45,504 nucleotides of DNA. Source: a virus. A program made the position numbers and the translations under genes. The stretch covers positions 1-45,504 of IMG/VR virus record IMGVR_UViG_3300031578_000092. One strand, written 5' to 3'. Under the pieces are notes generated by a model. The model was not told the origin of the DNA. It searched no databases and saw nothing but the letters and a program-made list of their open reading frames with translations. Shown piece after piece: positions 1 to 45,504 of this stretch. Numbering within the stretch: position 1 is the first letter of the stretch; each line of letters opens with the position of its first letter.

Positions 1-121
1 TGTCCTTCCCCTTTAATCCCTCAGTCAATACCTGGGCGATTCTGACGCCGGTCATACCGGGTGCAGTGGATAATTCAAGACACCGATCTTCCAGGTGGTA
101 TTTTTCGATCTTGGTGGCCAT
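1..121 (-). CDS. Terminase small subunit, left copy, truncated by window edge
   Basis: First 40 codons of a minus-strand gene whose ATG lies at 121-119; the rest runs off the left edge. The residues match the N-terminus of the complete gene at 41537-42106 with only two visible differences (an Ala to Thr and a Glu to Lys change). The product is the probable DNA-recognition subunit of the packaging motor, with a helix-turn-helix that begins in this part. It belongs to a phage unit that extends left of the window, which means terS occurs in two non-identical copies. Confidence 0.75.
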   Translation of the reverse strand, partial: MATKIEKYHLEDRCLELSTAPGMTGVRIAQVLTEGLKGKD

Positions 122-145
122 ATTTTTGATAGATATTTTTTACGG

Positions 146-151
146 ACTATA
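146..151 (-). promoter_or_regulatory. Candidate extended -10 promoter for terS/late operon (left copy)
   Basis: On the minus strand the bases read TGGTATAGT, a TATAGT -10 box preceded by the TGn extension, about 25 bases upstream of the terS ATG. No good -35 box lies 16-18 bases further upstream. Both terS copies keep it (right copy at 42132-42137). A weak -35 with two 16-bp direct repeats just upstream suggests an activated promoter. The start of transcription has not been shown. Confidence 0.4.
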
Positions 152-180
152 CCACGGGTTTTTTGAGAAAATTTTCAGGC

Positions 181-223
181 GGACAAAATAGGACAAGGTC
201 CTTAAGGGGACAAATTAGGACAA
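181..223. repeat. Two 16-bp direct repeats upstream of terS (left copy)
   Basis: The plus strand reads GGACAAAATAGGACAA (181-196), an 11-base spacer with a CCTTAAGG core, then GGACAAATTAGGACAA (208-223). Each unit holds GGACAA twice. The right copy at 42167-42209 keeps both units exactly and changes only the spacer by one base. They sit about 30-75 bases upstream of the candidate late -10 box, so they may bind a late activator; they could instead be a packaging (pac) or TerS site. Confidence 0.6.
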
Positions 224-313
224 TATAGGATAGTAAAAAAAGCTTGACAGGATATTTGCCGGCCCTGATACCTCGAAGCATCCGAGCCGGTAGGGGTAAT
301 TAAGAACGATAAA

Positions 314-529
314 TCAATTACTGGAAGATGAAATATCGGGTGTCTTGTTTAGGGCGACCTTGCGGGACCACTCTTCAAGAAGCGTGATATTACTGACCCA
401 GCGCCGGCGCCCCCCTTGCTTGGAAGCAGGAAGACCAGCATTATATACTAAATCGTAAAAAACACTCTTCCCCACATTAAGATGCCTGCAAATACTATCG
501 CGCCCAATCAAGACTTTACATTCTTCCAT
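314..529 (-). CDS. Small winged-helix/AlpA-like DNA-binding protein (left copy)
   Basis: 71-residue basic protein. A helix-turn-helix (RDSICRHLNVGKSVFYDLV, about residues 9-27) is followed by a GGRRRW wing and a short helix, the build of MerR/AlpA/excisionase-type domains and of lambda Nu1-type terminase small subunits. I chose the ATG at 529: the GGGGGA ribosome site lies about 8 bases upstream, and the right copy cannot extend much further. The frame stays open upstream in this copy but only across a poly-A tract. It lies between the HNH gene and the repeat-bearing terS promoter, so a late activator or packaging accessory role is reasonable but inferred. Confidence 0.75.
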   Translation of the reverse strand: MEECKVLIGRDSICRHLNVGKSVFYDLVYNAGLPASKQGGRRRWVSNITLLEEWSRKVALNKTPDISSSSN

Positions 530-565
530 CACCGATATCCCCCGAGTTATAATTTTTTTTTGCAT

Positions 566-599
566 CGTAGAAAATTTTTGCGCCGAAAAATTTTCTACG
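566..599. repeat. Perfect 14-bp inverted repeat, AT-rich
   Basis: Arms CGTAGAAAATTTTT (566-579) and AAAAATTTTCTACG (586-599) flank a 6-base GCGCCG loop. It lies between the HNH gene and the HTH gene. No U-run follows it in the leftward transcript, so it is a poor intrinsic terminator; an operator or RNA-processing hairpin is possible. In the right copy (42554-42587) the left arm is intact but the right arm is degraded. Confidence 0.6.
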
Positions 600-688
600 A
601 CTTTGGAATTTAAAAATTTCGGCTGCTCTCCGATACGTTAGGGTAAATACGGAGTCCCAAATAACCGGCGGCGACCACCATGGGGGCA

Positions 689-934
689 TCAACCTCTCAA
701 AATCGATCTCAGGCGGGCCTCGGCCCGGAGATGACACCTGGCGCACAGGGCCACGAGCCTGGCACCGGGATTGCCCAGATCACGATCCGGATGATGGACA
801 GTCAAACAGGAGCCCATGGTTTTGTCGGCCATATGCCCGATCCCGCAACTGGAGCATCGCCACGCGGCCGCTGCCTTCACGTACCAGGCGATCTGATCCC
901 AACCAGCCCCGTATTTAGCTCTATCCATCGGCAT
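689..934 (-). CDS. Small HNH-type zinc protein (left copy)
   Basis: 81-residue protein with a CSSC knuckle near residue 28, a central VHHPDRD motif (about 46-52), then N-P-G-A-R-L-V-A-L-CARCH. The paired CxxC plus HH...N...H arrangement is that of compact HNH endonucleases, in which His and Asn positions bind the catalytic metal and the four Cys hold a structural zinc. Next to terminase genes, HNH proteins often assist packaging or end cleavage. Here it lies one gene further upstream, between the origin and the HTH gene. The right copy (42676-42921) is intact and mostly identical. The start is the first ATG; a second ATG lies two codons in. Confidence 0.75.
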   Translation of the reverse strand: MPMDRAKYGAGWDQIAWYVKAAAAWRCSSCGIGHMADKTMGSCLTVHHPDRDLGNPGARLVALCARCHLRAEARLRSILRG

Positions 935-1444
935 ATCGAACGCCTGTCATCGCCTCTAACCGCCTCTAATCCAACCCGTAAAAAGGCCATTTAGTTTACA
1001 TAATGGATATTATCATGCATTTGTTTTTCTCGACATAACGCAAATCCGGAGTAATCCAGAGAGATCCGACGCTGGTCCTGGACCGGAATGAACCAATTAT
1101 GGTCAAATGCCAGAAACCCTTAATCCCAGGCCACCGGCCTTAATCACCCAAAACCGCCGGTAACCGGGATACGGCTTATTCGCCAAACAAGCAAAACACA
1201 GTAAACAGCCGAATATCCCCTAAAATCGCCATAAATCAAAGAACATACCAACCGCCCCAATTCTACCGGTCCCCCTCCGGTTTATTTAAGTTTACCGGCC
1301 AGGTACTGAAAGTGTCTTTCTCTTCCCGCTGCATTGCATCGGTTTTGTCCTGGGCTCCAGCAGCCCCTTTATGCGTCCCACCCTATTCTATGCGATTTTA
1401 CCTTCTCTGGCCGTATTTCTTGAACTTACAGTTTTACTTACTTC

Positions 1445-1611
1445 GAAAGCAAAGCGAAAGTAAGGCGAAACTTACTACCTGTAAATACTACTGTAAGTCC
1501 TTTAGTTACTTTCACCCTATTTTCATCCTGTATAGACAGGGTGAAACTTACTACCTGTAAGTTACCCTGTAAAAAACGGTTTTACTTTCGCCTTACTTTC
1601 GCTTTGCTTTC
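1445..1611. repeat. 26-bp inverted repeat pair in origin region (left copy)
   Basis: The arms at 1445-1470 and 1586-1611 are exact reverse complements over 26 bases. Each contains GAAAGTAAGGCGAAA or its complement. In the right copy both arms carry the matching pair of changes (T to A and C to T in one, the complements in the other), so pairing is kept at those positions, while another part of the arm has lost pairing. Between the arms lie two copies of GAAACTTACTACCTGTAA, 77 bases apart. Confidence 0.7.
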
Positions 1612-1671
1612 ACCCTATACATGATGTAACCACTTAAAAAAACAATATGCTATACTGTAAGTATTACTGAA

Positions 1672-1792
1672 GGTGAAAGTAAAGAAAGCAATTTGACAAT
1701 ATATCGCGCAGGAAAAAAGTTAAATAAAGCAAAGAAAAGAGAGAGGAGAGAGTAGAAAAGAATAGGGGAAATTTGCTTTCTTTACTTTCACC
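1672..1792. repeat. Origin core: 20-bp inverted iterons flanking an AT/purine-rich spacer (left copy)
   Basis: GGTGAAAGTAAAGAAAGCAA at 1672-1691 is repeated inverted at 1773-1792. The 81-base spacer contains TATATCGCGCA, an AT-rich run with AAATAAAG, and a long purine tract. The whole block is almost unchanged in the right copy (43652-43772; two differences in the spacer, arms extended to 23 bp there), although the flanks have diverged strongly. This conservation marks it as the likely melting or initiator-binding core. Confidence 0.65.
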
Positions 1793-1895
1793 GTCTCTTT
1801 TTTGCGACCCTCGTACACCAATAAAGTGGACATTTTTATAAATCTGAGGGGGGCGCCGGGAAAATCCCAAAAAAAACAAAAAAATAAAGCTGTTT

Positions 1896-3731
1896 TTATT
1901 CTTCATTGCTCTCAAACTCACTTACCGCTCCTATTCCCATGAAATGGATTCGCCGGTTCTTTGCGAAGGGCTTTCGTTCTACATTCGGAAAATTCATTAA
2001 TATCTGTTCTGCGAATCTATTCCTGGCTATTTTGCGGTATTGACCTTCCTCACACCATTTACAATAAATTCTATGTAAATCATTGACCTCGATCTTCAGT
2101 TTCCGGCCCTGGACGCATTTCTCCTCCACAAACTGCAATAAAGGATGTAACGACATCATAAAATCCTGTTTGTCTTTCTTCACAGCACCGCTTTCGATGA
2201 ACCCATTGTTTTTGAGTAATTTTTCCAGACCCAACAAAGCCCAGGTGAAAACTCCATCCCGCTCCGGTAATAGTTTTTGTTTTAAATCCGGATCTTTGGT
2301 CTCGTCGGTGAATCTCTGATTAAATCTCAATATCAAAAGACGCCGCTCCAGACCATAGCTCCTGTCCGGAATGACCGGCGTTTCTTGCATGGACAATATC
2401 ATCTTGACATAGGGTTTGAACTGGAACTTATGCCCGTGTTTTCGCTCTGCCGTGAGCCATTCGCCACTCACAATCGTTTTCAAATGCTCGGTGGCCACCG
2501 GGTCGCGGTGCGAGGTCTCAGTGGCCACATTGATCAATTTGTTTTGTAAAAAATACAGGCTGAACTTCGGATCGCTTAGGTCTCGCATGGTAAGGGATGA
2601 GCTGTTTTCAGATCCCACTATCTCGTTTAACATGGTAAGTGCCGTGCCTTTTCCATTTCCACCAGACCCGATCATAAACAGCATCTTTTCAAATCGACAA
2701 TCAGTCATGAGACAATAACCAAAAAACTGCTGTAATAGATCTATCTTATCCTGCTCACCCGGGAAGATTTCATCCAGGAATTGAAACCACCTCTTACACT
2801 TCTCCAAATGCTTTATGTTGAAATCACAGGGCACTTGGGCCCGGCTGCCCAACAAAGGATCGTGCGGGATCAACTTCATGCCGTTTTTTATATCGATCAT
2901 CCCGTTTATACAGTTGATATATCCTGCGACGTCCGGCCACTCCTTTGGTTCACGGTTGACCAGTCCGCGCAGGACCTTAATACTGCCATCGATCATATTA
3001 GGATGGATGTTCTCTTTCATAGCCTGTACACAAACCTGGTTTAACACAAACTCGGATATCTCCTGCCACAGACCGTCTTTAAATATCCAGAATGCGCCGG
3101 CGGTGTGACATAAATTTTTAAAATAATTGACATAGTATTTTGCCATCCTCACCGGGACAAACAAGAATTTACCCGTTGATTTACTTTTAATGTAGAATTC
3201 CATCGGGTCAATATCGCGAGGAAGGGGGACGCCGGGCGTACCGGCGGTAAAGGCTGAGGTTGGCTCCACGCTGAGGTCCTTCAGGATTCCGGTGCCGCCT
3301 TCGCGGTCTTTCGGCTTGTAGTCTGGATCGTACTTAGTGAAAAATTCGGGGTGTTTCGCTTCTCCGGATATTTTTTGCCGGGCATCCTTCCATTTGTAGT
3401 TGCAGCTATCATGAAAGCATTGGTATGTAATAAGGCCGCTGGCATCCTGGACAATGGCGGATTCGTTTTGCGAGTGTGAAGGATCGAACAGGCATTGTTT
3501 TAATTTATAGATCTTGCGGCTGCCTGCCATTTTTAGGTTGTACACAATGCCGTAATGATCCAGATATTTATCTACCTGCCATATACCCCAGTCAGGACCG
3601 GCCTGAGAGCCACGACGTTGCGACTTTTTTTCTTTTTTGGAGGATGGTGTAGGACTTTGATCGTCTTTGGGCGCAAGCGCGGCCAGGGCTTGGAGTTTTT
3701 TAATGGGTGTGGGGATTATTTTCTTTTTCAT
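1896..3731 (-). CDS. D5-type SF3 replicative helicase with N-terminal zinc module (left copy)
   Basis: 611 residues. A Lys/Ser-rich N-terminus leads to a Cys/His module (C80, H86, C105, H107, C110) like primase zinc fingers. A D5_N-like region (about 225-300) precedes the SF3 ATPase: Walker A GSGGNGKGT (355-363), Walker B region KLINVATE (398-405), sensor MILSMQETP and an arginine-finger ERRLLILRF (462-470). It should unwind phage DNA as a hexamer. The catalytic primase is not fused; it is encoded two genes upstream as a separate PrimPol. The start overlaps the preceding small gene by 32 bases, and the gene ends next to the candidate origin. A near-identical truncated copy is at 43877-45504. 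Confidence 0.92.
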   Translation of the reverse strand: MKKKIIPTPIKKLQALAALAPKDDQSPTPSSKKEKKSQRRGSQAGPDWGIWQVDKYLDHYGIVYNLKMAGSRKIYKLKQCLFDPSHSQNESAIVQDASGLITYQCFHDSCNYKWKDARQKISGEAKHPEFFTKYDPDYKPKDREGGTGILKDLSVEPTSAFTAGTPGVPLPRDIDPMEFYIKSKSTGKFLFVPVRMAKYYVNYFKNLCHTAGAFWIFKDGLWQEISEFVLNQVCVQAMKENIHPNMIDGSIKVLRGLVNREPKEWPDVAGYINCINGMIDIKNGMKLIPHDPLLGSRAQVPCDFNIKHLEKCKRWFQFLDEIFPGEQDKIDLLQQFFGYCLMTDCRFEKMLFMIGSGGNGKGTALTMLNEIVGSENSSSLTMRDLSDPKFSLYFLQNKLINVATETSHRDPVATEHLKTIVSGEWLTAERKHGHKFQFKPYVKMILSMQETPVIPDRSYGLERRLLILRFNQRFTDETKDPDLKQKLLPERDGVFTWALLGLEKLLKNNGFIESGAVKKDKQDFMMSLHPLLQFVEEKCVQGRKLKIEVNDLHRIYCKWCEEGQYRKIARNRFAEQILMNFPNVERKPFAKNRRIHFMGIGAVSEFESNEE

Positions 3732-3930
3732 CCGGATCTATCAGCTTTCTATGCAGCCACTGCGGCACATACACTCCGCCGGATACAAAAAATAGGATGT
3801 CTGTTCCATCCCTGTAATATAACGGCAGTCGCCGAATTCTGTTATCCCGGAGTTTAACCAGAATCGATTTTTTTGATAGCTCCAGGATGTCTGATAGATC
3901 TATCAGTATTGTTGGGCGTGGTTTTGGCAT
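3700..3930 (-). CDS. Small protein of unknown function between PrimPol and helicase
   Basis: 76 residues, mixed charge, with a predicted helix-turn-helix-like segment (DLSDILELSKKSILVKLRDNR, broken here as about residues 12-31) and a beta-like C-terminal half containing VSGGVYVPQWL. It may be a small DNA-binding adaptor for replication, but I do not recognise the family. GAGG lies six bases before the ATG. It overlaps the helicase start by 32 bases and the end of the 65-residue gene by 77 bases, so it is translated within a tightly coupled replication cluster. Confidence 0.65.
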   Translation of the reverse strand: MPKPRPTILIDLSDILELSKKSILVKLRDNRIRRLPLYYRDGTDILFFVSGGVYVPQWLHRKLIDPDEKENNPHTH

Positions 3931-4051
3931 ATAGTGCCTCTAAATATCTTTGCAGTTCCTCATCAGTGCCAGGCCAACCCAGCTTATCGGCCATGCGATG
4001 AAATTGATGTTTTCCAATACTGCCCTCGTGGAAAAATATTCTCTCAGTCAT
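3854..4051 (-). CDS. Small protein of unknown function, coupled to PrimPol
   Basis: 65 residues. The N-terminal half (about 1-40) looks like a compact helical domain rich in His and aromatic residues; the C-terminus is basic and probably disordered. The ATG overlaps the PrimPol stop (ATGACTGA), so translation is probably coupled to it. The 3' end overlaps the next small gene by 77 bases, which is unusual even here; the last part may be dispensable. No family recognised. Confidence 0.55.
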   Translation of the reverse strand: MTERIFFHEGSIGKHQFHRMADKLGWPGTDEELQRYLEALYAKTTPNNTDRSIRHPGAIKKIDSG

Positions 4052-4775
4052 TATTAATTCCTAAAGATGTCAAAAATTTCGGTTCGATGTAACTGCGCCT
4101 GTGCGGTCGGTCTTCAGTATGGTCACCCTTGCGGGACGTTGTACCATACAACCTCCAGATCCTTGCCGGATTAAAAACCGACCGATCAATATCTACTTTT
4201 TTGCTGTTAAATTTTATCGCCAGTACTGCCAGGATATTTTTTATCATCAGGATGTTATCTTCGCTATTTGGTATATCCGGGAGCCTGTATAATATGTGGC
4301 CCCCGTTGCCTGACATCGCCGGGATACAATCACCGAATCCCTGTTTGTCTTTCAGCCATGCCCATATTTTTTTCCTTACCGCAATCGTTTCTTTCACTTC
4401 CTCTTTCGATGCAGAGACTTTTAACTCATGCGGGTATTTGGCGTCGATATCTATTGGCAGCCACCGTAAACACAAAATCTCTTTATCCTGTGTTGTGTTT
4501 GTCTTCATATCGGCGGCTTTTAGGCGATTAACAGCCCTGGCCAGGATATCGGGGTTTACCGGGTTAAGCGTAAAATATATTCCCCGGGCCTTGGCCTTAT
4601 CCAGGGCCTCGGCGCATTTACCAAAGTCCACTGCATTGTCGAAGTAGCCATACACCACACCGGCGCCGCCTGCCCAGCCTTCCCAGGCCGCATTTGACTT
4701 CGACAACCCGAACGCCCGGATCTCGACTACCTCTCCGGGATCAAAGAATACGTTATATACGTCGGCGCATTTCAT
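4044..4775 (-). CDS. Archaeo-eukaryotic-type primase (PrimPol domain protein)
   Basis: 243 residues with all three AEP signatures: LPIDIDAK with the metal-binding D109 and D111, SGNGGH (155-160) for nucleotide binding, and VDIDRSVFNPARIWRLYGT with the third acidic residue near 195-197. The YFTLNPVNP segment (67-75) is typical of phage PrimPol domains. It should make RNA or DNA primers and perhaps extend them. In many phages and in plasmid relatives this domain is fused to a D5/SF3 helicase; here they are separate genes with two small genes between. ATGA overlap with the gene upstream. Confidence 0.9.
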   Translation of the reverse strand: MKCADVYNVFFDPGEVVEIRAFGLSKSNAAWEGWAGGAGVVYGYFDNAVDFGKCAEALDKAKARGIYFTLNPVNPDILARAVNRLKAADMKTNTTQDKEILCLRWLPIDIDAKYPHELKVSASKEEVKETIAVRKKIWAWLKDKQGFGDCIPAMSGNGGHILYRLPDIPNSEDNILMIKNILAVLAIKFNSKKVDIDRSVFNPARIWRLYGTTSRKGDHTEDRPHRRSYIEPKFLTSLGINND

Positions 4776-5098
4776 ATTTCGTCCAAATATTTTACTGCAG
4801 CATCGTAGGCCTGTTCATAACCCGCGCCCATACGAGAATACAGATCTATCTGGAGATCCCTGGGAAGCTTTTTATAGCATGAATAACAAAAGGATTTTTT
4901 TGTTTTCTTGGTATTGCCGCACACACATTCATTGCTGTAAAATGCGCTCAAATAAGAATTCTGATATTTTTTGATCTCCACATGCTTTACTATGGAATCC
5001 GTGCACAGCTTGATTTGAATAAAGGCATGGGCGCAATTATCCAGCTTATCGCGATCAAAAAAACGGCAGGCAGTATTCATGCATTTTATTATTCCCAA
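4772..5098 (-). CDS. Cysteine-rich replication-cluster protein with TTG start
   Basis: 108 residues. Cys pairs occur at the N-terminus (C6, C11), centre (CVCG) and in FCYSCYKKLPRDL, followed by a helical GAGYEQAYDAAVKYL tail. This zinc-ribbon-plus-helix layout is common in phage proteins of unknown function next to primases. I chose a TTG start at 5098 because AGGAGG lies six bases upstream; the first ATG, six codons later, would be too far from it. It overlaps the PrimPol start by four bases (ATGA), so it may act with the primase. Confidence 0.7.
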   Translation of the reverse strand: MGIIKCMNTACRFFDRDKLDNCAHAFIQIKLCTDSIVKHVEIKKYQNSYLSAFYSNECVCGNTKKTKKSFCYSCYKKLPRDLQIDLYSRMGAGYEQAYDAAVKYLDEI

Positions 5099-5100
5099 TT

Positions 5101-5319
5101 TTAACCTCCTGACTTCTTTTTCCCGTCTATCCCTTTAACATCGATCGAAATACCTGGCACCATATCCAATTGGTTCACCAGATCCTCGGGGATCCCCGCC
5201 ACGTGGATCTCGGCATCGATGATGTAACGAGCAAACATTTTGATGATCTCCACATCAGGGGCGCCGGGACTGTCGAAGTCCATACCTATAAAACCGTTAT
5301 AGCGTTTATTTTTTTCCAT
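5101..5319 (-). CDS. Small acidic protein of unknown function
   Basis: 72 residues with a GFIGMDFDSPGAPDVEIIK start, a hydrophobic central helix (about 26-40) and a basic KKKSGG end. The pattern suggests a small alpha/beta fold, but I do not recognise the family. It overlaps the end of the deoxyribosyltransferase-like gene by 14 bases, and its stop lies within the AGGAGG ribosome site of the next gene, so all three are probably translated from one message. Confidence 0.6.
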   Translation of the reverse strand: MEKNKRYNGFIGMDFDSPGAPDVEIIKMFARYIIDAEIHVAGIPEDLVNQLDMVPGISIDVKGIDGKKKSGG

Positions 5320-5743
5320 TTATCTGATCAGTATGTTGTTTGGAAATTCTATCAACATTTTCTAAAAGATCTTTATAATCAGTATACCAACCTTCCATCA
5401 TTCTTCGCATAAGGCCTGCGGACTCTCCCTTTGCCCATAAACCAAAGATTGTTATTTCACATCCCCAAGCGGCTCCTACTTCAGCCCACGCATCTGTGCC
5501 TGATGGTCCGATATAAATAACTAAATCTGATTTTGTGGCACCATCGGTATCATATATAAATTTTTGTTGCCCATCTTCACTATTGATCCATTGCTCAAAA
5601 TCAAATTTAATATTCGTGCGGCCTTCATCAGCAATAGCTTTTTCCACAAAAGACAATACCTCATGGCCTTTTTTTCGTAAAAGCAGTGACAGCATTTCAA
5701 CCGCATGTTGATTTTTCCATGAACTTGCTATGTAAATTTTCAC
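5306..5743 (-). CDS. Nucleoside 2-deoxyribosyltransferase-like protein
   Basis: 145 residues. It opens with KIYIASSWKN, the first strand and turn of the NDT fold, and has DLVIYIGPSGTDAWAEVGAAWG, matching the family motif that carries the catalytic Glu and substrate loop. Family members exchange or hydrolyse nucleobases; the fold is related to TIR and SLOG domains. A role in nucleotide supply or in altering host nucleotide signals is inferred. I prefer the GTG at 5743: AGGAG lies five bases upstream, and the ATG next to it is too close. The DNA is clearly more AT-rich than its neighbours, suggesting recent acquisition. Confidence 0.75.
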   Translation of the reverse strand: MKIYIASSWKNQHAVEMLSLLLRKKGHEVLSFVEKAIADEGRTNIKFDFEQWINSEDGQQKFIYDTDGATKSDLVIYIGPSGTDAWAEVGAAWGCEITIFGLWAKGESAGLMRRMMEGWYTDYKDLLENVDRISKQHTDQINGKK

Positions 5744-5804
5744 CATGGCTCCTTTCATTGTCCGCTTCGCATTTGTCACAATCGAACAGCACCACCATAA
5801 GACT

Positions 5805-5963
5805 TCATCCAACCTCCAGGAGTTTGTTGGCTATCCAGCCCAGGGCGGCGAAACATGTAAGGCCGCCTAACCAGGCCCAGGGGAAAGTGACCGGGTCCTG
5901 GGAACACAGGATAAAACCCGCCACAAAAAGAAATGCCAAAAACCAGTACACCATATTTTTCAT
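5805..5963 (-). CDS. 52-residue two-helix membrane protein
   Basis: A short gene starting at the ATG at 5963, with AGGTGG about 9 bases upstream. Two hydrophobic segments (about residues 4-20 and 29-47) are separated by SQDPVTFPW, giving a hairpin with both ends likely inside. Size and topology fit a small holin, antiholin or superinfection-exclusion protein, but its place in the early operon argues against a classical lysis role. Another frame across the same bases encodes an unlikely Pro/Gly-rich peptide, which I rejected. Confidence 0.6.
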   Translation of the reverse strand: MKNMVYWFLAFLFVAGFILCSQDPVTFPWAWLGGLTCFAALGWIANKLLEVG

Positions 5964-5997
5964 ATCTCGCCACCTGTCTTTTTCAATGCCTGATTAA

Positions 5998-6249
5998 TTA
6001 CCAAACGCCCAATCGCTTCAGATGCTCGCTGTTGTCGTGAGCATCACAAATGTTTTTCGGATTGATCCGGTATGCCCGTCCACCTTTGAGACCCATCACC
6101 ATACACCTGGGCTCTGTGCCAATGTGTTTGTCATTAATCCCCCGAACATCAAATTCTGGAACATACGCATTACACTCCGAACAATCATGAGCTGTTGATC
6201 CTCGCCTATAATTCAGTTCAATCTTCTTTTTTAGTCTCGGCGATCCCAT
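5998..6249 (-). CDS. Cysteine-containing protein of unknown function
   Basis: 83 residues with a CSEC pair (about 23-26), a PRCMVMGLKGGRAYRINP segment and a second CDAH site, so a single metal site is likely. The start has a strong AAGGAG six bases upstream. It lies in the early operon among other small zinc-type proteins. I recall similar short phage proteins with the CxxC...GLK.GR.YRINP...CDAH pattern but no known function. Confidence 0.65.
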   Translation of the reverse strand: MGSPRLKKKIELNYRRGSTAHDCSECNAYVPEFDVRGINDKHIGTEPRCMVMGLKGGRAYRINPKNICDAHDNSEHLKRLGVW

Positions 6250-6282
6250 TGTTTTCTCCTTTTGTCATTCTGACTTCTTTTT

Positions 6283-6298
6283 CGGTGAACGGTGAACC
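6283..6298. repeat. GGTGAAC heptamer repeat (two units)
   Basis: Two tandem units of CGGTGAA/ACGGTGA in a gap between early genes. The same heptamer recurs at 29754-29804, in the late region. Confidence 0.5.
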
Positions 6299-6357
6299 GC
6301 CGACGGGGAACGGCTCTTTGCCCTACAGTAATTTTGTCATTTAGCACCTGCCATTTG

Positions 6358-6435
6358 TTAATTCAGATAAACGGTCCAGACAAAATAATACCCGTTATCC
6401 GTCTTAAAATAGAATTTCACCATGGGAATCATCAT
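6358..6435 (-). CDS. Possible 25-residue micro-gene
   Basis: An ATGATGA start overlaps the stop of the upstream zinc-ribbon gene, and the frame encodes a short aromatic peptide (VKFYFKTDNGYYFVW core). It fills part of the only sizeable gap in this stretch. Translational coupling is plausible, but the length is too short to be sure. Otherwise the gap 6250-6431 holds only the heptamer repeat and nothing else I can name. Confidence 0.25.
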   Translation of the reverse strand: MMIPMVKFYFKTDNGYYFVWTVYLN

Positions 6436-6653
6436 ATCGCGGCCGTCCTTTCTTTTTCGCGGTGATACTCCTCCGGATCTGTCCAGGTGAGATCCTCAAA
6501 AATCAAAAGGCGGTTCCCGCACTCCGGGCAGCTCTCGACATCGATCAACTTGTCATCACCATTTTCCACACTCACCATCATCAAGGAGCCGCCATTAAAT
6601 CGCCTGTAACTCACAAACACGGATAACCCGCAGTTTTTACACGAATACGGCAT
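6432..6653 (-). CDS. Zinc-ribbon protein
   Basis: 73 residues with CKNC near the N-terminus and CPECGNRLL near residue 42, the four ligands of a zinc ribbon, followed by an acidic tail. AAGGAG precedes the ATG by about nine bases. Such small phage zinc ribbons often bind host transcription or replication proteins; no specific partner is visible. It sits directly after another CxxC protein in the early operon. Confidence 0.7.
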   Translation of the reverse strand: MPYSCKNCGLSVFVSYRRFNGGSLMMVSVENGDDKLIDVESCPECGNRLLIFEDLTWTDPEEYHREKERTAAI

Positions 6654-6659
6654 TCAAAT

Positions 6660-6854
6660 TTACTCCTTAATAAATGGTTTCAAGAGCTCGGCCTTTTCAT
6701 CCAGACCGAGATCCCGGGCGTTTTGATACATGGCCATGATTTCAATTGGCGTGGCCATGCATAATTTCTGCATACACGTAGAGCAGATAAAGTCGCAGTC
6801 CAAATGCTGCGTTTTACCTTTCTCTTTCCTATGGCAGATCAAACACGATTTCAT
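6660..6854 (-). CDS. Small CxxC zinc-finger protein
   Basis: 64 residues with CLICHRK (about 4-10), a C20/C24 pair and CSTCMQKLC, followed by a helical tail (PIEIMAMYQNARDLGLDEKA). The Cys/His spacing suggests one treble-clef or ribbon site. A GAGGA ribosome site is present. It lies between the Acb2-like gene and the second zinc ribbon; function unknown. Confidence 0.65.
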   Translation of the reverse strand: MKSCLICHRKEKGKTQHLDCDFICSTCMQKLCMATPIEIMAMYQNARDLGLDEKAELLKPFIKE

Positions 6855-6866
6855 GTCCTATTCCTC

Positions 6867-7076
6867 TCACTCGTTTCTCGCGATCGAGGCATTGGCAAAC
6901 ATAACCAGCTCATCCAGTTTGGTCATAACAATGCTCTTCTCACGGCTGTCCGGACACATCGCGTCCAGAAATACCGCAAAACCAAAAGCCCCCGCCCTGA
7001 TCTTCTCATATCGTTCCGTCTGTTCACCTTTGGGCGGATGGTACGTAAACCTGTTTTTAAGTTCTTTTTGATCCAT
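6867..7076 (-). CDS. Acb2/Tad1-hairpin-like protein, candidate anti-CBASS sponge
   Basis: 69 residues. After NRFTYHPPKG come two helices, the second reading SREKSIVMTKLDELVMFANASIARN. This Y-H-P-P-K, then CPDSREKS..TKL, then ANA.IARN pattern is that of the short phage family annotated with the Acb2/Tad1 helical hairpin. Characterised members bind and sequester cyclic oligonucleotide signals used by CBASS, and some also Thoeris signals. I chose the ATG at 7076, with AAAGGA about nine bases upstream. It is the first gene of the leftward early operon, as expected for an anti-defence gene that must act early. Membership is from memory of the motif, not from a search. Confidence 0.6.
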   Translation of the reverse strand: MDQKELKNRFTYHPPKGEQTERYEKIRAGAFGFAVFLDAMCPDSREKSIVMTKLDELVMFANASIARNE

Positions 7077-7459
7077 GGTCAAATTTCCTTTCCCACATCT
7101 TGTGGTAGGTACCTCTCCGGAGTCCGCGATGCCGGCACACGGATCCAGCTCACCGGCGGTTCTTTTTTACTTGGTTAACGTTAATAGAAAACAATTCACA
7201 GAAACATTCATCATTTATCTAAACACCACAAGATGTAGTGTTATCTCCGGACCGGGAATGGGCATTTTTTTTGCCCGCCAGGAGTCTTTAGTGCGCTTTT
7301 CCCACATCGGGGGTGTTACAGCGTCGAACCCGGATAACCCGGTCTCTATTATGGGATCAAAATAAAAAAAGCCCCGGGGGCAACACGCGAGAAAGGAGGT
7401 TGAACCCGCATATCGCCGCCGGGGCATAAGGCATCGAGGCTCGTTTTGGCCGTCGACTA
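7077..7459. promoter_or_regulatory. Early leftward control region (gene-free)
   Basis: About 380 bases without a convincing gene between the Acb2-like gene and the Cro-side genes. It contains a perfect 12-bp inverted repeat, ACATCTTGTGGT at 7095-7106 and its complement at 7225-7236, and the palindrome TTAACGTTAA at 7175-7184 between them. The leader upstream of the Acb2-like gene presumably holds the early promoter; I see no strong -10/-35 pair. A 70-codon open frame at 7215-7427 crosses a terminator-like hairpin and has no ribosome site, so I do not call it. Confidence 0.45.
7361..7425 (-). terminator. Probable leftward intrinsic terminator
   Basis: Read leftward, GCCCCGG near 7425 can pair with CCGGGGC at 7371-7377, and a smaller GCCC/GGGC hairpin is nested, followed directly by seven T residues. 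It lies just past the small gene at 7460-7666 and would end the Cro-side transcript or insulate the early promoter. The loop is long, so strength is uncertain. Confidence 0.5.
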
Positions 7460-7666
7460 TCAGTCTTTTCCATTGGTCCCCTTCTTTGGCTTTCTTAGAT
7501 AATATTGGCGCTTACCCGTATGATCTATAAAATACGGTTCACCCGTGCGGATCCGGCGTTTGGGCAGCTCCGCATAAAGATCGGCTTTGAGTAGCTTTAT
7601 TTGTTTTTCAAAATCGATCAGCGTGTTAATCGCTCGCTCGATCGGACCCATGGGTTTTAGTGTCAT
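7460..7666 (-). CDS. Small protein downstream of Cro-like gene
   Basis: 68 residues: a helical N-terminal half (GPIERAINTLIDFEKQIKLLKADLY) and a basic, aromatic C-terminus (PYFIDHTGKRQYYLRKPKKG). It overlaps the 3' end of the Cro-like gene by 41 bases and has GAGGGG about ten bases upstream. Its position suggests a second small regulator in the leftward immunity transcript. No family recognised. Confidence 0.55.
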   Translation of the reverse strand: MTLKPMGPIERAINTLIDFEKQIKLLKADLYAELPKRRIRTGEPYFIDHTGKRQYYLRKPKKGTNGKD

Positions 7667-7919
7667 CAGGTGAAATCCCCTCGAACAGATCTTCTCGGTT
7701 AACCTGCAGAATATCCGCGATCGCCTGCTGTGTTTTCCTGTTGGCCCGGGTTCCGTGCATGGTGTGCGTGATGGCCATGCGGGTTACCCCAATATGATCG
7801 GCCATAAACTGCTGGCTGATCCCGGCAAAACGAGGCAGGCAAAGCCTGATTCTTCGCGCCGGTGCACCTGCCTCTTTCATGGCCTCCAGAACATACGCAT
7901 TTTTTAATTTTCGTCTCAC
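7626..7919 (-). CDS. Cro-like HTH regulator
   Basis: 97 residues with a helix-turn-helix in SQQFMADHIGVTRMAITHTM (about 35-54) and a following recognition-support helix ending in ILQVNREDLF, the pattern of XRE/Ner-type regulators. It starts at a GTG with AGGAG seven bases upstream. It is transcribed away from the repressor, so it is the likely lytic-side antagonist. A 13-bp palindrome (7941-7953) lies between its ribosome site and the inverted-repeat element. Confidence 0.75.
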   Translation of the reverse strand: MRRKLKNAYVLEAMKEAGAPARRIRLCLPRFAGISQQFMADHIGVTRMAITHTMHGTRANRKTQQAIADILQVNREDLFEGISPDDTKTHGSDRASD

Positions 7920-7940
7920 TTGACAACTCCTGTTTCTTTA

Positions 7941-7953
7941 TGTTACAGTAACA
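7941..7953. promoter_or_regulatory. Candidate operator TGTTACAGTAACA
   Basis: A 13-base palindrome (TGTTAC-A-GTAACA), 22 bases from the Cro-like start codon and overlapping where its -10 region should lie. Size and position suit a site for the Cro-like or repressor protein. No second copy was seen on the repressor side. Confidence 0.45.
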
Positions 7954-7958
7954 AACCC

Positions 7959-8161
7959 GTTTATTTAATTTAGTGGAGTGTCCGGAATCGTGGCTCTCCG
8001 GCTATACGTACCAGGTGACTCCGGGATTATCGCCTACACCGATAAGCGACCCTGAAGTTGCCCGGGAACTCGAAGACTGCAAAGGCCCTGCGTCGGTACA
8101 GGATTACCTTTGTAAGCTCGCGCCGGAGAGAAGCCCGGACACTCCACTAAATTAAATAAAC
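7959..8161. mobile_element. 203-bp nested inverted-repeat element (MITE-like or structured RNA)
   Basis: Perfect 27-bp terminal inverted repeats (7959-7985 and 8135-8161) read outward from GTGGAGTGTCCGG. Inside them a second 9-bp pair, CTCTCCGGC (7994-8002) and GCCGGAGAG (8122-8130), is nested, and a TTATCG/CGATAA hairpin (8027-8045) sits in the centre. If the true ends are GTGGAG...CTCCAC, they are bordered by TA on both sides, as after IS630/mariner-type insertion, and the empty site would be an AT-rich palindrome. It fills most of the Cro-repressor intergenic space. A 60-codon open frame runs through it, without a clear ribosome site. Confidence 0.55.
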
Positions 8162-8219
8162 ATGGGTTGTTCATAAGAATCCTTTTTTAGTTTCTGAATT
8201 CTTTGGAAGATTTCGAACC

Positions 8220-8225
8220 TATGAT
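8220..8225 (+). promoter_or_regulatory. Possible repressor/integrase -10 box
   Basis: TATGAT, one mismatch from consensus, 30 bases upstream of the repressor ATG. The region 17 bases before it (AATTCT) is a poor -35, as expected of a promoter needing activation by the repressor. Low certainty. Confidence 0.35.
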
Positions 8226-8255
8226 ACGGAATCTCGTAATTTTGTCAAGGAAAAA

Positions 8256-8717
8256 ATGCGAAAAAACGTAAAAAAAATAACACCAGAAGATAAACGGCTG
8301 AAATTTCTGCTAAAACAGGAGGGTATTAAGCAGAAAGAATTTGCCAAATTAATAGGTATGGCTCCCAGCTCAGTTTCTGATTTTATACATGGACGTATGA
8401 AAGGGGGAGGAGGTATTAAATTTTGGGATGGGATAAGAGGGGCTTTCCCAACCTGGGAAAACGAAATACGAGATTACGTAGGATTACCCCCTGAGGACCT
8501 CCAGGATGCCGCAGGATCGACGTTCGGCATTAAAGGCATAGTCATACAAGGGTATGAATTCCAAAATAAGGAAATTATTATGGGTTGTGTCGATTTATTG
8601 TGGAATATAGAACAGATAGACCCGGACATCTTTGCACATGCCCAAACATACCTGGGAGTACTCCTCGACTGCGCCGGTGTCGTCTCAAAAAAAATAAACC
8701 GCCGAAGCTCAGGCTGA
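8256..8717 (+). CDS. CI-like prophage repressor (HTH, no protease domain)
   Basis: 153 residues. A basic N-terminus is followed by an XRE helix-turn-helix (about 18-50: GIKQKEFAKLIGMAPSSVSDF is the core). The C-terminal half is short and lacks the Ser-Lys dyad of LexA/CI autoproteases, so induction would not work by RecA-stimulated self-cleavage; a small antirepressor or other route is likely. An AAGGA ribosome site precedes the ATG. The stop is followed after four bases by the integrase ATG, so repressor and integrase form one lysogeny operon, divergent from the Cro-like gene. The DNA is more AT-rich than the integrase. Confidence 0.8.
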   Translation: MRKNVKKITPEDKRLKFLLKQEGIKQKEFAKLIGMAPSSVSDFIHGRMKGGGGIKFWDGIRGAFPTWENEIRDYVGLPPEDLQDAAGSTFGIKGIVIQGYEFQNKEIIMGCVDLLWNIEQIDPDIFAHAQTYLGVLLDCAGVVSKKINRRSSG

Positions 8718-8721
8718 TAAA

Positions 8722-9819
8722 ATGAGTGTGCACCTTCTCAAAGACGGCCGCTGGATCGTGCAGTACCGGGATCCCTCTCGAGAGGGAAAATACAAGCGGG
8801 AATATTTCGGGAGGGGACTGGAGGCCGAGGCAAAGGCCCGGAAAAGACAGGAGGCGATCGATGTCCGCTCCTACACCAGGCGGACTCCCGCAGGGACATC
8901 GCCATTATTCCAGGAACTCGCCACGGGCTACATAACGGCCAGGCTGGGCGTCAACGAACCGACTACCCTGCGCCGGCTTTCCATCGTGCTCAAGGCCTCC
9001 ATCCTGCCCGAAATAGGCCGGACCGAGGCCCTTTGTCTTACCCATCACCGTATGGATCAATATGTGGCGAAACGCCTTAAAACGGGCGTCAAGCGCACCA
9101 CGGTCCACCGGGAGATCTCGGACATACAGGCCATCCTCAACTGGGCCGTAAAGCGTGAAATCATCAAACGCAATCCTGTGAACGGTTACCAGAGCCCAAA
9201 ACGCGATGACGCCATTATCCAGCCCGTCACTCACCAGGAGATCCGGAGGCTGCTCGACCATACTCCTGATCACGTTACCCGGGCCCTGCTCATCAGCTAT
9301 TACACCGGTCTCCGACCTGGACAGGAATTATTCCGGCTCAAATGGACGGATATCGATTGGGACCAGGAGACCATCCTGATCAGATCTTCGAAGAAGGGGG
9401 GGGCGCTATTCCGGATCGTGCCGCTTCATCCGGATTTCGCGCGGATCCTGAAGGATCTGGATGAAAAAGATGCCAAAAACGAGCATTTTTCATCCGATTA
9501 CATCATTACATTTAACGGCAGGCCGGTGAAAAGCATCCGGACATCCCTGGCACATGCCAAAAAAAAAGCCGGCATCACCCGCCGGCTCACTCCCTATGCC
9601 TTCCGCCACACATTTGCCACCCGGATCCTATCCGGAGGCGGCGACCTCAAATCTACTTCTGAAATCCTCGGCCACAGCCGCACCGACACCACAACCCGGA
9701 TCTACCAGCACACCGACCTAACCGCGCACCGCAACGCCATCGCCAACCTCCCGGCCCTGGACCTGCCTGGGAAAAAAACCGGTAACAAATCAACCAAAGA
9801 TGTACCAAAAAATACATGA
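8722..9819 (+). CDS. int: Tyrosine-family phage integrase
   Basis: 365 residues. An N-terminal AP2-like arm-binding strand region (GRWIVQYRDPSREGKYKR), a core-binding SAM-like domain (about 62-150) and a C-terminal catalytic domain with R198 (TGLRPG), K224/K225, R295 (AFRHTFATR), H318 (LGHS) and nucleophile Y328 (TRIYQH). The usual first His of HxxR is Tyr here (YAFR), a tolerated variant. It ends 38 bases before the tRNA 3' half, the usual arrangement for an integrase using a tRNA attachment site. The C-terminal 20 residues are basic and low in complexity. Confidence 0.95.
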   Translation: MSVHLLKDGRWIVQYRDPSREGKYKREYFGRGLEAEAKARKRQEAIDVRSYTRRTPAGTSPLFQELATGYITARLGVNEPTTLRRLSIVLKASILPEIGRTEALCLTHHRMDQYVAKRLKTGVKRTTVHREISDIQAILNWAVKREIIKRNPVNGYQSPKRDDAIIQPVTHQEIRRLLDHTPDHVTRALLISYYTGLRPGQELFRLKWTDIDWDQETILIRSSKKGGALFRIVPLHPDFARILKDLDEKDAKNEHFSSDYIITFNGRPVKSIRTSLAHAKKKAGITRRLTPYAFRHTFATRILSGGGDLKSTSEILGHSRTDTTTRIYQHTDLTAHRNAIANLPALDLPGKKTGNKSTKDVPKNT

Positions 9820-9857
9820 CCCATGATACTGAAATTTATACTGAATTTGGAAACGCG

Positions 9858-9907
9858 GTACGTTCGCAACGTTCAGGTCAGGGGTTTGAATCCCCTCACC
9901 TCCACCA
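9858..9907 (+). other. Attachment site: 3' half of a tRNA gene (Ala-CGC-like)
   Basis: The bases fold as the 3' part of a class I tRNA: anticodon loop TTCGCAA (9863-9869, anticodon CGC), stem CGTTC, variable loop AGGTC (9875-9879), T-arm AGGGG-TTTGAAT-CCCCT, acceptor CACCTCC, discriminator A and CCA (9905-9907). The upstream half of the anticodon stem has one mismatch, and no D-arm or 5' acceptor strand (expected GGAGGTG or GGGGGTG) is present. It is therefore a fragment carried by the phage to restore the host tRNA after integration, and it lies directly after int. Anticodon identity is inferred. Confidence 0.75.
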
Positions 9908-9924
9908 AATAAATTCAATAACTT

Positions 9925-9952
9925 AGCCGCTTTTTACGAAAGCGGCTTTTTT
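9925..9952 (+). terminator. Intrinsic terminator after att/int
   Basis: AGCCGCTTT, loop TTACG, AAAGCGGCT, then a T-run: a 9-bp stem in rightward orientation. It would end the repressor-integrase transcript or the reconstituted tRNA, and it faces the oppositely oriented late genes. Confidence 0.85.
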
Positions 9953-9957
9953 ATTTT

Positions 9958-10077
9958 TTAGTAATGTATTACCAGGGTAAAAGAGCCATTTTTTACAAGT
10001 AATACCTTTTCTTGTGCTGTCCAAAGTCTTACAGAAGCACAACTCGTTAAAAGTAATATAAATATTAGCCATTTCAT
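9958..10077 (-). CDS. 39-residue lipoprotein (possible outer-membrane spanin-like)
   Basis: A very short gene beginning MKWLIFILLLTSCASVRLW: a positively charged start, a hydrophobic run and the lipobox LTSC, with cleavage predicted before Cys13. The mature part is only 27 residues. Tiny lipoproteins at the end of phage late operons are often Rz1-type outer-membrane spanins, but no matching inner-membrane spanin is adjacent, so this is a guess. It starts three bases after the stop of the tail-fibre gene with no clear ribosome site, suggesting reinitiation. Base composition matches the AT-rich 3' part of that gene. Confidence 0.55.
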   Translation of the reverse strand: MKWLIFILLLTSCASVRLWTAQEKVLLVKNGSFTLVIHY

Positions 10078-10079
10078 TA

Positions 10080-11234
10080 TTATGCGTCTGTTAAATAAGT
10101 AATACTAAAGGTCATTTTTCCGGTATCTACAAGTGTAGTAAGGTCTAAATATGTTCCACTGGTTGTATTACGTAAAACTACCGATATGTCGTTTGCAGCT
10201 TTATCATAATAAACATTTACCGCAGTCCCAGAAGCATTATAACTAACAGTAGTACACAAAACAGCAATACAGTTACCTGTTAAACCTGCTGCTTCAATTT
10301 TCAAATAATAACCACTGGCATCCAATGTAAAATGTCCTACTGTTTCGCCCTTACCTATATCGTCTGTTTCTACAATATCATCTCCATTTACTTGATTATC
10401 TAATTTGCATTTTATTTCATTTGCAGCCGTGGCATCATCTATTGTTAAAATAGATTGCCTTAACACCGTTCCCAGTGTTCCATCAAATTTTACCGGTGGA
10501 GTATTTATTTGTGCTGCTGTAGCTGTAATAGGTGTTCCATTAAAATTTACTGAAACGACATACAAATCGCCGGCAAAGTGCCCGTCTTTGAATTTCTGCG
10601 TGGTTGAACCCAGGTCAATGGTATTGGTGACACTGGGGAGGATGTCATCACCGGCGCCGTCCCGCCACGAATCGTGCTCAAGGATATTGGCGCCCAGGGT
10701 AATGGTGCCCGCGCCCGAGAAGATCTGGTAGGCCCCGGCCAGGACATCGCCGTTTATGGTAAGGGTCTTGACGGCATCCACGGAAAAGACGGCACCCCGG
10801 TGCATGACGAGACAAACGGTGGCCGGGACTGTCAAATCCGTGCTGACCTGGTAGGTCTGATTTCCAGGCAGGATGACTGTGGCCGGATCCCCGGCGAGTG
10901 TCGCAATCACCCAGGCGAGCGAGCCTGTTAAAGCGGCGTTTCCGTGATCGCCGGCCATGGCCGCTACATACCAGACGCCCTTGATAACGGATTCATCAGC
11001 CGCATCCGGATCGGGGAGTTTGGTCAGGGTGGCACTTCCGCCATCATAGGTCGTAACCGTAAACGTATCTGTGGACTGACCGGTACCCCATTTGATGTCC
11101 TCTTTTCCAATATAGCCGGTCGCGCCTTCGAGTTCTGTGATATTTGCGGCCATCGACCTGGTCGGGGATCCCATAAGGCCCAAAATACCCATCATGATCA
11201 ATAGATTACAAATTCGTTTTATCCACTTATCCAT
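10080..11234 (-). CDS. Tail-fibre-like protein with Sec signal peptide
   Basis: 384 residues. The N-terminus (charged start, hydrophobic core to about residue 24, then SMAA) is a typical signal peptide. Next comes a beta-helix-like region (TVCLVMHRGAVFSVD, LTINGDVLAG, IFSGAGTITLG; about 135-180) and a tail-fibre motif NTIDLGSTTQKFKDGHF near 205-221. The C-terminal third is a different, AT-rich module rich in Thr and Asn. Virion fibres do not normally carry export signals, so it may be displayed on or released from the host cell. The composition switch near base 10,560 looks like a recombination joint. Confidence 0.7.
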   Translation of the reverse strand: MDKWIKRICNLLIMMGILGLMGSPTRSMAANITELEGATGYIGKEDIKWGTGQSTDTFTVTTYDGGSATLTKLPDPDAADESVIKGVWYVAAMAGDHGNAALTGSLAWVIATLAGDPATVILPGNQTYQVSTDLTVPATVCLVMHRGAVFSVDAVKTLTINGDVLAGAYQIFSGAGTITLGANILEHDSWRDGAGDDILPSVTNTIDLGSTTQKFKDGHFAGDLYVVSVNFNGTPITATAAQINTPPVKFDGTLGTVLRQSILTIDDATAANEIKCKLDNQVNGDDIVETDDIGKGETVGHFTLDASGYYLKIEAAGLTGNCIAVLCTTVSYNASGTAVNVYYDKAANDISVVLRNTTSGTYLDLTTLVDTGKMTFSITYLTDA

Positions 11235-11437
11235 TTTTCTAATCCTCCGCTATCCATCAATTTCCTTAAAAGTTTTTCTAATTTCCTGCATTCCTCGTTA
11301 ATAATCGTTGTCCATTTTATAATTTTATCCGGATCGCCCTTTATCTGCTCGATACGCTGTGCGGCCAGGCCGATGATCGTGATCCGGTTGACCATATCGT
11401 GGCAGAATACATGCGATCTTTCGGATAATTCACTCAT
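11219..11437 (-). CDS. Stand-alone histidine-kinase dimerisation-like (DHp) mini-protein
   Basis: 72 residues. The segment FCHDMVNRITIIGLAAQRIE resembles the H-box of sensor kinases (His-Asp-x-x-Asn-x-hydrophobic), followed by a second helix with INEECRKLEKLLRKLM as in the second DHp helix. There is no ATPase domain. Such a fragment could pair with a host kinase or be a helical hairpin of unrelated origin. The ATG overlaps the stop of the previous gene (ATGAGTGA), so I take 11437 rather than the upstream open frame. Phosphorylation of the His is speculative. Confidence 0.55.
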   Translation of the reverse strand: MSELSERSHVFCHDMVNRITIIGLAAQRIEQIKGDPDKIIKWTTIINEECRKLEKLLRKLMDSGGLEKWISG

Positions 11438-11768
11438 TTTGGACCCGGGGGGCTTCCAGGGTGGCAATGGCATTTCTAAGCTCGGCTATATCGCTCTTGA
11501 TCCCCAGCTTTACCTTGATGACCGCCATATCGATCTTGATTATATTAAACAATTGGCTGCCTCGTTTCAGATCCTGTGCAATTGTTTTCATGTCATCTCC
11601 CATATCAGCAACCTCTTTTTTCAGACCGCATGATTCACACTGTGCCTTGACCCGGGCGTCCACCAGACCTGGCAGTTCGGTCTTTGATTTATAATATCCG
11701 ATGACCAGGCCGCATAACGTCCCCAGGCATCCTACGATCGCTGAGACGATATACGCTTCCGTGGTCAT
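11430..11768 (-). CDS. Membrane-anchored coiled-coil protein (holin/spanin-like)
   Basis: 112 residues: one N-terminal transmembrane helix (about 6-25), a CESCG pair near 44-47 and a long charged helical region (VADMGDDMKTIAQDLKRG to the end) likely to form a coiled coil. This N-in single-pass plan fits inner-membrane spanins or XhlA-like lysis accessory proteins, or a phage structural anchor. The ATG overlaps the ejection-protein stop by four bases. It may serve the endolysin encoded at 20951-21361, which has no signal peptide. Confidence 0.6.
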   Translation of the reverse strand: MTTEAYIVSAIVGCLGTLCGLVIGYYKSKTELPGLVDARVKAQCESCGLKKEVADMGDDMKTIAQDLKRGSQLFNIIKIDMAVIKVKLGIKSDIAELRNAIATLEAPRVQNE

Positions 11769-14700
11769 GGTGTCATGGCCTCCGGACGCAGGTATAAAGG
11801 CAATCGTCGTTTTTTCTCGATCTGTCTTGGCACAAATTTTCTCAATACTGCCTGTTTGAATTTTTGATCCTGATCGATCCAGGCCTTCCAGAAAAACAAA
11901 TCCGTCATGGCTGTCATGAGCTCATCTTTTGTGCGAGCCCCGGCCACATTATCAATAGCCTGGTTCAGCTCTTTTAAGACCTTTTCCATAACCCGGCCCA
12001 TGGTTTTTTCATCCTGTTCCTTGACGGCCGTGGCCCATCTTTCCGTGAGATCGGAAGAAAGAGATTTATATTTTTCTTTCTTCTTTTGAATTTCCTGTTC
12101 CACCTCAAATGCCTCACTCACACTGGCCGGCAGAAAACCGATCGCCCGTTTTACCGCCGCCGACCAGATTGGTTCATCGATGGCCACGGGGGTTTTTGTG
12201 ATGGGCGTCATATAAGCATCGTTTTCAAGGATATTGATGGCATCAACAACCCGCTGCATCTGCGAGGGCATGGCAAGGCGTTCCAGTTTTCTTTCTGTCC
12301 GGATCGTGCCGGCCCCTTCCAGTTTACCGGCTGTGAGCTTCCCGATCTCAACGGCAATCTTTCCAAACCGGCCCATCACGTCATAAAGACGGAGCGGCAG
12401 TATGATGGCCACCGATCCGGAAATATCGATACCCAACCGGCCAAAGATCCCGCGAGTCAGTCGATTTCGGCGTAACCATTTTTTTGTATCTATACCAAAG
12501 AGTTTTTTGAGCAAGGTATCAACGGCCAGAAACATCCCGTAAATAATCGGGTTGCCTGCCACGCCTGCCAGGGCCAGGGTGACTGCGGTAAATCTCAGGG
12601 CCTTCATGGGATTGGTCTTGACGCCTTTTGGACTTAGGGTCTCGACGGTATACTTAATCTGGTTGGTCAAAAACGATTTGTAAGGGCTCAAAAGTCGTAC
12701 AGGTACTTCTTTTAAAAGACTCGGAAGATTTTCCCTGCCAGCGCGAAAATTGGTTTTATCGTTGAGCTCAAATCCGAACTTCCTTGCAAATTCTTCCTGG
12801 AGTCTGGCGGTATCTTTCTTCCACACGGCATTTCGCACGGCTTTGGTGTCTGCCAGGCGTTGGTCAATCTCCTGGGCCAGTAACATTAGAGAGGATGTCT
12901 TCGGAGCTACTTTCCCGGCCATCTTAACGGCGGATCGACCTTTTTTTAGTTGATTTTTGGCATAGTCCTTGCCGGCCCAGTAGGCGCTGAAACGATTGAT
13001 CAGCTCCACCGTGCTAAAGGGCATGAGGGTTGCCTCCTGGAATCCCTGAAAACCGCCCTCGCCTTTTAAGAGCTTTCCATAAAACTCTTTAAATGTGCCC
13101 TTATCCATAAGGACCTCGCCGGTGATACTACTGACCGACTGCGTGATCCCCATTTCCTCCGCTTCTTTTAAAAGATCCGGATTTCTGAAGGTCCGGAGTC
13201 CTTTTGCATAGCCTCTGACCGCAGCCTTTTCGCCCACGATCGGGTAGGCATTTACCCAAAACTGGGATGCATTGGCAACGGCGGATGTGGCACTTAAACC
13301 CAAATCCATAACATACTGGACCAGATTGATTTTGTGGAAGACCGTGCGCACGTCCTGGGCGTTGAACCCGGGAGAGAGTTTTAATTTATGGATCACATTG
13401 GCGATCGCCTCTTCGGTATTGGTGGGATGGGCCAGTGCGCCGGGGAGAGCCTCGTTTTCAATGTAGGCACGCAGGCGCTGATCACCGGCGGGCATGGCCT
13501 CCATGTTCCGTTGAACCTCCTTCATCACGACATCCTGGCTGACCTTGCGGCTGGCCCCGTAAAAATAGATATCCATGATGCTGTCGAGGTTTTTGATAAA
13601 GTTGGGATTATTGACCACGCGCTGCATCTGGTTTCCAAAAAAGCGGCGTTTGGGTTTGGGCCGGGCTATCTTTTTTTCACTCAACATATGGGATATTTCT
13701 TTACTCGTGAGCTCCTGAAATATGGGGACGTCTTGACCGGCCTGTTTTTGGATGGCGCTTACAAGTCGCCAGTAGCCACGCCGGTTTAGCATGGTGGCAT
13801 CATCGGGCGGGATAAAGGTATCTTGATGAATTGCTATATTGGTCTTTCCCTGGTCGCTCCATGATTCTGCTATCTTGAGGGCCTGCCCCAGACTCTCGAC
13901 CTTGTGACTATGCTCATCTTTGGCCTTGACCCAGAAACGGCCCTGAAAGATATGGGGGAGATACCCTTCTATGTGGCCCACATGATGCCCGTGATCGATA
14001 AGATACTGACGGACTTCTCCCAGGATCTCGCGCACGCGGGCCGCAGCGATCTCGACCGGGTGCGGTCCTTCAATCTCTTCCTTGGTGTCCAACAAATGAA
14101 GCACCGCCCGTTTTTCCTGGGCATCGAGCCCGGCCACGGTCTTTTCGTATTGGGCACGCCACACCTTAAATTGGCGCATTGTAGCCTGTTTAAACTCTCT
14201 CATGGCCTCATAGATCGCCCGGCCTTCACGGGTTTGGCTCAGGATTCCTTCCTGGTTTCTAAGGGAACTCAGAAGCTGTGGCCCGTGCCTTTGCTCCAAA
14301 TAGACCTGGATCCCGGCATCCTGACGGCCACGCAGCCAATTAAACCAGTGACCCATCCGGGTGGCCTGAACTTTGTCGAGAGTTTCTTTGACTTTCTGAT
14401 AGAGGGGATCCAGATAGATGTATCCGGCGTCATCGGCAAGACTGATACCGGGTGAGATTTGGGTGGAGGGCTCTTTGGCCTTGGGCTTTTCGCCAGGCTT
14501 TTTTATTGTTCTTTTGGTGGGTGTTTTTGATTCTTCGACTACATCTTCCGGGGATGGGTAGTAGTCATCGAATGGGATATCTTTTTCTTTCAGGAGGGCT
14601 TCGAACTCTTCCGGGGTGTAATTCCAGCCTCCAGCAGTTTCCTCATGAGTTTCTCTTTGTATTTCCTCTTTAAGATTGGTTTGAGCCTTCGCTTGATCCT

Positions 14701-16711
14701 GTCGTATGGAGTCGGATTCGATTCCTTCATTTTTCAGATCCTCCAGTTCTTGCTTGTAAAGCCCATTATCCTCCAGCTCGGTGTAATAGTCAATGGCGTT
14801 TTGGACGATTTCGGTTTGAGTGATACGCAGGGGCTTTTGGTCAATGGCTTTTTGTATGGCGCTAATGGCATTCTTGCCGGTCCATCCCTTATTCCTGAGC
14901 CATTCGGGATAAGTCGATGGTATGCCTTGCCAGTTCTCACTTCCATCTGCATCAACCACCCTGTTTCTTGCGCCCGCTTCGCTTCCTTTGAGATCATCGA
15001 GGGCGCCTCTCAAGGCATTTTGCATGTCTTCATCGAATTCTATTTTCCATTGGGAATTATCGGCTTTTTCGGATGTATTTTCTTTTAGCTCAGTGACCTT
15101 GTATCTTTCGCCTGAATACGAATAGGGGCCTTTCGGTTTTTCAGGGGCAGCGGTTTTTTTAGGGACAATAGGTTTTTCAATGGGTCCTGGCTTGATAGTG
15201 CCTTCACCGCTCCATACAGGCTTTCCGTTGACCACAAAACCGGTATTGATAACATCGGCTGCTTTGAGCCCGTATTCATCGAGGACGTCGGCATGCGTTA
15301 CGGCTTTACTGCTCTTGTATGTGCGCTGCGATCGGGTTTGAATGATAAGAGGATGCTTGGGGCCGGCCCTCTTTATGAGCGGGGCCTGTCTGGAGGGGAG
15401 TACTTCTTTTTCTTTAGGCTTCTCCCCCGCCTTAATGTCTTCATAAGCCCGTTTAACCTTTTCCAATTCTCTCTTCTGATTTTCAAGTGCCTTTTTAAAA
15501 TCATCCCTAACCGCTTCTGACACTGGATGCCCTTCTACATCTTTATAAGTTCCGTCAATATATGGTTTAAGGTTTTTTTCTGCGTCGGCAACACGATTTT
15601 CATACTGTTCGATAAGCCCTTCTAATTGTTCGGAAGATTTTTGTCTTAATCTTTCTTCAAAGCCTATAGGTTTTTTTTCCCTTGCGACACCTTTCTCGGG
15701 TTTTGCTGCCGGCTCCTCTTTTTTGCCTGCCTGATATTTGGCCTCTAATTCATCCAGGTCCGGCCGGGGCTCCTCTTTTGGTGGCTTTGCGGTCTCGGCC
15801 ATTGCCCTGGGCGTCACTATGCTTACACCGCCGCCTACGATCGCGCCTACGCCTGCAGCTCGTGTTGCCAAATTGATATCGATGGGCTTTCCCTGGCTGA
15901 TGGCGGATATAATCTCCTGTGCGCCTTCCTGGCTGCCTTCCATGAGTGAACTCATAACGGCCCTGCGTACGGCCTTTCCGCTCTCGCCAAATACACCCAA
16001 TTTGTTGGTTATAGGGATCAAAACCATATTCATCCAAAAGGTTTTTGTGGCCGCACTCTCGGCGGACTTTTTATCTTTGGTCTCCTGGATGGTCTCTCGA
16101 TAACTAATCCCCGCCTCGGTCATGGCTTCCATGGCAGATGCAAGGCCAATACCTGCCCAGGCGGCCAGCTTGGGTGCAACGACACTTGCACGGCTCAATG
16201 CGCCTGTTAAGCCCATACCCGGTATAAAAAATGTGGCCATGGATCCGATACCCATGGTCACTTCATCGATGAATGTCGGGTCTTCGGGTACCAGTTCCTT
16301 TTGCCAGCTTTTTACCAGATCGCCCATCTCTTTGGCGGTCTCGCTTCCGCTGATCCATTCTATCCCGCCGATAAGCCCCTCCGCGGTACCAAAGGCGCCG
16401 GCTATGATATTGTTCCCGAATTGCTCCAGGCGTCTTAATCGGGTTGGATTTAATTCCTGCTTGTATGCTTCGGGGGATACGCCCCGCTGCATCGCCTCCA
16501 GGCCGATTTGGGCTTCAGCGATTTCAGCAGGACCGATCGGTTTTGGCTGGGCCATACGGCCAAAGAATCCTGATTCAGGCTCGGGCGGTGCCTGGCGTAA
16601 AGATTTCTGGCCGTAAAATTCGGCCATGATGGCGTTACGCATGGTTTCCTCGGGTGTGCCGTCCGGAAACGCTACTTTAATGCCCTTATCTTTGAGATTG
16701 ATCTCAATCAT
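11765..16711 (-). CDS. Very large ejection/internal virion protein
   Basis: 1648 residues. The N-terminus has FPDGTPEETMRNAIM, a short motif frequent at the start of phage ejection proteins, then a glycine-rich hydrophobic region (about 150-195) and another (AAGVGAIVGGGVSI, about 285-298) that could insert in membrane. A long Lys/Glu/Pro-rich segment (about 310-760) is followed by a helical C-terminal half. It is last of three genes placed like the ejection sets of T7 (gp14-16) and P22 (gp7, 20, 16), so it probably forms part of the channel through which DNA enters the cell. Regions resemble the large polyvalent proteins of mobile elements. No lytic transglycosylase motif was found. Confidence 0.75.
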   Translation of the reverse strand: MIEINLKDKGIKVAFPDGTPEETMRNAIMAEFYGQKSLRQAPPEPESGFFGRMAQPKPIGPAEIAEAQIGLEAMQRGVSPEAYKQELNPTRLRRLEQFGNNIIAGAFGTAEGLIGGIEWISGSETAKEMGDLVKSWQKELVPEDPTFIDEVTMGIGSMATFFIPGMGLTGALSRASVVAPKLAAWAGIGLASAMEAMTEAGISYRETIQETKDKKSAESAATKTFWMNMVLIPITNKLGVFGESGKAVRRAVMSSLMEGSQEGAQEIISAISQGKPIDINLATRAAGVGAIVGGGVSIVTPRAMAETAKPPKEEPRPDLDELEAKYQAGKKEEPAAKPEKGVAREKKPIGFEERLRQKSSEQLEGLIEQYENRVADAEKNLKPYIDGTYKDVEGHPVSEAVRDDFKKALENQKRELEKVKRAYEDIKAGEKPKEKEVLPSRQAPLIKRAGPKHPLIIQTRSQRTYKSSKAVTHADVLDEYGLKAADVINTGFVVNGKPVWSGEGTIKPGPIEKPIVPKKTAAPEKPKGPYSYSGERYKVTELKENTSEKADNSQWKIEFDEDMQNALRGALDDLKGSEAGARNRVVDADGSENWQGIPSTYPEWLRNKGWTGKNAISAIQKAIDQKPLRITQTEIVQNAIDYYTELEDNGLYKQELEDLKNEGIESDSIRQDQAKAQTNLKEEIQRETHEETAGGWNYTPEEFEALLKEKDIPFDDYYPSPEDVVEESKTPTKRTIKKPGEKPKAKEPSTQISPGISLADDAGYIYLDPLYQKVKETLDKVQATRMGHWFNWLRGRQDAGIQVYLEQRHGPQLLSSLRNQEGILSQTREGRAIYEAMREFKQATMRQFKVWRAQYEKTVAGLDAQEKRAVLHLLDTKEEIEGPHPVEIAAARVREILGEVRQYLIDHGHHVGHIEGYLPHIFQGRFWVKAKDEHSHKVESLGQALKIAESWSDQGKTNIAIHQDTFIPPDDATMLNRRGYWRLVSAIQKQAGQDVPIFQELTSKEISHMLSEKKIARPKPKRRFFGNQMQRVVNNPNFIKNLDSIMDIYFYGASRKVSQDVVMKEVQRNMEAMPAGDQRLRAYIENEALPGALAHPTNTEEAIANVIHKLKLSPGFNAQDVRTVFHKINLVQYVMDLGLSATSAVANASQFWVNAYPIVGEKAAVRGYAKGLRTFRNPDLLKEAEEMGITQSVSSITGEVLMDKGTFKEFYGKLLKGEGGFQGFQEATLMPFSTVELINRFSAYWAGKDYAKNQLKKGRSAVKMAGKVAPKTSSLMLLAQEIDQRLADTKAVRNAVWKKDTARLQEEFARKFGFELNDKTNFRAGRENLPSLLKEVPVRLLSPYKSFLTNQIKYTVETLSPKGVKTNPMKALRFTAVTLALAGVAGNPIIYGMFLAVDTLLKKLFGIDTKKWLRRNRLTRGIFGRLGIDISGSVAIILPLRLYDVMGRFGKIAVEIGKLTAGKLEGAGTIRTERKLERLAMPSQMQRVVDAINILENDAYMTPITKTPVAIDEPIWSAAVKRAIGFLPASVSEAFEVEQEIQKKKEKYKSLSSDLTERWATAVKEQDEKTMGRVMEKVLKELNQAIDNVAGARTKDELMTAMTDLFFWKAWIDQDQKFKQAVLRKFVPRQIEKKRRLPLYLRPEAMTP

Positions 16712-17628
16712 TTATAGGTAAACCTTCCTGTAGCTGGGTCAAATACCGCTGTTTTTTGTTGCTTGTTGCCACCGGGTGCATTACCAAGCTCTTTTTGCAT
16801 GCCGGTCTGGACTTGATTACCACCTGCCATTTGATCGAGTCTACCGGTAGGCGCTGCTTGTTTTTTGCTGGCCTGACCAATAGCCAGGAGCTCCTTGATG
16901 GAATCATATGCCGCCCTGAGATCCTTAAGATCCTGCGTGGCTTCCTTATCTCCGGCATCGACTTTCTGTTTTAAGACCTGATACGCCGATTGTTGTCCCT
17001 TCAAAAGGGACATTAGATCGACGCTGGGTTTGCCCTGGGCGTCAAAGGTGATCCCAGATGAGCCCACCTTGTATTTTTCAAGGGTCTTAGTAATAAAGGT
17101 GGCATATCCGCTGACCTTTTTTTCTTTATCCGCAGCCGTATCCTGCCCCGTTTCCTGGATCTGTTTGACCACACCGGTCTTTCCGTTAAAGAGCCATACC
17201 CCGCCGTCGGAAGTCGTGGCCTTCCATTCGTCCTGCTGGGTCTCCTCCAGTTTATCGATCTGCTGGGGTTGTTTAAACTGCACAAACAGCCGGTTCATAA
17301 AATCCCGGGCGGCCTCGCTATGGCCCTGGCCTAACATACCGAGGCCGATTTTGACCCCTTCGCTGTACATCTTCATACCGGCATCATCAAGACCCAGGGC
17401 CTTTTGCGCATCCAGCTTTTTCTGTTCAATATCCACCTGCTGGGCCAGACCCTGCTCTCTTAAATCCAGACCTCTTTCGCCCTGGGCCAGGGTGGCGGTC
17501 CGGTAATCGGTCTCTGATTTCCGGGTCTTTTCCTTTTCCTCAAGACCCATCTGGGTGAGTTTGCCTTTTAATGCGCCGCCGCTTGCGCCCTCGGCCATGC
17601 GTGCCAGTCCGTATCCTAATCCGTACAT
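16708..17628 (-). CDS. Ejection-type virion protein, mid-sized
   Basis: 306 residues, largely helical and Gln/Lys/Gly-rich, with a central GGVWLFNGKTGVVKQ beta segment and a low-complexity C-terminus. I begin at the ATG at 17628 because GGAGG lies five bases upstream; the frame is open eight codons further back. It is the second of three consecutive putative ejection proteins. Its stop overlaps the start of the large protein (ATGA). No homologue recognised by name. Confidence 0.65.
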   Translation of the reverse strand: MYGLGYGLARMAEGASGGALKGKLTQMGLEEKEKTRKSETDYRTATLAQGERGLDLREQGLAQQVDIEQKKLDAQKALGLDDAGMKMYSEGVKIGLGMLGQGHSEAARDFMNRLFVQFKQPQQIDKLEETQQDEWKATTSDGGVWLFNGKTGVVKQIQETGQDTAADKEKKVSGYATFITKTLEKYKVGSSGITFDAQGKPSVDLMSLLKGQQSAYQVLKQKVDAGDKEATQDLKDLRAAYDSIKELLAIGQASKKQAAPTGRLDQMAGGNQVQTGMQKELGNAPGGNKQQKTAVFDPATGRFTYK

Positions 17629-17649
17629 GATGTCCTCCGGTTTTCGATT

Positions 17650-17681
17650 CAATAGCCAATAGTCAATAGAAAATAGTCAAT
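17650..17681. repeat. CAATAGT heptamer repeats (degenerate)
   Basis: Four degenerate units of CAATAGT in the gap between two ejection-protein genes; the same family occurs at 22107-22138, 26625-26643 and 27944-27974. Confidence 0.65.
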
Positions 17682-17683
17682 CC

Positions 17684-18382
17684 TTAAAGCCCGTACCCCT
17701 GATATCCCATATCCGCCATATTGCCCGTACTGGGATCATAATACCGCGTATAGGCCGGTAACCGGGATCCGCCGCTCGCCGGCGGCGTCATTCCCTGGTT
17801 GGCCAGCATATACATCTGCATGAGATTTCCTGTTGTACCGCCGACCGCGTCCCAGCTCCCTTTGGCCGCATTGGCATACATATTGGCAAGGTTGCCATAG
17901 CCGGCTTGGGCGTTTGCGCCCGCGCCCACGGATGTGGCGGGCAGATTTCTTCCGAGGTTTGCGGCCTGTAGCATTTGATTGAATCGATTGGCCGAAAAAT
18001 CGGCCACGCCCCCGGCCTTTGTCTGGGTACGGCCAAGATCAATATTTTGAGCCCGCTCCGTCTCGATCCCGGCGCCGGATGGGTAACGTCCGCCCATGGT
18101 ACGCCGGGTATTGGCCGTGGTATCGGCATAACCCCGGTCAATGGTGCCCATCATACGGGCGAACCCGGGCTGCTGTTCCACGGGTAGCTGGCTCTCCTTA
18201 ACGATCTGATCTTCAAGAGGCGCAAAGGTGCCTGCATAGCGTTCCCATTGCAGACTTGCCAGATCGCGCTGCCAGTTCGATGATTTCTTTAGTGCCCTGG
18301 CCTGCTTGTCAGCCGATCTGCTGGCGCTATATGCCGAATATGCGGAAACCGCCACTACTGCTACTGCTATTGCTGCTGGCAT
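17684..18382 (-). CDS. Small ejection-type virion protein with N-terminal hydrophobic segment
   Basis: 232 residues from the ATG at 18382 (AGGAG eight bases upstream). An Ala/Val-rich hydrophobic segment (about 2-20) is followed by basic helices, then a Gly/Ala/Asn/Gln-rich C-terminal half ending in Tyr/Gly-rich sequence. Size, order and composition match the smallest member of podovirus ejectosomes, which inserts in the outer membrane. The stop is in the space before the heptamer repeats. Confidence 0.65.
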   Translation of the reverse strand: MPAAIAVAVVAVSAYSAYSASRSADKQARALKKSSNWQRDLASLQWERYAGTFAPLEDQIVKESQLPVEQQPGFARMMGTIDRGYADTTANTRRTMGGRYPSGAGIETERAQNIDLGRTQTKAGGVADFSANRFNQMLQAANLGRNLPATSVGAGANAQAGYGNLANMYANAAKGSWDAVGGTTGNLMQMYMLANQGMTPPASGGSRLPAYTRYYDPSTGNMADMGYQGYGL

Positions 18383-18840
18383 TGCCAATACTCCTTTCTG
18401 ATTCCAAATAGAAATTGATCATATAATATGCCGTTCTTCATAAAGCTCTTTATATTGATCCCTTCGTTTAGGAGACCGCAGGTTTTTGCAAAAAAACCGG
18501 CTGATCGATTTATCTCTGGTATCCACGTTATAATTTTCAGACAACGGGTTTCCGTAAACATCCAGGATAATACGGCTTTCCCGGCTTCAATCCCTTTCTT
18601 ACCCCGGCCTGCAGGCAGTATCGCGGTATGGGCCTCATACGTGACGCCGTTTACCGGGACAAATACGAATACGCTGAAATCATTCGGGCTTAAAACATAA
18701 CAAATAGGGCTATTTATAAAACTTTCACCTATCCTGTAACGCCCATCCGGATCTACAAAATCATCTATCGTGTCAAAATACACCGAATCATGGCCAAATA
18801 TGGCGTTGGCTTTATCGATATCTTTGATTGTACATCTCAT
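18367..18840 (-). CDS. GNAT-family acetyltransferase-like protein
   Basis: 157 residues with the GNAT core: a beta segment ending at ILPAGRGKKGIEAGKAVLSW (the R-G-x-x-G-x-A acetyl-CoA loop, about 75-94) and the later INRSAGFFAKTCGLLNEG helix-turn (about 109-126). Phages with short tails often carry such a gene among tail genes, function unknown; acetylation of a virion or host protein is possible. Its ATG follows directly after the previous stop (TAAATG), and its end overlaps the start of the small ejection protein by 16 bases. Confidence 0.75.
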   Translation of the reverse strand: MRCTIKDIDKANAIFGHDSVYFDTIDDFVDPDGRYRIGESFINSPICYVLSPNDFSVFVFVPVNGVTYEAHTAILPAGRGKKGIEAGKAVLSWMFTETRCLKIITWIPEINRSAGFFAKTCGLLNEGINIKSFMKNGILYDQFLFGIRKEYWQCQQQ

Positions 18841-19407
18841 TTATGTCGCTATCCCTTCCAGCGCTTCCAGGGCATGGATCACGTCGTTGAGCTTATCCTT
18901 GACGGCATCGATTTCCGTCTTGAGCGTGCCCAGTTTGGTGTTAAATCCCGCCCGATCTACATGGTCCGCGCCGGTATCCAGCGAAATCGCGCTGATGGCC
19001 GGGGCGTCGGAAATGGCGGCCTGTTTGTTCAGCTTCAGGCCGTCGACGTCCGCATCTATGCCGTAACCGGCCTTACGCTTGACCGCCAGGGTGATGGTCC
19101 CGGCCCCGGCATTATATGACAATGTGATGGCCGAGCCTTCCGCGAGGACCGTATCCATTTGACCGGCCAGGATTGAGGGCCGGGTAGACTGGTTAAACTG
19201 GATCGAATCACTATTATTTATCCCGGGCCCCAGATTCTTTATTGTTTTTCCGTGGCCATTCGGGTTCTGACCAATGGCCTCCACGCTGTCCAGCCGGGCG
19301 CCGATATCGATCAGAAAACGATTGAGCGATGGCAGATCCAGCCGGGTAAGGTTATACACCCTTTTTCGGGTGGTAGTCGTCATGGTTGTGGGCGTCGGAT
19401 TGCTCAT
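18841..19407 (-). CDS. Tail-associated protein of unknown function
   Basis: 188 residues: a Thr-rich start, a helical region (LPSLNRFLIDIGARLDSVEA, about 25-44), a beta-rich middle (AITLSYNAGAGTITLAVKR, about 93-111) and a C-terminal coiled-coil-like helix. This stalk-like order suggests a trimeric fibre or nozzle-associated protein. The ATG overlaps the nozzle stop by four bases, so the two are likely made together. Confidence 0.55.
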   Translation of the reverse strand: MSNPTPTTMTTTTRKRVYNLTRLDLPSLNRFLIDIGARLDSVEAIGQNPNGHGKTIKNLGPGINNSDSIQFNQSTRPSILAGQMDTVLAEGSAITLSYNAGAGTITLAVKRKAGYGIDADVDGLKLNKQAAISDAPAISAISLDTGADHVDRAGFNTKLGTLKTEIDAVKDKLNDVIHALEALEGIAT

Positions 19408-20951
19408 GGGCTGTAAATCGTCCTTACATCATCCACCCCGCCGGTACCGGTGAGATGTATTTCGAGGTTCGTCGCCATTGTGCCTGCCGGGAGTTTCAGC
19501 GTGCGATCGCGATCCCGGGCCCAGGCAAGGGCCTTTTGTGCGATCTCGACATCATCGGCATAGACCGTGAGCGTCACGGTACCGGAGCCGTTGACGATGA
19601 CCGAATCAAAGGGTTTTTTATAGGGCGCTCTCCCATCGAGATAACCGCTGGCCCAGGTCCAGGTGAGTGCGCCGGTACCGCCGTGGAGCTTCTGAACGCC
19701 GGCCGCGTCCATATAATAGATCTCGCCCGTGTCCTCCATCTTATAGGCCGCATAGGCCACCGGGCTTAAGGTATACCAGTTATTGAGCCTCGGGCGGGTA
19801 TCCACCACGAGGGCGCCGGCCGTATGAAATAGATAGATCTGGCCGTCGTTCTCGATCATATGCGCCCCGGAAGCTGCCACATTGGCTTTAAACCAGGCCT
19901 CCGTGAAATAGGCGTCCGAAAGGACCAAGGTATCCACCAAATTGAACCGCACAAGACCGGAATCGGAGAGATAATGGATCCCGGTTGATGCGACACACGC
20001 GGCCGTGCCAATGCAGGGCTCTTTTCCCAGGGCCTTGGATGGTTGTAATAATTCCGGATGGGTGCCATCCACACGATGGGGGCCTTTGGCCGTGAGTACG
20101 CCCAGGGCGCCGGCCAGGCTGAAACCGCGCTTGATGTCCGACGGAAAATTCATATTAAAAAATGATGGCCAGGCATCGGGGATCCCGGGCTCATTCCAAT
20201 ACAGGGTGGATCCTTTCCAGCCAAAAAGGGTCCCGGAAATGGGTTCGTTGATAAGACCGTCAAAGAGGACCTGGGGCTTGTCGAATACGATCTGATTACC
20301 CTGGTCGGACGTGTACCAGGTCGTGGGTGATGTATCCAGGTCCGCGTCTTCTATGTTATCGTCATAGGTGGCAGTATCCGCGTCCACTTCGGCCACGAAT
20401 TGATAGGACCCTGAAGAATTGCTCACGCGGTAGATGTTCCAGAGGGTGACCAGATCGTCGGTGATGGCCGGGCGGGTGACCAAAACCTTCTTTGACGCCA
20501 CGGTGATCTCGGCCGTCGCGCTGGGACCTGATTCGTCGGTGTACCCGTTAACGGACCGGGTGGTTGTAATAAAATAGGTAAATGTATCATCCAGGGATCC
20601 GGCGCCGTTATCCGCCACGGTCGGGGCGGTAAGCCGGGTCTGTCCCAGAGGTGCGGAAACACTGCCGATTTTCTTGTACGGCACACCATCCAACAGATAA
20701 ATCAACAGATCATAGTCGCCGATCTTCCAGTCCATGAAATACCGGTCATTACCCATCTCCCAGGCGGCATTAAAAGAATGGAGCGCATTGTATTGATTGG
20801 CATCGGCCTGGATCAGTTCGGCATCGGCCATTGCCCGGATCTTCTGAGAACTGAGGTCGCAGTTTTCGGCGACCTGGGCATAGCCGGTCTTCATATGCTG
20901 GCCGAGCCGGGGGGCCATGCCAAAAAATGCATTGAGATCTATGGAACGCAT
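19404..20951 (-). CDS. Tail nozzle/stabilisation-like protein (beta-propeller type)
   Basis: 515 residues. It opens with DLNAFFGMAPRLGQHM and AENCDLSS, a start common to podovirus nozzle or head-closure proteins of the P22 gp10/T7 gp12 class. Repeated beta blades include DRYFMDWKIGDYDLLIYLLDG, FGWKGSTLYWNEP, IHYLSDSGLVRF, DGQIYLFHTAGALVVDTR and TGEIYYMDAAGV, consistent with a propeller. It probably forms the distal tube end sealing the tail. The start overlaps the endolysin stop (TAATG). Confidence 0.75.
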   Translation of the reverse strand: MRSIDLNAFFGMAPRLGQHMKTGYAQVAENCDLSSQKIRAMADAELIQADANQYNALHSFNAAWEMGNDRYFMDWKIGDYDLLIYLLDGVPYKKIGSVSAPLGQTRLTAPTVADNGAGSLDDTFTYFITTTRSVNGYTDESGPSATAEITVASKKVLVTRPAITDDLVTLWNIYRVSNSSGSYQFVAEVDADTATYDDNIEDADLDTSPTTWYTSDQGNQIVFDKPQVLFDGLINEPISGTLFGWKGSTLYWNEPGIPDAWPSFFNMNFPSDIKRGFSLAGALGVLTAKGPHRVDGTHPELLQPSKALGKEPCIGTAACVASTGIHYLSDSGLVRFNLVDTLVLSDAYFTEAWFKANVAASGAHMIENDGQIYLFHTAGALVVDTRPRLNNWYTLSPVAYAAYKMEDTGEIYYMDAAGVQKLHGGTGALTWTWASGYLDGRAPYKKPFDSVIVNGSGTVTLTVYADDVEIAQKALAWARDRDRTLKLPAGTMATNLEIHLTGTGGVDDVRTIYSP

Positions 20952-21361
20952 TAACCCTCCCTCATCATATCTGCCAGTTCTATGGCCCGGGATTTGACCT
21001 GTTTGGCCCAGAGGCTGTCGAGCATTTCTTTGGCCGCCAGATCAAAATCTTCTTGTTCTATGGCTTTCAGCATCCGCTTAAATCCCAGAACACCGTGAAA
21101 CCCCAGGTTAAAGATCATTTCTATCAGGACTTCCTTCCGTTTTTCTGTCAGTCCAGGGGCGCCGGTGACTTTGGCTGGCAGGTTGTACCCTTCCAGCCAG
21201 GCATGGGTCACGTCGTTTTGGAGTATGGTTAAGGCCGCGGTTTTGCTGATTGGTATCCTTAAGTAATGGCCATAACCGATGCTTGCATTACCCAGGCTAT
21301 CCCTATAAGGCCTCAGTCGAAGCCCTTCATGCCGCTTGATACGCTCGATTAGTGTTTCCAT
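20951..21361 (-). CDS. Endolysin, T4-lysozyme-like (GH24)
   Basis: 136 residues. RHEGLRLRPYRDSLGNASIGYGH carries the catalytic Glu12 and Asp21 at the T4 lysozyme spacing; the third residue, Thr in T4, is Ser27 here. The rest is the helical lobe with LIEMIFNLG. It cleaves the glycan strands of peptidoglycan. There is no signal peptide, so release needs a holin, which is not adjacent. It lies between adaptor and nozzle genes and overlaps both the tail gene start and message, unlike a separate lysis cassette; it could also act from the virion. Confidence 0.9.
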   Translation of the reverse strand: METLIERIKRHEGLRLRPYRDSLGNASIGYGHYLRIPISKTAALTILQNDVTHAWLEGYNLPAKVTGAPGLTEKRKEVLIEMIFNLGFHGVLGFKRMLKAIEQEDFDLAAKEMLDSLWAKQVKSRAIELADMMREG

Positions 21362-21382
21362 TTTTCTGTTTCTCCTTTGCCA

Positions 21383-22075
21383 TCACGCCGGATAACATCC
21401 CCCGTAATCCGTTTCACCTCGCCATTGCTCGCCTATGGCCCGGGAAGTCCATTTCCTGTATTCCGCCGCGTGCTGATCCGCCAGGGCCAGGTCATCGATC
21501 GTGCCCTCATGAAGCAGCCGGATGGCCGCGCCATAAGGGATGCCCTGGTGAAACAGGGTCGATATCATGCTGTCCGGAAAATCGGCGTCCGCTTCCATGT
21601 ACGTGGGTTCCGCGCAAAAGAGGACCTGGATATTGTTTTCATACGGGTCCGGATCACCGGCCGCGGCCCCGTCCGCAGACGGTGTAATCACGGCCAGTTT
21701 GCCGGGACTAAGATGGCTCGCGTACCAGACATTGGCGCTGTAACCCACCAGATCGATATCAAACAATGTGACCGGAGCGAATGCCGGGGCGTTCCTGCCG
21801 CTAAAGCCCACGCGGATAGGGAAACAGAAAAGACGCAAGGTGCCGTCCTCTTCCACGCGGGTCTTGATGTCGTATTCAAAAATATCCTCCTTGAGCTGGA
21901 CATTGATTTCTTCCTTGATCGCCTGTACCCGCAGATTAAAATCAAGGACCGTGTCATTGACCGCCTCGGCGGCCCGGGTCGATGACCAGCGTTCACCCAG
22001 TGGATCGCCTGCCAACCGGAGCGTATCTTCAACCAATGTCTCAAGATCCTTTCTATAGTCGTTTAAGTTACTCAT
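21383..22075 (-). CDS. Phage adaptor (head-tail) protein
   Basis: 230 residues. The N-terminal helices (LETLVEDTLRLAGD, WSSTRAAEAVNDTVLDFNLR) and the C-terminal DSMISTLFHQGIPYGAAIRLLHEGTIDDLALADQHAAEYRKW are the pattern of the podovirus and siphovirus adaptor family that bridges portal and tail. I start at the ATG at 22075 with GAGAG upstream; the open frame 16 codons further back is only translated heptamer repeat. A second adaptor-like protein is encoded at 26675-27508. Confidence 0.7.
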   Translation of the reverse strand: MSNLNDYRKDLETLVEDTLRLAGDPLGERWSSTRAAEAVNDTVLDFNLRVQAIKEEINVQLKEDIFEYDIKTRVEEDGTLRLFCFPIRVGFSGRNAPAFAPVTLFDIDLVGYSANVWYASHLSPGKLAVITPSADGAAAGDPDPYENNIQVLFCAEPTYMEADADFPDSMISTLFHQGIPYGAAIRLLHEGTIDDLALADQHAAEYRKWTSRAIGEQWRGETDYGGCYPA

Positions 22076-22090
22076 AATACTCTCAAAATA

Positions 22091-22138
22091 AAGCGAAGCG
22101 TTCCTCCAATAGTCAATAGTCAATAGTCAATAGTCAAT
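22091..22138. repeat. CAATAGT tandem repeats with adjacent REP-like half-site
   Basis: Four perfect CAATAGT units plus a partial (22107-22138), preceded by AAGCGAAGCGTTCC (22091-22104), which matches the right arm of the inverted repeat at 28015-28028 with one difference. Confidence 0.75.
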
Positions 22139-22146
22139 TCTCCCCG

Positions 22147-22524
22147 TTATTCTGCTACATAATAAATTTTAACGACTCCCTCGGCCCCATTCACGATATT
22201 ATTTACTATATTTAATTGCACCGGACCCGGAACGGGCATCATCCAGGGATCAGATCCTACCAGCGGGGCCGCGAATTCCGTGTTGGCGGAACTTCGATTA
22301 GCGAGTGCACCGCCCATGATGTCAATACCGTCTAAGGCCAAAAGTGTTATATCGTATAAATTAGTCGGCGCCGGGGTTCCGGGCTTGGTTTTTACGCCGA
22401 CCACAATCCCGTTTACAGCCCAGCTGGACCAGGCTGCAATAAATGATCCGTCTGCCTCTGCTGTCCATTCGAGCCTGATTTCATGCAATATGCCATTTTG
22501 GGAATGGTCTTGATGGCAGGACAT
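22147..22524 (-). CDS. Virion-associated protein of unknown function
   Basis: 125 residues, beta-rich (IRLEWTAEADGSFIAAW, VVGVKTKPGTPAPTNLYDITLL), with a hydrophobic C-terminal strand VVKIYYVAE. It looks like a small jelly-roll or fibre-attached structural protein. AGAGG precedes the ATG. It is placed between the adaptor and the tail-fibre group. No family recognised with certainty. Confidence 0.6.
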   Translation of the reverse strand: MSCHQDHSQNGILHEIRLEWTAEADGSFIAAWSSWAVNGIVVGVKTKPGTPAPTNLYDITLLALDGIDIMGGALANRSSANTEFAAPLVGSDPWMMPVPGPVQLNIVNNIVNGAEGVVKIYYVAE

Positions 22525-22529
22525 TTTTA

Positions 22530-22727
22530 TTACCTCTTTCTCATTTTATTTTTTATCGCCATATAGATAATCCTTAAAAACTGAAACATCCGCCCGGCGG
22601 TGTTGGTCCCGGTCGGTGTAGACAATAGGCTCAACAGTCCATAAGAGACTGCATACGCAGCTCGCTGGGTCATTGTTGGGGTAGGCGCTGGATATGTCCC
22701 TGAACTCGCTATGGCAAAATAATCCAT
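22530..22727 (-). CDS. Small hydrophobic protein of unknown function
   Basis: 65 residues, Ala/Thr/Ser-rich with moderately hydrophobic stretches (AYAVSYGLLSLL, MFQFLRIIYMAI) and a basic KNKMRKR end. It could be membrane-associated or a small virion component. The start has AGG nine bases upstream, just after the stop of the preceding gene. Confidence 0.5.
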   Translation of the reverse strand: MDYFAIASSGTYPAPTPTMTQRAAYAVSYGLLSLLSTPTGTNTAGRMFQFLRIIYMAIKNKMRKR

Positions 22728-22738
22728 TACTGTTTACC

Positions 22739-23164
22739 TCAAGATGAAAAGAACCACTTCAAGCCTCTTACAAGCCAATTGGAGGGCTTTAATTTACCGG
22801 TCAGATACTTACGGTTTTCCATCTCGACATGGCTGATTATGGCCTTATTGCTCCTGGCCTCTAATAACTTACCGAATTTATTCACCCTGCTATTTTCGAT
22901 TTCCAGCATACGGGCCAGAATTGCATGGGTGATGGCCGTGCCAGATTTATCAATCCCGCAACCGCATGGGCATTTGTCCAGTGGGTATTGGTGCCCTTGA
23001 GCGCATGTAAGGAAAATCTCCGTTATAGCGAGATCCGTTATTTCTCTGGAGATGTGCCTCTTTTCAGCCTCAAGCTCGACGTATTTCAGGGAATTCTCCA
23101 ATGGGTTATCCTTTACGTAACCTCCGCCAATCCACAATTTTTTATAATCCATTATTATAGTCAT
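22739..23164 (-). CDS. Small protein with CPCGCG metal-binding motif
   Basis: 141 residues. After a short start come an amphipathic helix rich in Lys/Glu, a CAQGHQYPLDKCPCGCG cluster (about 54-70) likely to bind zinc, and a second helical half with a C-terminal WLVRGLKWFF hydrophobic segment. The ATG overlaps the stop of the repeat-bearing fibre gene (ATGA). Role unknown; possibly fibre assembly. Confidence 0.55.
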   Translation of the reverse strand: MTIIMDYKKLWIGGGYVKDNPLENSLKYVELEAEKRHISREITDLAITEIFLTCAQGHQYPLDKCPCGCGIDKSGTAITHAILARMLEIENSRVNKFGKLLEARSNKAIISHVEMENRKYLTGKLKPSNWLVRGLKWFFSS

Positions 23165-24648
23165 ATCACCATCCTCTTTCTTGTGGTGTATGTCCCGTCT
23201 GTTGAGAAACCGGCCGCGATGGAGCCAAGGGATACATCCGCATCGCTGAATTGTTCTGTATTTCCATTGGCCTCGGTTATTATCATTTTATTGACCAAGG
23301 CAGTGATCAGGTAGTCTAAATCAGATCCTGCGGCCTCAAGTGCTGTTTTAATCTGTGCCGCGCTCGGTATAGCCGCAATATCGGTTGGGAGGTTTCCAGC
23401 ATCAAGTTCGGCCAGGCGGCCTTCGGTACAGATAGAGGCTAAGGCTACAGCAGCGCTTATCCGAGTAAGTAGGGTGTCCACATCTGCCGGCAAGTTAGCC
23501 GCTGCAAGCTCAGCGAGCCGGCCTTCAGTACATACAGACGCCAATGCTGCATCATCTGTCCCTCGCATAGCTGTTGTTGGTATGGCAGCGATATCGGTGG
23601 GAAGGTTGGCCGCGTCAAGTTCGGCCAGGCGAGATTCTGTGCAGACCGAAGCAAGCGCTGCACTGTCTGTCCCTCTCATTGCCGTTGTAGGTATTGCATC
23701 TGCTACGGCTTTCAGTGCAATGATATCAGCCGCTATGTCAGCTCCGTCGGCATTTGTCACGACAGCAGTTTTAATATCATCGACAATTGTGTCCACCGTG
23801 GCAATCGGGGCATTGATATTGTCTCCGATAATCTTTCCAGCGGTTCCGGCGCCATAAGCTCCGGGCAGTGCAGTGATCCACGGATCTCCGGCACCGCCGG
23901 CTGCGTCAAGGATAAGGTCAAGGCGTCCGCCATCATGCCAATCGGTCTGTAGTTCGTTGGTATCAGCCACAATAAGGGCGGTTTCGGCCTTGATTGCAGC
24001 GATTGACGTAGGATAGTCATCAGCCTGAAGCTCGTTCGTGTCGGCCACGATTAGAGCAGTTTCGGCCTTGATTGCTGCAATAGATGTTGGGTAATCATCC
24101 GCTTGCAACTCGTTCGTATCGGCGAGGATGGAATCCACGTCGGCAGGAAGATTTGCTCCGTCAAGCTCAGCGAGGCGCCCCTCTGTACACACGCTGGCCA
24201 AGGCGGCATTATCTGTCCCTCGCATAGCTGTAGTCGGTATAGCCGCGATATCGGTCGGGAGGTTTCCAGCATCAAGTTCGGCCAGGCGACCCTCCGTACA
24301 GATAGCAGCCGTTGCCAACGATGTCAGGCCTGAACCGGTTGAGCCTATTCTTGCAAATGAATCTCCAGTCTGCCGGGCATCTATCGTAAATACCTGAACT
24401 GTAGCAGGAATTGCACCACTCCCAATAAAGGTAAAAGCTATCAAGTTGTAGTTTGTCTCTGCTTGGGCCGGGGCGTAGGTATGATAACCGTTTCCTTCAT
24501 GTGTACATACACCAGAGCCAACAGAACCTAAAGCCTGCGATCCGGCATTTCCGCAGACATATACCGTAACGGATCCCATAAAGGCTGAACCATCTGCTGC
24601 GGTTATCATTTGACATCCGATTGCCTGACTTGCCGTATTTTTAATCAT
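23161..24648 (-). CDS. Repeat-rich tail-fibre/shaft protein
   Basis: 495 residues. The N-terminal 100 residues are beta-rich, with a small-domain look. From about 117 on, two repeat families alternate: CTEGRLAELDAGNLPTDIAAIP (five versions) and a 26-residue unit ADTNELQADDYPTSIAAIKA... in tandem (starts near 176, 202 and 228). Such repeats form elongated shafts in phage fibres. Nucleotide copies are still close, so recombination can change length. The start overlaps the stop of the tail-spike gene (TAATG). Confidence 0.7.
   Translation of the reverse strand: MIKNTASQAIGCQMITAADGSAFMGSVTVYVCGNAGSQALGSVGSGVCTHEGNGYHTYAPAQAETNYNLIAFTFIGSGAIPATVQVFTIDARQTGDSFARIGSTGSGLTSLATAAICTEGRLAELDAGNLPTDIAAIPTTAMRGTDNAALASVCTEGRLAELDGANLPADVDSILADTNELQADDYPTSIAAIKAETALIVADTNELQADDYPTSIAAIKAETALIVADTNELQTDWHDGGRLDLILDAAGGAGDPWITALPGAYGAGTAGKIIGDNINAPIATVDTIVDDIKTAVVTNADGADIAADIIALKAVADAIPTTAMRGTDSAALASVCTESRLAELDAANLPTDIAAIPTTAMRGTDDAALASVCTEGRLAELAAANLPADVDTLLTRISAAVALASICTEGRLAELDAGNLPTDIAAIPSAAQIKTALEAAGSDLDYLITALVNKMIITEANGNTEQFSDADVSLGSIAAGFSTDGTYTTRKRMVI
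23364..24303. repeat. Internal repeats of the fibre gene
   Basis: A segment of about 70 bases at 23364-23433 recurs nearly unchanged at 24234-24303, and a weaker version lies between them. A 78-bp tandem unit occupies about 23967-24123. Both encode the shaft repeats. Confidence 0.75.
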
Positions 24649-26195
24649 TATAAATGTCCCGCTTGTAAAATTACATTAGAATTTCTTGCCCATGCCGGTT
24701 GAAATCCCCCTCCCGCCGCCACAATCTCACTCGCCCCAATATACCAGGTTGAACGTGTCTGTCCTACAATATCATCAGTAAATGTGCCACTTAAATCCTC
24801 ACCATCATCAAGGATTGCAAGGTTTGTTGAATCACCATCTGGGTCTAAGCGGTAATCATCAGTTGCATAGCCCTTGAAAACTGTATTTGTGTGGAGGTCT
24901 TTGCTCTGATAAGCTGCATCAGGGCTTGTATCATCTTCAGAGATGTTACAGGCGGTTGTGCCCATATTTGCAGGATCAGCAAAATCAACCCCATTTGCTT
25001 GGCATAGGTTATTCTTTGCTACAATAGTTAAATCGGTTCTGCCAAGGTCTATGCCAATTCCATTTTTTACAAGTGTGTTATTGTATATATAATGAGTCGG
25101 GCCGTTGTAAGAATATATATATATTCCTTGATATCCAGAAGCCATTCCGTAGACAATGTTATTTTTAATGACTGAACTATTAATATTTGTAACAGTCTGG
25201 AGATTGATCCCTGAACGAGAATTCGATCCATCTCCTTGTATTAACATTCTGTTTACTAAAACATCACCCGTTCCACCAACATCGGTTAAATAGATACCTC
25301 GTGAATTATAACCAGCCAGAGAAAGAGCTAAATTACTGACTTCTAAGTCCGCAATATCTCCGTCGTTAGTTTCATCAAAATCAATGCTTTCACCTGAACC
25401 AATCGCAATCCTTGCCCCTGCGCCAGTTGTGAAGGTATTATAACCATCTCCGTCATGCTCCGCACCCGACTTAGCAGTAAGTTTTAATAGATATGAATTT
25501 GTGACAAGATCAAATGTCACCAGTGCACTTAATGACGTTTCCTCATTATCGTGTTCTGCCGTTAAATGTCCTGTCAACGTAGCCGCAACATCCGCTTCAA
25601 ACGCATTCATTGTGGCATAGGCTGGATCTGTATAACCATAACTGGCTGGATCTGCCACAATTGCACCATTTGTGCCTACGTATGATGTACCCTGGGCAAT
25701 TGTACCGCCTATATTTGTATAATCAGACGGTAATCTTTTCTTGTTTATGTCACCTTCATTCCAGAGATAAGTTGTGATATCTCTATCTGTGTAGATGATT
25801 CGAGTTTTGGTCTTATCGTAAATATCGTCAAAAACGGACTTAGTAATAATATTTTGATCGAGCAGATATTTATAATCAAGATACCAATCTCTTACTCGCT
25901 GTTGTTTTGTGGTTTCATCATAGCCAATATCCCAAGGGTAGCGACCTTTGCCATCGACAACGTATAACCATTTTTTCAGTTCAAGAACGCTTGCAATGGA
26001 TGATCCGTGTTCTTTTGTTCCTCGGAGTTTCCAGTAGTCTTTGCCATCCTCAATAAGTACAAAATGTTTGGATATATTCTCATGATACGTTCCAGTTGGT
26101 CGGATATCCACAAGCTGACAATCAGCCCAATAGTTCATGCGTACTTTCATGTCTAATGATGGTTTTTTGTTGCCTACTTTAAATAACCACTGCAT
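24648..26195 (-). CDS. Tail spike/receptor-binding protein with beta-helix
   Basis: 515 residues. The first 150 are a compact, Lys/Asp/Tyr-rich domain (WKLRGTKEHGSSIASVLEL, DWYLDYKYLLDQNI) likely to attach to the virion. From about 270 the sequence shows right-handed beta-helix ladders: LEVSNLALSLAG, GIYLTDVGGTGDVLVNRMLI, SSVIKNNIVYGM, HYIYNNTLVKNGIGIDL, LTIVAKNNLCQANG. The C-terminus is typical of secreted beta-helix proteins (DDYRLDPDGDS, STWYIGASE). The DNA is AT-richer than the capsid genes. It is probably the receptor-binding spike. Confidence 0.7.
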   Translation of the reverse strand: MQWLFKVGNKKPSLDMKVRMNYWADCQLVDIRPTGTYHENISKHFVLIEDGKDYWKLRGTKEHGSSIASVLELKKWLYVVDGKGRYPWDIGYDETTKQQRVRDWYLDYKYLLDQNIITKSVFDDIYDKTKTRIIYTDRDITTYLWNEGDINKKRLPSDYTNIGGTIAQGTSYVGTNGAIVADPASYGYTDPAYATMNAFEADVAATLTGHLTAEHDNEETSLSALVTFDLVTNSYLLKLTAKSGAEHDGDGYNTFTTGAGARIAIGSGESIDFDETNDGDIADLEVSNLALSLAGYNSRGIYLTDVGGTGDVLVNRMLIQGDGSNSRSGINLQTVTNINSSVIKNNIVYGMASGYQGIYIYSYNGPTHYIYNNTLVKNGIGIDLGRTDLTIVAKNNLCQANGVDFADPANMGTTACNISEDDTSPDAAYQSKDLHTNTVFKGYATDDYRLDPDGDSTNLAILDDGEDLSGTFTDDIVGQTRSTWYIGASEIVAAGGGFQPAWARNSNVILQAGHL

Positions 26196-26264
26196 TTCTT
26201 TAACTCAATCCCCCCACACCAAGCCCTTGTGCGGATAAAGGTTATTTACAAACCCACGGACTGC

Positions 26265-26579
26265 TTAGTCTGCCGAAAAGCCAAAGCCAGAAGGTACGCC
26301 AGGTGCATCGGCATTGAAATCGAAAGGGTCAGAGTATACACTCCACCCCCAGACGTTTCCGGCCTTTGCCCTTAGAGTGTGATTTCCACCTGTCCACGCT
26401 GCCATGTCATGCTTGAAACTACCGTCTGCCAGGCAAGCAGATTCGGCCTGTTCGATACCATCCACTTCCAGAACATACGCGGTTGCTCCCAGGTTAGGAT
26501 CACAAACCAGGAAAGGCGCACTCCAAGCCATTCCACACATAAAGAAAAACGCAACTACTACTAACAATAACTTTTTCAT
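26265..26579 (-). CDS. Small exported protein with fibronectin-like strand pattern
   Basis: 104 residues. MKKLLLVVVAFFFMCGMAWS is a clear Sec signal peptide. The mature part (YVLEVDGIEQAE, NHTLRAKAGNVWGWSVYSDPFDF) has the strand order and aromatic pattern of a fibronectin/Ig-like domain. I use the second ATG because GGAGGT lies six bases before it. An exported single-domain protein between adaptor and spike genes is unusual; it may coat the cell surface or be a spike chaperone. Function unknown. Confidence 0.65.
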   Translation of the reverse strand: MKKLLLVVVAFFFMCGMAWSAPFLVCDPNLGATAYVLEVDGIEQAESACLADGSFKHDMAAWTGGNHTLRAKAGNVWGWSVYSDPFDFNADAPGVPSGFGFSAD

Positions 26580-26624
26580 CTTCATACCTCCGTTTCAAAA
26601 AATTTGTTTTCTTTCCTTAGCTAA

Positions 26625-26643
26625 TATTCAATAGTCAATATTC
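26625..26643. repeat. Degenerate CAATAGT heptamers
   Basis: ATTCAATAGTCAATATTC in the gap before the adaptor gene; two to three degenerate units of the family seen at 22107-22138. Confidence 0.5.
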
Positions 26644-26674
26644 CCCGGAGAATACCGGGACAGGCAATATTCAA

Positions 26675-27508
26675 TTACAGAGGTTTCGCCCCTGCATTAG
26701 GACCCTGATATTCGCTAAGCCTCTGCATGGTCGAGACCACGCCTTCCCATATTCCCGAAAACAGTTTTTGCTTGACCTGGTGCGCCCTTGATTTTGAACC
26801 CCTGAGCAGGCGCTCGGCCGTGCCGTATTTAATGTCCTTATGGATATAGGTTGGCAGATCCGGATCCGGGTACGTCTGTGGGCGTTCCCATTTTTCAGGC
26901 GCCCGCACATAAGTGACATAGGCATTACCGTACAGGCTGATCAACTCCCGGATGATCCTGCCACTGCCGGACCTGGAAAAGGGGATCCCGCTTACAGTTC
27001 TCAAGGCCAGGTTGGCGTCGAATGGGAGTGCGCTGCCGTCCTCATCCACGACGCGGCGTAAAATCCCATGATCGGAATCTCTGGTGAAGGAACTCCCGTC
27101 CTGGCCTGGTGTGGGAATAAAACCGATCTGGTTGGGCGCCAGGGTATGATCCCTGTAGAATCCCGCGGGTTCGCCTTCGCTTGACCGGGCCAATGCCTGG
27201 TAATCCCTTTCCGCAATGGACGCGGGCACAAGGACCGTGCCGGTCCGGTTGTTGATCCCCACGCGCAGGATCCGGATACATTCGGGGGGCAGATCATAGA
27301 CCTGCACGTCCTCCTGAAGGAAGATCACCCGGCTGTCTTTTAATACCCCGGTCCGCCTGACCATCTCAAGGAGCATGTCCTGGGTGCAACGCCGGGCCTC
27401 CTCCCATGTAAAGACCCAGCCGTCGCTTCCGCTTGACTGGTAGTCATTACAGAGCCTCAGGGCATCATCGATGACCTGGAGGAGTGTCCGGGCATAGGGG
27501 CTGGTCAT
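26675..27508 (-). CDS. Head-tail adaptor protein, tail-tube-A-like
   Basis: 277 residues. Helical N-terminus (LLQVIDDALRLCND, WEEARRCTQDMLLEMVRRTGVL), a DLPPECIRILRV turn and a basic C-terminal helix (YGTAERLLRGSKSRAHQVKQ). This is the layout of gp4/tail-tubular-A-type adaptors that sit on the portal. Its ATG overlaps the previous stop (TGATG). It lies closer to the capsid genes than the second adaptor at 21383-22075. Confidence 0.65.
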   Translation of the reverse strand: MTSPYARTLLQVIDDALRLCNDYQSSGSDGWVFTWEEARRCTQDMLLEMVRRTGVLKDSRVIFLQEDVQVYDLPPECIRILRVGINNRTGTVLVPASIAERDYQALARSSEGEPAGFYRDHTLAPNQIGFIPTPGQDGSSFTRDSDHGILRRVVDEDGSALPFDANLALRTVSGIPFSRSGSGRIIRELISLYGNAYVTYVRAPEKWERPQTYPDPDLPTYIHKDIKYGTAERLLRGSKSRAHQVKQKLFSGIWEGVVSTMQRLSEYQGPNAGAKPL

Positions 27509-27921
27509 CAGCAGACCTCATTGACTTCCCGCTCGGTGATCTCCCGTATTAAGGCGATCTTTCGTAACCGGTTGTAGTCTTTTTCAGTGATCCACCCGAA
27601 CAGCTCAAACGGATACCGCGGCGAGTAGTCCACCGTTTTTCGCCGGCGGATCTGCTGGGTGGAGCCGCTTCCGTCGTCTTCTTCCGTGATGGGTTGGAGG
27701 GCATTTCTGAGCGCATGAACAACTTGGGCTTTTACCGGGATATAGGATCCGCGTTTCATCCGTATGGTCTCACCGGTTACCCGGACCACGACCAGGGTGG
27801 AATCCTGTTTTGTACGTTTCCCGCCCATCTTGATGATTGCATATTCGCGTTTGGGTTTTACCTCTTCGGTTGTTTCCTCGGGCTTTATGTCCTCTTTCAA
27901 GGCTGTGTTTGCTTGTGCCAT
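27508..27921 (-). CDS. Virion protein of unknown function, podovirus type
   Basis: 137 residues: an acidic N-terminus, then beta-rich RVTGETIRMKRGSYIPVKAQVVHALRNAL and PRYPFELFGW. The IPV...VHAL and FPF-like segments recur in small capsid-proximal proteins of N4-gp56 phages. GGAGG lies seven bases before the ATG. Probably a connector or capsid-associated protein. Confidence 0.55.
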   Translation of the reverse strand: MAQANTALKEDIKPEETTEEVKPKREYAIIKMGGKRTKQDSTLVVVRVTGETIRMKRGSYIPVKAQVVHALRNALQPITEEDDGSGSTQQIRRRKTVDYSPRYPFELFGWITEKDYNRLRKIALIREITEREVNEVC

Positions 27922-27943
27922 TTGTTAACCTCCGGTTTTGGGA

Positions 27944-28028
27944 TTGACTATTTTCGATTGACTATTGACTATTGGTGGAACGCTACGCTTCTCCCTTAAA
28001 AAATCCCTGGATTAAAGCGTAGCGTTCC
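27944..28028. repeat. TTGACTA heptamers plus 14-bp inverted repeat (REP-like)
   Basis: Heptamers TTGACTA/TTGACTATTG at 27944-27974 are followed by GGAACGCTACGCTT (27977-27990) and its exact complement (28015-28028), a 24-base loop between them. ACTTTAGT-type short repeats follow to about 28060. Neither strand has a T-run right after the hairpin, so it is more like an intergenic REP element than a terminator. Confidence 0.7.
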
Positions 28029-28066
28029 TAACTTTAGTGCACTTTAGTCACTTTAGTTCACTTCTC

Positions 28067-28588
28067 CTATCTCATCGCCATCCAGGAGAGTTGCTCCCCG
28101 TTGACATTTATATCTCCATCCGCGCCGATAACAAACCCCGGCGGGGTCTTGACCTTGGCGCCATGCCTCGGGTTATCGCCCACCAGGCTGTCGCCGATAC
28201 ACTTATATGCGGCATCTGTGGTGGCTGTCCGCTGGTAATGGCCGTCCACATAGACCTCAGCCTTCGCGGTCAGATCGGTTAGGTTATCCACCCACCCGTT
28301 TCCGCCGTCATCATCGTATACGATCTCGTCTCCGCCCGCATAAGCGGCAATACCGTCTGCCGCCATGACCTCGCGGCTCATGGCGGCTTGAGTGATCCCG
28401 ATGGTCTTGATACCTTCGTCCATCTGGGTGATCAAGGCCATCTGGCGGTTCCACTCGATAACGGGTTCCAGGTTACCTGCGTCCTCCATGTTCCATACCT
28501 TCACGAAATTGGGAATAAACCCCAGGCATACGTTGATGATCGCGCCGGTCCCGTCGCATGTGCCGTGTACAATTTCTGCTAAGTTCAT
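28067..28588 (-). CDS. Capsid decoration/head protein candidate
   Basis: 173 residues from the ATG at 28588 (GGAGG eight bases upstream). Beta-rich with GTGAIINVCLGFIPNFVKVWNM (shown here as one strand pair), EWNRQMAL and a C-terminal PGFVIGADGDINVNGEQLSW. It is encoded directly after the major capsid gene, the usual place for a decoration or head-fibre protein. Family not recognised by name. Confidence 0.55.
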   Translation of the reverse strand: MNLAEIVHGTCDGTGAIINVCLGFIPNFVKVWNMEDAGNLEPVIEWNRQMALITQMDEGIKTIGITQAAMSREVMAADGIAAYAGGDEIVYDDDGGNGWVDNLTDLTAKAEVYVDGHYQRTATTDAAYKCIGDSLVGDNPRHGAKVKTPPGFVIGADGDINVNGEQLSWMAMR

Positions 28589-28656
28589 GATATGTTCCTC
28601 CAATATTTTATTTTATCTATAAACCGTTGACTGAAAAACCACAAACGGCCAACAGT

Positions 28657-28683
28657 CAACGGTTAACGGTTAACGGTTAACGG
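28657..28683. repeat. TTAACGG tandem heptamers
   Basis: Three-plus perfect units of TTAACGG immediately after the capsid gene stop (three bases away). Confidence 0.75.
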
Positions 28684-28686
28684 ATC

Positions 28687-29688
28687 TTAGCTCGGGTTAT
28701 CCGTGCAAGCCACCTCGGCACGATCCATGAGCTCATCGTTAAGGATGATGCCCGAATGCCAGAACTTCCAGCCCAGTGTTCCTCTCTGGCCCAGGGGATC
28801 GCCGCCGCGTGGCTGGGGATTGACCACGGCGATGGATCCGGAATTGACCCCTCGAAGCGGGACGGTGGCCCAGGCGTCAGGGGCCAGGATTATCAGCGGG
28901 TACACATCGGCGGATGTACCTGTTGTGGATATCATAGATCCGGCCGCCCCGCCGCCATCGGTCCACGGTCCAAACATGGTCGTCAAAAGAAAACGAATAT
29001 TTTCCGCGGCACCCACTTCACGATCCAAGGCCTTGCTGGGATCCGGGTAGTTCTGTACCTGGGTAAAACCGGCCACGTTCTTCAGATCCGCTTCGCAATT
29101 CGTATGGCCCAAGCCAAAAAACGCCGGTCCTACGGGCGATGTATCGTAATTGGGCTCACCCGAAAGGATCTCCATATAGTATTCCGCATCCGCGGCCCGG
29201 AGCGTCCGGACTATCTTTCTGAAAAATCCCCTTGCCGGAAAGGTATTGACATCTGTCCGGGCCGTTCCGTTGGCGTAACTCACAGAACTCCCACCCTTTA
29301 ATATGTCGATATTGATAGCCTCCCGGGTCTCTCTCATCTGCCTTGCCTGTAACGACCGGAATTCGGCCAGTACTGGGTCTTCGTGTGTATCCTGGATCAC
29401 GTCGGTGATGCCGATCCAGTCTCCGAATTGTTCCAGCGTGCATTCGACATCCACATATGCGGGTTTGCTCGCAGGCGGGGTAACCCCTTCCTGCAGGGGC
29501 GTGGTGGCCACGGCCAGGGCTATATAACGCCTAAAGACCATGGTCCTCCCTTTGCCCTTGGGCATGGGTTTTGTCTGTGCGATGCGCTCGGTCACCAGAC
29601 CGGGTGTTACTCGCGCAAGCAGTTTCCCGTATGCCACGAAATTGGTTCGCGGTGAGATATCACCGTATAATGTGTATTCTGTTGCCAT
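28687..29688 (-). CDS. Major capsid protein, N4-gp56 family
   Basis: 333 residues. The HK97-fold N-arm and E-loop region show TTPLQEGVTPPASKPAYVDV and EQFGDWIGITDVIQDTHEDPVL, both typical of the N4-gp56 capsid family; further on are GAAENIRFLLT and the C-terminal LGWKFWHSGIILNDELM. It forms the icosahedral shell. GGAGG lies seven bases before the ATG. Scaffold gene upstream and decoration-like gene downstream support the assignment. Confidence 0.88.
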   Translation of the reverse strand: MATEYTLYGDISPRTNFVAYGKLLARVTPGLVTERIAQTKPMPKGKGRTMVFRRYIALAVATTPLQEGVTPPASKPAYVDVECTLEQFGDWIGITDVIQDTHEDPVLAEFRSLQARQMRETREAINIDILKGGSSVSYANGTARTDVNTFPARGFFRKIVRTLRAADAEYYMEILSGEPNYDTSPVGPAFFGLGHTNCEADLKNVAGFTQVQNYPDPSKALDREVGAAENIRFLLTTMFGPWTDGGGAAGSMISTTGTSADVYPLIILAPDAWATVPLRGVNSGSIAVVNPQPRGGDPLGQRGTLGWKFWHSGIILNDELMDRAEVACTDNPS

Positions 29689-29725
29689 ATTTAGTCCTCC
29701 ATTATGCCCCTTGAGGGGGCGTTAT

Positions 29726-29804
29726 CCGTTCACTATTGTCCGTTGTCCGTTCATTAACGGTGAACGGTGAACGGTGAACGCCCGGAGGGCACAACGGTGA
29801 ACGG
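29726..29804. repeat. GGTGAAC and related heptamers
   Basis: TTGTCCG-like units at 29736-29752, then three GGTGAAC units (29754-29780), a small CCCGGAGGGC hairpin and one further unit (29793-29804), all between capsid and scaffold genes. Confidence 0.7.
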
Positions 29805-29807
29805 TTT

Positions 29808-30728
29808 TTATTTTTTAGAGTTTGCACCCTGGGAAAAAAGCTCCTCGGGTGTTTTGTCGTCATCGCCTTTCAGTTTTTTGTCTATGTTCTGTACGCCGCC
29901 TTCAGGCGGAGCGGCTGCTATGCCCTTAATATCCTGGGCCTTTAACCCTTGATCTTTGTCATGGGCGTTGGCCGCAGCGCTGGCCGTTTCCTTTTTGAAC
30001 CGGGTCAATAGATTGATAGCCGTGGCCGGGTCATTAATCGCGGCAAGGGTGGGATTGACCTTTTGTTCGGCTTCAAACCAGGTCTTATACCGTGCATTTG
30101 CCATGACCTGGTAGGCGTCCGAATGTCCGGGAATCCACTCCCCGGTCTGTCCTATCACACCGACTACCACGGCCCGCTCGAAGCTACTCTGGGAAACGGT
30201 ATCCTGAAGACCTGCGACGGTTTTCTGAACGTCGGCAGGATCCAGGTTCCCGAACTGTTTTTTGATCAGTTTTTTTGCCTCATACAGAATCGCGTTTTGG
30301 GCCTCGGGATAGTCCGCATAAAACCCCTTGACTTCATCGGGGACCTCATCGGTTGCAGGCGTGTCATCTGATATTTTTGCAGGGGCCGGTTTCGGGGTCT
30401 CTAATGCCTTGACCCGCTCGCTCAGTCCTGTGGCCCAGGTCTTGGTGTCTATAAGGGCCTTTTCCAGGGCCTCGTATGTGGGTTTTTTGCCGGGCTTTTC
30501 ATCATCGCTAATCCCTGGTTTAACAGGGGGCGTTTCATCATCAGGCTTTTCGACACCGGGCTTTTCGTCCCCGGGCTTTTCGTCCCCGGGCTTTTCGTCG
30601 CTAATCTCTGACTTATCAGGGGGCGTGGTTGTTTCGCCGGTGCCTTCCAGAAAGGCGGCCTCTGCCTCTTCATCGGTTAAAGGGTTATCTTTGATTTCTG
30701 TCTCTTTTTTTTCTTCTTTTAGTGCCAT
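29808..30728 (-). CDS. Capsid scaffolding protein
   Basis: 306 residues, very acidic and low in aromatic residues. The N-terminal third is disordered with a tandem DEKPG repeat (about 45-65); the C-terminal half is helical with YADYPEAQNAILYEAKKLIKK and ends in a short charged tail, as in scaffolds that bind capsid by the C-terminus. AAGGAG is seven bases before the chosen ATG. Its position before the capsid gene is standard. Confidence 0.8.
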   Translation of the reverse strand: MALKEEKKETEIKDNPLTDEEAEAAFLEGTGETTTPPDKSEISDEKPGDEKPGDEKPGVEKPDDETPPVKPGISDDEKPGKKPTYEALEKALIDTKTWATGLSERVKALETPKPAPAKISDDTPATDEVPDEVKGFYADYPEAQNAILYEAKKLIKKQFGNLDPADVQKTVAGLQDTVSQSSFERAVVVGVIGQTGEWIPGHSDAYQVMANARYKTWFEAEQKVNPTLAAINDPATAINLLTRFKKETASAAANAHDKDQGLKAQDIKGIAAAPPEGGVQNIDKKLKGDDDKTPEELFSQGANSKK

Positions 30729-30770
30729 AGGGTTTCTCCTTCGGTAATCCATCCGCACCGGGCAGGCCCG

Positions 30771-30917
30771 TCAGAATGCGATATCGGGTAGTCTGCCGTC
30801 GTCGGATAGGCCGGGAACGGGGTTATGTAAATAAATCTCCAAATCAATCAGCCAAATAATCGCCACTAAGGCCATTATGGTAAAACTATGAATTACTGCG
30901 GCTGCTATATGCCTCAT
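30771..30917 (-). CDS. 48-residue single-pass membrane protein
   Basis: A short gene starting at the ATG at 30917, which overlaps the stop of the exported protein gene by four bases (ATGA). Residues 3-27 form one transmembrane helix (VIHSFTIMALVAIIWLI), followed by a polar tail of about 20 residues. Coupled translation argues that it is real. With its neighbour it would make a pair of membrane-linked proteins between portal and scaffold genes. Function unknown. Confidence 0.65.
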   Translation of the reverse strand: MRHIAAAVIHSFTIMALVAIIWLIDLEIYLHNPVPGLSDDGRLPDIAF

Positions 30918-31786
30918 TGCAGTCCGCATTCCCAGGACGTAAGATACGTCGCTTCCGCAAAATCGCCGGCATGTATAAAATAAAAAAACGGCACCACCGT
31001 ATCTCCATCATCCCAGGTAAAGGCGGCCGTGGTTGTCGGCGCTGCGCCGTCTATTTTATATGTAACTATGCCGTTGACATCCACATAAACCGCCAGAGTA
31101 TGGCTTGCAAGATCCGCCCATGTGTCCGTCGTGTCGGTGGGCACTGTAGCGTCATTGTCATCGATGGTCTCGATATAGATAGCCCCTGAAATCACATTCA
31201 AAACGGCCATATTGTTGTAATCGTCGATAGCGGCCTGATACGCTTCGGCGGTCCGAAAACCCACGGCACAGTCATCCGTGCCGGTGACATCGGTAAGGTA
31301 AAACGTCACCTTGAAATAAAACGCATCCGTGCCGATCACAAAAGCGGATCTGGCCCGGGCCGTAATCCCCTGGCTGATCTCCACGCCGTCATCTGCGTTC
31401 GCCACGTCCATGGCAATATTCAATCCGCCTGCGGCGAGGCTGGGCGCCAGGATGGTCTGGGTTCCGAGGATATGATATTCAAAAATGTTATCCTCAAATG
31501 CCATCACGTTTTCATCCCCAGCCGTCCCTGTGGCCGCGCCGCCTGCGATCTTCGCCGTGACCGGGTTGGTCTCGAATTCCTCCAGGGTAAAGCGGCGATC
31601 CAGATACGATTGTTTCACCTGATCCGCTGGGAGCTGGCATACACCCCCCGTAACTTTAATACCTTGTTCAAAGGTCCAGGGAGCTGTGATAATTTCGTCG
31701 GTCCGTGGTGATAAAGCCAGCAGGCTAAATAATGCGACTGCCGCGACAATAATCCCTATCCATATTTTTTTACTAAAGTTCTTCAT
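30914..31786 (-). CDS. Membrane-anchored or exported beta-sandwich protein
   Basis: 290 residues from the ATG at 31786 (GGAGG nine bases upstream). A basic start and hydrophobic helix (about 8-26, IWIGIIVAAVALFSLLAL) form a signal anchor or cleavable signal. The rest is a beta-rich domain (FYFKVTFYLTDVTGTDDCAVGF, TLAVYVDVNGIVTYKIDG, VVPFFYFIHAG) resembling a concanavalin-like lectin or head-fibre jelly roll. A virion fold with an export signal is unexpected between portal and scaffold. It overlaps the previous gene by 14 bases. Confidence 0.65.
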   Translation of the reverse strand: MKNFSKKIWIGIIVAAVALFSLLALSPRTDEIITAPWTFEQGIKVTGGVCQLPADQVKQSYLDRRFTLEEFETNPVTAKIAGGAATGTAGDENVMAFEDNIFEYHILGTQTILAPSLAAGGLNIAMDVANADDGVEISQGITARARSAFVIGTDAFYFKVTFYLTDVTGTDDCAVGFRTAEAYQAAIDDYNNMAVLNVISGAIYIETIDDNDATVPTDTTDTWADLASHTLAVYVDVNGIVTYKIDGAAPTTTAAFTWDDGDTVVPFFYFIHAGDFAEATYLTSWECGLQ

Positions 31787-32057
31787 GCGTCTGATCCTCC
31801 GTCTGTTTTTTATTTTCACTCAATTGCTTTCCTAACTTCTCGGGCATCTCCCGCAGGTCGGTTGCAATCGCTTTGATGCCTTTAAAGTATCCATTGACTT
31901 CGGGAGTTTGACCTAATTTATTCAGCTTCTTATCCGCAGCCTCCCATATGCGTTTTAAGAGGGTATCTAAATATGACCAGTTGCTGTCCCTCATAAGCAC
32001 GGCCAGGCGTTCGCCTTCCTCTTCGTCAAGGGCCGGGCCGGATGGAAAATCCGTCAT
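31773..32057 (-). CDS. Small head-associated protein
   Basis: 94 residues, acidic and helical throughout (ERLAVLMRDSNWSYLDTLLKR, IKAIATDLREMPEKLGKQL), possibly a coiled coil. The ATG overlaps the portal stop by four bases. Its position next to the portal suggests a portal- or scaffold-associated role, unproven. Confidence 0.6.
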   Translation of the reverse strand: MTDFPSGPALDEEEGERLAVLMRDSNWSYLDTLLKRIWEAADKKLNKLGQTPEVNGYFKGIKAIATDLREMPEKLGKQLSENKKQTEDQTHEEL

Positions 32058-33877
32058 GGTTGTTCTCCCTGTGGCGCCATGAGCTGTGGCCGCATCTGTG
32101 GCAGTTGTCTGGCAAGTTTCTCGGCCTGCTCATCAACTTCTTTATCCGTCGGATAAAAATTATCCGGGTCCAGATCATAGGCTCGGGCTGCCTCGCGCAA
32201 AAAACGTAAGACCTTTGTAAATTGGGCCGTATATTCACTCGACAGGGACAATTTCATGAGCTCCATGATGTTTTGTCCCCGCTCCGCCTTTTCAAGATAA
32301 CTTTCCCATCCCTTGGCCCTGGGCGTGTAATCGCCCTTGATCTCTTCCCTCGGGTTGGTGAGCATATGCCAGTGATAAAATCCGGTGACCAGTGGGGTGA
32401 TATGGCCCTCATCGTGGCTGCTTACCATGCCGCCGATCATCTTGTTTCCGGATTCGGTAACCTTGCTGATCTCATATGCAGTGGTGCGGGCGTCCATCTT
32501 CTGGCCTTCCATAGTGCGGGCAAGCCCGGCTTCGTCGTCTGCAAACTGCCTGAAAAATTCAATCAGCTTAGGTGTATTGCCCGTGGTATCCGGGGGGCTG
32601 AAGAACTGGAGGGCCTGGCGCACGTCCTCCACATTCTCATTGGTCTCAAAGGCCTTTCCCGGGTACAGGCTCTTATTCTGTCCCGGTGCCAGGTTTCTCG
32701 GGTTCCACCACATCAGGAGATTGCTGGACAGGGCTTTATTGTCCAGCACGCTGCGTGTCAGGCCGTTCACGATCATCTGGCTGTCTTCAATGTTTTCCGG
32801 AAGCCCGACGCCTCCTGCCTCGTGTGGAAGCCGCTCCCATTCGGCCTTGTAGATGTTGCGGTACGGCAGGGGATTGATCCTTGGCGCCCAGATGACTAAG
32901 GGTGTTTTGCCCTTGGCCACGATGCACTGGATCTCTGCCTCTGCGCCATCGAGCCGGCTGAGATCCCCGGCGCTCTCTCCATCATATTTTTTTAGATATT
33001 TTATGGGCACCCGGCCCATGAACGTATAAACTGGTACAACCCGTTTGCGTTTATTGTATTGTTCCCGGACCGGACCCTGGGAGTCGTCCTCGTCTTCGCT
33101 GCCCTCGTCTTCGCTCCTGAATTGCGCGGCGATCTGTTCAATGGCGGCCTTGTCATAACCCGGGCGTTCTATCAGAGATATAAAACGGCCCTTGCTCATC
33201 ATCTCGCGGACGATAACGCCCTGGCCTTTTTGATGATCCGGTGTTTCCAGATCCCAGAACACGCTCCAGACACCGGGGTTTTCTACTGTAGGCCGCCACA
33301 CGGCTTTTCGCCGCAGGGTGTGCCTGCCGTATTGCTGAACGATCTCCGGGCTGTAATCCATGCCCTGGGATCCGGGTACGCCGAAATCGACGGTTACATA
33401 CGGGGTGGACCGATAGAGCGGCCCCCATAACCACGAGTGCCCGTAAAGGGCCATTTCGAGTATGGCCATGGTGGTCTGGGTGGATGCCCTGCACTGGGTG
33501 AAATCATCCTGGATCTGCTTTTTCATAAGCTCGCAGCGGAGGGCCGCGGTCTCAGGGTCCAGATGCACGCCGGGGGCCAGCTCTGGAATAGGGGTGGGCG
33601 ATATATCCCAGCGGATATCATTGCCCCGGAGGCTGATGGCCCTGACCTGGTTGTACCCTGCAACGACCTTCTGCTTTGTCAGCCGCACAAACACCTTGCT
33701 CCGCCAGTCTTTTCCTTCCGTGGCCTTCCACCGCTTCAGGGCGGCGGAATCGTACCTGCCGCGAAATGCGTCATAGCCACGGCGCCAGGTGGGCTCAAAC
33801 AGTTGGTTGCGCTCGTCTTTAAACCACGTAAACAGGTCATCCGCTATGAATTTAGCCAGTTTGTCTTCGTCGCTCAT
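32054..33877 (-). CDS. Portal protein
   Basis: 607 residues, the size of podovirus-type portals. The N-terminus has WFKDERNQLFEPTWRRGYDAFRG and a DWRSKVFVRLTKQKV segment; the centre has an ENIEDSQMIVNGLTRSVLDN stretch typical of portal stems, and the C-terminal clip/crown region includes GNKMIGGMVSSHDEG and a Gln/Pro tail. It forms the dodecameric vertex through which DNA is packaged. It lies upstream of scaffold and capsid and overlaps the preceding small gene (ATGA). Confidence 0.82.
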   Translation of the reverse strand: MSDEDKLAKFIADDLFTWFKDERNQLFEPTWRRGYDAFRGRYDSAALKRWKATEGKDWRSKVFVRLTKQKVVAGYNQVRAISLRGNDIRWDISPTPIPELAPGVHLDPETAALRCELMKKQIQDDFTQCRASTQTTMAILEMALYGHSWLWGPLYRSTPYVTVDFGVPGSQGMDYSPEIVQQYGRHTLRRKAVWRPTVENPGVWSVFWDLETPDHQKGQGVIVREMMSKGRFISLIERPGYDKAAIEQIAAQFRSEDEGSEDEDDSQGPVREQYNKRKRVVPVYTFMGRVPIKYLKKYDGESAGDLSRLDGAEAEIQCIVAKGKTPLVIWAPRINPLPYRNIYKAEWERLPHEAGGVGLPENIEDSQMIVNGLTRSVLDNKALSSNLLMWWNPRNLAPGQNKSLYPGKAFETNENVEDVRQALQFFSPPDTTGNTPKLIEFFRQFADDEAGLARTMEGQKMDARTTAYEISKVTESGNKMIGGMVSSHDEGHITPLVTGFYHWHMLTNPREEIKGDYTPRAKGWESYLEKAERGQNIMELMKLSLSSEYTAQFTKVLRFLREAARAYDLDPDNFYPTDKEVDEQAEKLARQLPQMRPQLMAPQGEQP

Positions 33878-34098
33878 GGTGCTGTCCGTTCCTTTTCCTT
33901 TGTCCAGAATTCGATCATGTAATCCGCCAGTTCTTCCCTGTCTTTGCGGCTCAGTAGATAGTGATCATAGGGGACGAACTGCATGCCCGACTGATCCGGG
34001 TTGATGGGATTATCCTTCCATGCGACCTGGATGCCGGCCCAGGAGGGGACCTGGTAGCCGCTTGAAAACGTGATGAAATCATCATCGATTTTGATCAT
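33874..34098 (-). CDS. Small protein upstream of portal
   Basis: 74 residues from the ATG at 34098 (AGGAG seven bases upstream). A beta-like start (FITFSSGYQVPSWAGIQVAW) is followed by a charged helix (LSRKDREELADYMIEFW). No family recognised. Its stop overlaps the portal start, so it is probably made with it; an assembly helper is possible. Confidence 0.6.
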   Translation of the reverse strand: MIKIDDDFITFSSGYQVPSWAGIQVAWKDNPINPDQSGMQFVPYDHYLLSRKDREELADYMIEFWTKEKERTAP

Positions 34099-34108
34099 GG
34101 CGTCTCTC

Positions 34109-34426
34109 CTAATGTATAAATAAATGCCGTTTCTTCCAGAGCTGCTCGATCTTGCGATGCCGGATCTGGGTGTCCTTACCAACCATTTTAAACGTTAACC
34201 GGTGCACGCGCACAATGGGCTCACCGCGCCAGGTGTAATCCATATAGCTTCGGTGATCATAGGTCAAAAGGGCCAGGTCCGTGTCCATGGCCTTGAGCAT
34301 TTCGGGGCTGCCCGGATCCTTACCCGTGATCTCGCGGACGGCATGATAAACGACACCATAAATCATCTTCTCATGTTCGACCGCCAGGTCATCTTCCATG
34401 CGAGGACCTTGATTTAAAACTTGCAT
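34109..34426 (-). CDS. Small protein of unknown function
   Basis: 105 residues from the ATG at 34426, with AAGGA eight bases upstream. A charged helical N-terminus (MEDDLAVEHEKMIYGVVYHAVREI) and a basic C-terminus with RHRKIEQLWKKRH. It may bind nucleic acid or the portal. It marks the point where the late operon returns from the large beta-helix gene to head genes. Confidence 0.55.
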   Translation of the reverse strand: MQVLNQGPRMEDDLAVEHEKMIYGVVYHAVREITGKDPGSPEMLKAMDTDLALLTYDHRSYMDYTWRGEPIVRVHRLTFKMVGKDTQIRHRKIEQLWKKRHLFIH

Positions 34427-34451
34427 TGCAGGGTTCCTTCCAGCCATATTT

Positions 34452-37400
34452 TTATTGTAATAATAAGAGAATCAAATTCGATAATCCCGTGCCCCGGAAT
34501 TCATAAGGCCCTATATCATGGACGCCTCTCGGTGTTGGCCTGCCGTTAAGGTCTGTATCCGGACCGGTGTCATATCCTACATCACAAAAGGCAGATCCTC
34601 GAACCAGGTTGAAGTCAGCTCCGGCATAGTCCTTGAAAATTGCTGTCTCGCTTATCTCAAACAGACAGTCAGTAAAAGTCAAATCATCAAGCGCATTCTT
34701 CGCCTCAATTACCGCCTCTGATTCTATAAAACCGCAGTTGTAGAACACCACAGGTTCGTCAGCCGCTAAACCAGCGGGGTCAAGTGTAGCAATCCAGGTA
34801 TTGTAAACATTAGCAGCCTCATCCAGGTCCAGGGTGCCACGGATACCATCATTGCTAATAGTACACCCAGTGGCGCCTTCAGGCACTTGGAGGATGTCAC
34901 CAGATGGGATCAAAGAATATTTATGGGTATCTCCCAGGCCCAGAACGACCGTACTGCCATGAATTATCCGTGAAATATCCCAATAATCTCCAAATGTCTG
35001 GCTCCCAGGATGCACAAACCCTCCACCGTCAAAAGTAATCGGATGGCCGCTTGTGCCATTATCAGATAAACCTGCAGCGCTGATGGCATTAGCTTCTGTA
35101 GCCTTGGCAAAATCACCTGGGACAAAAAAGAATCCAGCGGCCTGAGCAACAGCCACCGTGGTAGTTGAATCAAACTCTTTTGGTGAAGTTGAAGGATAAG
35201 GAACGCCAATATTTATCTCCCCACTCCCGTCAATATCCACCACAGCATAGGTCAAAACGAGCGGATTGCCATCAATATCCTCAAGCACTGCATCATTCAT
35301 AATCAGCCAGTCTTCTGCCGTTGTGCCATATAATTGTGGATGAACTGCTCGGTGTCCAGGTAACAGATTAGGAGTCCAGAGCATATACCAATGAGCTTCC
35401 CCTTCATCAGGCAAATGGCCATAATACGGATCATCTTGATAGCTTGTAGCTATAGGCCCTAATTTCACCCTACATTTGCTTGGTTCTGGTGTGGCATATT
35501 CTGATAATCGTTTAGTTAATCGACCAGTCCAAAACCAACCGGGAAATCCAGTTGAGGATTCAGGGTCTTCCAAGCCTGCTACAGTTTCAGCCGTTGGATT
35601 TTCATAGAATGTGACAATTCCACCTAAGACTGTGGATATACCAACCGCATCAAATTCAGGCCCACCCGTTCCCATGCTCCATTCTATATGTAGAACTGGT
35701 TCGTTTGTTTCATTGGCTGATGGGGTCTTGAAAAACTCATATGTTGTAGAACCATTATCCTCAATCAAAATATTTATTTGATGGCCAGAGTGCCAAGTTG
35801 CTCCCCTGTCAATTATCTCCTGGAATATAGTGCTTAAATCAGGTGTTTGGTAATCACTCCCCGCTGTCAATGCCCCTGGCTCCCAGTTCACCGTGGCCGT
35901 TGTCTGTGCAGCTACAGCAGTATTGAATGTGGCTACAGAGGTAATATCACTGGCATCGTCTGCATCCTCGGCTGAGATTGTGACATTAGTCCCTGTATCG
36001 CGTGAATAGCTACACCTGAACGTGATATAAGCAGAATCAATGGTCATTCCGTTTTCCGGGCCAGTGACGACAAACCGAAAATGTGCCTCGGAGTTTTGGT
36101 CGTTACTTCCAGTATCCCCAAAATATAAAAAACCACTTATATCAGAATCCCACCCACCATCGGAATAGACCTGGCCATCATCATTTGCATTATCCTGGTC
36201 AACATCTAAAGTATATCCACCAGGAGGAGCCCCGCCCGTCTCTCGCTCAAACGCCCCTATATCTGCGCCACCGTAACTGGCTCTTGATACTGTTTGGATG
36301 TTATTGATAGACGGTAAGGTCGTCCAGTCAGATACCGACCGCAACCCGTTTGCAGGAACATTGGCATCTGTTTCCCTGCTTACCCCGGCATTGACTATTG
36401 GATCGGCGTCATTGTCAGCATATAAAAGACCAGTTGCAACATTGGCAAGGCTCGGATCGTCTACGACTTGATGTGCATCCGTGCTTCCTGTTATTCTGTT
36501 TGCGTGATTAGGATTATAGTAATTGTTGTAGTCTGTGGTAATTGCTGCCCCACCATCCGAATAAAACGGATAAACACTGGCATCATTTCGGGCCATATAG
36601 AGAAGATTGTTCTTTACGAGTAAGCCTGACTGATTAGCCTCTCCATCATGGTAGATTCCGTAAACATGAATCGTGCTACCTCTGTCAACTATTGTGTTAT
36701 TGTAGATATGTAAGTCATCTACATCCCATGTTGAACCCCCAATACGGATACCACAACGAGCACTATTAACAGTGTGGTTAGTCTCAGTCCCAGCACCCAC
36801 AGCATTTGTCCATTCAATAACATTGTTATAAATATACATATTGTCGGTTCCGGCGACATGAATAGGCAGACAAATATCGGTAAATCTATTCCGATAAACA
36901 TTAATATTGAAGGTTCCTGGATTTCCCTGTATGCCCGTATAATTGCTCGACCGGAACAAGTTATCATAAATATTAATGTCCGCCGAGTAATACCCTGGGA
37001 AATTGTAGCTGTCATTGTGTGCAATAAGATGGAAGTTACCCCAACTACCTGCTCCGTCAGCATGGCCAAATGATAAATCTCCTTGTTGATCGGACACATT
37101 TTCGTAAAATTCTACATAACGTGCGCTTTTAAAGTCTACGGCATTTTCACCGAAGCCATTAAATATATTGTTATAAATGTATGTTTTGTCAGGAGATTGA
37201 ACTCCTCCGAGATGAATACCATCTGTATAAATGTGAGAAAAAGAGTTGTTATAAATACGTATAGTCCCGGTTGTTTTTACATTCGGGGTACTATTCCAAA
37301 GCATCACACCAGTTACATCTTCAGACCCCCAAAGGGTACGAGATGTAGCAAAATCTGTATAATAACCATTTTTGAAGGTACAGTTTCTGATTGTGATATC

Positions 37401-37982
37401 GCCAGAGCAAGCAGACACTTTAACCATGTAATCAAACCAGTTGGTGGTTGTAGCCCCAGACCGCTGGTCACAGTAAATCCCATCAAATACAATGTCTGCT
37501 GATGGCCCGGTAACCCAAAGATGGCCGCCGTTATTATTTAATCCGTCACACCCACTAATATCTATATCTTTTATGGTTAGAGTCCCATCAATGGAAGTGT
37601 TTTGAATAAGTATCAAAGTCCCTGTGAAAGTTGTATCATTACCGTCAAAATGAGGTTTACCGTCGGCGCTTAGGTCTTTCTCTTTTCCAGCCTCGTCACT
37701 ATCAAGGCCTTGTATCGTAATGGATTTTCCGGTTCCCGTGATACCAGCAAGAGTCAGTTGAGCATCAGTTATAGTATCGCCAGCCCTGATATTAATCACG
37801 TCGCCATTAGCAAAATCAATGGAATTGAACGTCCCAATAGCCGTAGATGCCTTTGCCCAGGTGTCATAGGGAGATGTGTCAGATCCTTCAGCAGAGAAAT
37901 AATAAGTCGCCGCCACAGCCATGCAAGGCAGGAGAAGGAAAACGAAAACAATAAGGGTTGTAAGTATGAATAGGCGTTTCAT
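34452..37982 (-). CDS. Large exported beta-helix protein
   Basis: 1176 residues. The N-terminus is a clear Sec signal peptide (hydrophobic core to about 22, AVAA). It is followed by right-handed beta-helix turns rich in N, D and YIYNN ladders (IYNNSFSHIYTDGIHLGG, YIYNNIFNGFGENAVDF), ending near residue 575 in DIGAFE, a motif found at the end of secreted beta-helix proteins. A beta-sandwich domain (about 600-780) and a second helix follow, ending in DIGPYEF near 1154. It resembles polysaccharide-binding or -degrading surface proteins, with no catalytic residues assigned. It is AT-richer than the neighbours and has no clear ribosome site. Confidence 0.7.
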   Translation of the reverse strand: MKRLFILTTLIVFVFLLLPCMAVAATYYFSAEGSDTSPYDTWAKASTAIGTFNSIDFANGDVINIRAGDTITDAQLTLAGITGTGKSITIQGLDSDEAGKEKDLSADGKPHFDGNDTTFTGTLILIQNTSIDGTLTIKDIDISGCDGLNNNGGHLWVTGPSADIVFDGIYCDQRSGATTTNWFDYMVKVSACSGDITIRNCTFKNGYYTDFATSRTLWGSEDVTGVMLWNSTPNVKTTGTIRIYNNSFSHIYTDGIHLGGVQSPDKTYIYNNIFNGFGENAVDFKSARYVEFYENVSDQQGDLSFGHADGAGSWGNFHLIAHNDSYNFPGYYSADINIYDNLFRSSNYTGIQGNPGTFNINVYRNRFTDICLPIHVAGTDNMYIYNNVIEWTNAVGAGTETNHTVNSARCGIRIGGSTWDVDDLHIYNNTIVDRGSTIHVYGIYHDGEANQSGLLVKNNLLYMARNDASVYPFYSDGGAAITTDYNNYYNPNHANRITGSTDAHQVVDDPSLANVATGLLYADNDADPIVNAGVSRETDANVPANGLRSVSDWTTLPSINNIQTVSRASYGGADIGAFERETGGAPPGGYTLDVDQDNANDDGQVYSDGGWDSDISGFLYFGDTGSNDQNSEAHFRFVVTGPENGMTIDSAYITFRCSYSRDTGTNVTISAEDADDASDITSVATFNTAVAAQTTATVNWEPGALTAGSDYQTPDLSTIFQEIIDRGATWHSGHQINILIEDNGSTTYEFFKTPSANETNEPVLHIEWSMGTGGPEFDAVGISTVLGGIVTFYENPTAETVAGLEDPESSTGFPGWFWTGRLTKRLSEYATPEPSKCRVKLGPIATSYQDDPYYGHLPDEGEAHWYMLWTPNLLPGHRAVHPQLYGTTAEDWLIMNDAVLEDIDGNPLVLTYAVVDIDGSGEINIGVPYPSTSPKEFDSTTTVAVAQAAGFFFVPGDFAKATEANAISAAGLSDNGTSGHPITFDGGGFVHPGSQTFGDYWDISRIIHGSTVVLGLGDTHKYSLIPSGDILQVPEGATGCTISNDGIRGTLDLDEAANVYNTWIATLDPAGLAADEPVVFYNCGFIESEAVIEAKNALDDLTFTDCLFEISETAIFKDYAGADFNLVRGSAFCDVGYDTGPDTDLNGRPTPRGVHDIGPYEFRGTGLSNLILLLLQ

Positions 37983-38012
37983 TTTATAAATAGGACCGTT
38001 AAAATTTTAATT

Positions 38013-38726
38013 TCATGGTAGCAATATATAGAAATACAGTTTTCCCGTAGCAGTCCCGGCCGCGTTGAGGTTTGAGCCGCTGAAAGACAGGGTCTCATTC
38101 ACCAGAAAAATTGGCCCGGAACTCAGCCAATCAACCGGAAACCGACGGTTTTCATCACTAACAGCGGCCTGGGGAAGGTCATCCCCGGCGCCGTTCAGGA
38201 CATCGTGACTGTTCCCGGCATCCAAAATATCGATATCGTAATCATCGTCCGGCACGCTTACTGTACTGGGGACCGCGTAGATCCCGATAATTGTCCCGGT
38301 GACTGCGTTGATGGATCCGCCCGTGGCCGTGGCCGTACCATCCGTGGATGTCCAGGTCCAGAGGATCTCGCGCACGCCTTTGGCCCAATCGCCCCGTGTG
38401 CGGGTCATATCACTGGTGACCACTACCGTACCGGCTGCCTGGGCATATCCGTGCTGAAATAACATAGCGAATACAAACAGCAACATAAGGAGTTTGGCGA
38501 ATAATCCGCAACCAAAGTTTGCGTGGGTCAGTATAGGGGCCTTGGCCTTTGACTTACAGATCACCATGGTTGTCGCCTTATGATACTTGTTTTGGACACC
38601 ATCGATATCCGGATGTACGCATGGTCTAAATAAAACAGGATCCTTTTCCTTTTCGAGGGTAATTATTCTTTCCTGTTTTTCATCCAAAGAATGATACCGA
38701 CAACCCTTACAGCGTTTCTCTATCAT
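38013..38726 (-). CDS. Single-pass membrane protein: zinc-type N-terminus, virion-like C-domain
   Basis: 237 residues. The N-terminus has CKGCRYH and FRPCVHPD (Cys/His pattern of a metal site), then a transmembrane helix near 75-95 (FAKLLMLLFVFAMLFQHGYA). The rest is a beta domain: GVREILWTWTSTDGTATAT and DDYDIDILDAGNSHDVLNGAGDDL, a pattern I know from decoration or head-fibre proteins of similar phages. GGAGG nine bases before the ATG fixes the long start. An anchored virion-like domain facing outside the cell is peculiar. Confidence 0.65.
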   Translation of the reverse strand: MIEKRCKGCRYHSLDEKQERIITLEKEKDPVLFRPCVHPDIDGVQNKYHKATTMVICKSKAKAPILTHANFGCGLFAKLLMLLFVFAMLFQHGYAQAAGTVVVTSDMTRTRGDWAKGVREILWTWTSTDGTATATGGSINAVTGTIIGIYAVPSTVSVPDDDYDIDILDAGNSHDVLNGAGDDLPQAAVSDENRRFPVDWLSSGPIFLVNETLSFSGSNLNAAGTATGKLYFYILLP

Positions 38727-38934
38727 CTTCTTTTACCTCCACATCTTTTAAATCTATATCCGAGGGTTTATGACGCCGGACAATATCGATTAACCCTGTA
38801 AAAATTTGATAGATTTGATCATCGACCGCCCAGGGCGTGATTTTTGCCACGCGTTTTAAGATCTCGCGGGCCAGCAATAATCCAAGAAAATTCTTGGATA
38901 CAAACTCCACGATGTACGGATCAACGCTGAACAT
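38707..38934 (-). CDS. Small amphipathic protein, unknown
   Basis: 75 residues with two amphipathic helices (VEFVSKNFLGLLLAREILKR, IYQIFTGLIDIVRRH) and an acidic tail. The first helix may associate with membrane. AGGAGG lies eight bases upstream of the ATG. It overlaps the start of the membrane protein gene by 20 bases. Antiholin or assembly roles are guesses. Confidence 0.6.
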   Translation of the reverse strand: MFSVDPYIVEFVSKNFLGLLLAREILKRVAKITPWAVDDQIYQIFTGLIDIVRRHKPSDIDLKDVEVKEDDRETL

Positions 38935-38959
38935 GATGGTGACCCTCCTAATAATTCTA

Positions 38960-39127
38960 TTAACCTAAGTCAGGTGGTTTGGGTAATTTCTTGGGTGCGT
39001 TCTCACTACGAAATCTTCTCCGCTGTTCTGTGTAAAAGGTAAGCTGTTCTTCCTTGGTTTTGTTCAGCTTTTCACTGATAGCGAAATAGATGTCAAGAGC
39101 TGCAATAAGTAATTTTTCATATTGCAT
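38960..39127 (-). CDS. 55-residue helical protein
   Basis: A short gene with an excellent ribosome site, GGAGGTG seven bases before the ATG at 39127, directly after the lipoprotein gene stop. The product is mostly one helix (LLIAALDIYFAISEKLNKTKEEQL) with a basic, Pro-rich C-terminus. No function recognised. Confidence 0.7.
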   Translation of the reverse strand: MQYEKLLIAALDIYFAISEKLNKTKEEQLTFYTEQRRRFRSENAPKKLPKPPDLG

Positions 39128-39129
39128 AA

Positions 39130-39522
39130 TTATTCACCTCCCCCAAGATATTGATCTATGAAACGGTATATTTCTATTCTGGTTGCGTCATCAACTGGTT
39201 GCCCAGTCGCTACGAGCCTGTCATACAAATCTATAATAGGCCATGATTTCGTCAATAACTCATAGTCCTTGACAAGCTGTTTCTTCTGTTCCAGGCTAAA
39301 TGTTGCTACACGGCCCATCTGGTCTCTATACCAATCAGCCTGTTTGTTATACAGACTAATGGTAAAATCGGCCAAATCTGCCGGTGCCAGTGATTTCACG
39401 TCCGGCATGGTGAGTATTGGCTTCTGACCCACATTATAAGCGCACCCCTGAAATGCCAGAATTGTACCTATAACCAGAAGCGCTGCAAATACCGGATGAA
39501 AATTCCCCTTAAACTTTTTCAT
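39130..39522 (-). CDS. Lipoprotein
   Basis: 130 residues. A basic start, a hydrophobic stretch and the lipobox AFQGC (Cys27) predict a lipid-anchored exported protein; the residues after it (AYNVGQKP) do not show an inner-membrane retention Asp. The mature part is helical and charged. GGAGGG is seven bases before the ATG. Phage lipoproteins of this type can be spanins or superinfection-exclusion proteins; it is longer than usual for a spanin. It lies two genes from terL. Confidence 0.7.
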   Translation of the reverse strand: MKKFKGNFHPVFAALLVIGTILAFQGCAYNVGQKPILTMPDVKSLAPADLADFTISLYNKQADWYRDQMGRVATFSLEQKKQLVKDYELLTKSWPIIDLYDRLVATGQPVDDATRIEIYRFIDQYLGGGE

Positions 39523-39537
39523 GATTTAACCCTCCGT

Positions 39538-39873
39538 TTATTTTGATGCGCCCTCTTTAAAGGCCGCCTCTTTGTTGTCCTCCTCAAATTTCGTATTCGT
39601 TATGTCGATTTTGTGGATCTGAATTTCCACATTATGGGGCTTCCGGCCTTTTTCGGTATCATCTGTTCGGACACTGGTTACCTTGGCCTTTGCCTTAATT
39701 TCCACCATAGCGCCGGCCTGGATGGTCTGTAGAATTTTTATCTTATCAACCTCCGATTTATTGAACTCCAGCCTTGTCCCGTAAGGATATTGATCGCGGC
39801 CGGAATCTATACCCATGGGTTCTTTCATTTCATTTTGGGTTTTCTTCGGGATCTTTAAATCAACAAGCGCCAT
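39538..39873 (-). CDS. Small virion/capsid-associated protein candidate
   Basis: 111 residues from the ATG at 39873 (AAGGAG seven bases upstream; the longer open frame back to 40059 covers another gene and lacks a ribosome site). MALVDLKIPKKTQNEMKEP is followed by a beta-rich region (GAMVEIKAKAKVTSVRTDD, VEIQIHKIDI). The start resembles small capsid-binding proteins of other phages, but I am not certain. Confidence 0.6.
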   Translation of the reverse strand: MALVDLKIPKKTQNEMKEPMGIDSGRDQYPYGTRLEFNKSEVDKIKILQTIQAGAMVEIKAKAKVTSVRTDDTEKGRKPHNVEIQIHKIDITNTKFEEDNKEAAFKEGASK

Positions 39874-39877
39874 AGTC

Positions 39878-40039
39878 TTACTCCTTGTTTTTATGGTATT
39901 GAACCCGGGCCTCGGCCTGGTCGACTCTCGCCTTATTGGGTTTTCTCGTACCGAACCATTGAAGGATCTTGCTCCCGGTCCGGGCCACAAGCGCCCATTC
40001 GATGCGCTTATGTTTTTCATTGTAGCGTTGTCTGAGCAT
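39878..40039 (-). CDS. 53-residue basic protein following terL
   Basis: A short gene beginning seven bases after the CRISPR-repeat-like sequence (ATG at 40039). The product is strongly basic (RQRYNEKHKRIEWALVARTGSK, then TRKPNKARVD) and probably helical. No strong ribosome site is present; GGGGTG, which forms one arm of the repeat hairpin, lies too far upstream. It may be a nucleic-acid-binding protein. If the hairpin is an RNA element, it could also control this gene. Confidence 0.5.
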   Translation of the reverse strand: MLRQRYNEKHKRIEWALVARTGSKILQWFGTRKPNKARVDQAEARVQYHKNKE

Positions 40040-40045
40040 TTGTTT

Positions 40046-40077
40046 GTTTCAATCCACACCCCTACATAGGGGCGATT
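40046..40077 (-). CRISPR. Solitary type I-C-like CRISPR repeat, candidate RNA anti-CRISPR
   Basis: 32 bases which, read leftward, form an ATCGCCCC arm, a TATGTA loop, then GGGGTG pairing back (six pairs, one G-T), and end in GTGTGGATTGAAAC. The hairpin followed by the TGGATTGAAAC tail is the consensus form of type I-C (Cas5d-processed) repeats, and length 32 fits. No second full repeat, spacer, leader or cas gene lies in the window. It sits between the terL stop (six bases away) and the next small gene, in the sense direction of late transcription. Phages are known to encode solitary repeats that divert Cas proteins. Confidence 0.75.
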
Positions 40078-40083
40078 TAAACC

Positions 40084-41664
40084 CTACATGGCGGTCTGTG
40101 CATCGAGCGGGATATATTGATCCTGTTCCGCCGCAATAATTTCCTGCCGTGTGGGCAGGCGCCATTGATCTGCGAGTTGATGACACAGGACACCAATGCT
40201 GTCCGGGATGTCCTTTTTACGGCCCCGGGGGAAACGGCGGAGCTGGAACTCCGTATCAAACAGCCAATCCGGCTGGTTGGGTCCTTTGACCGGCAGGTGA
40301 ATCGCGCCTTCGCGTGCCCGGCCCTGAAACGGTCGGGCTTTGCTGATCTTATCCCCCCTGGGTAATAGCGACACGATATTGGGAAAAATATTTGTCTCCC
40401 GCATTTTCAGTTTTAAAAATGGCATAATAGCCCGTTGAATATTCTCGGCCTCCAATGTAAAAATCCCGGGTTTATACAAAGCCTGGATCTCCAGGATATT
40501 ATCGATGATCTCCAGGCTGTCCCAGTGACCGAAGCGCACATGCACAATCCAAAGCTCATGATCATAATCCAGCCCCGCAACCACCAGGGCGGTATCGGCC
40601 GCCGTCTCGGCCTCGGAAATAGCAAGATCGCCCGCCGCATACATCTTGAGATATCGAGGCAGTGTTTTATAACGCCCAAACCATTTGAGCTGAAAAAAGG
40701 CGTTTTCATCTTCCGGCGCAGGATCAAGAAGATACTGGCAGGAATAAATATAAAGCCCGACCATCGGATCTTTTTTGATAGCGTCCAGTTTATCCGGGCC
40801 GTATTGGACAGGCCATAACGTCCTGCGTTTTCTGATACCGCTTTCGGGATCAACAATGGTTTCCTCGGCAGGCCGCTTATACACCCTGTAATTACCACTC
40901 CGCTCCATCTCACAATGAAGGTCGCCGTCGTCATATATTGTGCCGCAGATCTGGGCATTCCCGAACGTGGTAAGGATAGAACTCCGGACAATGCCGTATT
41001 GATCTTTGAGCTTTTTGATTTGCTCGGCGGTCGTGGTGTTTTCCGGGACGACCAGGTCATCGAATTTAATTCTTGGGAAATGGGATCCTGTGGGCATGGC
41101 CTCGATCCCGAACGCCGTAAGGGCCGCCTCCTGTCCCATGGTAAAACCGGGCAGGTGGATTTCGTCTGATGACCAAAGCGGGCATTCACTTCGGTTTTCG
41201 GGGTTTTTCCAGACCTTATCGTAAAATACCGCCCGGAAGACGGTATTTGATTTATAATGCGCTTTGATTTCGCGGAGTCGCCGTGCCGCTCTTTGCCGTG
41301 TATCTGAGCCAAGACCGATAGGAACGTCTGGATGTTTGATTGCTTCCTGGATAGTATGACAGATAGAAAATATCTTTGTCTTACAATGGCCGCGAGGCAG
41401 TAAATATAAGGTAAGATGAATGTCTTTCTGGATCTCATGACAAAACTCCCGGTGCGGATCGGCGCATAAATACCAGTAACCCAGGACATATTTTGCAAAA
41501 AAATAAAGATCATGCAGGCAGTAGGCCTGCAAATCCTCAATTAGCTGTTTCTCCCTCTTCGGGTGTAGGGCCTGTGATGCCAGAGACTTCAAGGCGTCCA
41601 ATAATTCCTTGTATTCCGGATCTGGCCTGAATAAGTAACACTCCTGAGGATCGTAAGGATTCAT
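40084..41664 (-). CDS. terL: Terminase large subunit
   Basis: 526 residues from the ATG at 41664 (a GTG four codons earlier is possible). ATPase: Walker A variant LLPRGHCKT (88-96), Walker B RIKFDD (198-203). RNase H-like nuclease: YAAGDLAIS (D346), LEAEN (E405/E407) and KKDIPDS (D485/D488). It pumps DNA into the prohead and cuts it. It overlaps the end of terS by about 130 bases in another frame, so the two are coupled. It is followed after six bases by the CRISPR-repeat-like sequence. Confidence 0.92.
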   Translation of the reverse strand: MNPYDPQECYLFRPDPEYKELLDALKSLASQALHPKREKQLIEDLQAYCLHDLYFFAKYVLGYWYLCADPHREFCHEIQKDIHLTLYLLPRGHCKTKIFSICHTIQEAIKHPDVPIGLGSDTRQRAARRLREIKAHYKSNTVFRAVFYDKVWKNPENRSECPLWSSDEIHLPGFTMGQEAALTAFGIEAMPTGSHFPRIKFDDLVVPENTTTAEQIKKLKDQYGIVRSSILTTFGNAQICGTIYDDGDLHCEMERSGNYRVYKRPAEETIVDPESGIRKRRTLWPVQYGPDKLDAIKKDPMVGLYIYSCQYLLDPAPEDENAFFQLKWFGRYKTLPRYLKMYAAGDLAISEAETAADTALVVAGLDYDHELWIVHVRFGHWDSLEIIDNILEIQALYKPGIFTLEAENIQRAIMPFLKLKMRETNIFPNIVSLLPRGDKISKARPFQGRAREGAIHLPVKGPNQPDWLFDTEFQLRRFPRGRKKDIPDSIGVLCHQLADQWRLPTRQEIIAAEQDQYIPLDAQTAM

Positions 41665-42106
41665 CGTCCATATCACCAGGTGAAGGTTTTTCGGGCGGGG
41701 GTTGGATCCCGGCCAGTTTTAATTTGTCAAGTATGATCCGGACAACGGCCTTTCCGGCCTCCCCCTGCTCAGCACGCGAAAAATTAGCATCGCTGAGTTC
41801 TTTTTTCTCAGGATCAAATTTTTGATTCCGAAAGATCTCAAGAAAAAAGGTTTGAACTTCTTCAACCTGATCGAGATCATTGGGGAGGTGGCCTTTGACA
41901 TATTTTCTGTAGACTTCCCGGGTTTCATCGGCACGCTCTTCCCGAACAGACTTTAGCCACCGGCAGACTGTGGACTGGGTGATGGTGTCTTTTCCCTCTA
42001 ATCCCTCAGTCAATACCTGGGCGATTCTGACGCCGGTCATACCGGGTGCAGCGGATAATTCAAGACACCGGTCTTCCAGGTGGTATTTTTCGATCTTGGT
42101 GGCCAT
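41537..42106 (-). CDS. Terminase small subunit (complete, right copy)
   Basis: 189 residues. The N-terminal domain contains a helix-turn-helix (GVRIAQVLTEGLEGKDTITQ then STVCRWLKSV, about 24-53); a central helical region (residues about 60-110) is suitable for ring formation, and the C-terminus is Pro/Glu-rich and flexible. It should recognise the packaging site and stimulate TerL. The assignment rests on position and HTH. The final 130 bases encode the start of TerL in another frame. A conserved promoter and two 16-bp repeats lie upstream. Confidence 0.78.
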   Translation of the reverse strand: MATKIEKYHLEDRCLELSAAPGMTGVRIAQVLTEGLEGKDTITQSTVCRWLKSVREERADETREVYRKYVKGHLPNDLDQVEEVQTFFLEIFRNQKFDPEKKELSDANFSRAEQGEAGKAVVRIILDKLKLAGIQPPPEKPSPGDMDDESLRSSGVLLIQARSGIQGIIGRLEVSGITGPTPEEGETAN

Positions 42107-42131
42107 AATTTTGATAGATATTTTTTTACGG

Positions 42132-42137
42132 ACTATA
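42132..42137 (-). promoter_or_regulatory. Candidate extended -10 promoter for terS (right copy)
   Basis: TGGTATAGT on the minus strand, identical to the left copy (146-151) although surrounding bases differ. No clear -35 box. Confidence 0.4.
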
Positions 42138-42166
42138 CCACGGGTTTTTTGAGCAAATTTTCACGC

Positions 42167-42209
42167 GGACAAAATAGGACAAGGTTCTTAAGGGGACAAA
42201 TTAGGACAA
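42167..42209. repeat. Two 16-bp direct repeats upstream of terS (right copy)
   Basis: GGACAAAATAGGACAA (42167-42182) and GGACAAATTAGGACAA (42194-42209), unchanged relative to the left copy; the 11-base spacer differs by one base. Confidence 0.6.
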
Positions 42210-42303
42210 TATAGGATAGTAGAAAAAGCTTGACAGGATGTTTTGACGGCCCGGATACCTCGAAGCATCCGAGCCGGTGAGAGGGGTAATTAAGAACGAT
42301 AAA

Positions 42304-42519
42304 TCAATTACTGGAAGATGAAATATCGGGTGCCTTGTTTAGGGCGACCTTGCGGGACCACTCATCAAGGAGTGTCATATTACTTACCCAGCGGCGGCGC
42401 CCCCCCTGCTTTGAAGCAGGAAGACCGGCATTATACACTAAATCGTAAAAAACGCTCTTCCCCACATTAAGATGGCGGCAAATACTATCACGCCCAATCA
42501 AGACTTTACATTCTTCCAT
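42304..42519 (-). CDS. Small winged-helix/AlpA-like DNA-binding protein (right copy)
   Basis: 71 residues, differing from the left copy at about three positions (Ile/Met, Glu/Asp and Thr/Ala). A GTG codon stands directly before the ATG, so the start could be one codon earlier. The helix-turn-helix and GGRRRW wing are unchanged. The strong conservation relative to flanking DNA supports a real gene with a conserved target, possibly the 16-bp repeats just downstream. Confidence 0.75.
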   Translation of the reverse strand: MEECKVLIGRDSICRHLNVGKSVFYDLVYNAGLPASKQGGRRRWVSNMTLLDEWSRKVALNKAPDISSSSN

Positions 42520-42553
42520 CACCGATATCCCCCGAGTTATAATTTTTTTGCAT

Positions 42554-42587
42554 CGTAGAAAATTTTTGCGTCGTAAAATTTTCAGCG
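42554..42587. repeat. Degraded inverted repeat (right copy of 566-599)
   Basis: The left arm CGTAGAAAATTTTT is kept but the other arm is AAAATTTTCAGCG, breaking part of the pairing. The central A/T pairing of about eight bases remains. Confidence 0.45.
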
Positions 42588-42675
42588 ACTTTGGAATTTA
42601 AAAATTCGGCTGCTCTCCGATACGTTAGGGTAAATACGGAGTCCCAAATAACCGCCGGCTACCACCATGGGGGCA

Positions 42676-42921
42676 TCACCCTTTTAAAATAGCCCTCAAG
42701 CGGGCCTCGTCTCGCAGATGGCACCTGGCGCACAGGGCCACGAGCCTGGCGCCGGGATTGCCCGGATCACGGTCGGGGTGATGGACAATCAAACACGAGC
42801 CCGTGGTCCCATCGGTCATATGTCCCATCCCACACTTGGAGCATCGCCACCCGGCCGTTGCCTTCACGTACCAGGCTATTTGATCCCAGCCAGCTCCGTA
42901 TTTGGCTTTATCTATCGGCAT
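42676..42921 (-). CDS. Small HNH-type zinc protein (right copy)
   Basis: 81 residues. CSKC, VHHPDRD and CARCH are all intact, and most changes from the left copy are conservative (for example Arg to Lys near the start, Ala to Gly in WRC context). Both copies being open and conserved indicates selection on the protein. Confidence 0.75.
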   Translation of the reverse strand: MPIDKAKYGAGWDQIAWYVKATAGWRCSKCGMGHMTDGTTGSCLIVHHPDRDPGNPGARLVALCARCHLRDEARLRAILKG

Positions 42922-43421
42922 ATCGACCGCCTGTCATCGCCTGTCATCGCCTCTAATCCAACCCGGAAAAGGGCCATTTAGTTTACATAATGGATATTAT
43001 CATGCATTTGTTTTTCTCGACATAACGCAAATCCGGAGTAATTAAGAGAGATCCACCGTAGGCCCTGGACCGGAATGAGCCAATTATGGTCAAATGCCAG
43101 AAACCGCTAATCCCAGGCCACCGACTTTAATCGCCATAGATCGTCGATAATCAGAAACCGGCCCTTTCATCGAACAAGCAAAATACAGTAAACAGCCGAA
43201 TATCCCCTAAAATCGCCATAAATCAATAAACATACCAACCGCCCCAGTTCTACCGGCCCCCCCGGTTTATTTAAGTTTACCGGCCAGGTGATGGGTGTGT
43301 CTTTCTCTTTCCGCTGCATTGCATCGGTTTTGTCCTGGCCTCCAGGCGGCCCTTTATGCGTCCCACCCTATTCTATGCGATTTTACCTTCTCTACCCGTC
43401 ATCCTTACAGTCATACTTACA

Positions 43422-43594
43422 GGTGAAAGAAAGGTGAAAGAAAGGTGAAACTTACTACCTGTAACTTATACTGTAAATGATCAATTTGCTTTCACCCTAT
43501 TTTCATGCTGTATAGACAGGTGAAACTTACTACCCTGTAAATAATACTGTAACAAACGGTTTTACTTTCACCTTTCTTTCGCTTTGCTTTCACC
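43422..43594. repeat. Phased GGTGAAA iterons and inverted arm (right copy)
   Basis: Three GGTGAAA units with an 11-base period (43422-43450) face an inverted arm at 43561-43594. Direct repeats of GGTGAAACTTACTACC lie at about 43444 and 43519. Some arm positions changed together relative to the left copy. Confidence 0.65.
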
Positions 43595-43651
43595 CTGATT
43601 ATGATATAACCGCCTGAAATCCCACTATGCCATACTGTAAGTTTTACTAAA

Positions 43652-43772
43652 GGTGAAAGTAAAGAAAGCAATTTGACAATATATCGCGCAGGAAAAAAGT
43701 TAAATAAAGCAAAGAAAAGAGAGAGGAGAGAGTAGAAAGGAATAGGGGAAAATTGCTTTCTTTACTTTCACC
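43652..43772. repeat. Origin core with 23-bp inverted iterons (right copy)
   Basis: GGTGAAAGTAAAGAAAGCAA plus TTT (43652-43674) and its exact complement (43750-43772) flank the AT- and purine-rich spacer, which differs from the left copy at only two bases. Confidence 0.65.
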
Positions 43773-43876
43773 CTCCCATTTTGGCACCCCTTGCACATCA
43801 ATAAAGTGGGCATTTTTATGAATCTGAGGGGGGGCGCCGGGAAAACCCCAAAAAAAACAAAAAAATAAAGCTGTTT

Positions 43877-45504
43877 TTATTCTTCATTGCTCTCAAACTC
43901 ACTTACCGCTCCTATTCCCACGAAATGTATTCGCCTGGTCTTTGTCAATGGCTTTCGTTCTATATTCGGAAAATTCATTAATATCTGTTCTGTGAATCTA
44001 TTCCTGGCTAATTTACGATATTGACCTTCCTCGCACCATTTGCAATATATTCTATGTAAATCATTAACCTCGATCTCGAGGGTTCGTCCCAGGACACATT
44101 TCTCATCCACAAACTGCAATAAAGGATGTAAAGACATCATAAAAGCCTGTTTGTCGTTCTGCACAGCACCGCTTTCGCTGAACCCATTGTTTTTGAGTAA
44201 TTTTTCCAAACCCAACAGAGCCCAGGTGAAAACTCCATCACGCTCAGGTAATAGTTTTTGTTTTAAATCTGGATCTTTGGTCTCGTCTGTGAATCTTTGG
44301 TTAAATCTCAATATCAAGAGACGCCGCTCCAGACCATAGCTTCTGTCCGGAATGACCGGCGTTTCTTGCATGGACAATATCATCTTGACATAGGGTTTGA
44401 ACTGGAACTTGTGACCGTGTTTTCTTTCCGCGGTGAGCCATTCGCCACTCACAATCGTTTTTAGATGTTCCGTGGCCACCGGATCCCGGTGCGAGGTCTC
44501 CGTGGACACATTGACCAGTTTGTTTTGCAAAAAATAAAGGCTGAATTTCGGATCGCTTAGGTCTCGCATGGTAAGCGATGATGTGTTTTCAGATCCAACT
44601 ATCTCATTTAGCATAGTAAGGACTGTGCCTTTTCCGTTCCCACCGGATCCGATCATAAACAGCATTTTTTCGAAACGGCAGTCAGTCATGAGACAATAAC
44701 CAAAAAATTGCTGCAATAGATCTATCTTATCCGGTTCATCCGGGAAAATTTCATCAAGAAACTGATACCACCTCTCACAATTATCCAAATGCTTTATGTC
44801 GAAATCACAGGGCACCTGGGTCCGGCTGCCCAATAAAGGATCGTGCGGGATCAACTTCATTCCGTTGTGTATGTCAATCATGCCGTTTATACAGTTGATA
44901 TATCCTGCTATGTCCGGCCACTCCTTTGGTTCACGGTTGACCAGGCCGCGCAGGACCTTAATACTGCCATCGATCATATTAGGATGGACGTTCTCTTTCA
45001 TAGCCTGCACACAGACCTGGTTTAACACAAACTCCGATATCTCCTGCCACAGGCCATCTTTGAATATCCAGAATGCGCCGGCGGTGTGATGCAAGTTTTT
45101 GAAATAATTGACATAGTATTTTGCCATACGCACAGGGACAAATAAAAATTTACCCGTTGATTTACTTTTAATGTAGAATTCCATTGGGTCAATATCCCTG
45201 GGGAGGGGGACGCCGGGCGTACCGGCGGTAAAGGCTGAGGTGGGCTCCACGTTGAGATCCTTCAGGATCCCGGTTCCGGCTTCGCGGTCTTTCGGTTTGT
45301 AGTTTGGATCGTACTTAGTGAAAAATTCGGGGTGTTTCGCTTCACCGGATATCTTTTGCCGGGCGTCCTTCCATTTATAGTTGCAGCTATCATGAAAGCA
45401 TTGGTATGTAATAAGGCCGCTGGCATCCTGGACAATGGCGGATTCGTTTTGCGAGTGTGAAGGATCGAACAGGCATTGTTTTAATTTATAGATCTTGCGG
45501 CTGC
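43877..45504 (-). CDS. SF3 replicative helicase (right copy, truncated by window edge)
   Basis: The frame is open from the stop at 43877 to the window edge; the N-terminal 70 residues lie outside. All helicase motifs match the left copy (Walker A GSGGNGKGT, the Walker B region reading KLVNVSTE, ERRLLILRF), and the Cys/His module (FDPSHSQ, YQCFHDSC) is included. Roughly 30 substitutions occur across the shared C-terminal 457 residues, mostly conservative. An internal GTG near 45250 is not the real start. Confidence 0.9.
   Translation of the reverse strand, partial: SRKIYKLKQCLFDPSHSQNESAIVQDASGLITYQCFHDSCNYKWKDARQKISGEAKHPEFFTKYDPNYKPKDREAGTGILKDLNVEPTSAFTAGTPGVPLPRDIDPMEFYIKSKSTGKFLFVPVRMAKYYVNYFKNLHHTAGAFWIFKDGLWQEISEFVLNQVCVQAMKENVHPNMIDGSIKVLRGLVNREPKEWPDIAGYINCINGMIDIHNGMKLIPHDPLLGSRTQVPCDFDIKHLDNCERWYQFLDEIFPDEPDKIDLLQQFFGYCLMTDCRFEKMLFMIGSGGNGKGTVLTMLNEIVGSENTSSLTMRDLSDPKFSLYFLQNKLVNVSTETSHRDPVATEHLKTIVSGEWLTAERKHGHKFQFKPYVKMILSMQETPVIPDRSYGLERRLLILRFNQRFTDETKDPDLKQKLLPERDGVFTWALLGLEKLLKNNGFSESGAVQNDKQAFMMSLHPLLQFVDEKCVLGRTLEIEVNDLHRIYCKWCEEGQYRKLARNRFTEQILMNFPNIERKPLTKTRRIHFVGIGAVSEFESNEE

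Follow-up and report, generated by a model that had tools for sequence, protein, structure and literature searches.

A solitary type I-C CRISPR repeat in the late operon of a probable temperate phage, a candidate RNA anti-CRISPR

RNA anti-CRISPRs (Racrs), published in 2023, are single CRISPR repeats whose RNA ties up Cas proteins in dead complexes (PMC10651486). In the published cases the host has the same CRISPR subtype in 83%, and the repeats often adjoin acr genes, a neighbourhood that is frequent without being required. RacrIC1, from a Bifidobacterium prophage, is a lone type I-C repeat that lies 11 nt behind acrIC5; it is made on the bicistronic RNA of that gene and inhibits type I-C by itself (PMC10651486).

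We report the analysis of a comparable locus in 45,504 nucleotides of viral DNA (IMG/VR record IMGVR_UViG_3300031578_000092, the whole of which is referred to here as the window). Like RacrIC1, the locus is a single intergenic type I-C repeat with a same-strand gene ahead of it (6-8 nt away here, against 11 nt), with no second repeat and with read-through transcription expected. We describe its class, solitude, orientation and hairpin, the paired change between two alleles at the one site and its presence or absence in sister phages. From the sequence we consider it probable, at roughly 0.62, that this solitary repeat of a temperate phage acts as an RNA anti-CRISPR. RNA decoys of this kind are already known; what is new is the position and the allele change between sister phages.

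The repeat, its fold and its surroundings

The window probably represents a temperate phage, since it encodes a tyrosine integrase (8722-9819) together with a major capsid protein of the N4-gp56 family, a P4-type primase, an internal virion protein and a long minus-strand late operon. No tRNA was found in it as a hint of an attachment site. The ends of the record, 1-3523 and 41986-45504, repeat each other in the same direction at ~90% identity, and over its first 2 kb the record is 99.2% identical to a related contig, L007. Apparently it combines two strains and runs past one full turn of a genome of ~42 kb, which would be why a primase gene stands at both of its ends.

Read directly from the window, the minus strand from 40077 to 40046 is AATCGCCCCTATGTAGGGGTGTGGATTGAAAC. 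The repeat proper is best taken as the 31 nt at 40046..40076 on that strand, ATCGCCCCTATGTAGGGGTGTGGATTGAAAC, running from ATCGCC to GAAAC, although the A at 40077 may belong to it. As RNA it folds into a 7-bp stem (40074-40068 with 40063-40057) that includes one G-U pair and is closed by a 4-nt loop, ATGT. The 5' arm, CGCCCCT, occupies 40068..40074 and the 3' arm, AGGGGTG, 40057..40063, both on the minus strand, and they are followed on the same strand by the crRNA-type 11-nt handle TGGATTGAAAC at 40046..40056. The fold energy is -11.3 kcal/mol, which was equalled in 2 of 200 shuffles. Cas5c/Cas5d cut type I-C repeats at the base of the stem, and the predicted site here is at about 40057/40056.

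The repeat is intergenic and overlaps neither of its neighbours, all of which are on the minus strand. Directly upstream is terL, the gene for the large terminase subunit (40084..41676; assigned by PHROG 38, E 1.6e-54, and by its relatives), and the repeat begins 6-8 nt past the end of this gene, in the sense direction. Directly downstream, 6 nt away, is the start of a 53-aa late ORF, ORF53 (39878..40039), which had no family match in profile searches. The next gene in the late operon is Gp10-like, resembling that of a major coat protein (39538..39873; PF21628 and PHROG 825), and a gene at 41537..42106 is, by position and gene order, probably that of the small terminase, with no family match of its own. 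Between 40060 and 40110 the end of terL, ATGTAGGG, recurs within the hairpin as TATGTAGGGG; this end of the gene could replace the hairpin by pairing with CCCCTA, and a longer fold favours that pairing.

The sequence GTGTGGATTGAAAC occurs once in the 45.5-kb window, even when 2 mismatches are allowed, and a search with the handle at the same tolerance found no second repeat near 40046-40077 or elsewhere in the window. Under an order-1 model, 4e-4 exact copies of the 14-mer and about 1e-13 of the 30-mer are expected, and chance cannot account for the repeat. None of the 54 ORFs of the window matched a Cas family (PADLOC, NCBIfam, PHROGs) and none matched an Acr family, the neighbours of the repeat being terL, ORF53 and the Gp10-like gene. 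The site had no match in Rfam, and a search of phage records with the 32-mer gave none. The sequence, the fold and the PHROG 38 match bear out the preliminary description of a hairpin repeat with a handle, in the sense direction directly after terL, and the single handle match and the absence of Cas families agree with its statement that the repeat is solitary and without a cas gene.

Phages often have hairpins between late genes, and to this extent the element might be a plain mRNA hairpin with a chance likeness to a CRISPR repeat; its handle and stem letters, however, match those of I-C repeats in cas-bearing genomes, and with an expected exact count of about 1e-13 we give this explanation almost no weight. 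An intrinsic terminator was ruled out because no T-run follows the stem. No promoter-like site was found just upstream of the repeat on the minus strand, so that read-through from terL, and hence late expression, is expected.

The site in sister phages

A search with terL gave nine viral relatives. One, L003, is identical, and L007, which comes from another sample and whose terL is 94% identical, has a repeat reading GTCGCCCCCGTGCGGGGGCGTGGATTGAAAC at this very site, with AAACAAATG after it as in the window. The 30-mers of the window and of L007 differ at five positions: the closing pair T-A is C-G in L007, the G-U pair is G-C, and two bases of the loop are changed. All 7 stem pairs are retained and the handle has the same letters, a covariation seen in two alleles only. 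In L004 the repeat is absent through a clean 37-nt gap with AAAT at both borders, and the 53-aa ORF is retained; L005 has neither repeat nor ORF, and the distant relatives (44-67% in terL) have no such repeat behind terL. A look at the same position in related phages, as had been suggested at the outset, thus showed the repeat in L007, where the hairpin is kept through a compensatory change, and none in L004 and L005. The terL of L007 (2314-4659) also contains an in-frame insert of ~254 aa that begins CLIGSTKIL, contains LAGFFDGEGS and ends SKN before a Cys; this insert resembles an intein bearing a homing-endonuclease motif, has no Pfam match and is not present in the terL of the window.

ORF53 occurs in the relatives both with and without the repeat, and in L006/L106 it sits one gene further down. 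Given this displaced homologue, the ORF is an old late gene and the repeat an accessory insert ahead of it. A single cassette of ORF53 and repeat was rejected, since the ORF is present without the repeat in L004 and L006.

The insert must affect the terL-ORF53 junction, because it shifts a likely Shine-Dalgarno sequence, AGGG, from ~5 nt before the ORF53 start, as in L004, to ~40 nt away in the window. This shift, together with the location between two late genes, would suit a processing site at which host Cas5c cuts the late message downstream of terL, ahead of the next gene, and tunes their separate stability or translation. The late operon would then depend on a defence gene of some hosts only, however (the repeat class is in 64 of 395 sampled genomes), and the sisters manage without the repeat; we regard a processing site as improbable.

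From GTGGATTGAAAC onward the window and L007 agree in all of 76 bases, in surroundings of about 91% identity, as might be seen if the repeat and the bases that follow formed a one-repeat mini-array, giving a crRNA against rival phages. Viral mini-arrays that target related viruses are known (PMC11656645). Such mini-arrays are defined by at least one spacer between two repeats, though, and here there is no second repeat; moreover, what would serve as the spacer is the phage's own sequence, the beginning of ORF53, and its counterpart in L004 has mismatches at the first four bases and is not preceded by a TTC-type motif. A viral guide is, in our view, very improbable indeed.

Bacterial arrays and other viral solitary repeats

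Array repeats were compared in 395 genomes sampled from the phylum to which a Desulfovibrio MAG belongs, which may not be the phylum of the phage host. The repeat class of the window is present in 64 of these 395 genomes, and the host may lie outside the sample. The arrays of three of them, G317, G072 and G148, have stem letters and handle as in the phage repeats, but consist of many repeats and spacers, with cas genes where these were checked, whereas the phage repeat is solitary. The array of G317 adjoins cas3, cas5c, cas8c, cas7c and cas4, and that of G148 adjoins cas5c, cas8c and cas7c; the window repeat has the stem layout and handle of both and differs in the loop and one pair. Since these arrays adjoin I-C cas genes, the class is a genuine type I-C one, as had been proposed at the outset.

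The preliminary description took near-identity to the host's own I-C repeat as the supporting result; near-identity to a bacterial I-C array repeat was found for one allele and, among the arrays compared, not for the other. The array repeat that G072 and G317 have in common differs from the L007 allele by one nucleotide, an indel. For the window allele, no array repeat within 3 mismatches was found in the 395 genomes, the closest being about 5 edits away. Published cut-offs for a viral solitary repeat unit (SRU) are an identity of at least 90% and 41.1 bits, its authors' collection holding 17,823 repeats. In blastn-short the L007 allele reaches 54 bits against the G072/G317 repeat, with 27 of 32 positions aligned, which is above 41.1 bits, and the window allele, compared with 26 array repeats, reaches 36 bits at best, which is below. 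The exact 30-mer of the window allele was not found in species genomes; the I-C pattern with a 4-nt loop and T-A closure gave three stretches across all species genomes, none with the loop of the window, and in the class of G314 the T-A-closed pattern was found with 5-nt loops only. An I-C-like array of Phocaeicola has the same loop and wobble as the window over 22 bases. Loops in the arrays are usually of 5 nt, as against 4 nt in both phage alleles; the idea of a shorter loop in phage repeats than in arrays was dropped (7/19 versus 2/15, p = 0.24).

The strongest plasmid match to the integrase, by E-value, is in Nitratidesulfovibrio vulgaris (34%, 7e-38), which hints, and no more, at a host in the Desulfobacterota. 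As a host marker, terL gave only distant matches in the sample of 395 genomes, with no close prophage, and the spacers of the fetched arrays matched the phages over 12-18 nt only, which is at chance level. A lone I-C repeat with a 4-nt loop is found at position 1110 of one Desulfovibrio MAG contig (L048), with no second repeat found nearby within the fetched piece.

Two pattern scans of IMG/VR viral contigs for solitary I-C repeats, in which a stem was demanded, found several in unrelated phages, intergenic ones with intact hairpins among them. Late placement recurs in these, in that four unrelated repeats, with other letters and neighbours than in the window, adjoin late genes: a baseplate hub gene (L012) and a tail sheath gene (L131); head morphogenesis and protease genes (L016), with an opposite-strand ORF across the site; and an endolysin gene (L039), near the end of the fetched piece. 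Further viral I-C solitary repeats adjoin genes for a Holliday junction resolvase, a Lar-like anti-restriction protein or a DNA methyltransferase. Four contigs (L124, L130, L140 and L141) have a conserved I-C-like solitary repeat, GTCGCTCCCCATGTGGGGGGTGTGGATTGAAAC, with a Holliday junction resolvase gene on one side of it and a 185-aa ORF on the other, and two contigs, 3300017989_000161 and 3300029267_003234, share the same two different solitary I-C repeats (L012/L046 and L025/L029).

These comparisons bear on whether the repeat is a passing genetic scar: a repeat that recombination brought in from a host array, that now has no function and that was removed again through deletion at short homologies. 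The absence from L004 and L005, with AAAT on both sides of the 37-nt gap in L004 as in slippage, would be expected of a scar, as would the drift of the window allele from known arrays. Decay should break pairs, however, and all pairs and the handle are kept through 5 changes in 30 nt, as judged from two alleles; intact hairpins in the intergenic solitary repeats of unrelated phages argue the same way, though the search demanded a stem. We think a scar unlikely, if less so than the alternatives weighed above.

Proposed action and relation to described RNA anti-CRISPRs

If the repeat acts as an RNA anti-CRISPR, transcription that runs on from terL would yield an RNA containing the hairpin, which host Cas5c would bind and cut. 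The product would carry the I-C handle and then mRNA, with no spacer and no second repeat to end it, and Cas5c, followed presumably by Cas7, would be titrated into non-productive complexes, so that the host I-C system would be inhibited. Late expression counts against this reading, being poor timing for the defence of incoming DNA, although protection of replicating genomes, or a block on primed adaptation, could still follow; that two sisters do without the repeat, and that the window allele is far from the arrays found, count against it also. A broader proposal is that there is a late-expressed class of Racrs that ride on structural-gene messages, without promoters of their own, and whose hairpin switches at a fixed locus between sisters to follow host I-C repeats; this we advance tentatively and consider doubtful.

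Should the decoy work, sister phages would offer, at one site, a decoy RNA whose hairpin changes under a constant handle, and the tracking of host repeats by phages could be tested with a pair of short natural alleles and a sister that has no repeat. A working decoy would also mean that Racrs can travel in late structural messages, and that searches of early or anti-CRISPR loci alone would miss some of them.

Placement in a structural operon had been put forward as new. In itself it is not, given the viral repeats beside baseplate, head-morphogenesis, tail-sheath and endolysin genes, and its novelty is weakened further by RacrIC1, which shares a transcript with the gene 11 nt ahead of it (PMC10651486). 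As a pattern, the late-gene placement of solitary repeats may be undescribed, since the words 'structural', 'terminase' and 'late' are absent from the main text of the 2023 Racr paper (PMC10651486). RacrIC1 differs in that it follows an anti-CRISPR gene and that its transcription and inhibition have been demonstrated, whereas the repeat of the window, a candidate, follows terL in a late operon. RacrIF1, from a Thiocystis prophage (PMC10651486), is likewise a lone, intergenic repeat mimic in a prophage-type genome; unlike the repeat of the window, it is of type I-F, has a strong promoter of its own and is cut by Cas6f. RacrIF1 gives a Cas6f-Cas7f complex on an RNA without the handle, whereas the repeat described here has its handle, and the cutter in type I-C is Cas5c.
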